The notes beneath the pieces were generated by a model. The model saw only the letters and a program-made list of their open reading frames with translations, made no database searches and was not told the DNA's origin. A DNA stretch of 64,000 bases from the NCBI RefSeq assembly GCF_007830435.1, contig NZ_VLLC01000014.1:1-64000 (forward strand), written 5' to 3'. Both the position numbers and the translations under genes were made by a program. Below are positions 1-64,000 of the stretch, one piece after another; position 1 is the stretch's first letter; every line of letters begins with the position of its first letter. This DNA comes from Desulfobotulus alkaliphilus (GTDB lineage Bacteria > Desulfobacterota > Desulfobacteria > Desulfobacterales > ASO4-4).

Positions 1-918
1 CGGTACAAGGGTGAAGCTTGTGCTTTCACCATGATTGACGGTTCTTATCGATGGGACGATGCTTCCTCCTGTTCCTGTCTGGGTATTGACCGTATGGGAG
101 GAGGCAACGGTGGCTCTGTAGGCTGCGATGATGTTTTTGGTCTCCCTTATCAGGCGGGCATTGTCCCCATCCTGGGAATGCCCTGCAACCGCTCCTTGCC
201 AATTCACCAAGGGTGTTGAAAAGAGAGGGGCTGGCTGGTGGTGCGTTCCAAACCTGTCTGTGCTGTAGGCCATGATGGTATGGTAACGGGTGCTGTTTGT
301 CCCGGTGAAATACCACCCTGCGGAGTAGGAGCCAAGGGAGGTGTTGGGGCCCGGGGATGTGTTTTGGGTTTTGGCGTGATGGGCTCCAAAGTTGTGACCG
401 ACCTCATGGGTCAGGGTATGGCTGACGGCAACGGCTCGAATGCTGCTCACGGTGTATCCGTATGCGGGGCTTCCCCCCCATGAGGAGAGGAGGTAACCCA
501 GCCCGACGGTTCCATAGGCTGAGCCCGTATCTACCAGCAGTGCAACAAGATCTGCGCCATACTGATTCCGAAGGCTGTGGACCAGGGAAAGGGAACCGAT
601 GCCCGCCTGTATGGAGGTCAGATCATCACTGAGTCCTTGGTGGGTATAGGCTACGGATACGGCATGTACAAGCCGGAATGTCAGATCAATGTCACTGTTT
701 TGCATGGCTTGGTTCATACGGTTGACGGCTTCTTCTGAAAAAGTGGCGATGCCCCCGTTCTTGCTGACCCAGGTGCTGGCTGTTGTGTCGTAGACCAGCA
801 TGATGTCTACCGTTGCGGCTCTGGCAGTATGCCCATGGAAAAAGAGCAGACACAGAAAGAGGATAGAGGTCAGAAGAAAGCATTGTGTCCGTCCGGGCAG
901 TCTCGTGTAGCTGGGCAT
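1..918 (-). CDS. Secreted metzincin-type zinc metalloprotease (3' end beyond window)
   Basis: The frame runs leftward off the window edge, so 306 codons are seen and the C-terminus is missing. The start ATG (918-916) follows a purine-rich AAAGGGGG site. Residues 1-34 form a signal peptide with a hydrophobic core, ending in ARA before ATVD. The catalytic signature is HEVGHNFGAHH at residues 171-181, an exact fit to the metzincin motif HExxHxxGxxH: H171, H175 and H181 would bind zinc and E172 would be the general base. A Met-turn candidate (IMAYS, M216) follows at the expected distance. This matches reprolysin-like (M12) bacterial peptidases. After the catalytic domain (about residue 275) comes a Gly/Ser/Thr-rich linker and the beginning of what looks like a beta-repeat domain (VNHGES, FTLVP). 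The upstream same-strand gene encodes a secreted protein and probably belongs to the same transcript. The substrate is unknown. Confidence 0.9.
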   Translation of the reverse strand, partial: MPSYTRLPGRTQCFLLTSILFLCLLFFHGHTARAATVDIMLVYDTTASTWVSKNGGIATFSEEAVNRMNQAMQNSDIDLTFRLVHAVSVAYTHQGLSDDLTSIQAGIGSLSLVHSLRNQYGADLVALLVDTGSAYGTVGLGYLLSSWGGSPAYGYTVSSIRAVAVSHTLTHEVGHNFGAHHAKTQNTSPGPNTSLGSYSAGWYFTGTNSTRYHTIMAYSTDRFGTHHQPAPLFSTPLVNWQGAVAGHSQDGDNARLIRETKNIIAAYRATVASSHTVNTQTGTGGSIVPSIRTVNHGESTSFTLVP

Positions 919-996
919 GAATCCCCCTTTGTCGTATGGTCAGGATTGGTAGGGGCTGGCAGGGAATTTTTCCTTTTGAGAAACAGAAGGATGGTT

Positions 997-1563
997 TTAT
1001 TCTTCCATCGGGATCAGAGGAGGGGCATGTTCCATGGGTGGCATGGCCAGAAGATCCATCTCCCTGACCCTCCCTTCTCCTGTTTCAGTATTTCCTGTGA
1101 CGCGGTAAAGCATGGCCGTATCCAGATCCTGCAGGGTGATGAGATAATTTTCCGGTGTCAGGGTGGCGGAAAAGGAGGCTAAAGAGTGTCCTTCCATTTT
1201 GCCACTGAGGGAAAGGGTATTGTTCCGAGGCCTTGATTCTCCGTTGATGATGATGGTGTAGGTCTGTTCAGGAAAAAAAGAGAGGGACAGGGGGATGCTA
1301 TGGAAGCTTATCATGGAGGCAAGCCTGTCTGAGGTATCGGATTTGGGAAGAAAAATATCGGTTTTGAATGTGACCCAGCCTGTACGGCGAAGGGCTGTAT
1401 CCCACTCTGTAGCGGGCTCTGATGTATTTTCCCTGATGTGGTAGGGTTTGAGGGAAGGAGAGAGTACTTCAAGCTTTGATCCGGCATGAGAGAAGGAAGA
1501 AACAAGGATGAGGAATATGAACAGAAAAAAAAACCGCAGGGGGATATCTGACTGACATCTCAT
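997..1563 (-). CDS. Secreted protein of unknown function, possible partner of the metalloprotease
   Basis: A 188-residue protein. The chosen ATG (1563-1561) is about 6 bases after a strong AGGAGG; a longer frame reaches 1629 but has no better ribosome-binding site. Residues 1-27 are a signal peptide ending in SHAG. No catalytic motif is visible. The C-terminal half contains LITLQDLDTAMLYRVTG and ends in MPPMEHAPPLIP, a Pro-rich tail. I recall similar wording in the N-terminal pro-regions of some bacterial M12-like metallopeptidases, but could not check it. It lies 78 bases upstream of the metalloprotease on the same strand, so a role as a separately encoded pro-domain, inhibitor or chaperone is plausible but inferred. 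Confidence 0.75.
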   Translation of the reverse strand: MRCQSDIPLRFFFLFIFLILVSSFSHAGSKLEVLSPSLKPYHIRENTSEPATEWDTALRRTGWVTFKTDIFLPKSDTSDRLASMISFHSIPLSLSFFPEQTYTIIINGESRPRNNTLSLSGKMEGHSLASFSATLTPENYLITLQDLDTAMLYRVTGNTETGEGRVREMDLLAMPPMEHAPPLIPMEE

Positions 1564-2060
1564 GCATGCCTCCTGTAGTACCTTCGGACTCAGATTTAAT
1601 GATAAACGGGCCTCAGATCGCCAGGACACAGAACCTCACCCTGCCGGGGTTTCCCAAAGTTTGACATTTCCGGGATTAAAAAGGAAACCATCCTTTCAGA
1701 ACCGCTCAAAGCTCTAAGAAGGAAGATTTCCTATGTATGATTACAAAGTTTAAATCATACCCGGTGGGATTGCAAGTATCATGCTGTCTGGATTCCAAAA
1801 TGCCGTAAGCAGAAGATTTGTGGAGCAATCCATGAAGCCCTCAACCCTGTGGGATCGGACAACCGCTGTCCCATGGACCGTGCAGCAAAGGAGCTGGGTT
1901 ATAAACCCCGCATCTCCTATGCAGAAGGCATAAGCCGGGTTGGTGCATATATCAGGGCAGGTGCAAAGGCCTGATCATACGGCCTGCTTTCAGATTTTCC
2001 ATCTGATGTTATGTCTGTTTTCCCCATCATCCGGTTTTATGAAATGAAAGGAAAAAGGCC
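1564..2060. other. Intergenic region of about 500 bases with one gene remnant
   Basis: No intact gene is seen between the divergent flanking genes. An AT-rich stretch near 1730-1760 could hold promoters. A short coding remnant lies at about 1801-1974 and is listed separately. Confidence 0.5.
1801..1974 (+). pseudogene. Remnant of the C-terminus of an NAD-dependent epimerase/dehydratase-like gene
   Basis: An open frame ending in TGA at 1972-1974 translates to MDRAAKELGYKPRISYAEGI near its end. The pattern 'A..ELGY.PRIS..EGI' is the usual C-terminal signature of extended SDR epimerases. No start codon, ribosome-binding site or upstream Rossmann domain is present in this frame, so only the last 50 or so codons survive. 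It is probably a decayed gene or rearrangement scar. The assignment rests on a short motif. Confidence 0.35.
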
Positions 2061-3089
2061 ATGTTCCGGGTTTTTATTGCAGCCACGGCTCAGGGAGCCA
2101 TGGAAACGGATACCGTCCGAATCCGGGAAAAATTTTCTTTTTTGCTGAACGATCCGGATCTTAAGGGGCTTTCCCTTACCATAGACCCCCTGAGGGCGGG
2201 ATGGAACACCCCTATGCAGACGAATCATTACAGGTCAGGCTGTGCTCCCATGGAAGCCCTCCATGATGCCTGTATCCAACTGCGGCAGGGTCGCATCCAT
2301 TTTGCCACCATTACGGGCAGTGATGCCCTTAAAACAGGATATCTACGGGAAGAAAGAAACCGTATGATGCAGATTTATGGCAGTGATATTTCTCTTCCCG
2401 AGGCCTATACGGCACTGGCAGAGAGTTTCTGCCGGAGGCACCATATTGCTGTGGAGACCTTCAGGGAACTGCGGGATGCCCTCTTTGATAATTATCGGCG
2501 CTCTGTCCCCTATGCCCGGATTGATCCCCTGCGAATGGGGGCGGTCACGCGCCTTTTCCGGGCCGTGGACTGTGCCAATCCCCTGATGGATTACAGCGGC
2601 TGGATTCTCCTGTGCCGGGAGGATGTGCTGGAAATCATCGGAGCGGATCATTCTCCCGTTGAAGTGCTGGGAACAGGTTTTGCCATGGCGGGGGGGGACG
2701 GTCCCGCTCATGTGGATGAAATTGCATCCTATCATCATCTGAAAAGGGCATGCAGCATGGCCAATGATCAGGCAGGTTTTGATTTTGCTGATATCTTCAA
2801 TCGAAAAAAAGCTTTTCTTGAGGCTTATACCTGTTACCCCGTTGTACCCATGGGCTTGCTGCTCGCCGGGGGTTTTGTTCAGGATTGTCGTGACATACCC
2901 GACTGGCTTGGGGAACACAGTCTGACCCTGAAGGGAGGCATGAATCTTGACCGGGCTCCCTGGAACCTGCCCGCATTGAGGGCTCTCATTGACATGGGCC
3001 GGAAACTCAAGCAGCATACGGGCATGATCGGTGGGGTTCATGGTAACGGAGGGCTGGGTGGCAGGCAGGGCTTTGCCATTCTTGCCTGA
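2061..3089 (+). CDS. Thiolase-superfamily protein
   Basis: A 342-residue soluble protein without a signal peptide. The N-terminal half contains RSGCAPMEALHDACIQL, resembling the nucleophile region of thiolases (CaSG..A...A...I), with C61 as the candidate acyl-accepting cysteine. The C-terminus has GMIGGVHGNGGLGG, resembling the His-containing C-terminal thiolase loop. The middle (SMANDQAGFDFADI) resembles the 'AGl...Di' helix. It is shorter than ordinary thiolases (about 390 residues), and the second catalytic Cys region is not obvious. It may therefore be a thiolase-like protein with altered activity rather than an acetyl-CoA acetyltransferase. Start ATG 2061 follows GGAAAAAGG. No operon partner is evident; yigZ starts about 45-60 bases downstream. 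Confidence 0.6.
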   Translation: MFRVFIAATAQGAMETDTVRIREKFSFLLNDPDLKGLSLTIDPLRAGWNTPMQTNHYRSGCAPMEALHDACIQLRQGRIHFATITGSDALKTGYLREERNRMMQIYGSDISLPEAYTALAESFCRRHHIAVETFRELRDALFDNYRRSVPYARIDPLRMGAVTRLFRAVDCANPLMDYSGWILLCREDVLEIIGADHSPVEVLGTGFAMAGGDGPAHVDEIASYHHLKRACSMANDQAGFDFADIFNRKKAFLEAYTCYPVVPMGLLLAGGFVQDCRDIPDWLGEHSLTLKGGMNLDRAPWNLPALRALIDMGRKLKQHTGMIGGVHGNGGLGGRQGFAILA

Positions 3090-3133
3090 GTTTTCCGGCT
3101 TGCAGTGTTAAGGTAAAATGACTGGCAGGATGT

Positions 3134-3748
3134 ATGGGAAAAGGGAGGTATATGCGTTCCTGTTTTTATCCGTTGAAAAAAGTGGAAGCAGAGACAGAAG
3201 TCCGGAAATCCCGTTTTCTTTCCTTTCTTTTTCCCTGTACCGGAGAAGATGAGGCAAGGGAGCAGATCAGAAGCATGAAGGCTGCGCATAAAAACGCCGC
3301 CCATGTGGTCCACGCCTTTGTGCTGGGCCAGAAGGAGCCGCTGATACGGGGAATGTCCGATGACGGGGAGCCGTCCGGAACGGCGGGAAGGCCTGTCATG
3401 GCCCTTATGGATGGCAGGGGACTTGTGAATATTCTGCTGGTGATTGTGCGTTATTTCGGGGGCATCAGGCTTGGAACGGGCGGGCTGGTCAAAGCCTATG
3501 GGGATGCGGCCATGGCTGTACTGGAAAGGGCAGAACTGGCTGTCTTCATCGAAGAAACAGAGGTTGAAATTGCTTTTCCCTATGCCCTGCTGGGTGCTGT
3601 TTCTGCCTGCCTGGCATCCGAAAAAATTATCATCCGCGATGAAGCCTATGGGGAAGAGGTCCGGATGAGCCTGCGTATCCCGAAGGAAAAAGAGGATGTC
3701 CTGCGCCAAAAGCTTCGGGATTGCAGCAGTGGCCGTATTTTTTTCTGA
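3134..3748 (+). CDS. yigZ: YigZ/IMPACT family protein (UPF0029)
   Basis: Up to 204 residues, the usual family size. The diagnostic block is SDDGEPSGTAGRP followed by VRYFGGIRLGTGGLVKAY, shared by YigZ and eukaryotic IMPACT, with a C-terminal ferredoxin-like domain. Family members are linked to translation control in eukaryotes; the bacterial role is not settled. Two starts are possible: ATG 3134 after GGCAGGA, and ATG 3152 directly after AAGGGAGG with only a three-base spacer. The shorter product (198 residues) begins MRSCFYPL. The next gene starts about 45 bases downstream on the same strand. Confidence 0.88.
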   Translation: MGKGRYMRSCFYPLKKVEAETEVRKSRFLSFLFPCTGEDEAREQIRSMKAAHKNAAHVVHAFVLGQKEPLIRGMSDDGEPSGTAGRPVMALMDGRGLVNILLVIVRYFGGIRLGTGGLVKAYGDAAMAVLERAELAVFIEETEVEIAFPYALLGAVSACLASEKIIIRDEAYGEEVRMSLRIPKEKEDVLRQKLRDCSSGRIFF

Positions 3749-3794
3749 CATACAGATAGGGTTGAATACAATCCCCTGGAGGGAGGAGTCTGCC

Positions 3795-4613
3795 ATGGAT
3801 GCAAAAATCAAAACACTTTGTTTCAGCCCAACGGGTACAACCCGGAAAGTGGTCAGGGGGATTGCGGAAAAACTTGCAGTACTTTCCGGTTCGAGTGAAG
3901 AGATCAAGCACCATGACTTTACCCTTCCGGCGGCCCGAAGAAGGATTTATTCCTTTGATAAAAAGGATCTTCTTGTGGCCGGGGTTCCGGTGTACGCAGG
4001 CCGTGTGCCCAACCTTCTGCTGAAATTTCTGGAGACCCTTTCCGGCAATGAAGCAAAGGCCGTGGCCGTGGTCCTTTAGGGGAACCGCCATTATGATGAT
4101 GCCCTGATCGAGTTCAGGGACATCCTGACCTCAAGGGGCTTTCGTGTCATGGCAGCCGGGGCCTTCATTGGCGAGCATTCCTTTTCCACCACCCTTGGAG
4201 CAGGAAGGCCCGATGCGCAGGATATGGCTGTGGCACTGGATTTTGCTACAGGAATATATGCAAAAGCAGACAATCCCGGATCCTGCCCCGTTGCTGTGAA
4301 GGGGAACACCCCCTACAGGCCCCATTACCGGCCAAGGGCGCAGGACGGTAATTTTGTGAATATCCTGAAGGTCAGGCCCAAAGCGGGCAAAGACTGCATA
4401 GACTGTAAGCTTTGTGCGGAAGTCTGTCCCATGGGTTCCATTGATGGGGATGATGTTTCCATTGTCAGTGGTGTCTGCATCAAGTGCGGTGCCTGTATCA
4501 AAAAATGTCCGGTGGGTGCCAGGTATTTTGATGATGAAAATTATCTGTGGCACAAGCATGAGCTGGAGGTGGATTTTACGGATATAAGGCGGGAGCCGGA
4601 GTGCTTTGTCTGA
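3795..4613 (+). pseudogene. EFR1-type flavodoxin/ferredoxin gene interrupted by an in-frame TAG
   Basis: One continuous frame of 273 codons is broken by a single TAG at 4077-4079. The first part (from ATG 3795 after GGAGGAG) has the flavodoxin FMN-binding loop SPTGTTRKV. The part after the TAG begins GNRHYDDAL and carries two 4Fe-4S clusters: CIDCKLCAEVCP and CIKCGACIKKCP. Together they make a full-length EFR1-family protein, a flavodoxin domain fused to a bacterial-type ferredoxin that handles low-potential electrons in anaerobes. Family members usually read V-Y-G-N-R at the break, so the TAG replaces the conserved Tyr. A TAT or TAC to TAG change would be a single substitution. No frameshift is needed to join the halves. 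The gene could be a recent nonsense mutant, a sequencing error, or rescued by suppression. Confidence 0.75.
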
Positions 4614-4727
4614 TGGGGAGCAGGAGCACTCCCCAAATCCTCCATCGTTCCGGGTTTATATTGCAGTCATGGATGACCGCTGCCACCTGGCCCATAGCAG
4701 TCGAAACCGATGAAATTAACAGAAGAG

Positions 4728-6716
4728 CTATGACTGAAGGTTTTCCAGCGCTTTTCTGGCTTCCTCCGGGCTTTCGTAGATGTGGGGGGCTGCCTGTCGT
4801 TTTGCGAGGGCATCCCCCAGTTTCATGCGCATGAAGGTGCTGGTTGTGTAGCGGGTAACACCCGTATAAAAGCGTTTTACAAGGCGGTCAACCATATCAA
4901 TATATTTATCCATGAGTTCCGGATGGATACGGAAGTTGTCATAGTTGATGATGGCGGCAACTTTGTGCCCGAGGGGTTCCAGTATGGATGTGGCCGTATC
5001 CTCAATGGCGTGGATATCCGCCTCCGTCCATATGGAAAATCCTTCAAAATTAACAAAGAAGGTGTTGTCTTCGCTCTGGTAATGCAGCCGGTGGGCAAGG
5101 GGAAGTTCCAGAAGGTCTTTTTTAAGCCCCATGGTTTCCGGGGTGAAGATTCTCGGGTCCATGGTGGTGAGGTTGTCTGCGATATTGGGCGTAAAATCCA
5201 TGTGAGCAAGGATGTCTTTTTCAAGATTCATCCCCGGAGCAATTTCCGTGAGAAGAAGCCCGTCTGTGGTGAGCCGGAAAACGCAGCGTTCCGTAATATA
5301 CATGACATCCTGCCCCTTTTGTGCCGCAACCCTGCCACTGAAGGTAACCTGTTCCACATCTTTTACAAATTTCCGGCTTTTGCCTTCCTCAAGGATGGTG
5401 AGCTGATCGTTTTTGATGGTGATTTCAAGGCCGCATGCGGTGAAGGAACCCAGAAAAACCACCCGTTTGGAATTCTGGCTGATATTGATAAAGCCGCCTG
5501 CTCCCGTAAGACTTGTGCCAAAGCGGCTGACATTGAGGTTGCCGAAACGGTCCGCCTGAGCCAGTCCCAGAAAAGCGATGTCCAGACCGCCGCCGTCATA
5601 GAAATCAAACTGGGAAGGCTGGTCTATAATGGCATCCGTGTTGCTGCCCGTGCCGAAATCCAGTCCCCCCGATGGAATCCCCCCAATCACCCCCGGTTCT
5701 GCCGTAAGGGTGAGATAATCCAGAACCTTTTCTTCGTGGGCAACGGTTGCGACACCTTCGGGCATACCAATACCCAGGTTCACCACGCTGTTGGGCCGCA
5801 GCTCCAGAGCGGCCCTGCGGGCAATGATTTTTCTAAGCCCCATGGGCATATCCTCAAGGGACTGGGATGGCACCCGGATTTCTCCGCTGTAGGCAGGATT
5901 GTAAAAGGAGGAAAGGGTCTGCCAGTGATTTTCAGGCTTTGCCTGCACCACGCAGTCCACAAGCATGCCGGGTATTTTTACGGAGCGGGGGCAGAGGCTG
6001 TGCCGTTTGGCGATGCGTTCCACCTGTACAATGACAAAGCCGCCGGAATTGTGGGCTGCCATGGCCATGGCCTGGGCTTCCAGGGTGAGGGCTTCCTTTT
6101 CCATGGTGATATTGCCGTCAAGGTCTGCGGTGGTGCCCCTGAGAATGGCCACATGGATGGGAAAGGTTTTATAGGCGAGATACTCTTTGCCATCAAAATG
6201 GATCAGTTCCACCAGATCTTCTTTGGTGCAGGCATTCACCCTGCCGCCTTCCAGACGGGGGTCCACAAAGGTGCCAAGGCCCACGGAACTGATGGTTCGG
6301 GGTTTGCCTGCGGCAATATCCCTGTACATATGGGAGATGACACCCTGGGGCAGATTGTAGGCTTCAATCTGGTTTTCCATGGCCAGTTTCTGGAGTTTGG
6401 GTACAAGGCCCCAGTGACCGCCGATGACCCTTTTCACCAGCCCTTTGTGACCGAAACGGTTCATACCTTTGTCTTTTCTGTCGCCGATACCTGCAGTATA
6501 TACAAGGGTAAGATCTCCCGGGGCTCCGGTGCTTAGAAAGTTTTCTTCCAGAGCCAGAAGAATTTCTTCGGGTATACCTGTGGTTACAAAGCCACTGACC
6601 ACAATGGTATCCCCGGTTCGGATGACGCGTATGGCTTCCTTTGCCGTAACAATTTTACCTTTATTTACCTTAGTGGATGCCAGATTGGAGACGATGGGGT
6701 GGCGGGGCTGTGTCAT
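4728..6716 (-). CDS. Family I acyl-CoA transferase, fused alpha/beta subunits with extra C-terminal domain
   Basis: A 662-residue cytoplasmic enzyme that would move CoA between carboxylic acids (acetate, propionate, 3-oxoacids or similar). The two SugarP_isomerase-like CoA-transferase halves are fused as in propionate CoA-transferases. The catalytic Glu motif is at residues 338-344 (TAEPGVI, E340), preceded by NLGIGMPEG and followed by GGIPSGGLDFG. Fused family members are typically about 520 residues. Here about 140 more follow residue 520 (from TTMDPRIFTPE to the end), including IINYDNFRIHPEL and ending in an Arg/Lys-rich tail. Start ATG 6716 follows AAGGAG. It stands alone and convergent with the EFR1 gene. 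The exact substrate cannot be read from sequence. Confidence 0.85.
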   Translation of the reverse strand: MTQPRHPIVSNLASTKVNKGKIVTAKEAIRVIRTGDTIVVSGFVTTGIPEEILLALEENFLSTGAPGDLTLVYTAGIGDRKDKGMNRFGHKGLVKRVIGGHWGLVPKLQKLAMENQIEAYNLPQGVISHMYRDIAAGKPRTISSVGLGTFVDPRLEGGRVNACTKEDLVELIHFDGKEYLAYKTFPIHVAILRGTTADLDGNITMEKEALTLEAQAMAMAAHNSGGFVIVQVERIAKRHSLCPRSVKIPGMLVDCVVQAKPENHWQTLSSFYNPAYSGEIRVPSQSLEDMPMGLRKIIARRAALELRPNSVVNLGIGMPEGVATVAHEEKVLDYLTLTAEPGVIGGIPSGGLDFGTGSNTDAIIDQPSQFDFYDGGGLDIAFLGLAQADRFGNLNVSRFGTSLTGAGGFINISQNSKRVVFLGSFTACGLEITIKNDQLTILEEGKSRKFVKDVEQVTFSGRVAAQKGQDVMYITERCVFRLTTDGLLLTEIAPGMNLEKDILAHMDFTPNIADNLTTMDPRIFTPETMGLKKDLLELPLAHRLHYQSEDNTFFVNFEGFSIWTEADIHAIEDTATSILEPLGHKVAAIINYDNFRIHPELMDKYIDMVDRLVKRFYTGVTRYTTSTFMRMKLGDALAKRQAAPHIYESPEEARKALENLQS

Positions 6717-6959
6717 TCATGCTCCTTGTGAAAAATAGAACGGGTTCATTGTGTTGCAGATTGATTGTTCAGGGTTTATAGTTTGAAATCCGTGCTTGGC
6801 ATCCAAGTGTTATCGGATGTTCTGTGCAGCAAAACCTGAACGACCAGATGATAAGGGAAAACGGGGCTTTCTTACAAGCTGAAATCCCTTAAAAGTTCAG
6901 GGAGCCCTGCGGCTCTTTTTGCATATACCCTGAAATGCTACATTATAAAGGAGAGCAGA

Positions 6960-7424
6960 GTGGATGCATCCCTGATCAACCCCTTTATAGAAGCCGGTCT
7001 GAAGGTGATGAAAACCACGGCCACGCTGGATGGCCGCACCCAGGCTCCCTATATAAAAAAAAATAAAAAATGCCTTGGGCCTGTAACGGGTTGCATCCGT
7101 ATGACGGGAAGTCCGAAGATCTCCATTGCCTTAAGTTTTTCTGAATCCTGTATTCTTACGGTGGTTTCCCGCATGTTTGGAGAAGAGCTTACGGAAATCA
7201 ATGATGAAATCAAGGACGCCGTGGGTGAAATGATGAACATGATCTGCGGTCAGGTGAACAATACCTTTGGTCAGTCGGGGATTTCCCGCAAGGCTGCCTT
7301 TGAACAGGTGCTGTCCGGCCCGGATCATCTTGTGGAACATGGAGAAGAGGGGCCGGTACTGGCGGTTCCCATTAAAACCGAATCCGGGGATTTTTTTATA
7401 GAAATCCTCTTTCAGCAGTCATAA
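6960..7424 (+). CDS. cheX: CheX-like chemotaxis phosphatase domain protein
   Basis: 154 residues with the CheC/CheX-type active-site helix EIKDAVGEMMNMICGQVNN. The E90-x-x-N93 pair is the signature that inserts into phospho-CheY and removes the phosphate. The overall size matches CheX. The start is GTG 6960, 5 bases after AAGGAGAG, since no in-frame ATG has a comparable ribosome-binding site. It is encoded far from the chemosensory operon at 42-49 kb and is convergent with pilD. It may act on CheY-like proteins of that operon or in a pilus-related pathway. Confidence 0.82.
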   Translation: MDASLINPFIEAGLKVMKTTATLDGRTQAPYIKKNKKCLGPVTGCIRMTGSPKISIALSFSESCILTVVSRMFGEELTEINDEIKDAVGEMMNMICGQVNNTFGQSGISRKAAFEQVLSGPDHLVEHGEEGPVLAVPIKTESGDFFIEILFQQS

Positions 7425-7429
7425 TCGTT

Positions 7430-8197
7430 TTACCGGCCAAGACTTTGCATATAAAGACCTATAATTTCAGGCCCCCAGAAGAGATAGAGCAGGGCACCAA
7501 AGGCAAGGAAAGGGCCGAAGGGAATGGCAAGGCGCATGCCTTCTTTCTGTCGGATCATGGCCAGTATACCGATGAGGGTACCTGTCAGTGAAGAGGCAAA
7601 TATGGTGAATAGTACCCCCTGCCATCCGATGAATGCGCCAATCATGGCCAGCAGCTTGATGTCTCCGCCACCCATGCCATCCCTGCCCGTGAGAAGACGG
7701 TAGCCAAGGGCCACAGCCAGAAGGCTTCCTCCCCCCACAAGAATGCCGATACCTGAATCCACAAATCCTGTGTAAAAAAAACCGCTGGCAAGAAACCCCA
7801 GAGGAATACCCGGAAGGGAAATCACATCGGGTATAATCCGGTGATCCATATCAATAAAGGTAATGACAACCAGTGCAGCGGTAAAAAGGAAAAAAATCAG
7901 TGTAACGGGCTGGAGGCCGAAACGCCACATCAGGGCGGTGGCGAGGCAGGCTGTAATCACTTCCACCAGCGGGTATCTGGGGGAAATTTTTATCTGGCAG
8001 TTCCTGCATTTTCCCCGCAGCATAAGCCATGAGAGAATGGGGATATTGTCATAAAATGCTATTTTTTTTTCACAGCCCGGACAACGGGAGGGGGGATGCA
8101 CAATGGAAAGGCCTTCGGGGATTCTTAAAATACAGACATTGAGGAAACTGCCCACAATGGCACCGAAAATAAAAGAAGAAACAAGAAAAAAAGTCAC
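7430..8197 (-). CDS. pilD: Prepilin peptidase / N-methyltransferase (type IV pilus leader peptidase)
   Basis: A 255-residue polytopic inner-membrane aspartic protease (family A24). The N-terminal part has the methyltransferase-linked cysteine tetrad: SRCPGCEKK and GKCRNCQIK, separated by the PILSW motif. Protease Asp residues appear in DMDHRIIPD and in GGGDIKLL. At least six hydrophobic segments follow. It cleaves and N-methylates type IV prepilins and type II secretion pseudopilins, which fits the two PilT/PilU-like ATPases at 17-19 kb. It ends six bases from cheX in convergent orientation, with no clear terminator between them. Confidence 0.93.
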   Translation of the reverse strand: MTFFLVSSFIFGAIVGSFLNVCILRIPEGLSIVHPPSRCPGCEKKIAFYDNIPILSWLMLRGKCRNCQIKISPRYPLVEVITACLATALMWRFGLQPVTLIFFLFTAALVVITFIDMDHRIIPDVISLPGIPLGFLASGFFYTGFVDSGIGILVGGGSLLAVALGYRLLTGRDGMGGGDIKLLAMIGAFIGWQGVLFTIFASSLTGTLIGILAMIRQKEGMRLAIPFGPFLAFGALLYLFWGPEIIGLYMQSLGR

Positions 8198-8555
8198 GGG
8201 AGTGTTTCCTTAAAGGGGTCAAAAAGATTCTGGTCTGATGCAGTGCATACCATTTTTTCATGGGCATTATGAAAAAAGGAGCTTAAAAAATCAATCCCCC
8301 GGTTTATGGTTCATAAGGCTTTTTTTCTAATCTCCCTTGCGTAGCGGACATTCTTCACTATAATTAAGGGTTGGATTCGGGTATGACCCGGATTCATTGT
8401 CCGGTCGGCAGCGCAGAGGGCATCCTTTTCCTGTCTTTTAAAAAGACCATGTTTTTATTAATCATTGTCTTTTTCTGACACATTGTTTTGTGTTTAAAAA
8501 GGCTTGTACATAAATGTGAGATCCTTCCCATGAAGGATAAGTGCAAGGAGATTCA
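8198..8555. other. Intergenic region upstream of lon
   Basis: About 350 bases between the divergent pilD and lon genes. An imperfect inverted repeat lies near 8373-8395 (TCGGGT / ACCCGG). AT-rich stretches at 8440-8510 could hold the lon promoter. I could not identify a convincing heat-shock sigma-32 or CIRCE-type site. Confidence 0.4.
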
Positions 8556-10997
8556 ATGGCAGAAATCGATAAGGACGATCTCATCAGCATCATAGAAGAA
8601 AGTTATGATGTGGAGGATGTTCCTGAAATTCTCCCCCTCATGCCTGTCCGGGATGTGGTGATTTTTACCGATATGTTACTGCCCCTGTTTATTTCAAGGG
8701 AACGCTCCATTCAGGCCGTGGACAAATCCCTGAGTACAGACCGTTATCTGATGGTGGCGACCCAGAAGGACCCTTCCGACGAAGATCCGGGCCCCGAGGG
8801 TATTTATACCGTTGGTACGGCCTGTCGGGTGCTGCGTATGCTCAAGCTCCCCGATGGCCGCATGAAAACCCTGGTTCAGGGAATATGTAAGGTCAGAATC
8901 ATTGAGTATATCTCCGATGACAATGCCCTGATGGTTCGCATTGAACGCATGCAGGAAGAAGAGATTGGGCAGGAGCTTTCCATGGAAACCGAGGCCCTTA
9001 TGCGGACGGTCCGGGATCAGAGCGAAAGAATTATGGCCTTCCGCGGAGAATTTTCCGGAGATGTGGGGAGTATTCTTGAGAGTATTGAAGAACCGGGTCG
9101 CCTTGCGGATATTGTGACATCCAACCTCCGGTTGAAACTTTCCGAAGCCCAGGAACTCCTTGAAATAGAAGATCCTCTGGCACGGCTGCGCAGGGTCAGT
9201 GATTTTCTGATCCGGGAGGCGGAGCTTTCGGCCATGCAGGCCAAGATTCAGTCGGAAGTACGGGAGGAAATATCTAAAACCCAGCGGGATTATTTCCTGA
9301 GGGAACAGGTGCGCCTGATTCACAGGGAACTGGGGGAGGCGGATGAGCGTACCCAGGAAGTGGGTGAGTACAATAAGCGCATCAAAAAGGCGAAAATGCC
9401 CAAGCCTGCCCAGGAAGAGGCCAGAAAGCAGTTGCGCCGCATGGAGCAGATGCATCCGGATTCTTCGGAAACCGCTGTGGTGCGAACCTATCTGGACTGG
9501 CTGCTGGATATGCCATGGAGCAAGAGCACAAAGGACGTGCTGGATATCAAAAAGGCCAAAAAACTGCTGGATCAGGAGCATTTTGGTCTGGAGCGGGTCA
9601 AGGAGCGTATTCTTGATTATCTCAGTGTACGCAAGCTGAACCCTGCCATGAAAGGCCCCATTCTCTGCTTTTTAGGCCCTCCCGGTGTGGGTAAGACCTC
9701 CCTTGGCCGTGCCATTGCTGCAGCCATGGACCGGAAGTTTTATCGTCTTTCCCTTGGAGGCATCAGGGATGAGGCGGAAATCAGGGGGCATCGCAGAACC
9801 TATATCGGTGCCATGCCCGGCCGTATTCTTCAGGGCCTGAAGCAGTGTGAGTCGAAAAATCCCGTATTCATGATGGATGAGATAGACAAGGTGGGGTCCG
9901 ACTACAGGGGAGATCCTTCATCAGCCCTGCTGGAGGCGCTGGATCCCGAGCAGAACTTTGAATTTTCTGATCATTACCTGAACCTTGCCTTTGATCTTTC
10001 GTCTGTCATGTTCATTCTCACGGCCAACATGACGGACACCATTCCTTCGGCACTTCTGGATCGTATGGAAATCATAGAGATTCCCGGATATACACCGGAG
10101 GAAAAGCTTGAGATTGCAAAGCGTTATCTTCTTCCTCGTCAAATCAGGGAAAACGGTTTGAAGGAGGATGCCCTGATTCTCGGGGATGCGGTCTTAAAGC
10201 TGATCATTGAAGAATATACGGCAGAGGCCGGTGTCCGTAACCTTGAGCGTGAAATTGGTACCATCTGCCGTAAGGCTGCCAGAAAAACAGCAGAAGGCCA
10301 CAAGGGGAAAATCCGGGTGGACAGGGCCAATCTTTCAAAATTTCTGGGTGTCGCAAAATTTCAGCCGGAGATGGACAAGGATGAGAATCAGGTGGGCCTT
10401 GCCACGGGCCTTGCCTGGACTTCCGTTGGGGGTGAGGTGCTGTACATAGAAGCCTCTCTGCTTCCGGGCAAGGGGGAGCTGATCATGACAGGACAGATCG
10501 GAGAGATCATGCAGGAGTCCGCCCGTGCGGCCCTGACCTATGTGAAGGCCAATCTGGGACGCATGGGAAAAGAGACTTCCTACCTTGATGATCTGGATAT
10601 TCATATCCATGTCCCTGCGGGTGCTATCCCCAAAGATGGACCGTCTGCGGGTGTTGCCATGATAACGGCGCTGGCTTCGGCCATAACGGAAAAGCCGGTG
10701 AATCAGGATATTGCCATGACAGGGGAGGTGACGCTCCGGGGAAGGGTGCTGCCCATCGGCGGTCTCAAGGAAAAGGCACTGGGCGCCTTGCGGGGTGGGG
10801 TGACAACCATTTTTATTCCGGAAAAAAACCGCAAGGATCTTGCGGAGATTCCTTCTGCTCTGAAGCGCAGAATCCAGTTTATTCCTGTGAAGGATGTGGA
10901 TGAGGTGCTGGAAAAAGCCATCTCCGAAGATATTCTTTCGGCGGCCCCGCCAGCCCCTAAGGCGGTGAAATCTACGAAAAAGAAGGCTTCTTCATGA
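8556..10997 (+). CDS. lon: ATP-dependent protease Lon
   Basis: 813 residues from ATG 8556, which follows AAGGAG; an in-frame upstream start would add five residues and lacks a ribosome-binding site. Domains in order are the N-terminal LON substrate-recognition domain (about residues 25-215), a coiled-coil segment, an AAA+ module with Walker A GPPGVGKTS and Walker B FMMDEIDK, and the S16 protease domain. That domain has catalytic Ser in PKDGPSAGVAM and Lys in PIGGLKEKALGA. Lon degrades misfolded and regulatory proteins in the cytoplasm. It ends with a Lys-rich tail (TKKKASS). The stop overlaps the tsaB start (ATGA), so the two are translationally coupled. Confidence 0.97.
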   Translation: MAEIDKDDLISIIEESYDVEDVPEILPLMPVRDVVIFTDMLLPLFISRERSIQAVDKSLSTDRYLMVATQKDPSDEDPGPEGIYTVGTACRVLRMLKLPDGRMKTLVQGICKVRIIEYISDDNALMVRIERMQEEEIGQELSMETEALMRTVRDQSERIMAFRGEFSGDVGSILESIEEPGRLADIVTSNLRLKLSEAQELLEIEDPLARLRRVSDFLIREAELSAMQAKIQSEVREEISKTQRDYFLREQVRLIHRELGEADERTQEVGEYNKRIKKAKMPKPAQEEARKQLRRMEQMHPDSSETAVVRTYLDWLLDMPWSKSTKDVLDIKKAKKLLDQEHFGLERVKERILDYLSVRKLNPAMKGPILCFLGPPGVGKTSLGRAIAAAMDRKFYRLSLGGIRDEAEIRGHRRTYIGAMPGRILQGLKQCESKNPVFMMDEIDKVGSDYRGDPSSALLEALDPEQNFEFSDHYLNLAFDLSSVMFILTANMTDTIPSALLDRMEIIEIPGYTPEEKLEIAKRYLLPRQIRENGLKEDALILGDAVLKLIIEEYTAEAGVRNLEREIGTICRKAARKTAEGHKGKIRVDRANLSKFLGVAKFQPEMDKDENQVGLATGLAWTSVGGEVLYIEASLLPGKGELIMTGQIGEIMQESARAALTYVKANLGRMGKETSYLDDLDIHIHVPAGAIPKDGPSAGVAMITALASAITEKPVNQDIAMTGEVTLRGRVLPIGGLKEKALGALRGGVTTIFIPEKNRKDLAEIPSALKRRIQFIPVKDVDEVLEKAISEDILSAAPPAPKAVKSTKKKASS

Positions 10998-11680
10998 AAA
11001 TTCTGGCTGCGGATACCACAACGGCTTCGGCCAGTGTCTGTGTCATGGAAGAATCAAAGATGCTGGCAAGGCGTTTCAGGAATCCGGGCCAGACCCATTC
11101 CCGCCATCTTCTCCCCATGATTGAAGGGGTTCTTGGGGATGCGGGGATGGATATGCGTCACCTTGATGCTCTGGTAACCACCCTTGGTCCGGGCAGTTTT
11201 ACGGGCCTGCGTATCGGTGTGAGCACCATGAAAGGCCTTGCCATGGCAAAGGGACTGCCCATGTTTGGTTTTTCTACCCTTGAGGTCATGGCTGCCCGTT
11301 TTCTTTCCCATCCGGCGCCTGTCTGTATCATGATGGATGCCCGGCGCGGGGAGGTATATGCTCAGAATTTTGATGTTTCCGGAAATATTCCAAAAGCTAT
11401 GGGGCCTGCAGTGGTTGCATCTCCCCATGATGTTTTGGCTCAGATCCAAGGTGCTTTCCTTTTTGCTGGAAGCGGGGCCCTGCTTTACAGGAAAGAGATT
11501 ATGGAACAGGCAGGGTTGCAGGCCCTGTGGCCCGGAATCTTAGCCCATGAACCCGATGCAGGGGAAGCGGCATTCCTTGCCATGGCGGCAGGCCGGGATG
11601 CTGCTCTGCCTCCGCACCTGATCATGCCTCTTTATCTGAGAAAATCCGATGCGGAGCTGCAGTGGGAAAAAAAGCTTTAA
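10994..11680 (+). CDS. tsaB: tRNA threonylcarbamoyladenosine biosynthesis protein TsaB
   Basis: 228 residues of the ASKHA fold. N-terminal MKILAADTTTASASV and the block GPGSFTGLRIGVSTMKGLAMA are diagnostic of TsaB (YeaZ). It partners with TsaD and TsaE to put the threonylcarbamoyl group on A37 of ANN-decoding tRNAs. Neither tsaD nor tsaE is in the window, but a TsaC/Sua5-like protein is at 54.2 kb. The start overlaps the lon stop by four bases. It is convergent with the FecR-domain gene. Confidence 0.93.
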   Translation: MKILAADTTTASASVCVMEESKMLARRFRNPGQTHSRHLLPMIEGVLGDAGMDMRHLDALVTTLGPGSFTGLRIGVSTMKGLAMAKGLPMFGFSTLEVMAARFLSHPAPVCIMMDARRGEVYAQNFDVSGNIPKAMGPAVVASPHDVLAQIQGAFLFAGSGALLYRKEIMEQAGLQALWPGILAHEPDAGEAAFLAMAAGRDAALPPHLIMPLYLRKSDAELQWEKKL

Positions 11681-11686
11681 AAGGCA

Positions 11687-12619
11687 TCATTCCTTTTCCT
11701 GTGTTTGTTTCGGGCTGTTTTCAGTCCGTTTTTTCCACTGTTGAAGGGATCTGGCCTTGTCTCTGGTTTCCTTATCAAGATCAGCTTCCACGGCTTCGGG
11801 TTTTTCTCCTGCACCGATGGTGAGTTTTTTTCCAGGCGTCAGATCGATTTCTTCTTTGAAGGCCTGAAATTCTGCAGCCATCGTGGCTTTGTAATCGTTA
11901 AAATCCTGCAGCAGCATTTCTCTGTAATCTCCAAAGCTTTTTTTCTGGAATGCCGCATACTCAGAAAAGGTCATTTCCCCCGGTTTTTTTGCCGTATAAT
12001 GGGCCATGGCCTGTTTATCCTGCCTTTCTATGCCCACATGTCCTTTGAACAGTGCCACATCTTCACGTTTTTCATTGGATGAAACGAGAAAATTTGTGCC
12101 CTTGACACCGATGACCACCAGAGGGGTCTGGGCCGTTACCCTGCGACCATCCCTTGCTGTTATTTCAAAAAGGGCCACGCCGGATTCCAGTTGTGCGGAA
12201 TCGGCTTCCAGCACCTTGAAAACACTTTCCGCATCCAGTATGACTTCACTGTCCGGGGAAAGAATGAGGGCACGGGCATTGCGCTGGGTCTGCACCTTGT
12301 CCCCTGCCTTTAATATTCTGGGCAGTTCCCCCGGAGATTTTGGAAAGGGTGATCCTGCTTCAAGGATACGTACCGGACCCTCGGTCTGTATCAGGCTCAG
12401 TGCTGAAGATGCCCCATTGTTTTCAGAAGCCAGATCCGCTTCTGCCATCTTTTTTTCCTGGGAGAGGGCAGGGGAGAGAGATTCATTTTCGGATAGTCTG
12501 GTTTCCGTCTCTGGGGGGCTCTGGGGAGAGGTACCCAGAGCAGAGGCTGGGCTGAAAATAAAAAATGACAGAAAAATATACAGGAGAAAGACATGGGAAC
12601 GGGCGGATGAAATAGGCAT
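11687..12619 (-). CDS. Secreted FecR-domain protein
   Basis: 310 residues with an N-terminal signal peptide (hydrophobic core LLYIFLSFFIF, cleavage near SASALG). After a low-complexity Ser/Glu region, residues about 95-190 match the FecR domain: ALILSPDSEVILDAESV, LESGVALFEI, then TPLVVIGVKGTNFLV. The rest is charged and helix-prone (YAAFQKKSFGDYREMLLQDF), possibly coiled coil. In sigma/anti-sigma FecR proteins this domain senses outer-membrane signals, but no sigma factor or TonB receptor lies nearby. This is therefore more likely a stand-alone periplasmic FecR-domain protein. Confidence 0.8.
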   Translation of the reverse strand: MPISSARSHVFLLYIFLSFFIFSPASALGTSPQSPPETETRLSENESLSPALSQEKKMAEADLASENNGASSALSLIQTEGPVRILEAGSPFPKSPGELPRILKAGDKVQTQRNARALILSPDSEVILDAESVFKVLEADSAQLESGVALFEITARDGRRVTAQTPLVVIGVKGTNFLVSSNEKREDVALFKGHVGIERQDKQAMAHYTAKKPGEMTFSEYAAFQKKSFGDYREMLLQDFNDYKATMAAEFQAFKEEIDLTPGKKLTIGAGEKPEAVEADLDKETRDKARSLQQWKKRTENSPKQTQEKE

Positions 12620-12811
12620 GGAAGGCTCCTTGTTATTATCGGATTTTTAAAACGGCCTTGTTTTTTACTATAATTTTTTTTGTTGCCTTTGTCATCCTGT
12701 AAAGGGCCATGGATTTTTCTCCTTTTTTCCGGCGGGAATTTTTTGTATCGGGGCTTTGTAAACTCTCCTGCCGACTGAGGAGATGCGGATTAAGCAATTC
12801 TGGAGAAAACG

Positions 12812-13342
12812 ATGTTTATTGCAGGTATTCAGGAAGTATCCATGCAGGGAGCGTGGGTCACGGTTCTCCATATGGACCGCAGGAATGTTCAGAAAAAATA
12901 CCGGATGGAGCGTTTGTTTTTTTATCCATGGGAGTCAGAAAAAAGCGCTGGCGCTCTCTTTACGGATCTCTGTCAGGATAAGGGGCTGGTAACGGTAAAA
13001 AAACAGTTCAGTCAGATAGGCAGGCCCCCCAAGTACAGACAGGTGATGCCCAGAATCCTTTTTTGTCCGGGCAAAGGTATTCTGTCAGAAGGGCACCGAA
13101 GCATGCTGGCTTCCCTCTCCACTCCCCTGCCCTTTATTCTGCTGCCGGAAAAGGATGAAAACATGGCATCTGAAAGGGCAGGGGAAGACGATCTGGTAGC
13201 ACTTGCGGAAAAGGTGCTGGCAGAAGGCAGGCTGGATGTAAAGGACGGGCAGCCTGAACTCAGGAGTCCAGCCGGGATGAGCCTCGGGGCCGCCTTATGG
13301 GGTGGAGAAAAAATATGGCGTCTGGTTCGGTATGGAGGGTGA
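12812..13342 (+). CDS. Conserved-looking protein of unknown function
   Basis: 176 residues, not recognised. The ATG at 12812 is preceded by TGGAGAAAACG, a reasonable ribosome-binding site. The protein is soluble, with no signal peptide or membrane segment. The first half is basic and mentions aromatic motifs (RLFFYPWESE); the second half is acidic then Gly-rich (GEDDLVALAEKVLAEG, GMSLGAALWGGEKIW). It is flanked by the divergent FecR-domain gene and followed by a strong perfect inverted repeat that should end its transcript. Codon use looks like the neighbours, so it is probably a real gene. Confidence 0.6.
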   Translation: MFIAGIQEVSMQGAWVTVLHMDRRNVQKKYRMERLFFYPWESEKSAGALFTDLCQDKGLVTVKKQFSQIGRPPKYRQVMPRILFCPGKGILSEGHRSMLASLSTPLPFILLPEKDENMASERAGEDDLVALAEKVLAEGRLDVKDGQPELRSPAGMSLGAALWGGEKIWRLVRYGG

Positions 13343-13374
13343 TGCTGACATCAAAAGTCCCATGGCATCATGAC

Positions 13375-13422
13375 CTGCGCAGACCCTGACCAGAAAAAAG
13401 TAGCCGGTCAGGGTCTGCGCAG
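13375..13422. terminator. Perfect 17-bp inverted repeat between convergent genes
   Basis: The left arm at 13375-13391 (CTGCGCAGACCCTGACC) pairs perfectly with 13406-13422 across a 14-base loop. It lies between the unknown gene ending at 13342 and the lipoprotein gene ending at 13430, so it probably acts as a bidirectional terminator. A short T-rich stretch (GGTTTT) follows on the plus strand. Confidence 0.65.
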
Positions 13423-13429
13423 ATGGTTT

Positions 13430-15088
13430 TCATGGTCTGTAAACGGTTCTTTGCCTTATGATCTTAATGCTTCCGGGAATCAGTTCTTTTGTAAAACTGT
13501 CAACGTTTCTGAAATTTCTATTTTCGCTGATGATACTGATCTCGTACTCTCCTTCGGGCAGAATCAGTCTTTGCATACGGATGGTGTGGGGAAGGGTAAG
13601 CCAGGAGCGGGTATCCGCCATGCATGTGGCTGCTGCTGCCAGTGAACACCCAAAGGACGGCATTCCTGTAAGAAGGCAGCTGGAAAGACGGAGGGATTCC
13701 ACGGCCATGGCCTCCGTCAGTTCCCTCTGGGCCCGAACCAGGGTATTGGCCATGTGAAGACCTGCAATATTATCCGCATCCATCATGCTGACTGTGCTGT
13801 GACCATCTACCATAAGCCTGCTTGTAAAAGGAGGGGCATCGTAATAGAAGAGCGGCACTGCCAGACGGACACCGGTTTCAAGGGCATTAATGAGCCCAGG
13901 AATCTGTTCCATGACAGACATGACAGGGCCCACCCCTATGGTTTTTGGGCGGATTTCGTTGGGGTTATAGTAGCCTTCCCGATGGATACGCTGTACGGCA
14001 TTGAGAATTCCCTTGGGTGCGTAAAGATAGTAAAACCATGAAAGCTGATATCCCTGTTCCTCCTTTGTTCCTATAAGCAAAGGGCGTATTTCAAGCTGAT
14101 TTTTATTTTTATTCAGCTTCATTACAAGATTCAGCTCCCCCTTGGGAGAAGTGAGGTCTACTTCCTGAAGAACGAGGAGGTTGGCCTCTTTGTCGGGTAT
14201 ATACTGATTCAACAGATTTTTCAGGTCTCTGCTGCTTATGGTGCTGGCAACACGCTGCCATCGCGAATCTCTTTGGTGTTTCAGAATTCTGGCGGTGTCA
14301 AATTTTGCCTGGTCCACCATTCCTGGATCAAGTTCATATTGTTTTACATATCCCCTTTCATAGACATTGGCAGCCCTTTCGTAACTGATGCGGGCATTGT
14401 CCAGTTCTCCGTATTTTTCATACATGACTCCCATGATATAATGCATGAAGGCATTGTCCCTGAAGGTCAGCTCCCTTGGATTGATAACCTCGCCATTAAG
14501 CTTTGCATACAGCGCCAGTATCTGGTTGAGCAGCCTTGCTTTATCTTCTTCAGCTTCTTCGTAGGAGCCAGTTTGAAAAACCCGTTCATCCAACAGTATC
14601 TGTGCCCTGCGTCCTTCTATACGGACGGCATCCAGTAACTGATTTTTTTCTTGCCTGCTGAGATCGCCCTGGGCCAGAAAGATGTAGTTGAGCATCTTGT
14701 AATAGTGAATGTAAGTTCTTTCAAAAACCTCGCTTTTATAGGGCAGCATGCCCGCATTGCTGCTGGCGCGGGTCATCAGTTCTCTGATGGAAGTGCCATA
14801 CAGTCCTTCTGAGAGCTGATAGGCCTGTTCCAGAAGACGGTTGCTCTCTCTGTAATCTCCCAGCTCATGCCTGATGACCCCAAGTTCCATATAGCGCAGC
14901 AGTTTGTTGCGATCAGCCTCCAGAACTTCCTGCATTTTCTGTTCGGCTGTGGCGTAATCACCATCCCGGAAAGCGTCTGTTGCCTGATCAATCTGTTTTG
15001 AATAGCTGGCACAGCCACTTATAATGATAACCAGGCAAATGGTGCTTAAAAATTTAATCAGAAAATCTGTGGCCTGCGGTTTTTTCAT
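13430..15088 (-). CDS. COG3014-like outer-membrane lipoprotein with TPR-like N-terminus
   Basis: 552 residues. Lipobox ISGC puts the lipidated Cys at residue 26. Residues 30-250 contain helical, TPR-like repeats (DGDYATAEQKMQEVLEAD, LRYMELGVIRHELGDY, YGELDNARISYERAANVYE). The C-terminal half is beta-rich and includes APKGILNAVQRI and a Cys-containing region (SSCLLTGMPSFGCSL). The architecture fits the uncharacterised COG3014 lipoproteins, often encoded beside LpoB- and LPP20-type lipoproteins as here. It is the last gene of the three-lipoprotein leftward operon. Confidence 0.75.
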   Translation of the reverse strand: MKKPQATDFLIKFLSTICLVIIISGCASYSKQIDQATDAFRDGDYATAEQKMQEVLEADRNKLLRYMELGVIRHELGDYRESNRLLEQAYQLSEGLYGTSIRELMTRASSNAGMLPYKSEVFERTYIHYYKMLNYIFLAQGDLSRQEKNQLLDAVRIEGRRAQILLDERVFQTGSYEEAEEDKARLLNQILALYAKLNGEVINPRELTFRDNAFMHYIMGVMYEKYGELDNARISYERAANVYERGYVKQYELDPGMVDQAKFDTARILKHQRDSRWQRVASTISSRDLKNLLNQYIPDKEANLLVLQEVDLTSPKGELNLVMKLNKNKNQLEIRPLLIGTKEEQGYQLSWFYYLYAPKGILNAVQRIHREGYYNPNEIRPKTIGVGPVMSVMEQIPGLINALETGVRLAVPLFYYDAPPFTSRLMVDGHSTVSMMDADNIAGLHMANTLVRAQRELTEAMAVESLRLSSCLLTGMPSFGCSLAAAATCMADTRSWLTLPHTIRMQRLILPEGEYEISIISENRNFRNVDSFTKELIPGSIKIIRQRTVYRP

Positions 15089-15152
15089 GGAAACTTCCTT
15101 AAAAAATTAAGTGTCCTGTGCCAACTTCCCTTTTTCACGCAGATCTTGCATT

Positions 15153-16187
15153 TTAAATGTTTTGAAAAAGTCCTGCAGCAAGGGCATCGGCCAGTTTTCG
15201 GGCCATGTCTTCTACGGCCATGTTTGATGCAATGGCTGCATCGCTGGACGTGGATCTGCCGGATTCCTGCAGGGCATAGAGAATTCTTCCCTGGGGATTT
15301 TTAACCTGTCCCCTGGCCTGGCTGACCACATGGTGAAGCTGATTGCGCTGTACGGGTGTCATGGTAATGGCAAGGGAAATAAGGAGGTCAGGATTGTCAT
15401 CATGGATGTTAAATCCCATGCTGGTCAGGGTCTGCGCCAGAATACCTTTCATTTGCATGGCATCGTTGTTTTCCGGCTCCAGACGGATGGTGAGGCTGGC
15501 AAGGAGATTCTGAATTTCTGTCTCCAGGGCATCTACCTGCCTGCTGTTTTTCCGCTCGCTTATTTTTTGGCCTGCGGAGAGGAAATTGAGTTGATGTATC
15601 AGATGCCGACGCTCTTCCAGTTCTTTGAGGCTGGGAAAGATGTGCCGGATCCGGCTGAGGGTTGATCCGCTGCCCGTACCCCGTTCAAGGAGTTTATCTT
15701 CTATATCTTCCAGTGCAAAAATCAGTTCACTTTCTGTTTTTGCCCGGTTCATGCGTGCCAGTGCCCAGACTTCCGTTTCAGATGGATTGACCCATGTTTC
15801 AATGATTTCCATGCCGGTCATCTCAATTTCTTCCACTCTGGAGCTGGTCTGCTGCTGCACAATTCTCTGGATGCTGGTAAAACGGCTTTCATCCCCTTCC
15901 GCCCGGATACTGGTCTGTATATCTCCACCGACCGTAACCCTTAACTGGGATAAAAGATCCACCCGTGCCGCCCCATGGGCCCTCTGTACGGCGGCGCGGG
16001 TGTTACCGTAGGTTTCTACACTGCCAACCCCAAAGAGATAACCCGCCTGACGGGGGGGGGCCGTTGTCCATGCGGGTCTTGTAATTTCTGAACCCTGACT
16101 GGTTTTTACACCGGTACCGGATCCCATGCAGGCGCTGAAAAGAATAATTACAGGAATGAGTAACAGAATCTGTCTGTGTCTGAACAT
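15153..16187 (-). CDS. LPP20-family lipoprotein
   Basis: 344 residues with lipobox LFSAC (lipidated C20). The block RPAWTTAPPRQAGYLFGVGSV, followed by an A-rich helix (RAAVQRAHGAARVDLLSQL), is typical of the LPP20/FlgP-like domain. The second half has a helical stretch and LRPEN-like beta strands of unknown role (LLASLTIRLEPENND). Its neighbours are LpoB-like and COG3014-like lipoproteins. An envelope-assembly role is likely but not demonstrated by sequence. Confidence 0.78.
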   Translation of the reverse strand: MFRHRQILLLIPVIILFSACMGSGTGVKTSQGSEITRPAWTTAPPRQAGYLFGVGSVETYGNTRAAVQRAHGAARVDLLSQLRVTVGGDIQTSIRAEGDESRFTSIQRIVQQQTSSRVEEIEMTGMEIIETWVNPSETEVWALARMNRAKTESELIFALEDIEDKLLERGTGSGSTLSRIRHIFPSLKELEERRHLIHQLNFLSAGQKISERKNSRQVDALETEIQNLLASLTIRLEPENNDAMQMKGILAQTLTSMGFNIHDDNPDLLISLAITMTPVQRNQLHHVVSQARGQVKNPQGRILYALQESGRSTSSDAAIASNMAVEDMARKLADALAAGLFQNI

Positions 16188-16247
16188 TACAGGATCTCCT
16201 TTTTGGGACCTTTCCAGAGGCTCCTTACCCGCTGCAGGCCTGATGAT

Positions 16248-16862
16248 TTATAACCGAAGGCGACTTCTCTGCTGGAATTTCTGAATCCTTTTCTGACCTG
16301 TCCAGACTTCACGGTTGGTGGTCATGTCGATGAGGGTAAGGTCAATCTGGTAGCTGGTCACACGGCGTCCGTCCAGCTGGTCCACAAAGGAATCAATGGA
16401 GCCGGAGAGGGCGAAATTGGCACCGGTTTCCTGGGCCAGAGCCGCTGCGGTTTCAGGTGTTGCCTGAAACTCCTGATCCAGCCTTTCTTCCCGGATGGCA
16501 TCCCTTGTATCCCCACCTGCAACAAAGTCCACCTTACCTGAGCGTATCATGGCCCTGCGGAGATCATTGACGAAGGTATCGACTGCGATATGTTCGTGGG
16601 AACGGTTGCGGATGCCCATGACAAGGACCGTAGGCTGGGGATTTCTGGGATTGCTGCTCTGCCAGCGGGATATCCATGGAAAGGAGAGCATGTCATTGAT
16701 CATTTCTTCGGAAACCAGACGGGAGTCCGTGGCATTCCAGCGGTCCGTAAGAGCCACCTCTTCCGTTGTATCCAGTCTCTGGACAGTGGTTCCGGCGCAG
16801 CCCGTAAACATCAGTGCCCACGCAGCAAAAATACACAAAAACAACATGTGCTTCCGGATCAT
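16248..16862 (-). CDS. LpoB-like penicillin-binding-protein activator lipoprotein
   Basis: 204 residues with lipobox FTGC (C22). The body matches the LpoB (COG3417) pattern: LTDRWNATDSRLVSEEMINDML, PTVLVMGIRNRSHEHI, DTFVNDLRRAMIRSGKVDFV and GANFALSGSIDSF. The C-terminus ends in Arg-rich SRLRL. In enterobacteria LpoB spans the periplasm to stimulate PBP1B; whether this homologue has the same partner is unknown. It is the first gene of the operon, with the LPP20 and COG3014 genes following at 60-65-base spacings. Confidence 0.82.
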   Translation of the reverse strand: MIRKHMLFLCIFAAWALMFTGCAGTTVQRLDTTEEVALTDRWNATDSRLVSEEMINDMLSFPWISRWQSSNPRNPQPTVLVMGIRNRSHEHIAVDTFVNDLRRAMIRSGKVDFVAGGDTRDAIREERLDQEFQATPETAAALAQETGANFALSGSIDSFVDQLDGRRVTSYQIDLTLIDMTTNREVWTGQKRIQKFQQRSRLRL

Positions 16863-17232
16863 GACTACCTCCTTGGTTTGAGAAGAGACGATTCAGGTTT
16901 AAAGCATTTTTTCGGATAAAATGAAAGAAAAACAGAACTGATATTATTTATATTGTATCTTATTTTTTTAAAACATCATTATAAAAATGTCAATCCATCC
17001 CCGCTTTTTTCCTGTTTTTGAATCAAATGAGCTTGTTTTTTTATAGAAAACGACTGTTTTTTTGGGGGAGAACCATTGACTTCGACTCAAAAAAAACGGT
17101 ATATATTTTAAAAATACATATTTAAAAAATACATGGGGGCTGATTTAAGGTTCGGCCACTTTGCAATGGGTGCTTCCCATTGGTGTCTTTTGTGCAGTTT
17201 TTCTGAATGCAACCCAGATATGGGAGGAAAAC
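16863..17232. other. AT-rich divergent intergenic region
   Basis: About 370 bases between the lipoprotein operon and the first PilT/PilU gene. It is markedly AT-rich (runs of T and A at 16950-17110), so it should carry promoters for both directions. I found no convincing sigma-54 site; the closest match near 17150 has the wrong spacing. Confidence 0.4.
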
Positions 17233-18312
17233 ATGGCCACCCTTCATAAGCTGTTTAAAGCAGCCATAGATTATAAGGCATCGGATATCCATGTGGCCCC
17301 CGGAGAACCTTTCATGATCCGACGGATGGGCAGGCTGCAGAAACTGAAAGCCTCACCCCTTACGGCAGAGCAGAGCAGCAGTCTGATCTTTGAAGTTTTG
17401 AACAGGGAACAGCAGGCAAGGCTTGAGGCAGAACAACAGCTGGATTTTGCCCTGGATGTGGAAAACCTTGGCCGTTTCCGGGGAAGTGCCATGTATCACA
17501 ACAATGGAATTTCTGCGGCTTTCCGGGTCATACCTGCCGGAATTCCAACCCTTGATTCTCTGGGGATGCCCGATACCATCAAAAGGGTGCTGGACAATCA
17601 TCAGGGGCTGATACTTGTCACAGGTGCCACGGGCCATGGTAAATCCACCACACTGGCTGCCATGGTGGATTATATCAACAGCACCCGGAGCCACCATGTT
17701 CTCACGGTGGAAGACCCCATTGAGTTTGTCCATCCCATCAAAAAAAGTGTCGTCAACCAGCGGGAGCTGGGCAGGGATACGGGAAGTTATGCCAATGCCC
17801 TGAAAGGGGCACTGCGTCAGGATCCCGATGTGATTGTGATTGGGGAACTCAGGGATCTTGAAACTATTTCTTTGGCCATTTCCGCATCGGAGACAGGCCA
17901 TCTGGTCATCGGAACCCTTTCTACCTCCAGTGCGGCCAAGACCATTGACAGAATCATTGATTCCTATCCTCCCAATGAGCAGAGCCAGATACGTGCCACC
18001 TTAAGCGAATCGTTCAAGGCGGTGATCACCCAGCGTCTGATTCCGGGGAAAGATGGCAAATCCATGGAGATGGCCCTTGAAATTCTTATCGGCACACTGC
18101 CCCTGACAAACCTGATCAAGGATGCCAAGACCTTTCAGATTCCATCCATCATGCAGACGGGCAGAGCCGTTGGAATGATGATGATGGATGACTCCATCAT
18201 GGGCCTGCTCAATGCCGGGAAAATCACAGCGGCTGAAGCCTGTGCCAATGCCCTGAATCCCGGTCGCTTTCAACCCTTAGCAGAGAGGGAGAGTGCCAAT
18301 GGCGATCATTGA
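17233..18312 (+). CDS. PilT/PilU-type pilus retraction ATPase (atypical)
   Basis: 359 residues from ATG 17233, which follows GGGAGG; an in-frame GTG-like extension upstream has no such site. It belongs to the GspE/PilT secretion ATPases: N-terminal PAS-like domain, Walker A GATGHGKSTT (131-140), Asp-box VEDPIEFVH and Walker B-like VIGELRDLET. The His-box, which in the following paralogue reads LHTNSAAKT, here reads LSTSSAAKT, so the conserved His is Ser at residue 230. This points to a specialised or weakened motor, perhaps a PilU-like accessory. It overlaps the next gene by 14 bases. Confidence 0.88.
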   Translation: MATLHKLFKAAIDYKASDIHVAPGEPFMIRRMGRLQKLKASPLTAEQSSSLIFEVLNREQQARLEAEQQLDFALDVENLGRFRGSAMYHNNGISAAFRVIPAGIPTLDSLGMPDTIKRVLDNHQGLILVTGATGHGKSTTLAAMVDYINSTRSHHVLTVEDPIEFVHPIKKSVVNQRELGRDTGSYANALKGALRQDPDVIVIGELRDLETISLAISASETGHLVIGTLSTSSAAKTIDRIIDSYPPNEQSQIRATLSESFKAVITQRLIPGKDGKSMEMALEILIGTLPLTNLIKDAKTFQIPSIMQTGRAVGMMMMDDSIMGLLNAGKITAAEACANALNPGRFQPLAERESANGDH

Positions 18313-19393
18313 TGCCTATTTTAAGAAAATGAAGGACCGGGGTGGCAGTGATCTTCATATGACCATTGGTTTTCCGCCCCTGATCCGTTTCCGGGGAGAA
18401 CTGGTTCCCCTTGATGAGCCGGTTCTGACTCCGGATTCCAACCGGAGAATCCTCACGGAAATCATGCCTTCGGATAAGCTTGCCCATCTGGATGAAAACC
18501 TGGACTGTGACATGGCCTATGCCCTTGAAGGGGTCGGCCGGTTCCGGTGCAATTTCTTTTTCCAGAACCGGGGGATCGCTGCGGTTTTTCGTATTATTCC
18601 TACGGAGATCATGACACTGGAGCAACTGAATCTGCCACCTGTGATACGGACCATTGCTGAATTCCGTAAGGGGCTGGTGCTGGTCACAGGCCCGACGGGC
18701 AGCGGTAAATCCACAACTCTGGCAGCAATCATCGATTATATCAACAACACCCGCAATGCCCATATCATCACCATCGAAGATCCTCTGGAGTTTGTCCATC
18801 CCAATAAACAATGCCTTTTCACCCAGCGGGAAATCGGAACCCATGCCAGAAGTTTTGCCGATGCCCTGCGGGTGGCAAGCCGTGAAAATCCCGATGTGAT
18901 CCTTGTGGGGGAAATGCGGGATCTGGAGACCATCTCTCTGGCCCTGACCTGTGTGGAGCTGGGGATTCTTGTGTTCGGCACCCTGCACACCAACAGCGCG
19001 GCCAAGACCATTGACAGGATCATCAATGCCTTTCCGTCGGATCAGCAGGCCCAGACCCGGACCATGCTGGCCGATGCCTTGAGTGCCGTGGTGGCCCAGC
19101 AGCTTCTCAAAACCAGTGACGGAAAGGGCCGCTGTGCAGCCAACGAGGTGCTTTTGGGTTCTCCCGCCCTTGCCAGCATAATCCGGGACGGTAAAATTTC
19201 CCAGATCAGTTCCATTATCCAGACGGGCAGTGCAAGGGGGATGCAGACCATGGACCAGCATCTGACCCTGCTTGTGAGGGATAAGCGTATTACAAGGGAA
19301 GCGGCCTATGAAAAAGCCATAGATAAAAAACTTTTTGCATCCTCAGAAGAAAATCACGGTTATCTTACACGTGAAAACGCCAGGAATGCTTAA
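18299..19393 (+). CDS. pilT: PilT-type twitching motility retraction ATPase
   Basis: 364 residues from ATG 18299, with GGGAG seven bases upstream; GTG 18293 would add two residues. Canonical motifs are Walker A GPTGSGKSTT (131-140), Asp-box IEDPLEFVH, Walker B LVGEMRDLET and His-box LHTNSAAKTID with H230. PilT hexamers depolymerise type IV pili at the inner-membrane base. It is coupled to the upstream atypical paralogue, giving a PilT/PilU-like pair. No pilus structural genes are in the window apart from pilD. Confidence 0.9.
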   Translation: MAIIDAYFKKMKDRGGSDLHMTIGFPPLIRFRGELVPLDEPVLTPDSNRRILTEIMPSDKLAHLDENLDCDMAYALEGVGRFRCNFFFQNRGIAAVFRIIPTEIMTLEQLNLPPVIRTIAEFRKGLVLVTGPTGSGKSTTLAAIIDYINNTRNAHIITIEDPLEFVHPNKQCLFTQREIGTHARSFADALRVASRENPDVILVGEMRDLETISLALTCVELGILVFGTLHTNSAAKTIDRIINAFPSDQQAQTRTMLADALSAVVAQQLLKTSDGKGRCAANEVLLGSPALASIIRDGKISQISSIIQTGSARGMQTMDQHLTLLVRDKRITREAAYEKAIDKKLFASSEENHGYLTRENARNA

Positions 19394-19547
19394 GTTTTTA
19401 TGGCATAAGTATAAATATTTTTGACTTATTGCCTATCAGGGATTCAGCTGGAAAATGAACTGTATTTCAGGGCAAAGTCCTGCAAGGGCTTTTTTGCTGG
19501 TTGATTTTTTGGCAAATGCCTTTGTTTCTGCTGAGCGTTATTGCATT

Positions 19548-20834
19548 TTATGTTTGAAAGGCCATATCCCTTAAGAAAAGGGCAATTTGTGGAAAGGCAA
19601 CGATGAGAACACCGACAAGAATCAAGATGAAAATAAAGGGCGGGGTTCCCCGGATGACTTCCCAGTAGGGTCTTTTGAAAATGGCGATGGCCGTAAAGAT
19701 ATCACAGCCAAAGGGGGGAGTGGCCGAACCGATGGCAACCATGAGGGTAATGAGAACGCCCACCAGCACGGGGTCGAGTCCAGCATTGGCAACGGCAGGA
19801 GAGAAGATGGGGGTGAGGATGAGGATCACCACAATGGGATCGACAAACATACAGGCAATGAAAAAAGCAAGGGCAATGGCAAACATGACCATATAGGGCC
19901 CGGCTTCGTTTATGCCGATATTTGCCAGCAGGGTCTGGGGGATCTGGGCAAAGGACAGAATCCAGGAGAAGCCGTTGCCTACGGCTACCAGAATAAAGAC
20001 CACCGCCGTGATCAGTCCCGTTGATTTTGCTATCTTAAAAAGATCCGGCAGAAAAAGTGTGCGGAAAATCAGAAATTCCAGAATGATTGCATAGAGGACA
20101 CAGACCGCAGCCGCTTCCGTAGGGCTGAAAATGCCGCCGTAGATACCACCGACAATAATAAAGGGAAAACCTAAGGGCCAGAGGGCCTCTTTTACGGCAA
20201 GTCCCCGTTCTTTCCAGGTGGATCTGGGCTCTGTGGGAACTTTTTTGATGCTTGCGTAAATCATGCAGTATATGGAGAAAAGAAGAAGGATCAGCAGCCC
20301 CGGTCCGATACCTGCAATGAAAAGCTCGCCAATGGATGTGCCCGATATAATACCATAAAGAATCAGGCCGATGCTGGGCGGTATGAGAAAGGCAATATCG
20401 CTGGAGTTGATGATGAGGGCAAGGGTGAAGGAATCCTTGTAGCCTGCTTCCAGCATTCTGGGCCGCAGGGGAGAGCCGATGGCCACAACCGTTGCCTGGG
20501 TGGAGCCGGAAACAGCGCCAAAAAGCGTACAGGAAGCAGCGGTACTTACTGCCAGTCCGCCCTTGATATGACCGATAAAGGCCATGACCAGATTGACAAG
20601 ACGTTCCGATGAATGCCCCCTTGTCATGATTTCCGCAGCAAAGATGAACATGGGTACCGCAATGAGGGCTGTGGGACGGATTCCACCCATGAGCTGCTGT
20701 ATCAGGATATTCATCTGGGAGAAACCGTCAAAGGTCATATAAAAACCTGCAATGGCACCAACAATGAGGGGAATCATCATTGGAAAACCCATAATCAGCA
20801 GTACAACCATAATGGTCAGCATGATGGCTGCCAT
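19548..20834 (-). CDS. TRAP transporter large permease DctM-like
   Basis: 428 residues forming about 12 hydrophobic segments, typical of DctM (the 12-TM subunit of TRAP transporters). Typical stretches are PMFIFAAEIMTRG, TLFGAVSGSTQATVVAIGSP and LIIPPS-like LIPPSIGLILYGIISG. TRAP systems import carboxylates by a sodium gradient and need a DctP binding protein and a DctQ small permease. Neither is present on either side; the neighbouring genes are pilT and an unknown gene. It is therefore an orphan permease here, with partners presumably encoded elsewhere. Confidence 0.9.
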   Translation of the reverse strand: MAAIMLTIMVVLLIMGFPMMIPLIVGAIAGFYMTFDGFSQMNILIQQLMGGIRPTALIAVPMFIFAAEIMTRGHSSERLVNLVMAFIGHIKGGLAVSTAASCTLFGAVSGSTQATVVAIGSPLRPRMLEAGYKDSFTLALIINSSDIAFLIPPSIGLILYGIISGTSIGELFIAGIGPGLLILLLFSIYCMIYASIKKVPTEPRSTWKERGLAVKEALWPLGFPFIIVGGIYGGIFSPTEAAAVCVLYAIILEFLIFRTLFLPDLFKIAKSTGLITAVVFILVAVGNGFSWILSFAQIPQTLLANIGINEAGPYMVMFAIALAFFIACMFVDPIVVILILTPIFSPAVANAGLDPVLVGVLITLMVAIGSATPPFGCDIFTAIAIFKRPYWEVIRGTPPFIFILILVGVLIVAFPQIALFLRDMAFQT

Positions 20835-21099
20835 GGATCTTTCCTTTCTGACTTCAGCTCCGAAAAATTATGAAACTATTACCTGAAAAGTATCTTATAA
20901 TTTTTTAAAGATTATTTAATGCTCGTTGCTTCAGATGTCTGATTTTTTTATTTTTCAAAACTTTGTCACTTCTGTTCAAGCGTTTTTTTATGTGCTGTGA
21001 GTGATTTTTCTTTGAAACAAAAAATCCTCATGATTCAGTCTCTGGCAGATCAGGCGATGTGCCGTCTCGGAATGGATGCATGCCGGTGACAGTCATATT

Positions 21100-21132
21100 G
21101 TGAAAGCCATGCGCTTTCAGCATGGCTTTCAC
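21100..21132. repeat. Perfect 13-bp inverted repeat
   Basis: GTGAAAGCCATGC at 21100-21112 pairs with GCATGGCTTTCAC at 21120-21132 around a seven-base loop. No T-run follows in either direction, so it may be a regulatory hairpin rather than a terminator. Confidence 0.6.
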
Positions 21133-21160
21133 ACTTTCTTCCGTGGCAATGCCAGATTAA

Positions 21161-21197
21161 AAAGCCAAAATCCCGATACTTTACGGGTTTCGGCTTT
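21161..21197 (-). terminator. Rho-independent terminator after the gene at 21273
   Basis: An imperfect GC stem, AAAGCC..AAA.CCCG with CGGG.TTT.GGCTTT, reads into TTTTT on the minus strand and TTTTATTT on the plus strand. It lies about 75 bases after the leftward gene ending at 21273. Confidence 0.65.
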
Positions 21198-21272
21198 TAT
21201 TTAATAAATGCTTGAGGATGGCTTCACCCCGGTTTTATTGAAAACCGGATTATGGGCAGGACTATTTTGTCT

Positions 21273-21704
21273 TCAGGCCTTTTCCAGTGCCATGAAACGT
21301 TCCACCTGGGGATGGATGCAGTGGTAGATATCCTCATCGGATCCGTACACATCCACAACATCTTTGTTTTTGATGAGATCCTCTATGACAAAGGCCGTGA
21401 GATACAGGGAGACCACATTGGGGTTGGCAACGACCTGACGGTAGGGAGCAATTTTAAAATCAAGATCAAAGTCTTCCATCTTGCCCAGCTTTTCGAGACC
21501 CTGTGCAATCTGTGCCTGGAGTCCGTTTTTATTCGTGGTTTCAATGATCTCATTTTCCACAAGTTTCATGGAAACGGTATTGCTCAGCATGTCGGCATGG
21601 TTGCGAACCATATGCAAGGCCTGCCCCCGCTCCCGTTCTTTGGAGGATTCGATCCTGGAGAGGATTTTTGATTCACGGTTACTCGGGCGGAAAACCTTTG
21701 CCAT
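21273..21704 (-). CDS. Small protein of unknown function
   Basis: 143 residues, soluble, highly charged at the N-terminus (MAKVFRPSNRESKILSRIESSKERERG), then mainly helical with an alternating acidic pattern (GKMEDFDLDFKIAPYRQVV, LIKNKDVVDVYGSDEDIYHC). No family was recognised. ATG 21704 follows an AGAGGT ribosome-binding site. A terminator lies downstream, so it is probably a single-gene unit. Confidence 0.65.
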   Translation of the reverse strand: MAKVFRPSNRESKILSRIESSKERERGQALHMVRNHADMLSNTVSMKLVENEIIETTNKNGLQAQIAQGLEKLGKMEDFDLDFKIAPYRQVVANPNVVSLYLTAFVIEDLIKNKDVVDVYGSDEDIYHCIHPQVERFMALEKA

Positions 21705-21833
21705 TGAATGACCTCTGCGGCTTATGGTGTCAATGTAAACAGGGCTCCTGAATTATTCTGAACACGCCCTGCGTCAGTAATTCTGTATCATAGGGAAAGC
21801 CTTGTTCCGAAGCAAGAAAAACCTTTGTTTTTT

Positions 21834-23603
21834 TCAGCACCAGGCTTCAATTTGTATCTGAACGGCTTCGTCTTTTCCCCATCCTTTGCGGATACGAAAA
21901 AGGATGGTGTCCAGATGATGGGGGAAAAAGGCATTTTTTCCTGCACCAAAGACCACGGCGGTGACCCTCCGGACGCGTATGCATGCAGCCTGCCGCAGAA
22001 GAAGGCGGCGGTGTTTCCCATCGCTACCCATGGCAGTGTTTCCCATGACTTCCAGGTGGCGTGCCACAAAAAGAGGGGCCGGATTTTCCATGCCAAAGGG
22101 ACCTAGGGCCTGTATCTCATCCAGCAGTTCAGGACAAAGATCATCCAGGGTGATCAGGGCATCGGCAATGAAGGCCGGGGGCTGACCGATAATATCCTTG
22201 TGGCTGGTCATCAGAGAGCAGAATTCCTTCTGAAAGGAGAGGATATTTTTGGGTTGAATTCTGAACCCCGCTGCCATGGTGTGCCCTCCGAACTGTTCCA
22301 GCAGAGAACGGCAATGGCTTAAGCTTTTATAAAGATCAATGCCCGGAATGCTTCGGCCGGAAGCCTGACCATTTTCTCCGCGGGTGGCGATGAGGATGGC
22401 GGGTCTGTGGTGACGTCGGACCAGCCTTGAGGCCACAATGCCGATGACTCCGGGAGACCAGTCCTCACTGTGGAGAATCAGGGCCGGTTGTCGGGAAAGG
22501 GCTGGATTTTCTTTCAGGCAGTTTTCAATGGGCAGAAGAATACGGTTTTCTTCATCCTGACGGCTTCCGTTGAGCCGGTCCAGCTCCATGGCCATGGGCA
22601 TGGCCTCTTCCACTGAGCTGGCACAGAGCAGGCGGGTGGCAATCTCCGGGTGGGCCATGCGGCCTGCGGCATTGATGCGGGGAGCCAGACGGAAGGCAAT
22701 GGCTTCGCTGTCCAGATCCTCACAAGAGATACCAGCAACCCGGCACAGGGCCTGAATACCGGGCCTTGGATTTTTGCGTATGGCATTTATTCCTGCATGG
22801 ACCAGAATGCGGTTGATGCCCGTAAGGGGGACGAGGTCCGCCACGGTTCCGATGGCCACCAGATCCGTTTCCTGAAGCAGGGGAGGCTCAGGAAAACCTT
22901 CTTGCCAGAAACCGGCTTCCCTCAGTTTTTTCCGGATAGCCATGACAAGGTAAAAGGCAACACCCACGCCGGCAAGTTCCCTGAGGCCGGATCTGCAGTC
23001 AGGGCGCTGGGGGTTCACAATGGCAGAGGCATCGGGCAGGTGATCTCCGGGTCTGTGGTGGTCCGTAATGATCACATCCATTCCGTTTTTTCCAGCCTCA
23101 AGTACGGCATCATGGCTGGATATGCCACAGTCCACGGTGATGATCAGGCGGATGCCTGAACGGGCAAAATCCGGAATATGGGAGCTTTTCAGACCATAGC
23201 CTTCCTTTTCCCTGTGGGGCAGATGAAACCGCACTTCGGGGGTAACCCGCAGAAGAAATCCATAGACAAGGGCTGTGGATGTGACACCATCGGCATCGTA
23301 ATCCCCGAAAATCATGATGGGTTCCCGGTTAAAAACAGCCTGAACAATTCTTTCGGAAGCTCTGGAGAGGTCGCTGATGCTATCCGGATGGGGCAGGTTT
23401 TTCACGGAAGGGTGGAGGAACTTCCTTAAGGCCGTCATGCGGGTAAGGCCTCTGGCCGCCATGACTGCGGCGGTGGCAGGCAGGCAGCCTGTGGTCTGGA
23501 TGATTCGCTCACAGGCTTCTTCCGGAGCCTGCCTGAGGTGCCAGAGCAGGGGAGGGCGGCCTTGGGGGCTGTTTTTTTCCAAATATGGGATATTGTGCAT
23601 CAT
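21834..23603 (-). CDS. recJ: Single-stranded-DNA-specific exonuclease RecJ
   Basis: 589 residues, normal RecJ size. DHH-family motifs are present: DYDADG at residues 101-106, DCGIS, DHHRPG from residue 181, and NAAGRM, followed by the DHHA1 domain with GGHTMAAGF. RecJ is a Mn/Mg-dependent 5'-3' ssDNA exonuclease for recombination and mismatch repair. The start region has two adjacent ATGs (23603 and 23600). The first overlaps the stop of the upstream gene by one base (TGATG), so the two are coupled. Confidence 0.95.
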   Translation of the reverse strand: MMHNIPYLEKNSPQGRPPLLWHLRQAPEEACERIIQTTGCLPATAAVMAARGLTRMTALRKFLHPSVKNLPHPDSISDLSRASERIVQAVFNREPIMIFGDYDADGVTSTALVYGFLLRVTPEVRFHLPHREKEGYGLKSSHIPDFARSGIRLIITVDCGISSHDAVLEAGKNGMDVIITDHHRPGDHLPDASAIVNPQRPDCRSGLRELAGVGVAFYLVMAIRKKLREAGFWQEGFPEPPLLQETDLVAIGTVADLVPLTGINRILVHAGINAIRKNPRPGIQALCRVAGISCEDLDSEAIAFRLAPRINAAGRMAHPEIATRLLCASSVEEAMPMAMELDRLNGSRQDEENRILLPIENCLKENPALSRQPALILHSEDWSPGVIGIVASRLVRRHHRPAILIATRGENGQASGRSIPGIDLYKSLSHCRSLLEQFGGHTMAAGFRIQPKNILSFQKEFCSLMTSHKDIIGQPPAFIADALITLDDLCPELLDEIQALGPFGMENPAPLFVARHLEVMGNTAMGSDGKHRRLLLRQAACIRVRRVTAVVFGAGKNAFFPHHLDTILFRIRKGWGKDEAVQIQIEAWC

Positions 23604-24256
23604 CAGTTTTTTGATCTGTCGTAGGCGGCCACCTTACGTGCCAGTTCTGCCCATCGGAGTCCCTGAAGCTCCTTGGCCGCATCATGCTGGAGGCCTTTTT
23701 TCAGAATTTTTCTCCGGTCTCCGGCCTTGGTGACACCATAAAAAGGCAGCATGTGGAAAAAAGCCTCATCCATATATTCCCGCAAGGGGATGAGAACATC
23801 CTTTTTTCTTGTAAAAAAGGCATCCTCTCCTTCGGCACAGGGAGTTGTAAAAACATTGAAATGCCGACATGCAAGGGGCCGCATGGGATGAATGGCGCAG
23901 ATGCCCTTCACAAGAAAGACACAAGGATCACCGGGGGTATGCTTTTCAAGGCATGCGGCAAGATCGCTTCGCATGGGTTCTTCGAGTTTTTCCGTGACAT
24001 ACCATGTTATTCCCACCAGTTCAATGGGATATACGGGAATGGATCTGTGGGTGATGCAGCAGGCGGCACATCCCTTGGTACAGGCAAGTTTTCTTCCTTT
24101 TTTTTCTTCCCGGCGGATGGCCGCATCAACACCCTGATCGGCAATATGATAGGCGTCCAGCAGCATGGGCAGCCAGGCGTGTTTTTTTTCTGATTCCGGG
24201 AAAAAAAGGCGTTTGATGTGATGGGCAAGGGGCAGGGGGGTATTTTTTTTTGCCAT
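23603..24256 (-). CDS. YkgJ-type cysteine-cluster protein
   Basis: 217 residues. The signature is GCAACC near residue 70 and, further on, CVFL..GICAIHPMRPLACRHFN, the pattern of the YkgJ/UPF0153 family thought to hold zinc or an iron-sulfur centre. The remaining sequence is helical and basic, without membrane segments. Function is unknown in general. It is coupled to recJ by a one-base overlap; no functional link with RecJ is known to me. Confidence 0.82.
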   Translation of the reverse strand: MAKKNTPLPLAHHIKRLFFPESEKKHAWLPMLLDAYHIADQGVDAAIRREEKKGRKLACTKGCAACCITHRSIPVYPIELVGITWYVTEKLEEPMRSDLAACLEKHTPGDPCVFLVKGICAIHPMRPLACRHFNVFTTPCAEGEDAFFTRKKDVLIPLREYMDEAFFHMLPFYGVTKAGDRRKILKKGLQHDAAKELQGLRWAELARKVAAYDRSKN

Positions 24257-24356
24257 GGAAAATCCTTAAGATCAGATGTCCGGTCCGGGGAACAGAATTT
24301 TTTAAGCATCTTTCCATGACCGGAGTATCCTGTAGTAAAGCGGGAGCTGAATGGGA

Positions 24357-24782
24357 TCAGCGGTCGTTTTCCAGATAAAGATCCCTTAGAAGGCGTTTGA
24401 GAATGATGCGTTCCTCATGGGAAAAGGGAGCCAGAATTTCCTGGGAAACCTTTTCCCTGTCCCCATGGAGCATCTTTTGATGATCCATGGCCATCCGGGT
24501 AAGGGAGACGCGGATGACACGGCGGTCTTCCGTGTCACCGGTTTTATGAATCCATCCGGCCTCGGAAAGCCGTTCCAGCACACCGGATACGGTGGCATTA
24601 TCCAGAAGAAGGCGTTTACCTATTTCTCCTGCAGTCAGGGTTGCCTCATTGTATAAAGCTTCAAGGACCAGCCCCTGAACGGGTGTGAGACCATAGGGCT
24701 TCAGGTAACGTTTAAGAACGCCTTGCGCCTTCTGATTGGCTTTGGCCAGAAGAAAGACAATAAAATTCTGATAGCTTGGCAT
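24357..24782 (-). CDS. MarR-family transcriptional regulator
   Basis: 141 residues with a winged helix-turn-helix: GLTPVQGLVLEALYNEATL, GEIGKRLLLDNATVSGVLERL, the wing AGWIHKTGDTEDRRVIRVSLT and C-terminal dimerisation helices. Start ATG 24782 lies just downstream of two palindromes that could be its own operator. Target and ligand are unknown. Confidence 0.9.
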   Translation of the reverse strand: MPSYQNFIVFLLAKANQKAQGVLKRYLKPYGLTPVQGLVLEALYNEATLTAGEIGKRLLLDNATVSGVLERLSEAGWIHKTGDTEDRRVIRVSLTRMAMDHQKMLHGDREKVSQEILAPFSHEERIILKRLLRDLYLENDR

Positions 24783-24790
24783 AGTATTTC

Positions 24791-24814
24791 CCGGCGGTTC
24801 CGCCGGATATCCGG
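24791..24814 (-). promoter_or_regulatory. Overlapping palindromes upstream of the MarR gene
   Basis: CCGGCGGTTCCGCCGG (24791-24806, two 7-bp arms around TT) overlaps CCGGATATCCGG (24803-24814). They lie immediately 5' of the ATG, at the position of the leader or promoter, so they are candidates for an autoregulatory operator or an RBS-masking hairpin. Confidence 0.4.
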
Positions 24815-24945
24815 CTGATAAGGGGTGGTGGAGAAGGGGATGGCAGATTCCATTTTTTACTGCACAGACTTTTAGGAAGAACAGCGCGGTCTGTCAAGCG
24901 GGAGATTGTTTTCCTGCATTCTCCCTTGACATGGTATACTGCTCT

Positions 24946-24992
24946 GGCCTGCCCGCAGTAAAGGTTTTCTGCACGATATTCACGGGCAGGCC
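24946..24992. repeat. Perfect 10-bp inverted repeat downstream of the barrel gene
   Basis: GGCCTGCCCG (24946-24955) pairs with CGGGCAGGCC (24983-24992) around a 27-base loop. It sits just after the leftward barrel gene, so it may help end that transcript, but no T-run follows. Confidence 0.45.
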
Positions 24993-24999
24993 ATTCATT

Positions 25000-25575
25000 T
25001 TAAAATCTGTACTTCAGCCCCACATGCCAGGTGAAATAGTCAATTTCATCCAGCCCGTCATGACCGCCCACATAGCCTGCTGCTCCTTCAAGGATCCAGT
25101 GTTCACTGATGCTGCGCTCAAGGCCCATGCCCAGTTTGCCACAGGCCCGGGTGCGGTTGCTTACATAGCCGGGCAGCTTTTTTTCATCACCTTTGTAATT
25201 CACCGTCACATCCATGAGTCCCACACCCAGTCCAAGATAGGCCCGGGTCACTTCACCAAAGGGAGGGTAGTATTTGAACATAAGGATATAGGTGTTCACA
25301 TCCAGACTGTCCCGGGAAAAGGGATTATCCACATCAAATCTGCGCATGTGATCAAACTGGAATTCTGTTGCCAGAGCATCCATCCAGCGATACCCGATAT
25401 TTATTTGGGCTGCAAATGAATTGTCCTGATCCGGATCTATGTTAAAGTTTTCCACGGCGTAACCAATGGCAGCACCCACGGTAAAGGGTCTATCCACGTT
25501 AGCCGCTGATGCGGAAAAGGCCAGTGCGATACTGCAGATGGCAGTAAGTGTGAAACAAAGAATACGGTTGCGCAT
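25000..25575 (-). CDS. Outer-membrane beta-barrel protein (OmpW/OprF-like small porin fold)
   Basis: 191 residues from ATG 25575, which follows a strong AAGGAGG; longer in-frame readings upstream lack a ribosome-binding site. A signal peptide ends in SASAANVD. The body consists of amphipathic beta strands with frequent Gly and aromatics (FTVGAAIGYAVENF, AYLGLGVGLMDVTVNY) and ends in a terminal aromatic (LKYRF), typical of barrels inserted by BamA. It resembles small 8-stranded barrels. Ligand or function is not inferable. Confidence 0.8.
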   Translation of the reverse strand: MRNRILCFTLTAICSIALAFSASAANVDRPFTVGAAIGYAVENFNIDPDQDNSFAAQINIGYRWMDALATEFQFDHMRRFDVDNPFSRDSLDVNTYILMFKYYPPFGEVTRAYLGLGVGLMDVTVNYKGDEKKLPGYVSNRTRACGKLGMGLERSISEHWILEGAAGYVGGHDGLDEIDYFTWHVGLKYRF

Positions 25576-26113
25576 AGGTGCCTCCTTAATAAAAGAGTGA
25601 AAAAGATGTGCCCCGTTTCTTAGCCTTCGGGGCTGATGGGTTTTATACTGAGAGCTTGTTTTTGCAAGCTTGATACCATGTGAATATATAATCACCTTTC
25701 GAATGTAAATCCATTTTTTATTATAAGATATCGCTTGTTTCTTTTTTAGTTCTTTGATTTTGCTTTGTTTTTTAGTCATCTTTTTTGAAAATAAAAGGAA
25801 TTCTAAAGGCCTCAGCGATTGGGGTGGGAGACAGACGGATTCGGTGTCCGTAAATCAGCATTTTTTTTAAGAAGAGTGTCCGTTTTTTTGCCACTTTCAG
25901 CTTTTTACATATGAAACTGGCCGCTTTTTTTCTTTGTCCCGGAATATGCAAAGTGGTATGAATTAAAAACTTTGTTTCAATGCCAGATGATGCAGTATGG
26001 GATTTAATGGCCTGCAGGTCTGCGGATGGTTTCAGGGGAAGCAATCTTAGTCTGTAAAGCAGCTTTTCTAAAGTCGTCATTGCACCTAAAAAAATTACCG
26101 GAGGGGATTCTTT
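25576..26113. other. Intergenic region of about 540 bases
   Basis: AT-rich with poly-T stretches. A basic 102-codon open frame on the minus strand (25772-26080) has only a weak ribosome-binding site and no recognisable family; I do not call it a gene. The promoter of the barrel gene is presumably near 25620-25720. Confidence 0.4.
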
Positions 26114-26506
26114 ATGAAAAAAAGTATGCTGGTATGTTTTTTCACCATGTTGGCCATGGTTCTTTCTTCATCAGCATCTGCTGAAGGATTCAGCATCGGG
26201 CGTCTGATTGTTACGGAGGGCATTGAAGACAGGGAACCGGTGGGCAGAACCTCCTTGTTTCCTCCGGGTACATCCCGGGTTGTCTGCTTTCTTGAAGCAA
26301 GGGATATCCCCGAAGATACAAGGGCAACCGTTGTCTGGATTTATGGTGGCGTAGAAATTCATTCAGCAGAACTGCCCCTTTCGGCAGGCCCTCGCTGGCG
26401 GACCTGGGCAGAAAAAACGGTCCATGGTCTTCAGGGCTACTGGACTGTGGGCGTCCGTGATGAATCCGGAAATCTTGTCGGCGTGACCTCATTCATGATT
26501 GAATGA
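26114..26506 (+). CDS. Secreted DUF2914-like protein
   Basis: 130 residues with a signal peptide (MKKSMLVCFFTMLAMVL...SASAEG). The rest is a small beta domain with VVWIYGGVEIHSAELPL, GPRWRTWAEKT and the terminal GYWTVGVRDESGNLVG, which fits the DUF2914 family of short periplasmic domains. ATG 26114 follows GGAGGGG. Its role is unknown. Confidence 0.7.
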   Translation: MKKSMLVCFFTMLAMVLSSSASAEGFSIGRLIVTEGIEDREPVGRTSLFPPGTSRVVCFLEARDIPEDTRATVVWIYGGVEIHSAELPLSAGPRWRTWAEKTVHGLQGYWTVGVRDESGNLVGVTSFMIE

Positions 26507-26688
26507 TTTTAATAATATAATTGATGCCATTATTGTTTTTGGCAAACAGAATAAAATAGCCCATAGATTTTTTCCATGGTCCGGCTCTTTTACATTGGCA
26601 TTAGCAATTTGAATAACGGCCTTTTCTATACTAATTTTAAAGCCTTAACATCTGTACCATCTGTTTTATTGGAAAGGGCCGGATATTC

Positions 26689-27669
26689 ATGCTGAAAATG
26701 TCTTATCTGTTTGAAAAGGGGACGGGAACCCTGAATGAGGATGCCATTTTTTGCAATGGTTCATCCTTTGGTGTTTTTGACGGAGCCACCAGCCTGATGA
26801 AAACCAGCTGTGACAGGGGACTGACCGGTGGATTTCTTGCGGCCCATACGGCAAAGGATGTCTTTTCAAACAGCAGGGATTGTCTGGTCCGGCTTTCGGA
26901 ACAGGCCAACAGGGCCATTTACAGAAAAATGCTGGAGCATGAGGTGGATACATCGGATAAATCCGCCCTCTGGAGTACGGCAGCGGCGGTGGTCAGGATG
27001 AAGAACGGAAAGCTCCACTGGGTTCAGATTGGTGACAGCCTGATTCTGCTCATCCACAAAGACGGCTCCTTCAGAATCCCCGTTACGGATTTTAACCATG
27101 ATGCAGAAACCCTTGCCATGTGGAAAAAAATAGCGGATACAAGCCCTGCGCCCATCATGGATGCGCTGGGTCATCAGATCCGCAGGGTCCGCTGTCGGAT
27201 GAATGTTTCCTATGGTGTCTTTAATGGTGAAAAAAACTATGCCTCCTTTCTCAGGTCCGGAGTGGAGGAGCTGAAGGATATCGCCCACGTGCTTTTATTC
27301 ACCGACGGCCTTTTTATTCCTTCGGAAAATCCTTCTGAAAACCGCTTTGATATCATGGTCAGGCTTTATCAGGAGGGCGGACTGTCTGCCGTGAAAACAT
27401 ATGTGAGAACACTTGAAGAGAGTGACCCTGAGTGCAGGCGGTATCCCAGATTCAAAACCCATGATGACATTGCAGCCCTTGCCCTTGATATCCGGGATGG
27501 CGTACCTTGCAATCTCCCGTTTCTTTTCCACGATGCCCTTGAAAAAAATAGAGGCCAGATACTTGCAGCTTGTCATCCCTCTGAAAATTCCCATCGAAGA
27601 AAATACCCCGGAAAACATCATGCATGCGCTCCGGAAGCAACTGGCCCTGGACGATGTGCATATCCTTAG
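26689..27669 (+). CDS. PP2C-like serine/threonine phosphatase domain protein
   Basis: 326 residues. PP2C-like metal-binding motifs are present: NEDAIFCNGSSFGVFDGAT near the N-terminus (Asp residues in NED and FDGA), WVQIGDSLILL in the middle, and THDDIAALALD at about residue 262. Sequence beyond roughly residue 270 is Pro/Arg-rich and does not resemble the family. It coincides with the start of the next gene in another frame, so the true stop may be earlier in the ancestral gene. No kinase lies adjacent. Confidence 0.75.
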   Translation: MLKMSYLFEKGTGTLNEDAIFCNGSSFGVFDGATSLMKTSCDRGLTGGFLAAHTAKDVFSNSRDCLVRLSEQANRAIYRKMLEHEVDTSDKSALWSTAAAVVRMKNGKLHWVQIGDSLILLIHKDGSFRIPVTDFNHDAETLAMWKKIADTSPAPIMDALGHQIRRVRCRMNVSYGVFNGEKNYASFLRSGVEELKDIAHVLLFTDGLFIPSENPSENRFDIMVRLYQEGGLSAVKTYVRTLEESDPECRRYPRFKTHDDIAALALDIRDGVPCNLPFLFHDALEKNRGQILAACHPSENSHRRKYPGKHHACAPEATGPGRCAYP

Positions 27670-29152
27670 GGTTCTCAGCAGTGCTCTGGACATTTCGGAT
27701 CCGGAACAGTTTTACTGCAAGATGATTTTTGCGGTTGCAGTCCCCGATAATTTCAGCAATCCCGAAAAACTTCCCTTTTATACAAAAAGCACCCCTCCCT
27801 TTAAAAAAAAGATTCAAAGCAGCCAGAATCCCCTTGTGGTGGGACTGGGTCCGGCCGGTATGTTTGCGGCACTGGAACTTCTGGACCATGGAATCAAGCC
27901 GGTCATTTTTGAGCGGGGGAAAAGCATAGAGGAGAGGTCTCTGGATGTCCGGCGCTTCATTGAAGAGCGCAGGCTGCATCCCGAATCCAATATTCAGTTC
28001 GGGGAGGGCGGGGCAGGATCCTATTCCGATGGCAAGCTTTTTTCCCGGCGTAACCGCAACACAGGCTATGTGAGCCGGGTGCTGGATACCTTTGTCCGCT
28101 TTGGTGCTCCCCCGGAAATTGCCTATATGGACAAACCCCACCTTGGAACCGATGTTCTTTGCCGGATTGTGGCCAATATCAGGGCATATATTTTGGAAAT
28201 GGGCGGGGAAATCCATTTTTCCTCAAAAATGACGGATATCCTTCTTTCAGAAGACAAAATATCGGGTATCCGGATCAATGGGAAAAAGGAATATCACTCA
28301 GACACGCTCTTTCTTGCCATGGGCCACTCTTCACGGGATACCTTTGAGATGCTCCGGGAGAGGGGGGTTGCCATGGAACCCCGTTCCGTTACCGTGGGTC
28401 TGCGCATCGAGCACAGTGCAGAGACCATCAATCTCATGCGTTATGGGAAAAAGTATAAGGGGTATCCCGGTCTCGGGGCGGCCACCTATTCGATGAATTA
28501 TACGGACCGGGCCAGCAAACGGGGAGTCTACACCTTCTGCATGTGCCCCGGTGGTGAGGTGGTGAATGCTTCTTCCGAAGAAGGAGGGCTTGTACTCAAT
28601 GGCATGAGCTATGCCGCACGTTCATCCCCCTTTTCCAATGCCGCCCTTGTGGTCTCCTGCCATGTCAGTGATTATCCCGGAAAGGGGCCTCTGGCAGGGC
28701 TGGCTTTTCAAAGGGAGATAGAGGAGAAGGCTTTCCGGGCCGGGGGATCGGACTGGAAAGCGGCTGCCCAGAGTCTTAAAAATTTTTCAGAGAAAAAAAC
28801 AGGGGACTTTCTACCTGAAAATTCATTTAAAATGGGCGTTCAGGCTGGGGACATGCATGATATTTTTCCCACCTTTATTCTTGATCAGCTCCATGCTGCC
28901 TTTGAAAAATGGAAAAAAGAGCAGCCCCTTTTTGTATCGGAAGGGGCCATACTGCTGGCTGCGGAAACACGGACATCCTCTCCCGTAAGAATCCTCCGCA
29001 AAGAAAATGTTGAGTCTGTCAATGTTCAGGGGCTTTTTCCCATCGGTGAGGGCTCCGGTCATACGGGCGGCATTACAAGTTCGGCTTCGGATGCCATATG
29101 TGCCGTGGAAGCGTATGCAGCAGATAAAGGGCGGCTTCCCCGGCGCGGATAA
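27533..29152 (+). CDS. FAD-dependent oxidoreductase (COG2509/YtfP-like)
   Basis: 539 residues from the chosen ATG 27533. An N-terminal 80-residue domain (LQLVIPLKIPIEENT) precedes the FAD Rossmann motif VVGLGPAGMFAALELL. FGEGGAGSYSDGKL follows, and the C-terminal GEGSGHTGGITSSA closes the FAD site. This matches uncharacterised NAD(P)/FAD oxidoreductases of the COG2509 type. The start has no strong ribosome-binding site. The gene overlaps the PP2C-like frame by about 137 bases, and it overlaps mqnB at its 3' end by 80 bases in convergent orientation. Confidence 0.85.
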   Translation: MPLKKIEARYLQLVIPLKIPIEENTPENIMHALRKQLALDDVHILRVLSSALDISDPEQFYCKMIFAVAVPDNFSNPEKLPFYTKSTPPFKKKIQSSQNPLVVGLGPAGMFAALELLDHGIKPVIFERGKSIEERSLDVRRFIEERRLHPESNIQFGEGGAGSYSDGKLFSRRNRNTGYVSRVLDTFVRFGAPPEIAYMDKPHLGTDVLCRIVANIRAYILEMGGEIHFSSKMTDILLSEDKISGIRINGKKEYHSDTLFLAMGHSSRDTFEMLRERGVAMEPRSVTVGLRIEHSAETINLMRYGKKYKGYPGLGAATYSMNYTDRASKRGVYTFCMCPGGEVVNASSEEGGLVLNGMSYAARSSPFSNAALVVSCHVSDYPGKGPLAGLAFQREIEEKAFRAGGSDWKAAAQSLKNFSEKKTGDFLPENSFKMGVQAGDMHDIFPTFILDQLHAAFEKWKKEQPLFVSEGAILLAAETRTSSPVRILRKENVESVNVQGLFPIGEGSGHTGGITSSASDAICAVEAYAADKGRLPRRG

Positions 29153-29819
29153 AGGCCGTTTCAAGGTCCCAGTCTTCGCTTTTTCTGGAGCCGACGGGGT
29201 TGCTGATACTCCGGATTTCAAAGATGGGAATGCCGAAAAGGGCTGCCGTGTGAAAGGCTGCGGCACCTTCCATGTTTTCCACAAGGCCGCCCGTTTCCCT
29301 GCCTATGGAAGCGGCGGTTTCTTTTGATGCCGTCACCGTACTGACGGTAATAAAGGGGCCATGGGGAAGCATGCGGCCTTCTTTTTTTGCAAAAAGGCTT
29401 AAGGCCCCATGGAGAAGTCCTGTATCCGCATCATAGTATCCGGGTATCCCGGGGCCGTTTTCCATAAGGGGAAAGGGCAGGGGAGAAGGGATGGCAGATT
29501 TTGACTCAAGGCCTGTGTGCAGATCCCTTTCGGAAGCTGCAAGGACAATATCTCCCATGGAAAGACCGCTTTCGGGGTACATGCCGCCGCAGCCTGCCTG
29601 AAGAATCCATTCCGGCTGCAAGGAGGGAAGAACTGCCCCAAGTTTTGCCGCCGTATTGAAAACACCCGGACCGGAGACAAGAATGTACACCCTTCTTTTT
29701 CCTGCGAATCCCAGAGTAAGGGGTATACCGGACAAAATAACATCTTTGGTCTGATCCAGTCCGGCCCGTACAGGGGCGGCTTCCCTGTCCACGGCTGTAA
29801 GTACAAGAAGGGATTTCAA
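29073..29819 (-). CDS. mqnB: Futalosine hydrolase
   Basis: 248 residues of the nucleoside phosphorylase/hydrolase fold. LQAGCGGMYPESGLSMGD, TVSTVTASKETA and the diagnostic ENMEGAAAFHTAALFGIPIFEIRSISNPVG, with WDLETAF, identify MqnB, which removes hypoxanthine from futalosine in the alternative menaquinone pathway. It is the last gene of the leftward operon beginning at def. Its 3' end overlaps the 3' end of the FAD oxidoreductase by 80 bases. Its start overlaps the tetR stop (ATGA). Confidence 0.9.
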   Translation of the reverse strand: MKSLLVLTAVDREAAPVRAGLDQTKDVILSGIPLTLGFAGKRRVYILVSGPGVFNTAAKLGAVLPSLQPEWILQAGCGGMYPESGLSMGDIVLAASERDLHTGLESKSAIPSPLPFPLMENGPGIPGYYDADTGLLHGALSLFAKKEGRMLPHGPFITVSTVTASKETAASIGRETGGLVENMEGAAAFHTAALFGIPIFEIRSISNPVGSRKSEDWDLETAFIRAGEAALYLLHTLPRHIWHPKPNL

Positions 29820-30454
29820 GGTCTTTTATTTCCCATTCCCTTTTCAAGGATATCCATGAAACCGGGAATATGGTTTTCCATGGTTTTTTTATCGGAAAAA
29901 CCCTCTCCGAGATAGGGCAGTACCGAGGCCAGCAGGAAGCGGTCCATCAGCGCTTCCAGAAGAAAGAGGGCTTCCTGCATGGGAAGATCCCTTCGGATTT
30001 CACCCCTGTCTGCGGCTTTTTCCAGAAGCTCTGCAAGGAAGTCTTTGCCTTCCTTCCGGATGCGGGTCAAAAGGAAATTTCTTAAGGGCATATCCGGTGT
30101 GCTGAGAAGATGGGTGTAGAGTCTGTAGATCAAAGGATGGGTCCGGGTAAAATCAAGGCCTGTGTGCAGAATCTGAGCAAGCCTTGTAAAAATATCCGTC
30201 CTGGCCGGATTGTCCCTCACCTTGCGGAGCTCATCCTTGACCTTTTCAAGGCTGTGGGCAAAAACCGCAGCAAAAAGACCTTCTTTATCTCCAAAATACT
30301 GAAAAACAGATCCCTTGGCGATTCCCGCTTTTTCCACCATGCGGTTGATGCTGGCCGCAGCATAGCCCTTTTCCGCAAACTCCATGAGGGCGGCCTGCAT
30401 GATTCTCTCTTTTTTTTCTTCGGGAAGGCGCTCAAAGGTGGTGTTTGGTATCAC
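29816..30454 (-). CDS. TetR-family transcriptional regulator
   Basis: 212 residues. N-terminal helix-turn-helix: [45 protein letters not shown]. The ligand-binding C-terminal helical domain follows. It lies inside the operon with four-base overlaps to aroQ and mqnB, so it may regulate this unit, though no operator can be assigned. Confidence 0.92.
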
Positions 30455-30909
30455 ATCAGGTCTTCCTTGTCCGTGAGTATGGCCATCATGGCATCCAGTG
30501 CCAGAAGATAGCCCCTGGCGCCCAGTCCGACAATCTGTCCTGTGGCAATATCAGAAAAATAGGAATGGCTGCGGAAAGCCTCCCTTTTGTGAATATTGGA
30601 AATATGTACCTCAATGAGGGGGGTATCATGCAGAAGCAGGGCATCCCGGATGGCAACACTGGTATGGGTGAAGGCCGCAGGATTGATAAGGATGCCATGG
30701 ACCTGACCAAAGGCCTCCTGAAGGCAATCCACAAGGGCCCCCTCATGGTTGGACTGAAAGGTGGATAGCAGAAAGCCTGCACTGGATGCCCTTTCTTTCA
30801 GGGCTGCGTCAATGTCCTTCAGGCTCAGCTTCCCGTAAATCTGAGGCTCCCTTTTCCCCAGCATGTTGAGATTGGGGCCATGGAGTACAAGGATATGCTT
30901 TTGCATCAC
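30451..30909 (-). CDS. aroQ: 3-dehydroquinate dehydratase type II
   Basis: 152 residues, the typical size of the type II enzyme. Motifs are [13 protein letters not shown] (N-terminal lid region), [12 protein letters not shown] and [14 protein letters not shown]. It catalyses the third step of the shikimate pathway in the cytoplasm. It overlaps both neighbours by four bases in the operon. Confidence 0.96.
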
Positions 30910-31583
30910 AGCCCCCTGTCCGGGTCCCGCCTGAGTATGTGGTGAAATTCTTCGATGGTTTTTTTGTAATCTTCGGTCTGAAAAATCGCTGAACCCGCCA
31001 CCAGCACATCAGCCCCGGCCATGGAAACCTGCTTCAGGGTGTCAGGATTGATTCCCCCATCCACCTGAAGATGAACGGGCCGACCACTGCGGACAATGCG
31101 TTCACGGATACGGGCGATTTTATCAAGGCAGCGGGGGATGAATTTCTGTCCGCCGAATCCCGGATTTACGGTCATCACCAGAATAAAATCAATGTCATCC
31201 ATGACATAATCCAGCATTTCCGGTGGGGTTCCGGGATTTAAGGCCACACCGGGTTTTGCTCCGAGACTGCGTATGAGCTGAATACTGCGGTGCAGATGGG
31301 GGCAGGTTTCCGCATGCACGGAAACAAGGTCTGCCCCTGCCTTTACAAAGGCGGGAATGATGGCATCGGGCTCAACAATCATGAGATGTACGTCCAGGGG
31401 AAGATTCGTACATTTTCTGGCAGCTTCCACAATAATGGGGCCATAGCTGATATTGGGCACAAAGCGGCCGTCCATGACGTCAATGTGAATCCAGTCTGCA
31501 CCAGCGGATTCCACAGCACGGATTTCCTCACCCAGACGGGTAAAGTCTGCGGACAAAATGGATGGGGCGATGAGGTGTTTCAT
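30906..31583 (-). CDS. rpe: Ribulose-phosphate 3-epimerase
   Basis: 225 residues of the TIM-barrel type. [46 protein letters not shown] and [10 protein letters not shown] are family signatures with the metal-binding His/Asp residues. It interconverts ribulose- and xylulose-5-phosphate. It overlaps aroQ and the PASTA gene by four bases. Confidence 0.97.
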
Positions 31584-32680
31584 GGCAGGGTACTTTCATC
31601 TGGGTTTGGGGTTGCATGGTCAGAAAAAAGAAAGGGGATGGGCAGAAGCGGCATGCCATAGCGCCCCCCCTCGTAGAGGATATCCGCCCTGAACCGGAAC
31701 GGGTCGAGGGTGGCTTCATATACGGGAAAGCCGTTTTCTTCGATGCGGACACGGGCTTCCGCAGTACCGGGTATGAGCAGGGTGACTTCGCTGTTGCCTT
31801 CAAAGACATCATCCACAAAATCAAAGGTCATTCCCCAGGCCGAAAGGCTGCCCCGGATATGGGAACGGATCAGGGTATGGGGAAGACGGTAGCGCACAAG
31901 GCGCATGCCGGAAACAATTCCCTGGGCTTCTCTGCCCTGTCCCTGTTTCCGGTTCATGAATACGTTGACGCCTTCATGGGCCCTGAGCAGGCTGCCGGGG
32001 GCAGGGTTTTGATCCATAACACGGTTAAAGGGCATATCCGGCAGGTGTACACTCTCGATTTTTTTTACATGGAGCTGACGTTTTTTCAGGATGTCCAGCA
32101 TTTCGTCTGCATGCATACCGCCAAGATCCGGCATGCGTATGAAGACAGGACGTTTCCCGGCACTGACTAAAAGATGTACTGCTGTTCCTGATTTTGCAGG
32201 CAAACCTGCCTGCGGGTCCGATGCAATCACATGGCCTGCGGGAATGCTGCCGTGGTAAAGAAGGGAGAAATGTCCTGTAAGAAAATTTCTGTTTTCAAGC
32301 AAACGCAGGCTTTCTTCCCGCCGCAGTCCACGGGTATCGGGGATTTCAAATTTCTGCAGTCCCCTTGAAAGGAAAACCCGGACTTCCCGCCCGGCTTTTA
32401 AGGTATGGCCGGGAAGGGGCTCCTGACGGATCACATGGTTGTGGGCGATGGTGGATGAAAATTCAAAGCCCGCAACACGCAGTCCGAGACGGTCGGCTTC
32501 CATGCGCTCCAGCACATCCACAATGTCTTTTCCCATGAGATCCGGGACGATGATTTCCGGTGTTCTGTCGAAAAGAACAGCAAGGCTGATATAGGCCCCA
32601 AGAACCATGAGGCTGCAGAAAAATGCCAGCCCCAGTATGCCAGCAGCGATTTTTTTTATGCCTGATGCCTTTTTCATCAT
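31580..32680 (-). CDS. Membrane-anchored PASTA-domain protein
   Basis: 366 residues. A single N-terminal transmembrane anchor ([24 protein letters not shown]) is followed by three PASTA domains (about residues 40-110, 110-180 and 180-250; e.g. [46 protein letters not shown]). The remaining C-terminal 110 residues lack a known motif. PASTA modules bind peptidoglycan or beta-lactams in kinases and PBPs, but there is no kinase or transpeptidase domain here. It lies eight bases after rsmB. Confidence 0.85.
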
Positions 32681-32688
32681 GGGTATCT

Positions 32689-34071
32689 TCAGGATGCGAC
32701 GACCTTGCGTCGTCCGGTCTTGCGCAGGGCCGTGGCAAAAAATCCGTCCAGTTCAAAGGTTTCCTGCCATGGCATAAAATCATTATTTTCCGTCAACAGG
32801 GGCCTTGCCTGATCCGGGAACCGGGCACCGGGGGCTTCCCTGTGCATTTCCGGGTGATGGGCAAGAAAATGATCAATCACCTCAGTGGTTTCCTCGGGCT
32901 CTGTGGAGCATACGGCATAGACCATGAGTCCACCGGGTTTGAGCAGGGCCGCCATGGTTTCCAGAAGTTTTGACTGGCGAAGGGCAAAGTTTTTCAGGCC
33001 TTCTTCATCCCTGTTCCATTTGATGTCCGGATTTCTGCGGATCACACCCATGCCCGAGCAGGGCGCGTCCAGAAAAATCCGGTCAAAGCGTCCAAGGTTC
33101 ATGGCTGCTTTGCTGTTGGTCAGATCCTGGGTCTGGGTCTTAACGATACTCACCCCTAAACGTTGCATTTCATGGCTCAGCCGCATGAGTTTGGAGCCGT
33201 TCAGATCCACGGCTGTGATTTCCCCCTTATTCTGCATGAGCAGGGCAAGGTGGCCGGTTTTTCCGCCATAACCGGCACAGGCATCCAGAATACGCTCCCC
33301 ACTGCGGGGGGCCAGCATCAGACCCGCAAGCTGGGCCGAGGCATCCTGAATCTGAAAAAAACCCTCCCGGAACCCCGGAAGCCGGTCTATGGCACCTTCG
33401 GGATGGGAAAAATTCAGGGCATCATTGACCCAGATGTTGGGAGAAACTTCTCTTACCTTTTCATCCATAAGCCCCAGCAGTTTTTCCGTATCCGTCCGCA
33501 TCCGGTTCACCCTCAGGGTGATGGAGGGAATCCGGTTCACGGACTGGGCCAGAAGCTCCGTCCGCTCTTCTCCGAAGCGGGCTGTCCACCTTTCAAGCAT
33601 CCATTCAGGGATGGCATGCTTCCAGGCCATGCGCTGGATGAAGGGGGTTTCCGGATGAGGATCATAAACATTTTTCCATACTTTCTGAACATTGCGAAGA
33701 ACACCGTTGACAAAACCCGGTGCCCCGCGGGTGGAGCTGATGAACTTGGTCAGTTCCACGGCCGTATGAATGGCAGCGGATTCAGGAACCCTGTCCAGAT
33801 AAATCAGTTGAAAAATGGCAATGCGCAGAATATCCCGGATTCTGGGTTCAATTTTGTGAAGGGGTGTTCTGGAGCTTTCCGCAATGACCCGGTCCAGACG
33901 GCTGCGCCAGCGCAGTACCCCATAAACAATGGCATTCATCAAACGCCGGTCCTTGGGATCCATGGCATTGATGGTGTTCTGAAAATCTTCAATCACAAGG
34001 TCCAGCGGAAGTTTTTTGGCCTGGATTTTGATAAGAATCTGCAGGGCAGTTTTTCTGGCGTCGCTTTGCAT
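32689..34071 (-). CDS. rsmB: 16S rRNA m5C967 methyltransferase
   Basis: 460 residues. An N-terminal NusB-like RNA-binding domain is followed by the SAM-dependent Rossmann domain with DACAGYGGKTGHLALLM, FDRIFLDAPCSGMGVIRRNPD (the PCSG motif with catalytic Cys) and VYAVCSTEPEE (second Cys). It modifies C967 of 16S rRNA. Start ATG 34071 follows an AAGGAAC-like site. It sits 25 bases after fmt. Confidence 0.95.
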   Translation of the reverse strand: MQSDARKTALQILIKIQAKKLPLDLVIEDFQNTINAMDPKDRRLMNAIVYGVLRWRSRLDRVIAESSRTPLHKIEPRIRDILRIAIFQLIYLDRVPESAAIHTAVELTKFISSTRGAPGFVNGVLRNVQKVWKNVYDPHPETPFIQRMAWKHAIPEWMLERWTARFGEERTELLAQSVNRIPSITLRVNRMRTDTEKLLGLMDEKVREVSPNIWVNDALNFSHPEGAIDRLPGFREGFFQIQDASAQLAGLMLAPRSGERILDACAGYGGKTGHLALLMQNKGEITAVDLNGSKLMRLSHEMQRLGVSIVKTQTQDLTNSKAAMNLGRFDRIFLDAPCSGMGVIRRNPDIKWNRDEEGLKNFALRQSKLLETMAALLKPGGLMVYAVCSTEPEETTEVIDHFLAHHPEMHREAPGARFPDQARPLLTENNDFMPWQETFELDGFFATALRKTGRRKVVAS

Positions 34072-34096
34072 TCGGTTCCTTGGTCTTTAAAAATAT

Positions 34097-35035
34097 TTAT
34101 GAAAAAAGCATACCCGCATTGAGGGGTTTTCCCCGTAAAAAATCTGCAATGCCCATGCGTTTTCCCGATGGCCCCTGAAGTTCGCTGATGACAACGGCAT
34201 CCTTTGCGGCAGCAATGATCAGACTTCCGGGTGGAGACGGCAGGACCGTACCCGGCAAGGACTGATGTTCCATGGCAAGGGGCTGAACTTTAAAGATTTT
34301 ATAGTCTGTCTCTCCAAGCCGGGTAAAGGCGCCGGGCCAGGGATTCATGCCGCGGACATGGGCGTCAATGGCAGGGGCTGGCAGGTCCCAGTTGATGCGG
34401 CCATGGGATTTTTTTAAGAGGGGAGCATATGTGGCTTCCCCGGCGTTCTGGGGCAGCGGCTGGATGCTTCCTTCAGCAAGCCCTTCGAGGGTTTCCAGAA
34501 TAAGCTCTGCGCCAAGTATGGACAGTTTGTCATGGATGTCTGCGGATGTATCCTGCGGGCCAATGGGAAGGCTTCGCTGCAGCAGAATATCCCCTGTATC
34601 CATCCCCGCATCCATGCGCATGGTGGTAACACCTGTCCGGGATTCTCCTGAAGTAACAGCCCACTGGATGGGAGCTGCGCCTCTGTAACGGGGAAGGAGG
34701 GAGGCATGGATATTCACGGCGCCTAAGCGGGGAATCTCCAGAAGGCGTGCCGGAAGAATATGACCGTAAGCCACCACCACAAAAACATCGGGGCTGAGGG
34801 CCGACAGCTCATGGTAGATTTTTTCATCCTTCATGGAAGAGGGCTGAAATACAGGGATTCCAAGGGACAGAGCCGCTTCCTTGACAGGGGGGGGCTGAAT
34901 TTTTTTTCCCCGTCCTTTGGGTTTATCGGGCTGGGTGTATGCGGCAAGGATACGGTGGCCTGCCCCTGCAAGGGCTTGCAGGGGGGGCAGGGCAAATTCC
35001 GGCGTTCCCATGAAAACAAGATTCAGCGGTATCAT
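34097..35035 (-). CDS. fmt: Methionyl-tRNA formyltransferase
   Basis: 312 residues. N-terminal FMGTPEFALPPL, the formyl-THF site motif NIHASLLPRYRGAAPIQWA and the C-terminal OB-like domain define Fmt. It formylates initiator Met-tRNA. The start overlaps the def stop (ATGA), the usual def-fmt pairing. Confidence 0.96.
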   Translation of the reverse strand: MIPLNLVFMGTPEFALPPLQALAGAGHRILAAYTQPDKPKGRGKKIQPPPVKEAALSLGIPVFQPSSMKDEKIYHELSALSPDVFVVVAYGHILPARLLEIPRLGAVNIHASLLPRYRGAAPIQWAVTSGESRTGVTTMRMDAGMDTGDILLQRSLPIGPQDTSADIHDKLSILGAELILETLEGLAEGSIQPLPQNAGEATYAPLLKKSHGRINWDLPAPAIDAHVRGMNPWPGAFTRLGETDYKIFKVQPLAMEHQSLPGTVLPSPPGSLIIAAAKDAVVISELQGPSGKRMGIADFLRGKPLNAGMLFS

Positions 35036-35547
35036 ACGGCCTCTCTGCGGAGCTGTTTGTTTACACGTTTGACGTATAAGCTGCGCTTCAGGGAGCTGAT
35101 GTGATCGATAAAAAGAATGCCCCTGAGATGATCCATTTCATGCTGCACAATCACGGCCTCAAAACCTTCAAGATCCATGACAAGGGGCTCCCCCCTTTCA
35201 TCCATGGCCGATACTTTGATACGTGCATGGCGTTTTACGTTGGCCCTGAAATCGGGGACACTGAGGCATCCTTCGTCTTCGGACAGAAAAGAACCTTCCG
35301 ATTCAAGGAGTTCCGGGTTGGCCAGTACCTTGAAATTCCGAACTTCCGGGTCCGGCTCCGCATCAAAGATCAAAAGAGAATAGTCTTCTCCAATCTGATT
35401 GGCGGCCAGTCCCACACCGGGGGCTTCGTACATGGTATCGGCCATGTCGCCTATGAGGCGCTGCAGTTCAGGGCCAAAGTCTTTTACTCTGGCGGGAATT
35501 TTTTTTAAAAAAGGATCCGGGTAAGTCAGAATGGAACGTATGGCCAT
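35032..35547 (-). CDS. def: Peptide deformylase
   Basis: 171 residues. The three metal motifs are present: APGVGLAANQIG, EGCLSVP and QHEMDHLRGILF (HEMDH). It removes the formyl group from nascent proteins. It is first gene of an eight-gene leftward operon (def, fmt, rsmB, PASTA, rpe, aroQ, tetR, mqnB). A small terminator-like hairpin lies about 20 bases upstream of the start, on the strand of the gene. Confidence 0.96.
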   Translation of the reverse strand: MAIRSILTYPDPFLKKIPARVKDFGPELQRLIGDMADTMYEAPGVGLAANQIGEDYSLLIFDAEPDPEVRNFKVLANPELLESEGSFLSEDEGCLSVPDFRANVKRHARIKVSAMDERGEPLVMDLEGFEAVIVQHEMDHLRGILFIDHISSLKRSLYVKRVNKQLRREAV

Positions 35548-35565
35548 GGTACACCTTTCTCAGGA

Positions 35566-35588
35566 AACAAAAAAGCTGCTGGGGCAGC
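35566..35588 (-). terminator. Small terminator or attenuator hairpin before def
   Basis: Read on the minus strand: GCTGC, loop CCCA, GCAGC, then TTTTTTG. It lies just upstream of def, so it may stop read-through or act as a leader attenuator. Confidence 0.5.
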
Positions 35589-35624
35589 CTTTAAAAAAGC
35601 CTTGGGGTTGTTGATAAAAAATCC

Positions 35625-35644
35625 AGGGGGTTCACACACCCCCT
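35625..35644 (-). terminator. Terminator after the flippase-like gene
   Basis: AGGGGGT (35625-35631) and ACCCCCT (35638-35644) around a six-base loop. On the minus strand it is followed by GGATTTTTTAT, which fits termination of the ribF operon. Confidence 0.65.
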
Positions 35645-35730
35645 ATGAAGCACCATGATTATAGTTCATGATCCGCAAATGGAAAGAAAAACCTGCATGA
35701 AAAAGAGTGCCGCTTCTGTTCCATAAAAAC

Positions 35731-36822
35731 TCAGCCTCCAGATTCCAGAGATTCCCTGTCTGAGGCCCTTTTTCCCGAAGAAATCCTGAAGCCTGTCATG
35801 AAAGCCGAAGCCAGCCCCACAAAAATAACGGGAAACATCAGTACCGCATGGCTGAGCAGGGCGTAACCTGCGGCATCGGCACCCCGGATACCAAAAAAAG
35901 CAAGGCTGAATACAACACCAGCCTCCCAGATGCCCCAGAAACCCGGAACCGATGGAATGGCAATGAAAAAATTGACCAGAACCATGACCGCTGCAAGCTG
36001 AATGAGGTTTGCGGAAATTCCTTCACTGGCCTGGGAGAGAAACCAGAAAGGCAGCACCTGTATTCCCCATACACACAAGGAAAGAAAGACACAGACAAGA
36101 AGTTTTGGGGGACTTTTCAATCCGTCAAAGCCTGAAGCCACCTGATCCACCAGCTTTTCCAGTGCAGGAAGAAGACGGTCCGAAAGGTTTTTTCTGAAGC
36201 CCGACGGAAGCCCCGGAAAAGAAAGCACAAGCCCCCTCAGCAGCTTTTTCTCCTTTTCCCTCATCCATGGCACCTGAAGAAAAACAATTCCCCCTACAAG
36301 AGCAAGGCAGATCCATGCCATGTTTCTGGCAATCCGGGTGAGGGTTTCTCCGCTCAGCTCAAAACCACCGATGATCTGGGTTTCCGCTGCCCCCATATTG
36401 GTAAGGCCGAAGATAAAACTGAGAAAGGCCAGAAGAACCGTCAGATCCAGAACCCGTTCTGCCGCAATGGTGGAAAAGCTCGTGACAAAGGGGATTTTTT
36501 CCTTTCTGGCAAGCAGGGCCGGACGAACCAGTTCCCCGACACGGCCCGGAAGAATGCTGTTAAGCATAAAACCGATCATCATGGGATGAAAGGCCGAAAA
36601 AAAAGTCACCTTCCGGGTGCGGGACAGCAGGTGCTGCCAGCGCCATGCCCTGAGCACATAGCCCATGAGACAGAAAAAAATGGCTGGCAGGAGCCATATG
36701 TAGTCAAGGTTTTTAAAATAGGCGGCCAGCTCTGCCATGGGAACATTGCGGAAGGCCAGCCACAGGGCAGCAATGGATATGGGAAGGGCTATCAAGAGAC
36801 CTATCCCTTTTGTTTTTTTCAT
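35731..36822 (-). CDS. Lysylphosphatidylglycerol-synthase-like integral membrane protein (UPF0104)
   Basis: 363 residues with at least seven hydrophobic segments, no soluble domain, and the family features GYVLRAWRWQHLL, MIGFMLNSILPGRVGELVRPALLAR and RVLDLTVLLAFL, typical of the UPF0104/AglD/YbhN superfamily. Members include flippase and lipid-modifying enzymes; the role here is unknown. It lies three bases after ribF, so it is co-transcribed. Confidence 0.85.
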   Translation of the reverse strand: MKKTKGIGLLIALPISIAALWLAFRNVPMAELAAYFKNLDYIWLLPAIFFCLMGYVLRAWRWQHLLSRTRKVTFFSAFHPMMIGFMLNSILPGRVGELVRPALLARKEKIPFVTSFSTIAAERVLDLTVLLAFLSFIFGLTNMGAAETQIIGGFELSGETLTRIARNMAWICLALVGGIVFLQVPWMREKEKKLLRGLVLSFPGLPSGFRKNLSDRLLPALEKLVDQVASGFDGLKSPPKLLVCVFLSLCVWGIQVLPFWFLSQASEGISANLIQLAAVMVLVNFFIAIPSVPGFWGIWEAGVVFSLAFFGIRGADAAGYALLSHAVLMFPVIFVGLASAFMTGFRISSGKRASDRESLESGG

Positions 36823-36825
36823 GAT

Positions 36826-37773
36826 CTATACCAGTTTTTTTTCATGAAAAATTTCTCTGGCCCTGATGATGTCTTTTTGAATCTGCTCAGAAAGGGCTTC
36901 GATACCGGAAAACTTTTTTTCTCCCCGAAGTCTTTCAACAAAGTTGATGCGGATCTGTTGTCCGTAAAGATTTTCAGAAAAATCCAGTATGTGAACTTCA
37001 ACGGTGAAGATATTGTCATCAAAGGTGGGGCTGTAGCCGATATTGGCCACTCCGGTGTGCCTGCCACAGGGTGTTTCAACCGTAACGGCATACACGCCCG
37101 AAGCGGGACAGAGTTCATCCTGCAGCCGGATATTTGCCGTGGGAAATCCCAGCAGGCGTCCCCCACGCTGGCGTCCGGTCTCAACCTCTCCGCGAACCTG
37201 ATAATACCTGCCCAGCATGGGAACGGCTGCTGTAACATCACCCTTTCCCACCACCTCACGGATTCTTGTGCTGCTGATGCGGTCTTCCATGTTGTCCGGG
37301 GTGATCCATCCGGGAACAATCACTTCAAATCCAAGTTCTTTTCCCATTTTTTCAAGGAGATGGATATTGCCTTCACGGTTGCGGCCAAAGGCATAGTCCG
37401 GACCGATGACAATGGCCTTCATGCCAATGGTTTTTATAAGGAAATCCCTTATAAAGTTTTCTGCGGGAATGCTGGCAAATTCCCTGTCAAAGGGAAGAAC
37501 CATCAGAATATCCAGAAGACCAGAGGCGGTAAAGAGTTCGATTTTCTGTTCCCTCAGGGTAATGAGGGGAGGGCGGCGTTCCGGCCTGACAACTACGAGG
37601 GGATGGGGATCAAAGGTAATGGCAACGGCTGTTCCCTGAAGGGAATCTGCCCTGTCACGGACCTGCCTGAAAAGGGCAACATGCCCTTTGTGAACGCCAT
37701 CAAAGTTTCCGATGGTTACCACAGCATCCTTAAAAGGATGGGAAATTTCTGAAATATGCTCAATGAGTTGCAT
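36826..37773 (-). CDS. ribF: Bifunctional riboflavin kinase / FAD synthetase
   Basis: 315 residues from ATG 37773 after an AGGG site; a longer frame lacks a good ribosome-binding site and would exceed the family length of about 310. The FAD synthetase half has TIGNFDGVHKGH and FGRNREG. The kinase half has GRQRGGRLLGFPTANI and the Cys/Gly-rich VANIGYSPTFD. It makes FMN and FAD from riboflavin. The upstream ATG at 37806 is less likely. Confidence 0.93.
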   Translation of the reverse strand: MQLIEHISEISHPFKDAVVTIGNFDGVHKGHVALFRQVRDRADSLQGTAVAITFDPHPLVVVRPERRPPLITLREQKIELFTASGLLDILMVLPFDREFASIPAENFIRDFLIKTIGMKAIVIGPDYAFGRNREGNIHLLEKMGKELGFEVIVPGWITPDNMEDRISSTRIREVVGKGDVTAAVPMLGRYYQVRGEVETGRQRGGRLLGFPTANIRLQDELCPASGVYAVTVETPCGRHTGVANIGYSPTFDDNIFTVEVHILDFSENLYGQQIRINFVERLRGEKKFSGIEALSEQIQKDIIRAREIFHEKKLV

Positions 37774-37953
37774 GGTACCCTGACTTCCTGTTCTGAAAGG
37801 ATTCATCGGCAGTCCACAGCTTTTTATGGCTTTGGTGCTGCCCTTGAAATTTTTTCTTCTTGACACCACAAGCTGCGGGCTATATAAAACTTCGCGTTGC
37901 TGAGGTCAATAGACTTTATTTTTATATAAAAGTCTTTGAAATTTTAGTGAAAT

Positions 37954-38040
37954 GCCGAAGTGGTGGAATTGGTAGACACGCTAGGTTCAGGGTCTAGTGG
38001 ACGTATGTCCATGGGAGTTCGAGTCTCCCCTTCGGTACCA
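37954..38040 (+). tRNA. tRNA-Leu (anticodon CAG), first of a tandem pair
   Basis: 87 nt including the encoded CCA. Acceptor stem GCCGAAG pairs with CTTCGGT, discriminator A. The anticodon loop is TTCAGGG (CAG) on a CTAGG/TCTAG stem. A long variable arm (GGAC/GTCC), class II, suits Leu; the T-arm is GGGAGTTCGAGTCTCCCC. Confidence 0.95.
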
Positions 38041-38110
38041 TAAGAAAAACATTGACAGTCTCTTCACTAAAAGATATTTGGTCAGCGCATACACAGTGTT
38101 CTTTTTGTGC

Positions 38111-38197
38111 CGAAGTGGTGGAATTGGTAGACACGCTAGGTTCAGGGTCTAGTGGACTTAAGTCCGTGGGAGTTCGAGTCTCCCCTTCGGTACCATC
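38111..38197 (+). tRNA. tRNA-Leu (anticodon CAG), second of a tandem pair
   Basis: 87 nt, identical to the first copy except in the variable-arm loop (TTAA instead of GTAT) and one G/A difference. The two copies are separated by 70 bases, consistent with duplication. Confidence 0.95.
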
Positions 38198-39092
38198 CGT
38201 TTGAGTCGGTTTTTAATTCATTCGGATTTTTAAAACTGGAATTGATTTTAGTTGATTCAGGTCAGGTGTTTACACCGGTTGTCATTTTTTTGATGATGAA
38301 AGCTTGGGTTATTCAAAAATCAGCCGGTTTTTTTTATGAAATAAATTTGGAACGAACGGTACGAGCCTGAAGCTTAAGGCTTACGTGCGGCCCAGGAAGT
38401 TGATATGAAGGCAAAAACATCTTCTTTATCCATGAACCATACCTATCACTATCCATGGACTCCCCATTACGCCCTTCCATCCAACAGCACACACCTCACC
38501 CTCATCATTCCAAGAAATACCGCTAAATCCCTTACGGGCATCCGGGAACACAATTCAAGACACAACCGTTGGGATACTCCGAATTTTCCCCTTCCATATT
38601 TCTGCTGGTAACCAGTATTTCTCACTCTGTCATGCCCTGAAAATAAACGTTTTGGCATCATCGGCAAATTCGGCTTTATTTGGTCTTCTGTTCTGGTTGT
38701 GTCCCGTGCTTCAATCGGTGTTTGGAGGATTGTTCATGCGTTTATCGTTTTGCAATAGTTTTTCTTCTATGGAGGGTACCCATCGTCCAGTAGACCCGAA
38801 CGTAAAACATGCGTAAAAGCGTCTGCATCTGTCAAATTGCGTGTCCACAGAATAATCCCCTCCACAGTGTCTGTTCCCGAACCGCAGGCACAATGACTAC
38901 AAGAGCCTTTGGTGTGGGTAGGGTGCAAGTTGCTTGAGGCAGGAAACCGCTTGATTTTCGGTCAGCCCCGCTCAAAATTTGCTTTCCAGGAAGACGCGCG
39001 GCTGGTTATCGGCGAACCCCACATGTCGGGGCGGATTGCCTTATAAGGGCGGTGAGGCCTTTGAGTAAAAAGAGCTGGTCTTTTGCTTATTG
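38198..39092. other. About 900 bases after the tRNA pair with no recognised gene
   Basis: Only short open frames with weak or no ribosome-binding sites are seen, and none resembles a known family. Composition is mixed, with poorly coding sequence at 38400-38700 and a GC-richer stretch at 38900-39070. Its position downstream of a tRNA pair makes a decayed insertion plausible, but I found no integrase and no copy of the tRNA 3' end. Confidence 0.5.
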
Positions 39093-40043
39093 CTACACAT
39101 GGTTACGCAGGGCGAGCTCTGCGGGATGAGGGTTGAGATAGCTCTGCCGGGCCAGATATGCCACATCATATTTACGGACATGGTGGCTGAACAGGGTGAT
39201 GGGCACAACCAGGGGGAGCTGACCATCGTGATAGCGGGTGATGATGTCAAGGAGTTCATGGCGTTCCGCATCCGGAAGCAGGCGTTTGAAGTATCCCAGC
39301 ATGTGCTGTAGCACATTGGTGTTTTTTTTTCGGGTACTTTTCCGCGACAAAGCTGTCAGCAGAAGTTTTTCATATTCCCGGAAGAGGCTTTCCCTTTCCA
39401 GTTCCTTTCCCTTTGCCACCAGCTTTCCCATTTCCCTGTAATGCTCCGGGCTGTGGCCGAGAATCAGCAGTTTGTTATCCGTATGAAAGGCCACCAGATC
39501 ACCCTGCTTCATGTTCTGCCTTGCCCTGCGCCATCGGGTCAGGGCAAAAATTCGTATGATGAAGTTTTCACGAAGCACAGGGTCATGCAGTCTGCCATCC
39601 TCTTCCACAGGAATCAGGGGGAATCGTTGCATGAAAGCCTTTGCAAAAATTCCCACCCCGTTTTTTGTGGCTGCATTGCCTGTCTCACTGTAAACCTTGA
39701 CCCTCTCCATGCCGGAACTTGGGGATTTTGACTTAAAAATAAAACCACAGAGATCTTTTTCTTCCAGCCTGTCCAGACGTCCGGCGGCCCATTCCTGCAT
39801 CTTCTGCGTATGGTCTTCTCCGCTTTTACGGGTGATGAGACGGGGATTTTCCGGGTTTCCCACAAGGCGCAGGGATTCCCTTGGGATGGGCATACCGCAC
39901 TCCACCTCAGGGCAGACAGGCACATATTCCACATACTGGCCCAGGGTATGGATGAGGTAGGGATCTCTCTGGTGTCCACCGTCATACCGGACATTGTTTC
40001 CCAGAAGACAGGAGCTGATACCAAGGGTGATGGTCTGGGGCAT
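39093..40043 (-). CDS. DUF523/DUF1722 (YbgA-like) protein
   Basis: 316 residues. An N-terminal DUF523 domain (GISSCLLGNNVRYDGGHQRD, CPEVECGMPIPRESLRL, AAGRLDRLEEKDLCGFIFKSKSPSSG) is fused to a C-terminal DUF1722 domain (GDLVAFHTDNKLLILGHSP, LSRKSTRKKNTNVLQHMLGYF). Such fusions are widespread and uncharacterised. ATG 40043 follows AAGGAG. A transposable element ends 26 bases upstream of the start and could supply its promoter. Confidence 0.93.
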   Translation of the reverse strand: MPQTITLGISSCLLGNNVRYDGGHQRDPYLIHTLGQYVEYVPVCPEVECGMPIPRESLRLVGNPENPRLITRKSGEDHTQKMQEWAAGRLDRLEEKDLCGFIFKSKSPSSGMERVKVYSETGNAATKNGVGIFAKAFMQRFPLIPVEEDGRLHDPVLRENFIIRIFALTRWRRARQNMKQGDLVAFHTDNKLLILGHSPEHYREMGKLVAKGKELERESLFREYEKLLLTALSRKSTRKKNTNVLQHMLGYFKRLLPDAERHELLDIITRYHDGQLPLVVPITLFSHHVRKYDVAYLARQSYLNPHPAELALRNHV

Positions 40044-40060
40044 GGTGTACTCCTTTATAA

Positions 40061-40068
40061 AATTTAAG
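40061..40068. repeat. Target-site duplication, left copy (AATTTAAG)
   Basis: 8-bp direct repeat that is identical to 40544-40551 and flanks the element at 40069-40543. Confidence 0.8.
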
Positions 40069-40146
40069 GTAATTATTCAGCACAGTTTTCCAAGTACCAT
40101 AGTTGCAAGACAGATGCACAGGCCCCAGGCTATTTGCCTGTGACGC

Positions 40147-40220
40147 AATCCGGCACTCAAGCTGAAAAGCTCAAGCCCTTTACGGGAGCAAAAATGCCTA
40201 TGGGTCTTGAGTGCCGGATT
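40147..40220. repeat. Nested hairpin insert 1 in MITE copy 1
   Basis: AATCCGGCACTCAAG (40147-40161) pairs perfectly with CTTGAGTGCCGGATT (40206-40220). This stem is absent from MITE copy 2, and is present in copy 3. Confidence 0.7.
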
Positions 40221-40352
40221 CGGGAGCTTCTTGCCCTGTGCGGAAGCGGCAAAAACTCGCCGCCACAGGCAGGATAAGCTTTTTGATTACCATGGCAGGC
40301 TTAAGAACGCTGCCTTTGTGGCGGCTCAGACAGTTTGCCGCTTTTATAGCAC

Positions 40353-40422
40353 TCCGGCACTCAAGCTTGCAAAAGCCCTTTGTTTTCATCGCAGGCTCTG
40401 GGTTTATGGCTTGAGTGCAGGA
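40353..40422. repeat. Nested hairpin insert 2 in MITE copy 1
   Basis: TCCGGCACTCAAGC (40353-40366) pairs with GCTTGAGTGCAGGA (40409-40422), one mismatch. It is a diverged relative of insert 1, and is absent from copy 2. Confidence 0.6.
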
Positions 40423-40543
40423 CAAAGCTCTAATCCGAAACGATTGCAATGTCACTTGCAAATAGCCACGGAGCCTTGCAACAGTACGATGCTGCTGTAA
40501 TTACAGCATTGTCAGTTTAAAATAAACTGTGCTGAATAATTAC

Positions 40544-40551
40544 AATTTAAG
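40544..40551. repeat. Target-site duplication, right copy (AATTTAAG)
   Basis: Matches 40061-40068 exactly. Confidence 0.8.
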
Positions 40552-40557
40552 ATGATA

Positions 40558-41748
40558 TCAAAAGTCAAAGGATGTTTTGGGTCCATACAGCAGAAATTCT
40601 TCTGCCTGCCTGCAATAGTCTCTTTTTGCTTCCAGCCAGTTATTCCGGAGTTCTGCAACACTTTCACCGGCGCTGATGGCTTCCCTCAGCCGTTTGCTTC
40701 CCAGTATCATATCCATGGGGAGCATCTCGTTTTCGTATTCATAGGGGGGATTTTTAAAGGAGAAATTATTTGGGTGCCTTTCCATGACGGCCTTCAGAAG
40801 ACAGAGGCTCTGATAGCAGGAGTTGTGTTTTTCGGGTGAGGTTACATGGATCTGGAATCCTCTGCAGGCCTGTCCCGCCTGCTTGCCCGATGTGGGTTCA
40901 AAAATGACGGGCCTCAGAACACTGCCCCCAAGGGCATCTTCGGGGATTTTTCTGATAATGGCATCCGTATCCAGCCAGGGCGCACCGAAAAATTCAAAGG
41001 GCTTTGTTGTGCCGCGGCCTTCGGAGAGATTGCTTCCTTCCCAGAGAACCTGTCCGGGGTATACCAGAGCCGTTTCCGGTGTGGGCATATTGGGTGAGGG
41101 CAGTACCCAGGGGAGGCCGGTGTCTTTGAAAAACATCTCACGCTGCCATCCGGTCATGGGAACCACGGCCAGACTGGCAGCGATGTCAAACCTTTTATTG
41201 ATCATCAGGGCATACTCACCGATGGTCAGTCCGTGGCGCATGGGAATGGGATAAAGGCCTACAAAGGAGGCATATTCCGGCTCGAGGACATTGCCTTCCA
41301 CCTTCATGCCGGATACGGGGTTGGGCCGGTCCAGTACCAGTATGGAAACATCCGCATCCCGTGCGGCTTCCATGCACAGGGCCAGGGTGTGTATGAAAGT
41401 GTATACCCTTGTGCCCACATCCTGAATATCCACAAGCAGGATATCGATGTGGGCCAGCATTTCCTTTGTGGGGATGCGGGTTTCCCCGTAAAGGCTGAAA
41501 ACAGGTATGCCCAGCACCCTGTCATGGCTGTGATCCGACTCAATCATGTTGTCCTGTTTTTCCGCAAAAAAACCATGCTGCGGAGAAAAAAGGGCAGAGA
41601 GCTGGCCGGGAAAACGCCGGTGGATCAGATCCTTTGCATGGGTAAAATCCGGACCGATGGAAGCGGGGTTGGCCAGAAGCCCCAGTTTCTTGTTTTTAAG
41701 AAAAGCAGGGGGATTTTTCAGAAGATTTTCAAGTCCTGTCTGTGTCAT
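40558..41748 (-). CDS. namZ: DUF1343 exo-beta-N-acetylmuramidase-like protein (NamZ)
   Basis: 396 residues from ATG 41748 after GGAGAAA; longer in-frame readings upstream are not needed. Family blocks are GLLANPASIG, FSPQHGFFAEKQDNM, LLVDIQDVGTRVYTFIHTLALCM, LDRPNPVSG and LPSPNMPTPETALVYPGQVLWEGSNLSEGRGTTKPFE. NamZ-type enzymes release N-acetylmuramic acid from peptidoglycan fragments. There is no signal peptide from this start, so it would be cytoplasmic unless the start is further upstream. It is followed by MITE copy 1. Confidence 0.85.
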   Translation of the reverse strand: MTQTGLENLLKNPPAFLKNKKLGLLANPASIGPDFTHAKDLIHRRFPGQLSALFSPQHGFFAEKQDNMIESDHSHDRVLGIPVFSLYGETRIPTKEMLAHIDILLVDIQDVGTRVYTFIHTLALCMEAARDADVSILVLDRPNPVSGMKVEGNVLEPEYASFVGLYPIPMRHGLTIGEYALMINKRFDIAASLAVVPMTGWQREMFFKDTGLPWVLPSPNMPTPETALVYPGQVLWEGSNLSEGRGTTKPFEFFGAPWLDTDAIIRKIPEDALGGSVLRPVIFEPTSGKQAGQACRGFQIHVTSPEKHNSCYQSLCLLKAVMERHPNNFSFKNPPYEYENEMLPMDMILGSKRLREAISAGESVAELRNNWLEAKRDYCRQAEEFLLYGPKTSFDF

Positions 41749-41886
41749 GGTTTCTCCGAAAATACAGGTGGGCTGGATTATGCCTTTGCCTTGGACTTTG
41801 ATTGTGCTACAAATCAGAATAAGTTGCAAACAAGGCCTTCTTTGGCAAGATATTTCCTCCCATAAGACACTGTTCAGGTGCCCCCC

Positions 41887-42297
41887 ATGAATCCTTGTAT
41901 CTTTTTTGTAGATGATGAACCCCGCATTCTTCAGAGTCTCCGCCGCCTTTTTCGAAATGAGGTCTATGAGATTCATACCTTTGAAAATCCTCTGGAAGCC
42001 CTTGATGCCATCATGGATGCCCGGCCATGGGTTGTGGTTTCGGACCAGCGCATGCCCCGGATGACGGGCCTTGAGCTGTTGGGAAAGGTAAGGGATCTGG
42101 CCCCTGAGACCGTTCGTATCATGTTGACCGCCTATGCCGATGTGGATGTGGCAGTGGGCGGGCTTGATTCATGGACCGTGAATGTTTTTTTGAAAAAACC
42201 ATGGGATGATGCGGAACTGCTCATGGAAATACGCAATGCCATTAAATACCACCGGCATCTTGTGGGCGGTGGCCCGGAACCCGGACAGGGTATGTGA
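41887..42297 (+). CDS. Response-regulator receiver domain protein
   Basis: 136 residues, essentially one REC domain: VDDEPRI acidic pocket, phospho-acceptor D53 in VSDQRMP, Thr/Ser in MLTAYAD, and Lys in LKKPWDD. No output domain. The ATG at 41887 has no strong ribosome-binding site; GTG 41878 is an alternative. It is the first gene of the chemosensory operon; its sensor partner is probably CheA. Confidence 0.88.
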   Translation: MNPCIFFVDDEPRILQSLRRLFRNEVYEIHTFENPLEALDAIMDARPWVVVSDQRMPRMTGLELLGKVRDLAPETVRIMLTAYADVDVAVGGLDSWTVNVFLKKPWDDAELLMEIRNAIKYHRHLVGGGPEPGQGM

Positions 42298-42584
42298 GGA
42301 GGCCTGTGGAAGTGTCCGAAACCTGTGTGCTGGATGGTCCTTTAACCATCTATGAGGTGGCAGAACTGAAAAAGCGCATGCTGGAGATGCTGGAAAAGGC
42401 TTCCCCTCCTGTGCTGGACTGCAGTGCTGCCACCCGCTGTGATACGGCTTTTCTTCAGCTTCTTTTCTCTTTTTACCGGACCTGTGGGGAAAGGGGGATT
42501 GCTTTATATCTGGTTCCCGGAACACCGGTTCTGGATGCGGCATCCCGCATTGGTATGGATCTTTCCCCCATGATCCGGCGCTGA
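42294..42584 (+). CDS. STAS-domain protein
   Basis: 96 residues with STAS-like layout: LDGPLTIYEVAELKKRML, then VLDCSAATRCDTAFLQLLFSFYR and LYLVPGTPVLDAASRIG. The usual Ser of anti-sigma antagonists is Thr (in CDTAFL), or absent. GTG 42294 overlaps the previous stop (GTGA); GTG 42306 or 42312 after GAGGAGG are alternatives. It may couple the chemosensory system to a partner-switch pathway. Confidence 0.72.
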   Translation: MRRPVEVSETCVLDGPLTIYEVAELKKRMLEMLEKASPPVLDCSAATRCDTAFLQLLFSFYRTCGERGIALYLVPGTPVLDAASRIGMDLSPMIRR

Positions 42585-42596
42585 CGGGAATATTGT

Positions 42597-42977
42597 ATGG
42601 AAAAAAGGGTGCTTGTGGTGGATGATGCCCCCAGCATACGCATGCTGGTGCGTTTTTCCCTGACAAAGGCCGGATATCTTGTGGAAGAAGCCTGTGATGG
42701 CAGAGAAGCCTTGATCCGGCTGGAAGAGCCGCCCTTTCCGGATCTGGTGGTAACGGATCTGCATATGCCGGTGATGAACGGGCTGGAGTTCATTGAGCGG
42801 GTACGTTCCCATGGGACCCTTCGCTTTATACCTGTTATTATATTCACCAGTCCTCAGGAGCCGGAAAAAAGGAAGGAGGCCCGCCGTGCAGGAGCCTCTG
42901 CATGGATAGAAAAACCCTTCAGGCCGGAGGCTCTTCAAAGGATGATCCGCCGCTTTATCGGTGTTCCGGGAGTCTGA
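42597..42977 (+). CDS. cheY: CheY-like response regulator
   Basis: 126 residues, single REC domain: VVDDAPSIRM, phospho-acceptor D54 in VTDLHMP, T/S in IFTSPQ, and K in IEKPFRPE. It carries the CheA signal to a motility or other target. It ends two bases before the cheA start. Confidence 0.9.
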   Translation: MEKRVLVVDDAPSIRMLVRFSLTKAGYLVEEACDGREALIRLEEPPFPDLVVTDLHMPVMNGLEFIERVRSHGTLRFIPVIIFTSPQEPEKRKEARRAGASAWIEKPFRPEALQRMIRRFIGVPGV

Positions 42978-42978
42978 T

Positions 42979-45105
42979 ATGATGGATGTGGATGCAGACC
43001 TTAGAAAGGAACTGGATGCGGTTTTCCGCAGTGAGGCTGCCGATCTCTTTATGCAGATAGAGTCGGCTGTGCTGGATCTGGAATCCGGCACAGGGGGGGG
43101 CGATGCCGTACACCGCCTCTTTCGTGCCGTACATACCCTGAAGGGCTCCGGTGCCATGTTTGGTCTTATCCCCCTTGCGGAGCTGGCCCATGAGCTGGAA
43201 AACCTTATAGAAAGGGTCCGGGAGCTGGAAATCCAGCCGGATCGCAGGCTGATTTCTCTGGTTTTAAGGGTGACGGACCGTTTGCGGGTCCTTGCCGAAT
43301 CCCAAGGGGAAGATGAAGGGGATGATGCCCCCCTGCTGAAGGATATGGCCGGGGCCCTTGCGGATCTGGAAAAAGGTGCAGATGCTTCCGGTCTTCGTAA
43401 GGTTTCTGTTTTTTTCAGGCCTTTTACGGATATATTCAAGTCGGGCATGGATCCTGCCATGGTGCTGGAAGAGCTGCGGGAGCTGGGGAGGCTTGAGGTC
43501 AGATTCAAAGGGGAAGATGTGCCGGATCTGGCATCCCTGAACCCTGAACAATGCAGCCTTGCCTTTGATATGGTGCTGGAAACGGATGCTAAGGATGAAG
43601 ACATAGAAGAAGTGTTTCTTTTTGTATCCGAAGACAGCGATGTCCGCATCAGGCCTTTTGGGAGTGAGGATTCTGAAAGCACCACCAGGGAAGATGCCTT
43701 AACTGAAAGGGTAATACCGCAAACAATAAAAGGGCATGGAGATTCTTCAGGTGAGGATTTTTCAGACGGGGACTCTTCAGAAAGGGTCATGGTTCAGAAG
43801 GAGCTTTCTGATGAGAAGAAAGATAGCCCATCGCCGCCTGCAGCCAATGGGATGGTATCTTCCGGGAAATCCGCAGACCATCCCCATCCGGACAGTGAGG
43901 ATATCCGCATTGCAGCACCGAGACTGGATACCCTGATGAATCTTGTGGGCGAGCTGGTCATGCAGCAGGCCCGCCTGAAAGAACTGGGAAGAACCCTGAA
44001 GATTCCGGAACTGGAGGAATCCCTGGAAGGGCTGGATCTCATCGCCCTGAACCTGAAGGACTGTGTGCTGAATCTCAGAATGACCCCCATTGCCGCCACC
44101 TTCAACCGCTTCCGGAGGCTGGTCCGGGATCTTTGTCAGGAACTTGGCAAGGAAGTAAACTTTGAGGTGACAGGCGGTGAGACGGAGCTGGATAAGGCGC
44201 TGATTGACGGACTGGGAGAGCCCCTTGTGCATCTGGTGCGCAATGCACTGGATCATGGGATTGAGCTGCCCGAAGAGCGCTTGGAAAAAGGAAAGCCTGC
44301 AACGGGCACCCTGCGCCTTGCTGCCGCTGCCGCAGAAGGCCGGGTGGAGATCTGTGTTTTTGACGATGGCCGGGGAATTGACCGGGATGCGGTGCTGGAA
44401 AAGGCCAGAAAAAGAAAGCTTGTGCGGGAAGGGGAGCTGCTTTCGCCTTCTGAAATAGATGCCCTTGTTTTTCATCCGGGACTTTCCACCTCCACTGCCG
44501 TAGGCAAGGTATCGGGCCGTGGTGTGGGCATGGATGTGGTCCGGCGGCAGATTGAGTCCATTTCAGGGCGTATTGCCATAGAAAGTCAGGCGCAGAAAGG
44601 GACAAAAATAGTACTCTCACTGCCCCTGACCCTTGCCATTGTGGAATGTCTCATGGTTCGTGTGGGGGAAGGGCTTTTTGCCCTGCCCATTACACAGGTG
44701 GAAACCTGTATGGATTTTATGGGGTCTTATCCTGTAAAAGAAGGGGATCAACGCTGGATTTATCTCCGTAACCGGCCCGTATCCTATGTGTTTCTCAGGG
44801 ATTTTTTTAGAATCAGATCCCGTCAGCTTCAGGATGCCCATGTGGTGGTGGTTCGGTCGGAGTCGGGTTTTTTCGGGCTTGTGGTGGATGCCCTTGCGGG
44901 TACGCAGCAGGTGGTGATTAAATCCATGGGAGACTGGTATGACAGGCAGGACGGCATTGCCGGTGCCACTGTGATGGGAGATGGTGACATTGCATTTGTT
45001 CTGGATGTGCAGGGGCTCTGGCGGAGGGCCTGTGCAGAGGCATCCGGGAAAAATACGGCGAAAACAGGTGAGGCATCCCTGAAACAGGCTGAGGGGAAAG
45101 GATAG
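42979..45105 (+). CDS. cheA: Chemotaxis histidine kinase CheA
   Basis: 708 residues from ATG 42979; in-frame readings further upstream overlap cheY. The P1 Hpt domain has [12 protein letters not shown] with the phospho-acceptor H52. An acidic linker (about residues 225-300) replaces a clear P2 domain. Dimerisation is [15 protein letters not shown]. The kinase domain has [25 protein letters not shown] and GRGVGMDVV. The CheW-like P5 domain is at the C-terminus. The system is chemotaxis-like, and could act on flagella, pili or another output. Confidence 0.95.
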
Positions 45106-45109
45106 GTCC

Positions 45110-47782
45110 ATGCAGTGGAAAGATCTGAGTATAGCTACCAAGCTGGGGCTGGCATTCGGCCTTGTTCTCTGTTTTCTTGCGGCAGTGATCCTTACCGGTT
45201 TTTTGGGGATTGACCGCATGGTTCAGCGGGGAAACATCCTCATTGACGGCAACCGGATGGACAGTATCCTCGCCCTGAAGGAAGTAGAGCTGTTGCAGAG
45301 TTCAAGGAAGGTGGGAACCCATCTCATTGGCGGGGATACGGTATATGTGGACAGAAGAATTGAAAAAACATCCTTTGGGCAGTGGCTGAAAAGCGAAGAA
45401 CGGGAATGGATGGAGATGCGCATCCCTGATATGAAGCCGGTTTTCAGCAGGCTGGATGGGCAGTATGCGGATCTTCACAGGGAGCTTCTTAAAACCCTTG
45501 ATGCCTATAAAAAGGACCATGCGGATTTTCTGCAGGAGCTTCAGGCTTTTAAACAGCAGAATCAGGTCTGGGGCCAGCAGGTGGCGGAGCAACTGGCCCT
45601 GGGAGCGGGTTCCCTGTTCCGGTATCAGGATATGCTGAAAAATGTTGTGCTTCAGGCGGAATCCATTGCCAGGGCAACGTATGAAGAGCCTGATCTCAGT
45701 GATGAAGCAGGCAGGGAAAAGGCACTGAAGCTTCTGATGTCCATGCGCTACGGGGAAGAGATGAGGGATTATTTCTGGGTGCATGACAGGCAGCCCCGCA
45801 TGGTGGGTCATCCCTACTTCCCTGAACTGGCTGGAATGGAGCTGGGGGAGGAGCATCAATATCTGAAAAAACTGTTTTTAACCATCAACCGTAAGGTGGG
45901 TGCCCATGGGGAGGGGTATCTGCTGTATGAGTGGCCCCATTATGACAGCAAAGAGATGGTGCCCAAGCTGGGTTATGTACGCTACTTTGAACCCTGGGGG
46001 TGGTATCTGGGTACGGGGGTTTATTTGTTTGAAGAAAACCGGGCCCTTTTGCAGAGGGCAAGGGAATTTTCCGACGGGACGCCATTTACCCTTCAGGTGC
46101 AGCAGAGCGTGGGAGACTCTGCCTTGGGGCGTTTTCTTGTGAGAGAAGATCTCTGGCCTGCGGGGCTGGGGCTGGAAGAGGGGTTAAGGGCGTGCACAGG
46201 CCCCCTGGAAAGGCTGTATGCTTCGGCAGGTCACATAGAAGAGGCCATTAATCTCAGTGACGTTGAAAGGGCCATGGCCATTTATGAGATTGAAACCATG
46301 GGGGCTCTGGCGGATCTGGATTTCCATATGGGGGCCATGATCCATCAGCTTGCAAGGCACAACCGCGCTTCCGCAGAGGCCAGGGAAAGATTTGATATCA
46401 TCGTCATGCCGGTTTTTGAAAATATGCTGCTCAGCCTTCAAGGCCTCAGGGACATCGTGGCTGTGCATACAGAAGACGTGGAAGCCATGGCAGAGGCTGC
46501 AAGGCAGACCCGCTGGCTTTTTGGTGTTCTGGGTATTTTTGCTCTGGTTGCGGGTTTTGTTATGGCAGCCGTGATGATCCGGGTGATTCGCAGACCTTTG
46601 ATGTCCCTTGTAAAGGTTGCAAGGAATATAGAAGGTGGGCAATATAATCTTTCCTGTGGTTTGAATCAGAAGGATGAGCTGGGCTGTCTGTCCCAGGCCA
46701 TGGACCAGATGCTTGCGGGTCTTCGCAGGACATCTGAGCTGGCAAGATGCGTTTCAGACGGAGATCTGAACCCTTCCTTTGAAGGTATGTCCGAGGGGGA
46801 CACCATTGGTGCTGCCTTGAGGGAAATGGTGGGTAATGTCAGCGGTGTGGTGGACAAGGTTCGCCATGCCGCGGACCAGGTGGGAACGGCCAGCAGGGAG
46901 CTGAAGGAGACGGCCATGCTGGTGGCCCAGGGGGCTTCGGAGCAGGCGGCCTCCGCAGAGCAGAGTTCTGCTTCCATGGAGGAAATGAGTTCCATCATCC
47001 GCCAGAATGCGGACAATGCCAGAGAAACAAGGGGAATTGCCGGTAAAGCAGCGGAAGAGGCGAGAAAATCCGGTGATTCCGTGGCAAAAACGGTTCTTGA
47101 TATGCGGGAAATTGCCAGCCGTGTCAGTGTGATAGAAGAAATTGCAAGGCAGACCAACCTGCTGGCCCTCAACGCAGCCATTGAAGCGGCCAGGGCAGGG
47201 GAGCATGGCAGGGGCTTTGCCGTTGTGGCTTCCGAGGTGAGAAAACTTGCCGAACGCAGTCAGAAAGCGGCAGGGGAAATTGGCAGCCTTGCTGAGGCCA
47301 GTGTGGCACAGGCGGATGAAGCAGGTGTCATGCTGGAGCGTCTGGTGCCTTCCATTGAAAGGACTGCAGACCTTGTAAGACAGATTGCTTCCGCAAGTCA
47401 GGAGCAGAGTGAAGGCGTCAGTCAGGTGAATCAGGCCATTTTGCAGCTCGATGAAATCATTCAGCAGAATGCCCATGTGGCAGAGGAAATGGCTGCTTCC
47501 GCAGGGCAGATGGAAGAACAGTCCTTTCATCTGCAGGAAGCCATGGCTTTTTTCAGGGACGGCTCCGAAAGGGAAAAAAAGAAAGTAAAAAAAGGCGGAG
47601 ATAAAAAGCTGTCTGACAGGAATCTGTCTGGATTTTCTGGTGGTTTCCCTGCGGTCAGTTCCCCGGCTACCTATGGCCAGCCCCTGAAGGCTTCCCCGGA
47701 AAAAATGACGGATTTTGATTCAGACTGGGGCATGGGAGACGAGGAATTCCGTCCTGCTGAAAAGGATTTCCGCCATGAATGA
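45110..47782 (+). CDS. Methyl-accepting chemotaxis protein with Cache_2-type sensor
   Basis: 890 residues. TM1 ([23 protein letters not shown]) and TM2 (about residues 465-490) flank a long periplasmic sensor. That sensor contains a Cache_2-like part ([21 protein letters not shown]-like [28 protein letters not shown]). HAMP follows, then a signalling domain with the conserved hairpin [31 protein letters not shown]. The C-terminus is acidic, with no CheR-binding pentapeptide. It starts four bases after cheA and its stop overlaps cheW. Confidence 0.93.
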
Positions 47783-48278
47783 TCAAAAGCGCCAGTGTCT
47801 TACCTTTTATCTTCTGGATGTCATGTTTGCCCTCCCCATAGAGGTTGTGCAGGAGGTTCTGCAGGATATCCGTGTCACAAAGATTCCCAGAACCCCGGAT
47901 TTTCTGGACGGTGTCATGAACTTAAGGGGCCGGATTGTACCCGTGGTGGATCTTAAAAAAAAATTTGGACTGGAAGAAACACCCCCAACACCCGAAAATG
48001 CCGTGGTTGTGGTGTTTATTCCCTTTGAGGGAAAAAGCCTCCTTGCAGGCATCCGTGTGGACGGCGTGGACAGTGTGCTGGGTTTTGAAGCGTCGGCACT
48101 GACCCCGCCACCGGAGATTGGAACCCTTATTCCCCTGGATTTTCTTGACGCCATGACTCTGGTTGAAGAAAAAGTGCTGCTGTTTTTAAATATAGAAAAG
48201 GTTTTCACCCGTTCGGAGCTTGGGGATGTGCACAGGGCCCAGAAGAACAGGGATGCGGGAGACAGGGATGATGCATGA
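47775..48278 (+). CDS. cheW: Chemotaxis adaptor CheW
   Basis: 167 residues from ATG 47775, which overlaps the MCP stop. The CheW fold is clear: [48 protein letters not shown] and VDGVDSVL. It links MCP to CheA. Confidence 0.93.
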
Positions 48279-48741
48279 AAAAAGGGACGAAGGACTCCGG
48301 GTGCTGATTGTGGATGATTCTGCCCTTTCCAGAAGAATGCTGCAGAGCATTCTGGAAAAAGATCCTGCCATCGTCAGGGTGGAAACAGCCACGGATGCCT
48401 ATAGTGCAGTGGAAAAAATCCGCAGGGAAACCCCGGATGTCATTTTGCTGGATGTGGAAATGCCCCGTATGAACGGATTGAAATTTTTAAAACGTATCAT
48501 GGCCCAGCATCCTCTGCCGGTCATTGTCTGTTCCGCTCACATCGAAGGACGGGGGGATGCCCTTGCCAGGGAAGCCCTTGCCCTTGGTGCCCTTGATATT
48601 ATTGCAAAACCGGGTGTGGAGGATGCCGTTACCATGAGTGCGGTGAGTATGCGGATTCTCAATGCCATCCATGCGGCGGCTGGCAAGGGAGGGGAGCTGG
48701 CTTCTGTGCCGCAGATTGACAAACCTGTGACTTCATTTTAA
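48268..48741 (+). CDS. Receiver-only CheB-like response regulator (lacks methylesterase domain)
   Basis: 157 residues. The REC domain is closest in style to the CheB N-terminus: VLIVDDSALSRRMLQSIL, D62 in LLDVEMPRMNG, VIVCSAH, and a long helical tail. CheB proteins run about 350 residues with a methylesterase domain; here the frame stops after the linker. No methylesterase gene follows. Start ATG 48268 or 48271 overlaps the cheW end. It could be a CheY-like protein descended from CheB, or a truncated gene. Confidence 0.78.
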   Translation: MMHEKRDEGLRVLIVDDSALSRRMLQSILEKDPAIVRVETATDAYSAVEKIRRETPDVILLDVEMPRMNGLKFLKRIMAQHPLPVIVCSAHIEGRGDALAREALALGALDIIAKPGVEDAVTMSAVSMRILNAIHAAAGKGGELASVPQIDKPVTSF

Positions 48742-48770
48742 TTGATTCTCTATGAACAGTGGGATGGTCG

Positions 48771-48808
48771 CTGTATCTTTAGTAAAGATGCAGGCGGCTG
48801 TTTTTTTT
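48771..48808 (+). terminator. Putative terminator of the chemosensory operon
   Basis: CTGTATCTTT (48771-48780) and AAAGATGCAG (48784-48793) pair with one G-T around AGT. A run of eight T at 48801-48808 follows seven bases later, so the geometry is not canonical. Confidence 0.45.
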
Positions 48809-48815
48809 GATTGGG
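48808..48815. repeat. Probable target-site duplication, left copy (TGATTGGG)
   Basis: Seven of eight bases match 48961-48968. Confidence 0.5.
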
Positions 48816-48960
48816 GTAAATATTCAGCAGATTTCCCCTCTCCCTCTGGGAGAGGGGGCAGGGGTGAGGGCAAAAAGCTGTAAAAAGCACCTTGTTCATT
48901 GGCTTTTTATAAATATTTTAGAAGATTGCAAAAGTCAGGAAGCCCATGCTGAATAGTTAC
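48816..48960. mobile_element. Short MITE relative (145 bp) between cheB-like gene and hisC
   Basis: The ends GTAAATATTCAGCA (48816-48829) and TGCTGAATAGTTAC (48947-48960) are inverted repeats matching those of the larger MITEs with few differences. Flanks TGATTGGG and TAATTGGG resemble an 8-bp duplication with one change. Inside lies a G+C-rich hairpin, CCCTCTCCCTC / GAGAGGG, followed by AGGGGTGAGGG, which looks like a common bacterial REP-type sequence. Confidence 0.65.
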
Positions 48961-48968
48961 TAATTGGG
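48961..48968. repeat. Probable target-site duplication, right copy (TAATTGGG)
   Basis: Seven of eight bases match 48808-48815. Confidence 0.5.
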
Positions 48969-48976
48969 ATATAATT

Positions 48977-50107
48977 ATGATTGTGAAGGATGGTGTCATG
49001 GAACCTGTTGTACCGGATTTTATCCGTGCCATTGCTCCCTATGTTCCCGGAAAACCCATAGAAGAGCTGGAGCGGGAATACGGGCTTTCCGGGATTGTGA
49101 AGCTGGCTTCCAATGAGAACGCCCTGGGCGCTTCACCCATGGCCCTTGAGGCCATGCAGCAGGCCATGGGCAGGCTGCACCGTTACCCCGACGGGTCTGC
49201 CTATTATCTGACAGCCGCTCTGGCCCGGCATCTGGGCGTTGAAGAAGGATCGCTTGTTACGGGAAATGGTTCCGATGATGTCATTGCCATGGCTGTCCGT
49301 GCCTTCATGCGCACCGGTGACAAAGCCGTCATGCCGCACCCGGCCTTTCTCATGTATGATATTCTGGTGAAAACCGCAGGGGGTGTTGCCGTACCTGTGA
49401 ATCTTGATGGGATGGATATTGCTCTGGATGCCATGGCCGCAGCAGTGGATGCGGATACCCGCATGGTCTTTGTTACCAATCCCAACAATCCCACGGGCCG
49501 TTTTATTCCGCAGGATAAGATGCGGGCCTTTCTGAATGCCATTCCCCCTTCCGTTCTCGTGCTGCTGGATGAAGCCTATGTGGAGTTTGTTGCGGAGGAT
49601 AAATTTTATTCGGGCATTTCTCTTCTGGAGGAATATCCCAATCTTCTGATCCTGAGAACCTTTTCCAAGGCTTACGGTCTGGCGGGTATCCGTGTGGGCT
49701 ATGGTGTGATGGCAAAGGAAGTGGCCCAGTGGCTGCACAGGGTCCGCCAGCCCTTTAACGTGAATCTGCTGGCCCAGGCTGCGGCATGTGCGGCATTGGA
49801 TGATGTGGATTTTTTGAACAGAACCAAGGCCCTTGTGCGGGATGGTAAAACATGGCTTTTTGCACGTCTGGAAGAAATGGGACTGAGGGCCCATGAAACT
49901 GAGGCCAATTTTTTTCTTATTGATGTGAAAAGGGAAGGCAAGGCTGTTTTTGAGGCCATGCTGCGCAAGGGTGTGATTGTACGGTCCATGCATGGCTACG
50001 GATTTCCCCGCTGCATCCGCGTCACTGTGGGACTTCCTGAAGAAAATGAGATTTTTATTTCTGCCCTGAAGGAAGTGCTTGCTGACATTCCGGAAGTATC
50101 TGTATAA
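48977..50107 (+). CDS. hisC: Histidinol-phosphate aminotransferase
   Basis: 376 residues of the fold type I PLP family. VKLASNENALGASP, VFVTNPNNPTGRF, DEAYVEF and LRTFSKAYGLAGIRVGYG (Schiff-base Lys) identify HisC. ATG 48977 has a weak ribosome-binding site next to the MITE; ATG 48998, preceded by AAGGATGG, would shorten the protein to 369 residues and is a good alternative. Ends with MITE copy 2 and cmk following. Confidence 0.92.
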   Translation: MIVKDGVMEPVVPDFIRAIAPYVPGKPIEELEREYGLSGIVKLASNENALGASPMALEAMQQAMGRLHRYPDGSAYYLTAALARHLGVEEGSLVTGNGSDDVIAMAVRAFMRTGDKAVMPHPAFLMYDILVKTAGGVAVPVNLDGMDIALDAMAAAVDADTRMVFVTNPNNPTGRFIPQDKMRAFLNAIPPSVLVLLDEAYVEFVAEDKFYSGISLLEEYPNLLILRTFSKAYGLAGIRVGYGVMAKEVAQWLHRVRQPFNVNLLAQAAACAALDDVDFLNRTKALVRDGKTWLFARLEEMGLRAHETEANFFLIDVKREGKAVFEAMLRKGVIVRSMHGYGFPRCIRVTVGLPEENEIFISALKEVLADIPEVSV

Positions 50108-50209
50108 ACATCAGGATTTTTCTTCCGGGCTGTCCCTAAGGTGCTTTTTTTGTAACTTCTGAGTAACTTCAAAAGTTACTTTATGACAAAACGCCGCAAC
50201 ACGGCGTGG

Positions 50210-50553
50210 GTTGCTGTTCTGTACAGCTTTCCAGGTACCATACCTGCCAGGCAGATGCACAGGCACCCAGGCTGTTTGCCCGTGACGCAATCTTATTCGG
50301 GAGTTTCTTGCCCTGTGCGGAAGCGGAAAAAACCCCCCGCCACAGGCAGGATACAATCTTTTATTACCATGGCAGGCTTCAGCACGCTGCCTTTGTGGCG
50401 GCTCAGACAGTTTGCCGCTTCTTTCGCACAGGCCTTCGAATCTCTGATCCGAAACGATTGCAATGTCACTTGCAAACAGTCAGGGTGCCTTGCACCAGTA
50501 GAAGCTGCTGCAATTACAAGATTGGAATTTCAGAATAAACTGTGCTGAGCTAC
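50210..50553 (+). mobile_element. MITE copy 2 (older, diverged ends)
   Basis: Aligns with MITE copy 1 along its length: the core around 50290-50460 is very similar, and the 30 bases at the left end align base by base without gaps. The right end retains AAACTGTGCTGA. The two nested hairpins of copy 1 are missing, so this copy shows the pre-insertion structure. No clear target duplication remains. It lies between hisC and cmk, ending 38 bases before the cmk start. Confidence 0.75.
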
Positions 50554-50591
50554 TATATTTTTTTAGACGTAAAGAGGCGAAAAAAGATATT

Positions 50592-51275
50592 ATGGAACCC
50601 ATTGTCATTACCATTGACGGACCTGCAGGTGCAGGAAAAACCACCATCAGCCGGAGGCTTTCGGATCTTCTTTCCTATCGTTATGTGGATACGGGAGCCC
50701 TGTACCGGGGGGTTGCCCTTTGCGCAGAAAAAGCCTGTGTGGATCTGACCAATGAAAAGGAGCTTTCTTCCTTCCTGCAGAGCCTTACACTCTCCCTTGT
50801 GCGGGATGCCGCTGGCGGACTGACACTTGTTGCCGACGGAGAGGATATTACATCCCTGATCCGTACACCGGCCATGTCCATGGCTGCATCAAAGGTTGCA
50901 GCCCTGCCCCTTGTCAGGGCCTGGCTTCTGGAAGTGCAGCGGCAGCTCGGCAGGGAAAAGGCGGTTGTTTTTGAAGGCCGGGATATGGGAACGGTGGTTT
51001 TTCCTGAAGCAGATGTCAAATTTTTTCTGACGGCCGATATTTCCGTCCGTGCCCGGAGAAGATATGCGGAACTTCCTGAAAACTCCGGCCAGAGCCTGGA
51101 AGATGTTCTGGAAGATATGAAAAAAAGGGATGATCAGGATGCGGGAAGGGATCTGGCCCCCCTCGTGGCGGCCTCCGATGCCATATATATTGATGCCTCC
51201 GCTTTTTCCATCGATGAGGTTCTTGGGCAGATGATGGTCCATATCCGTGCAAAATCGGGTGCTGGATCAGATTGA
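50592..51275 (+). CDS. cmk: Cytidylate kinase
   Basis: 227 residues. ITIDGPAGAGKTTISRRL Walker A, DTGALYRGVAL and GRDMGTVVFPEADVKFFLTADISVRARRRY are family signatures. It phosphorylates CMP/dCMP. The start has a GAGGCG site. rpsA follows, a common pairing. MITE copy 2 immediately precedes the gene. Confidence 0.95.
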   Translation: MEPIVITIDGPAGAGKTTISRRLSDLLSYRYVDTGALYRGVALCAEKACVDLTNEKELSSFLQSLTLSLVRDAAGGLTLVADGEDITSLIRTPAMSMAASKVAALPLVRAWLLEVQRQLGREKAVVFEGRDMGTVVFPEADVKFFLTADISVRARRRYAELPENSGQSLEDVLEDMKKRDDQDAGRDLAPLVAASDAIYIDASAFSIDEVLGQMMVHIRAKSGAGSD

Positions 51276-51380
51276 ATATTTTATCTTGTATCCTCCGGGG
51301 CTTTCTGATATTTATTGCAGGATATGCCAACCTTGAAAAACAGGGATGCGCATGAATAACGCTTAGGGGGATAACTTTTA

Positions 51381-53144
<1,764 letters not shown>

Positions 53145-53152
53145 ATAAAATG

Positions 53153-53196
53153 AAAAGCCCGGAATCATCCCTTTCAGATGGTTCCGGGCTTTTTTG
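53153..53196 (+). terminator. Rho-independent terminator after rpsA
   Basis: AAAAGCCCGGAA (53153-53164) and TTCCGGGCTTTT (from 53182) form a perfect 12-bp stem followed by TTTG. It begins about ten bases after the rpsA stop. Confidence 0.9.
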
Positions 53197-53297
53197 TTGC
53201 AGTGGAAGGAGCGTATGAACGGCCATGGAATTGCCATGCCGGAAACAGACGCTCCTTTTTTATACTCTTTTTGACATTCACGGAGGAAGGTATTTTC

Positions 53298-54197
53298 ATG
53301 TTCTCCCGCAGACATCCCTACCTGTTTTTTATCCTTCTCATGACGGCCATGGTTACGGGCAGCAGTATGCTGATGCGTCTGGGTACGGCAATGACAAAAT
53401 CCGAGGTCCAGGGTGAAAGCATTGGCGTGGTGGAGCTTTACGGTCCCATCATGGACAGCAGTCAGATCCTGGAAGATATAAGAAAATTTCGTGACAATGA
53501 AAAGATCAGGGCCATTGTCCTGCGGGTGGATTCTCCCGGTGGCGGTGTGGGGCCTTCCCAGGAAATTTACAGGGCCCTGCAGATGGCCAGAAAAGAGAAG
53601 CCGGTTATAGCCAGTTTCGGCTCCGTTGCCGCATCCGGCGGATATTATGTGGCCGCAGCCACCGACGGCATCATGGCCAATGCCGGAACCGTAACGGGCA
53701 GCATCGGTGTGATCCTTGGCTATACGAATTTTCGTGAACTTGCCGAAAGGATCGGTCTTCAGTCCGTTGTTATCAAAAGCGGAGAACATAAGGACATGGC
53801 TTCTCCTGTGAAGGATCTCAGCTCTGAAGACAGGGATATTCTTCAGGCACTGGTGGACCGGATGCACAGGCAGTTTGTCAGGGATGTGGCCACTGGCAGG
53901 GACATGGAAGAAAATACCGTTGCAACTCTGGCGGATGGCAGAATCTATGCCGGTGAGGAAGCCATGGAGCTGGGTCTGGTGGATCGTCTGGGTAATTTTG
54001 AGGATGCCCTTTCCTGGGCAGCGGAAAAGGCTGGAATTGATCCGGATAAATGGGTGGCCGTTTATCCGGAGCGGGAGCGTTCATGGCTCTGGGATATTAT
54101 TGACGGGGGTGCCCAGTCTCTGGTGAATGCCATGGACAGAAAAATGGGGTTCACCGGAGGATACCTGTGGACACCGGGAATGCAGCAGGGTTTATAA
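53298..54197 (+). CDS. sppA: Signal peptide peptidase SppA-like
   Basis: 299 residues from ATG 53298 after GGAGGAAGG; a longer in-frame extension is unlikely. An N-terminal membrane anchor (YLFFILLMTAMVTGSSMLM) is followed by the S49 domain: RVDSPGGGVGPS, nucleophile S113 in AASGGYY and Lys in SGEHKDMASP (K165). It would degrade cleaved signal peptides. Length matches short SppA. Confidence 0.9.
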   Translation: MFSRRHPYLFFILLMTAMVTGSSMLMRLGTAMTKSEVQGESIGVVELYGPIMDSSQILEDIRKFRDNEKIRAIVLRVDSPGGGVGPSQEIYRALQMARKEKPVIASFGSVAASGGYYVAAATDGIMANAGTVTGSIGVILGYTNFRELAERIGLQSVVIKSGEHKDMASPVKDLSSEDRDILQALVDRMHRQFVRDVATGRDMEENTVATLADGRIYAGEEAMELGLVDRLGNFEDALSWAAEKAGIDPDKWVAVYPERERSWLWDIIDGGAQSLVNAMDRKMGFTGGYLWTPGMQQGL

Positions 54198-54800
54198 AAA
54201 CTCGCTTACATCCCCAAGTCCCTCCCGCAGCACTTCCGGTATCTCTCCGGAAAGATCAATGACGCTGGAGGGAATGCCGGGAACGGGTCCGCCGTCAATG
54301 ACCATATCCACCATGGATCCGAAGATCTCATGGAGAAGGCTGGCATCGGTTTCCAGCTCTTCCCCTGATCTTGCGGCCGTGGTTGAAATGATGGGGTTGC
54401 CCAGCTCCCTTACAAGGGTCTGGGCAATGACATGATCCGGAACCCTTATGCCAGCGGTTTTTCTCTTTGTGAGCATCATTTTCGGGACTTCCTTTGTGCC
54501 TTCGAGAATAAAGGTATAGGGTCCCGGCAGAAGACGTTTTAATACACGGTAAGCCGCATTGTGTACCTTGGCATAGCGGCTGATATCCGTTAAGTCGGGG
54601 CATATGAAGCTGAAGGGTTGCTTTTTGTCTTTCTGGCGGATCTGATAAATGCGTTCAATGGCTTTTTTATTCTGGATGTCACATCCCATGCCATAATGGG
54701 TATCCGTGGGGTAAATAATCACGCCGCCACTTTTCAGGCATTCCACAACCTGATGAATCTGCCGTGTGTGCGGTGTTTCCGGGTGCATGGTGATCAGCAT
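54192..54800 (-). CDS. YciO/Sua5-type threonylcarbamoyl-AMP synthase-like protein
   Basis: 202 residues from ATG 54800 after AAGGAGAA; a longer frame reaching 54851 lacks a site. YrdC/Sua5 motifs: GGVIIYPTDTHYGMGCD, KKQPFSFICPDL, RLLPGPYTFIL, KTAGIRVPDH and NPIISTTAA. It may make threonylcarbamoyl-AMP for t6A together with TsaB, or be the YciO paralogue. The 3' end overlaps sppA by six bases in convergent orientation. Confidence 0.85.
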   Translation of the reverse strand: MLITMHPETPHTRQIHQVVECLKSGGVIIYPTDTHYGMGCDIQNKKAIERIYQIRQKDKKQPFSFICPDLTDISRYAKVHNAAYRVLKRLLPGPYTFILEGTKEVPKMMLTKRKTAGIRVPDHVIAQTLVRELGNPIISTTAARSGEELETDASLLHEIFGSMVDMVIDGGPVPGIPSSVIDLSGEIPEVLREGLGDVSEFL

Positions 54801-55132
54801 GGAAAATTCTCCTTTTATGCCCTTTTGCAGTATCACTGCCCTGTAGGGCAAAATTCATTTCATACCCGTTTCCAGTATGGAGTGGAACCTACAGAATAAA
54901 ATCATACAACACAACTTTATACTTTTATATCATGTTTTTTTTCTTTAATATGGTGAGCATAAAAACATGCAGTATCTGATGATCAGAAAGGAAGCCGATG
55001 GGCTCTGTAGGGGCGAGAGGTTATCTTATATCCGGAAACCTTTTTACACCTTGCACAATGCCCCTGAGTTTGTTAGTTATACGCCCACTTTTGGACCGGC
55101 CCTGCAGTCTGTGGTCGGTTTCTCTGTTTTGA

Positions 55133-56716
<1,584 letters not shown>

Positions 56717-56754
56717 CAGGTATTCGTTTTTTTTAAGAAAAAAGCGATAAAGAT

Positions 56755-56799
56755 ACCCGCCGCCGTGCCTTTCAGGGGTGCGCGGCGGGTTCTTTTTTT
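56755..56799 (+). terminator. Rho-independent terminator after guaB
   Basis: ACCCGCCGC (from 56755) pairs with GCGGCGGGT (to 56790), followed by TCTTTTTTT. It lies about 40 bases after the guaB stop. Confidence 0.85.
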
Positions 56800-56931
56800 C
56801 AGAGCGTCAGAGGAAAGTGACAGCGGGAACTTGCTGTGCTATGAAGGGCTGGCAGCAACCGGACCCGCAGACCATGGCCGGGTCAGGGCAGTCATCAGAT
56901 TTCATACGAGCTGCTTGTTTTTTATATGCTT

Positions 56932-56939
56932 GAAAGAAG
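56932..56939. repeat. Target-site duplication, left copy (GAAAGAAG)
   Basis: Identical to 57201-57208; flanks MITE copy 3. Confidence 0.75.
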
Positions 56940-57200
56940 GTACTTATTCAGCACAGCTTATTCCGAACTGCCAATGCTGTAGTTACGGCAGTTTTGTACT
57001 GTTGCAAGGCTCCGTGGCTATTTGCAAGTGACATTGCAATCGTTTCGGATTCCGGCACTCAAGATCCCTAAGCATTTTTGCTCCCGTAAAGGGCTTGAGC
57101 TTTTCAGCTTGAGTGCCGGATTGCGTCACGGGCCAATAGCCTGGGGCCTGTGCATCTGTCTTGCAGGTATGGTACCTGGAAAACCGTGTTGAACAGTTAC
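56940..57200 (-). mobile_element. MITE copy 3, upstream of dnaE
   Basis: Reverse orientation relative to copy 1. The left edge GTACTTATTCAGCACAGCTT resembles the reverse complement of the right repeat. The right edge AAACCGTGTTGAACAGTTAC matches the other end with several changes. Perfect 8-bp flanking duplication GAAAGAAG. It carries only one nested hairpin (about 57051-57122) and lacks the stretch that lies between the two hairpins of copy 1. It ends 21 bases before the dnaE start. Confidence 0.8.
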
Positions 57201-57208
57201 GAAAGAAG
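57201..57208. repeat. Target-site duplication, right copy (GAAAGAAG)
   Basis: Identical to 56932-56939. Confidence 0.75.
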
Positions 57209-57221
57209 AAAGGTTTTTTCC

Positions 57222-60200
57222 ATGGAAACCCCGGTTCCGGATTTTGTTCATCTTCACCTTCACAGCCAGTACAGCCTTCTGGATGGTGCCATCCGCCTTG
57301 ATCCTCTCTTTGCCCGTGCAAAGGAGTATGGCATGCATTCCGTGGCCATTACGGATCATGGTACCATGTTCGGAGCCATGGAGTTTTACGAAAAAGCCCT
57401 CAAAGCCGGAATTAAACCCATTATTGGCTGTGAGTGCTATGTGGCACCGAGATCCCTTAAGGATAAAAGTACGGAAGATGCCAAAGGCCTTTCCCATCTG
57501 GTGCTGCTGGCCCAAAACAATGAGGGGTACAAAAATCTCTGCAAGCTTGCCACCATCGCCCAGATGAAGGGGTTTTATTATAAACCCAGAGTGGACGATG
57601 AGGTGCTGGCGGCCCACAGTGAAGGCATCATTGCCCTGTCTGCCTGCCTTCAGGGCGAAATACCCAAACTGCTTTTAAAGGGGCAGGTTTCCGCAGCGGA
57701 GGAAAAGGCCCGGTATTATGAGAAGATTTTTGGTGAAGGGAATTTTTTCCTTGAAATTCAGGAAAACGGACTCATGCCCCAGCGGGAGGCCAATACTCTG
57801 CTTGTGGACATGGCGGAGCGCCTTTCCCTGCCTCTGGTGGCCACCAACGACTGCCATTATCTGGATGCGGAAGATACAAGGGCCCATGAGCTGCTTTTGT
57901 GCATACAGACGGGAAAAACCATCCATGATCCCAACCGCTTCCAGTTTGGTACGGATGCCCTGTATTTTAAAAGCCGGGAAATCATGGCCCGTGAACTGGG
58001 TCATTTCAAGGGAGCCCTTGCCAATACCGTTGACATTGCCAGCCGCTGTGATGTGAGCTTTGATTTCAATACCTACCATTTCCCCAATTTTCCCACGGAA
58101 GAAACAGGGACGGCCGGTGAGCTTTTTGCCGCCACGGCCCGCAGGGGCTTTGAAAAGCGCATGGTGCTGATCCGGAAAAACAATCCCCATGTGGATGAAA
58201 AGCTCTACCTTGACCGCCTCAACTACGAGATTGAGACCATCAATACCATGGGCTTTCCCGGTTACTTTCTCATCGTTGCGGATTTTATCCGTTATTCCAA
58301 GGAAAACGGCATTCCCGTAGGCCCCGGCAGGGGGTCCGCCGCAGGCTCCATGGTAGCCTATGCCATGGGAATCACGGATCTTGATCCCATCGAACATGGC
58401 CTGATTTTTGAGCGTTTCCTCAATCCAAGCCGTATTTCCATGCCGGATATTGACGTGGATTTCTGCATTAATGGCAGGGAAAAGGTTTACGACTATGTTG
58501 TAAAAAAATACGGGGGCGGGGACTATGTGGCCCAGATCATTACCTATGGGAAAATGAAAACCCGTGCTGTGATCCGGGATGTGGGCCGCGCCCTTGGCAT
58601 TCCCCTGAAAGATGTGGATGAAATTGCCAAGCTTGTTCCGGAAGTGCTGAACATCAGCCTTGAAAAGGCACTGGAACAGGAACCGGAAATCTTAAAAAGG
58701 GCTGCGGAACGTTCCGACATCAAAGAACTGCTGGATATTGCAAGAAAGCTTGAGGGCCTGCCCCGCCATGCCTCCACCCATGCGGCGGGTGTGGTCATCG
58801 GGGATAAACGGCTGGATGATTACCTGCCCCTGTACAGCGGTAAAAAGGGTGAAGTTGTCACCCAGTTTGACATGCATTATGTGGAAAAAATCGGGCTGGT
58901 AAAGTTTGACTTTCTGGGGCTTCGTAACCTCACCGTCATCAAGGATGCCCTTGATCTCATTGCCCTTCAGGGCCTTGAGGTGCCGGATCTTGATGCCATT
59001 CCCTTAGATGACCCTGAAAGTTATGCGCTTCTTTCCAGAGGGGATACCACCGGTGTTTTTCAGCTGGAAAGCTCCGGTATGAAGGATCTTCTGGTCCGCC
59101 TGAGGCCTTCGACTTTCGGTGACATTACGGCCCTTGTGGCCCTTTACCGGCCCGGTCCTCTGGAAAGCGGCATGGTGGATGACTTTGTGGAACGTAAGCA
59201 CGGCCGGGCAGAAGTTTCCTATCCGCTTCCCCAGCTGGAGCCCATCCTGAAGGATACCTACGGGGTTATCCTTTATCAGGAACAGGTCATGAAAATTGCC
59301 GGGGTGCTGGCCAATTATTCCATGGCCGAAGCCGATGGTCTGCGTAAGGCTATGGGAAAAAAGATTGCTGAAATGATGGTGGCCCAGCGGGAACGCTTCA
59401 TGAAGGGGGCCGCTGAAAGCAGGGTTGATCTGGATAAGGCTGGCCATATTTTTGATCTTATGGAAAAATTCGGGGGCTATGGTTTCAACAAATCCCATTC
59501 CGCAGCCTATGCCCTGATTGCTTACCAGACAGCCTATCTCAAGGCCCACTATCCCCTTGCTTTCATGGCCGCCCTCCTTACTTCTGAAATGAATTCCTTA
59601 GACGGTGTTGTGAAGTTCATTGAAGAATGCCGCAGCCACAACATTGAGGTGCTGCCCCCGGATGTGAATGAGTCGGGCCTTGCTTTCACCGTGGTGGGTA
59701 ATGCCATCCGTTTTGGCCTTGTGGCCGTTAAAAATGTGGGGGAAGGGCCCGTTGCGGCCATTCTGGCGGAAAGGGAAGCCGGAGGCCCGTTTGGGGATCT
59801 TTTTGATTTCTGTGAGCGCATCGATCTGAGAAAGGTGAATAAGCGGGTGCTGGAGGCACTGATCAAATGCGGTGCCTTTGACAGCACGGGCGTGGAGCGC
59901 AGCCGCATGATGGCGGTGCTGGATGAGGCTGTGGATCACGGAACAAGGACGCAGAAGGAAAAGAACGATCCGCAGATGGGGCTTTTTGACATGGTGGAAG
60001 ATCCCGTTGCCGAAGGACTGCGACCCGTATTTCCGGACATTCCGGAGTGGGAGGACAGGGATCTTCTTTTTCTGGAAAAGGAACATCTGGGACTCTATCT
60101 TTCCGGCCACCCTTTAAAAAAATATGAAGAAGCCATCGCCCGCTATGCCACAACCGATGCCGAAGCGTTAAAGGAAGTTCCCAGTGGTGCCGCTGTCCGC

Positions 60201-60776
60201 CTTGGCGGCAGCATCCATGATATGAAGGTCATTATAACCAAAAAAGGGGATAAAATGGCCTTCATGAATGTAGAAGACATAAGCGGTGCCCTGGTGGAGG
60301 TGGTGGTTTTTCCGGTTCTTTTTGCACTGGTTACGGACCTTCTGGAAACGGATACACCTGTGATTGTGGAGGGAGAGGCTCAGGTTGAAGGTTCTGCTGC
60401 CAAGATCAAGGCAGAGAAAATTGTCCATCTGGATAAGGCCGGGGAAGTCTGGACCGGTATGCTTCACCTTAAAGTGCGTACGGATACCCACAGAAGAGAA
60501 GACCTTGTGAAGGTGCAGGAAGCCCTGCGCCGTTATCCCGGCAATTGTGCTGTGCAGCTCCATGTCAGAATTCCTGAAAAAACGGAAACCCACATTGAGT
60601 TGCCGGATCTTCTTAAGGTCAGTCCCGGACCGGAACTCATGGCAGAGCTGGAAGAAATCCTCGGGCCGGAGGGCGTTGTCACTGCCTGTGCCCCTGCAAA
60701 GCTGGAGGACAGGGGAAAGAACGGGAAAAACGGGTACAGGAAAAGGGGAAGCAATGGAAACGCCGCCTCAGCCTGA
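57222..60776 (+). CDS. dnaE: DNA polymerase III alpha subunit
   Basis: 1184 residues from ATG 57222; longer in-frame readings begin inside the MITE. An N-terminal PHP domain (FVHLHLHSQYSLLDGAIRLDPL, TDHGTMFG) precedes the C-family polymerase domain: PGRGSAAGSMVAY, PDIDVDFC (D409, D411) and further catalytic Asp, then the finger, HhH and OB (VEDISGALVEVVVFPVL) domains. It replicates the chromosome. The C-terminal 20 residues are a basic tail (KNGKNGYRKRG) overlapping the bioF start. The MITE and its target duplication lie immediately upstream, so dnaE may depend on the element's leader. Confidence 0.97.
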   Translation: METPVPDFVHLHLHSQYSLLDGAIRLDPLFARAKEYGMHSVAITDHGTMFGAMEFYEKALKAGIKPIIGCECYVAPRSLKDKSTEDAKGLSHLVLLAQNNEGYKNLCKLATIAQMKGFYYKPRVDDEVLAAHSEGIIALSACLQGEIPKLLLKGQVSAAEEKARYYEKIFGEGNFFLEIQENGLMPQREANTLLVDMAERLSLPLVATNDCHYLDAEDTRAHELLLCIQTGKTIHDPNRFQFGTDALYFKSREIMARELGHFKGALANTVDIASRCDVSFDFNTYHFPNFPTEETGTAGELFAATARRGFEKRMVLIRKNNPHVDEKLYLDRLNYEIETINTMGFPGYFLIVADFIRYSKENGIPVGPGRGSAAGSMVAYAMGITDLDPIEHGLIFERFLNPSRISMPDIDVDFCINGREKVYDYVVKKYGGGDYVAQIITYGKMKTRAVIRDVGRALGIPLKDVDEIAKLVPEVLNISLEKALEQEPEILKRAAERSDIKELLDIARKLEGLPRHASTHAAGVVIGDKRLDDYLPLYSGKKGEVVTQFDMHYVEKIGLVKFDFLGLRNLTVIKDALDLIALQGLEVPDLDAIPLDDPESYALLSRGDTTGVFQLESSGMKDLLVRLRPSTFGDITALVALYRPGPLESGMVDDFVERKHGRAEVSYPLPQLEPILKDTYGVILYQEQVMKIAGVLANYSMAEADGLRKAMGKKIAEMMVAQRERFMKGAAESRVDLDKAGHIFDLMEKFGGYGFNKSHSAAYALIAYQTAYLKAHYPLAFMAALLTSEMNSLDGVVKFIEECRSHNIEVLPPDVNESGLAFTVVGNAIRFGLVAVKNVGEGPVAAILAEREAGGPFGDLFDFCERIDLRKVNKRVLEALIKCGAFDSTGVERSRMMAVLDEAVDHGTRTQKEKNDPQMGLFDMVEDPVAEGLRPVFPDIPEWEDRDLLFLEKEHLGLYLSGHPLKKYEEAIARYATTDAEALKEVPSGAAVRLGGSIHDMKVIITKKGDKMAFMNVEDISGALVEVVVFPVLFALVTDLLETDTPVIVEGEAQVEGSAAKIKAEKIVHLDKAGEVWTGMLHLKVRTDTHRREDLVKVQEALRRYPGNCAVQLHVRIPEKTETHIELPDLLKVSPGPELMAELEEILGPEGVVTACAPAKLEDRGKNGKNGYRKRGSNGNAASA

Positions 60777-61935
60777 AGTTTTTTCTTTTATGGAAAGGGC
60801 CCTTGAAAAAAGGAGGAAGGCCGGAACCCTTAGGCGTCTTTTACCCATGGAGCTGATGGACGGAGGCCGGGTGCGTGTGGGGGATCGGGTTCTGGTGAAC
60901 TTTTCCGGTAATGATTATCTGGGGCTTTCCAGAGATCCCCTTCTCTTGCAGCGGGGAGAAGCCTTTGCAAGGCGTTTTGGGGCTGGTGCCACGGCATCCC
61001 GGCTGGTTTGCGGAAACCTTTCCTGTACGGAGGAGGTGGAGAAAAAAATTGCCCGGATGAAGGGTTTTGAATCCGCACTCATGCTGGCATCGGGTTATCA
61101 GGCCAACCTCAGTCTGCTGGCGGCCCTCTGCGACAGAAAAACCCTTATTTTCTCCGATCGCCTCAACCATAACAGCCTGATACAGGGTGCAAGGCTTTCC
61201 GGCGGTACAATCATCCGTTTTCGGCACAATGACCTCAGCCATCTTGAACAACTGCTTTCCCATGGACCGGAAGGGTTGAGGAAATGCATTGTGACAGAAT
61301 CTGTTTTTTCCATGGACGGTGATGTGCCGGATCTGGAGGGCCTCAGCCAGCTTGCCGCAAGGTATCAGGCCCTTTTGGTGGTGGATGAGGCCCATGCCAC
61401 AGGGGTTTTGGGTGATCAGGGCATGGGGCTTGTGAAGCCCGGCATGGCCCATGCTGTTGTGGGAACCTTTGGCAAGGGTGCCGGGGTTTTCGGGGCTTAT
61501 GTGGCAGGGTCTTCTCTTCTTAAAGAATATCTTGTCAATGAGATGGGCGGTTTTGTTTTTTCCACAGCCCTCCCTCCTTCGGTGATGGGTATGGTGGATG
61601 CCAGTCTGGACCGCATGGCAGAAATGGATGCGGAAAGAAAGCACCTTGCAGCCCTTGGTGATCAGCTTCGCCATGGATTACATTCTCTTGATTTTTATAC
61701 CGGAGCTTCCTGCACCCAGATTGTACCCGTCATGGTGGGGGAAGCAAAAAAAGCGCTGGCCCTTTCGGCCCATCTGGAAAAGGAGGGTTTTTTGGGTGTT
61801 GCCATCCGTCCACCCACGGTACCTGAAGGAAAAAGCCGTATCCGCATTTCCCTTTGCGCCCTGCACAGTAAAGAAGATGTGGAAGGTCTGATCAGGGCTT
61901 TTTCAACTTTTTTACAGCATACAGACATAAAATGA
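60754..61935 (+). CDS. bioF: 8-amino-7-oxononanoate synthase
   Basis: 393 residues from ATG 60754, which follows AAAAGGGGAAG; it overlaps the dnaE end by 23 bases. PLP enzyme of the alpha-oxoamine synthase group: FSGNDYLGLS, LASGYQANLS, DEAHATGVLG and GTFGKGAGVFGAYVAGS with the Schiff-base K241. It condenses pimeloyl thioester with alanine in biotin synthesis. First gene of the biotin operon (bioF, hydrolase, bioC, bioD). Confidence 0.93.
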   Translation: METPPQPEVFSFMERALEKRRKAGTLRRLLPMELMDGGRVRVGDRVLVNFSGNDYLGLSRDPLLLQRGEAFARRFGAGATASRLVCGNLSCTEEVEKKIARMKGFESALMLASGYQANLSLLAALCDRKTLIFSDRLNHNSLIQGARLSGGTIIRFRHNDLSHLEQLLSHGPEGLRKCIVTESVFSMDGDVPDLEGLSQLAARYQALLVVDEAHATGVLGDQGMGLVKPGMAHAVVGTFGKGAGVFGAYVAGSSLLKEYLVNEMGGFVFSTALPPSVMGMVDASLDRMAEMDAERKHLAALGDQLRHGLHSLDFYTGASCTQIVPVMVGEAKKALALSAHLEKEGFLGVAIRPPTVPEGKSRIRISLCALHSKEDVEGLIRAFSTFLQHTDIK

Positions 61936-61944
61936 CGGATCTCT

Positions 61945-62619
61945 ATGATGTCTTTTTCCCCCCATTCCATTCTCTGCGTACACGGCTGGGCCCAAAGTCC
62001 TGACTTCTGGGCTCCCCTCGCTTCCCTGATGAAAAGGCCGGAAGCCCTCTGCCTGATGGACCGGGGGTATTTTGGCAGACCGCATCTGCCGACCTTGCCC
62101 CGGCATAGCGGGGTGAAGGGCATTGTCACCCATTCCTTCGGCCTGCACCTTGTTCCTGATGTCTGGCTGAAGCAGGCTGATTTTATAATTATTGTTTCAG
62201 GTTTTAACAGTTTTTTGCCCGAAGAGCGCAGCAGACGGCGCAGGTCGGAACGGATTCTTTATCTGATGCAGAAAAAACTCAAAGAAAATCCAGAAGGCCT
62301 TGTGGCCCTTTTTCGCAGTCTCTGCGGACAGAAAGAAGCTGGCCAGCGCCCTGTCAATACGACCCTTATGGCCGAAGATCTGCAAAGTCTGGTGCATTCC
62401 CGCCTGGATCCGGAGCTTTTTTTTACAATTCCTGTGATTCATATTCTCCATGGCAGAAAGGATAAGGTGGTGGATGCCAGTAGAGCAGAGGCACTGCATG
62501 CCGCATTTCCCCATGCCCGTCTTCACATGGTGGAGGAGGCGGACCATGGTCTTCCCCTGACCCATCCTGAAATACTGGTGGAGCTGATGACGCGCGCCAT
62601 GGAGGCCTGTCTGCCATGA
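61945..62619 (+). CDS. Alpha/beta-hydrolase, probable pimeloyl-ACP methyl ester esterase (BioH/BioG role)
   Basis: 224 residues with an alpha/beta-hydrolase triad: HGWAQSPDFW (oxyanion HGW), nucleophile S64 in THSFG, D173 in HGRKDKVVD and H201 in ADHGLP. Position between bioF and bioC implies it removes the methyl ester that BioC puts on, as BioH, BioG, BioJ, BioK and BioV do in other species. The nucleophile motif reads T-H-S-F-G where most hydrolases have G-x-S-x-G. It is short (224 versus about 256 for BioH) and does not obviously match a named type. Its end overlaps bioC by four bases. Confidence 0.82.
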   Translation: MMSFSPHSILCVHGWAQSPDFWAPLASLMKRPEALCLMDRGYFGRPHLPTLPRHSGVKGIVTHSFGLHLVPDVWLKQADFIIIVSGFNSFLPEERSRRRRSERILYLMQKKLKENPEGLVALFRSLCGQKEAGQRPVNTTLMAEDLQSLVHSRLDPELFFTIPVIHILHGRKDKVVDASRAEALHAAFPHARLHMVEEADHGLPLTHPEILVELMTRAMEACLP

Positions 62620-63704
62620 AGGAAAAAGTGGCTGCTGCCTTTTCTGCCAATGCCCGAACCTATAATGAACATGCAAGGGTGCAGCGCAGGGCATCGGAGA
62701 TTTTTTTGGATTATCTGAAAGAATTTGAAGGAAGTCTGCCCGCAGGCCCTGTCCTTGAAATTGGTTGCGGAACGGGTTTTGTCACAGGGGGTCTGCTAAA
62801 TCTTTCAGGGCAGAGGCACCATGTGATAACCGACCTTGCTCCTGCCATGGTGCGCCTTTGCGAGGAGACTCTGGGAAGGGATTTTCCTGAGGCATCCATG
62901 GAATTTCTGGTGATGGACGGAGAGGCTTTGCAGGAAAAATCTTCCTTTGGACTTGTGGTTTCGGGCTTTACCATACAGTGGTTTTCAAGCCTTGGGGCAA
63001 GTCTTGAAAATCTTGTGGAATCCCTTGTGCCCGGTGGTCTTCTGGCCCTTTCCTTTCAGGGGGAGGGTTCCTTTGAGGAGTGGAAGAAAATCTGTGAAAA
63101 AGAAAATCTGCCCTTTTCCGCCAATCCCCTGCCGGATGGGAGGACTGTGGCGCAGATCCTTCAAAGGGCCGGATGTCATGTGAAAATATTTAGCGGCCGC
63201 ATGGTGGAAACCCACCCTTCTCCGAAACATTTTTTCCGTTCACTGGGGGCCATTGGTGCAGGTACATCGCTTTCAGAAGAAAAAAGAGACCCGATGCTCC
63301 TTTCCCGCATCATGAAAGCCTGGACCAGAGCATGCGGGGGCAGGCCGGTGGAGGTCAGCTACAGGATGCATTTTGTTTTTGCGGTAAAGCAGGAAGATGA
63401 GCGTGCTGCCAGAAATAAGTCCATCCTTCATCCCCCTTTCCCGCTGGCTGAGGCTTCCGAAGCCGAGGGTTTGGGTGAGGGCTCAACAGATCTCCCTCTC
63501 CCTGTGACGGTGGCTGAGGTTCCCGAAGCCAGGGGTTTGGGTGAGGGTTCAGCGAATCTTCCTCTCCCTCTGGCGGTGGCTGAGGCTCCCGAAGCCGAGG
63601 GCCGGGGTGAGGGTTCCTTCTCCGGAAGGATGCAACCGGGAAAACAGCCCGAAGAAAAAAAAGGATATATTGAATGGCAAACCTTCCCCGACGTTTTTTT
63701 GTAA
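62616..63704 (+). CDS. bioC: Malonyl-ACP O-methyltransferase BioC with repeat-derived C-terminal tail
   Basis: 362 residues, versus about 250-270 usually. The first 265 are typical: AFSANARTYNEHARVQR, SAM-binding LEIGCGTGFVTGGL (GCGTG at 50-54), and WFSSLG. It methylates malonyl-ACP so that the fatty acid cycle can make pimeloyl. From residue about 268 the sequence is a Pro/Ala/Glu/Gly-rich tail made by 66-bp tandem repeats (A-E-x-P-E-A-x-G-L-G-E-G-S). The start overlaps the hydrolase stop. bioD starts inside its last codons. Confidence 0.93.
   Translation: MKEKVAAAFSANARTYNEHARVQRRASEIFLDYLKEFEGSLPAGPVLEIGCGTGFVTGGLLNLSGQRHHVITDLAPAMVRLCEETLGRDFPEASMEFLVMDGEALQEKSSFGLVVSGFTIQWFSSLGASLENLVESLVPGGLLALSFQGEGSFEEWKKICEKENLPFSANPLPDGRTVAQILQRAGCHVKIFSGRMVETHPSPKHFFRSLGAIGAGTSLSEEKRDPMLLSRIMKAWTRACGGRPVEVSYRMHFVFAVKQEDERAARNKSILHPPFPLAEASEAEGLGEGSTDLPLPVTVAEVPEARGLGEGSANLPLPLAVAEAPEAEGRGEGSFSGRMQPGKQPEEKKGYIEWQTFPDVFL
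63447..63625 (+). repeat. 66-bp tandem repeat array (2.7 units) inside bioC
   Basis: Units at 63447-63512, 63513-63578 and 63579 onward share GCTGAGG..CCGAAGCC and GGGTGAGGG and end in a pyrimidine-rich CCCTCTCCCT block. The 66-bp period keeps the reading frame (22 codons). Each unit resembles the GC-rich hairpin seen at 48840-48880. Confidence 0.85.
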
Positions 63705-64000
63705 GCGGAACGGATACGGACATCGGCAAAACCTTTGTTTCCGCCCTCTGTGTTGCAGGGCTTTCTGCCATGTACTGGAAGCCTGTGCAGACGGGGTTTC
63801 CGCCGGATCGGGACCGGGATACGGTGCAGCGCCTTACGGGTCTTGGTGATGATCATTTTTTCCCGGAGCGTTTTTGCTTTAAAGAGCCCATATCTCCCCA
63901 CAGGGCTGCGGAGAAGGAAAAAAGTCTGATCAGGCTTGAAGATTTTGTGTTGCCGGATTCAGGAGACCGCCATCTGGTGGTGGAGGGGGCAGGGGGGCTG
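63674..64000 (+). CDS. bioD: Dethiobiotin synthetase (3' end beyond window)
   Basis: 109 codons to the window edge. ATG 63674 follows an AAGGA site within bioC, overlapping it by 31 bases. VSGTDTDIGKTFVSA is the BioD phosphate-binding loop; MYWKPVQTGF supports the substrate site; VVEGAGGL ends the visible part. It closes the ureido ring to give dethiobiotin. It belongs to the biotin operon. Confidence 0.93.
   Translation, partial: MANLPRRFFVSGTDTDIGKTFVSALCVAGLSAMYWKPVQTGFPPDRDRDTVQRLTGLGDDHFFPERFCFKEPISPHRAAEKEKSLIRLEDFVLPDSGDRHLVVEGAGGL

What the first reader, a model, noticed from the sequence alone, without database searches (positions are those of the whole stretch)
40061..40551. Non-autonomous IS66-like transposable element with perfect ends and target duplication
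The element at 40069-40543 has 20-bp perfect terminal inverted repeats starting GTAA and an 8-bp duplication AATTTAAG on both sides. GTAA ends plus 8-bp duplications are characteristic of the IS66 family. No transposase is inside, so it would have to be moved in trans. The family appears undescribed from what can be seen here.
Basis: partly seen in the sequence, partly recalled or inferred. Interest (0 to 1): 0.75.

Follow-up and report, generated by a model that had tools for sequence, protein, structure and literature searches.

The report
High-copy orphan IS66-type MITE family
A 475-base transposon remnant with no gene of its own is one of roughly 250 related copies scattered through this bacterium's genome. 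Its ends match those of IS66-group jumping genes, so it was most likely spread by such an element, which is now missing from this genus except for a decayed fragment.

Summary
The own genome carries 332 end matches. In a 1.41 Mb sample I paired 89 elements; 62 have an 8-bp duplication with at most 1 mismatch, against 2.1% expected by permutation. A congener has this locus empty, and a second locus shows an exact empty site with one target copy. Single-ORF IS66 elements in other genera of the order carry the same terminal 11-14 bp (GTAA[C/T]TATTCAGC[A]) with exact 8-bp duplications. The experimentally mobile ISBst12-group element ISDge4 has GTAACTGCTCAGCA, 13/14 identical. End type follows transposase clade. 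The only intact IS66 element in this genome belongs to another clade with different ends, so it is probably not the mobiliser. A decayed fragment of the right clade survives in the congener. The family is therefore an orphaned IS66 (ISBst12-type) MITE of this genus, about 250 copies, mostly intergenic. Not foreseen: copies are modular (185/262/347/475 bp), built from nested palindromes, and modules differ between species at one shared insertion. New member of a known kind, moderate interest.

The parts
40069..40543 (.). 475-bp non-autonomous element: core + module A + central hairpin module + module B
40061..40068 (.). left copy of the 8-bp target duplication AATTTAAG
   Evidence: single copy (diverged by 1 substitution and a 1-bp gap) in congener G002
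40544..40551 (.). right copy of the 8-bp target duplication AATTTAAG
40069..40088 (+). left terminal inverted repeat GTAATTATTCAGCACAGTTT
   Evidence: first 14 bp identical to the end of IS66 element L241
40524..40543 (-). right terminal inverted repeat, perfect complement of the left one (in most other copies one end reads GTAACTGTTCAG)
40148..40219 (.). module A: palindrome TCCGGCACTCAAG ... CTTGAGTGCCGGA
40220..40348 (.). central hairpin module (boundaries approximate), the module found in 347-bp copies
   Evidence: fold z = -10.5 for the whole element
40353..40422 (.). module B: palindrome TCCGGCACTCAAG ... CTTGAGTGCAGGA
40423..40455 (.). right half of the core, CAAAGCTCTAATCCGAAACGATTGCAATGTCAC, conserved through the family
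56940..57200 (.). second copy in the window: 261 bp, one module, TSD GAAAGAAG on both sides
50152..50556 (.). related copy with the alternative extended end GTAACTTCTGAGTAACTT; TSD 7/8, degenerate right end
48816..48960 (.). 145-bp element with the same end type but a different interior; TSD TGATTGGG/TAATTGGG, 7/8

Best explanation
The element is one copy of a high-copy MITE family confined, among genomes searched, to one genus. A single-ORF IS66 transposase of the ISBst12 type, acting in trans, recognised the tips GTAA[C/T]T[A/G]TTCAGCA and inserted the element into AT-rich intergenic DNA, duplicating 8 bp. Shown by sequence: ends, duplications, empty sites, copy number and shared tips with IS66 elements. 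Inferred: the identity of the transposase, the trans action, and that the partner has since been lost, leaving the family orphaned. At this locus the element inserted between two same-strand genes (NamZ-like exo-beta-N-acetylmuramidase, then a DUF523/DUF1722 protein) that were about 31 bp apart before insertion. Any effect on their expression is untested.
For: Perfect TIR and TSD. 332 end matches in the own genome; with the tighter two-letter consensus, 90 and 10 in two congeners and none in 386 other genomes. 62 of 89 paired copies have TSDs with at most 1 mismatch against 2.1% in permuted flanks; TSD AT content 75% against 48% for the genome. Empty site in congener G002 at this locus and an exact one at C4:94383 with a single TGACGCAG. 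IS66 single-ORF elements L238-L242 have ends GTAA[C/T]TATTCAGC and exact 8-bp TSDs, and end type tracks the transposase tree. Element L231 (the same element as L181) carries PF03050 at E=3.8e-48. A decayed transposase fragment of that clade lies in G002:C2:120749-120955, 50% identity to L237, E=2.7e-11. ISDge4 of the ISBst12 group moved in the laboratory with end GTAACTGCTCAGCA and DR CCTCGATG (PMC12898284).
Against: No autonomous element with the full 20-bp end was found in the three congeners. Beyond about 14 bp the MITE ends do not match the IS66 elements, so it is not a simple deletion derivative of any of them. The relic in G002 is not flanked by these ends. Short-read assembly may hide identical or recent copies. 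Only 35% of the genome was paired in detail.
Confidence: 0.86

Rival explanations
1. The mobiliser is the intact IS66 element on contig C66 of the same genome (L063:2927-4832).
For: It is the only intact IS66 transposase in the genome. It shares GTAACT..TCA, and some MITE copies carry an alternative end GTAACTTCTGAGTAACTT that resembles its GTAACTTCTCAATAAGT.
Against: The main MITE end matches it at only 10 of 14 bases, against 11-14 for the other clade. It lies in a different transposase clade. It is absent from congeners that carry the MITE.
Confidence: 0.08
2. A non-IS66 transposase with convergent GTAA ends and 8-bp duplications moves the element.
For: 8-bp duplications occur in several IS families (general knowledge). 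No autonomous partner with the full ends was found.
Against: The terminal 12-14 bp are shared specifically with one IS66 clade and with ISDge4. No other transposase was found bounded by these ends within 6 kb in the sample; the one 1.5-kb copy found is a MITE interrupted by an IS630-like element.
Confidence: 0.04
3. The repeat is a structured RNA or regulatory palindrome family kept by selection, and its mobility is incidental.
For: It folds far better than shuffles (z about -10.5 on either strand), has modular palindromes, and is depleted from genes and enriched between convergent genes (33 against 10, p=0.0006).
Against: TSDs and empty sites show transposition. No Rfam family matches. It folds equally well on both strands, as any palindrome does. 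Promoter- and terminator-like hits are at the chance level. Intergenic bias is expected from purging of harmful insertions.
Confidence: 0.05

Closest known systems
ISBst12 group of the IS66 family (for example ISDge4 of Deinococcus geothermalis, PMC12898284)
   Same: terminal GTAACTGCTCAGCA (13/14 identical to the common MITE right end GTAACTGTTCAGCA), imperfectly matched ends, 8-bp duplication
   Different: ISDge4 encodes its 449-aa transposase; the MITE encodes none
Single-ORF IS66 elements of other genera of the order (L238-L242)
   Same: ends GTAA[C/T]TATTCAGC[A], exact 8-bp TSDs; L241 left tip identical over 14 bp
   Different: 1.7-1.8 kb with a transposase of about 470-540 aa; sequence unrelated beyond the tip
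Classical IS66 elements (for example ISPsko1, PMC12888890)
   Same: GTAA start
   Different: end reads GTAAGCGTCCGGCG, only 9/14 alike; three ORFs
Bacterial MITEs such as MITECca01 of Cardinium (PMC9769881)
   Same: short, gene-less, IR-bounded, 169 copies, mostly intergenic
   Different: derived from IS982, with the parent element still present

Membership tests
MITE | short, no transposase, terminal inverted repeats | tested here: met
MITE | target site duplication on many copies | tested here: met
   62 of 89 copies with at most 1 mismatch
MITE | high copy number | tested here: met
   332 end matches; about 250 elements extrapolated
MITE | precise empty site in a relative | tested here: met
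   for this locus; exact at C4:94383
IS66, ISBst12 group | GTAA terminus with 8-bp target duplication | tested here: met
   compared with elements
IS66, ISBst12 group | tip sequence shared with elements that carry an IS66 transposase | tested here: met
   14/14 with L241, 13/14 with ISDge4
IS66, ISBst12 group | encodes DDE_Tnp_IS66 (TnpC) | tested here: not met
   no transposase inside; so it is an IS66-type MITE, not an IS66 element
IS66, ISBst12 group | autonomous partner with the same full ends in the same genome | tested here: not met
   only a different-clade element on C66
IS66, ISBst12 group | mobilised by an IS66 transposase | not testable with these tools
   needs a transposition assay

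The most novel reading that the evidence does not exclude
The family is a modular MITE whose palindromic cassettes are gained or lost in place at one fixed point of the core. At one shared insertion, G000 has the 185-bp core and G002 has the same copy with the hairpin module. The family may also use two different end types with one transposase.
Probability: 0.25. Interest if true: 0.5.

Novelty: new member of a known kind. Interest (0 to 1): 0.36.

Why it matters
IS66 transposition is poorly characterised, and searches of the held library found no described IS66-type MITE. A family of about 250 copies that outlived its transposase gives natural data on which end bases an ISBst12-type transposase needs and how palindromic cassettes are lost.

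Tried and rejected
Outside hits to the 20-bp end in Paenimyroides and two viral contigs are chance matches inside genes (reading N-Y-S-A-Q), with no partner end. The 1508-bp copy in G002:C1 looked like an autonomous element but holds an inserted IS630-like transposase. Rfam gave only chance-level hits. The CCCTCTCCC repeat inside 48816-48960 also occurs without these ends, so it is a separate repeat. An apparent empty site at C2:109172 did not hold up on inspection. The first transposase tree used wrong ORFs for some loci and was redone.

Full report
OBSERVATION. The window has AATTTAAG at 40061-40068, GTAATTATTCAGCACAGTTT at 40069-40088, its perfect complement at 40524-40543 and AATTTAAG again at 40544-40551. 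Nothing inside encodes a transposase. The element sits between two genes on the minus strand, a NamZ-like protein (40558-41976) and a DUF523/DUF1722 protein (39093-40043). Without the element and one duplication they would be about 31 bp apart.

COPY NUMBER. The own genome (4.0 Mb, 95 contigs) holds 166 + 166 matches to the 20-bp end with up to 3 mismatches and none to the reversed control. With up to 1 mismatch to the two-letter consensus GTAAYTRTTCAGCACAGTTT there are 259 in this genome, 90 in congener G002, 10 in congener G001 and none in 386 further genomes. In 1.41 Mb that I took out and paired there are 89 elements. 46 have a perfect 8-bp duplication and 16 more have one mismatch, against 2.1% when flanks are permuted (p about 5e-82). 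This extrapolates to about 250 elements. Duplications are 75% A+T against 48% for the genome.

EMPTY SITES. Joined flanks of this element align along their whole length (89% identity) to one place in G002, which reads TATAAAA-TGAAGATGATATCA where the window flanks read TATAAAATTTAAGATGATATCA. The element and one target copy are absent there, with a 1-bp gap and one substitution in the target word. At C4:94383-94578 the congener has exactly one TGACGCAG. In G001 the two flanking genes lie on different contigs, so no test was possible.

STRUCTURE. Copies fall into length classes with a fixed order of parts. The 185-bp core can carry, always at its centre, a hairpin module (347 bp, about half of all copies), one TCCGGCACTCAAG palindrome (about 262 bp), or palindrome + hairpin + palindrome (about 475 bp, 11 copies, including this one). 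The whole element folds back on itself (z about -10.5). At one insertion shared with G002 (C4:148074) this genome has the 185-bp core and G002 has the 347-class form at the same place, so modules change in place. Loss of a palindromic module by replication slippage is my inference; gain cannot be excluded. Some copies carry an extended end that starts GTAACTTCTGAGTAACTT, joined to GTTGCTGTTCAG. Several of these have matching duplications outside that extended end, for example GAAAATCT at C9:18456-18903.

LOCATION. Flanks lie in ORFs of 150 aa or more in about 32% of cases against 82% for the genome, and convergent gene pairs outnumber divergent ones 33 to 10. This fits purging of harmful insertions and does not by itself show a function. 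Copies of the 347-bp class are 91% identical on average and at most 98%, so no very recent burst is visible, though short-read assembly can hide identical copies.

WHICH TRANSPOSASE. The only IS66 transposase in this genome lies on contig C66 in a 1.9-kb single-ORF element with 25-bp perfect ends GTAACTTCTCAATAAGTGTAGGCAT; congeners have none. Its relatives in the order have the same type of end with exact 8-bp duplications. A second clade has ends GTAA[C/T]TATTCAGC[A], also with exact 8-bp duplications: L238 TATAAATA, L239 GGATTTTT, L240 ATAAAAAC, L241 TATAATTT, L242 AAAACGCC. End type follows the tree of the proteins. The left MITE tip is identical to that of L241 over 14 bp. The literature gives an independent anchor: ISDge4, an ISBst12-group element seen to transpose in the laboratory, has ends GTGACTACTCAGCA and GTAACTGCTCAGCA and made the repeat CCTCGATG (PMC12898284). 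In G002 a decayed fragment of a clade-2 transposase remains (50% identity to L237 over 62 aa, E=2.7e-11), not linked to these ends.

VERDICT. The evidence places it with the ISBst12-type branch of IS66, not with classical three-gene IS66. It is not an IS66 element itself, because it has no TnpC, and the specific partner is missing, so mobilisation by IS66 remains an inference. Whether it is registered in ISfinder could not be checked. Searches of the held papers found no IS66-type MITE, which is weak evidence because most subscription papers are absent.

Noticed in passing
window 48816-48960: 145-bp element with the same end type around a CCCTCTCCCTCTGGGAGAGGG repeat; that repeat also occurs elsewhere in the genome and in G002 without these ends.
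   Followed up: partly
G000 C3:251277-251352 and C12:83662-83737: The extended end unit (about 58 bp, with two small hairpins, ...AACGCCGTAACACGGCGTGGGTTG) occurs in tandem next to some copies.
   Followed up: partly
L063 (contig C66) 2927-4832: Intact single-ORF IS66 element directly beside an RHS-repeat-like reading frame; no target duplication is visible around it.
   Followed up: partly
G002:C1:136137-137644 (L038): An IS630-like element has inserted into a MITE copy.
   Followed up: yes
L267:2280-2390 (G000 C13, about 42280): Very weak 37-aa similarity to an IS66 transposase (E=0.008), possibly another relic.
   Followed up: no
G000 C2:59781-60030, C2:81883-82130, C2:318043-318347: Runs of N inside 347-class copies show that the assembler collapsed the central hairpin, so their lengths are too short.
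   Followed up: partly
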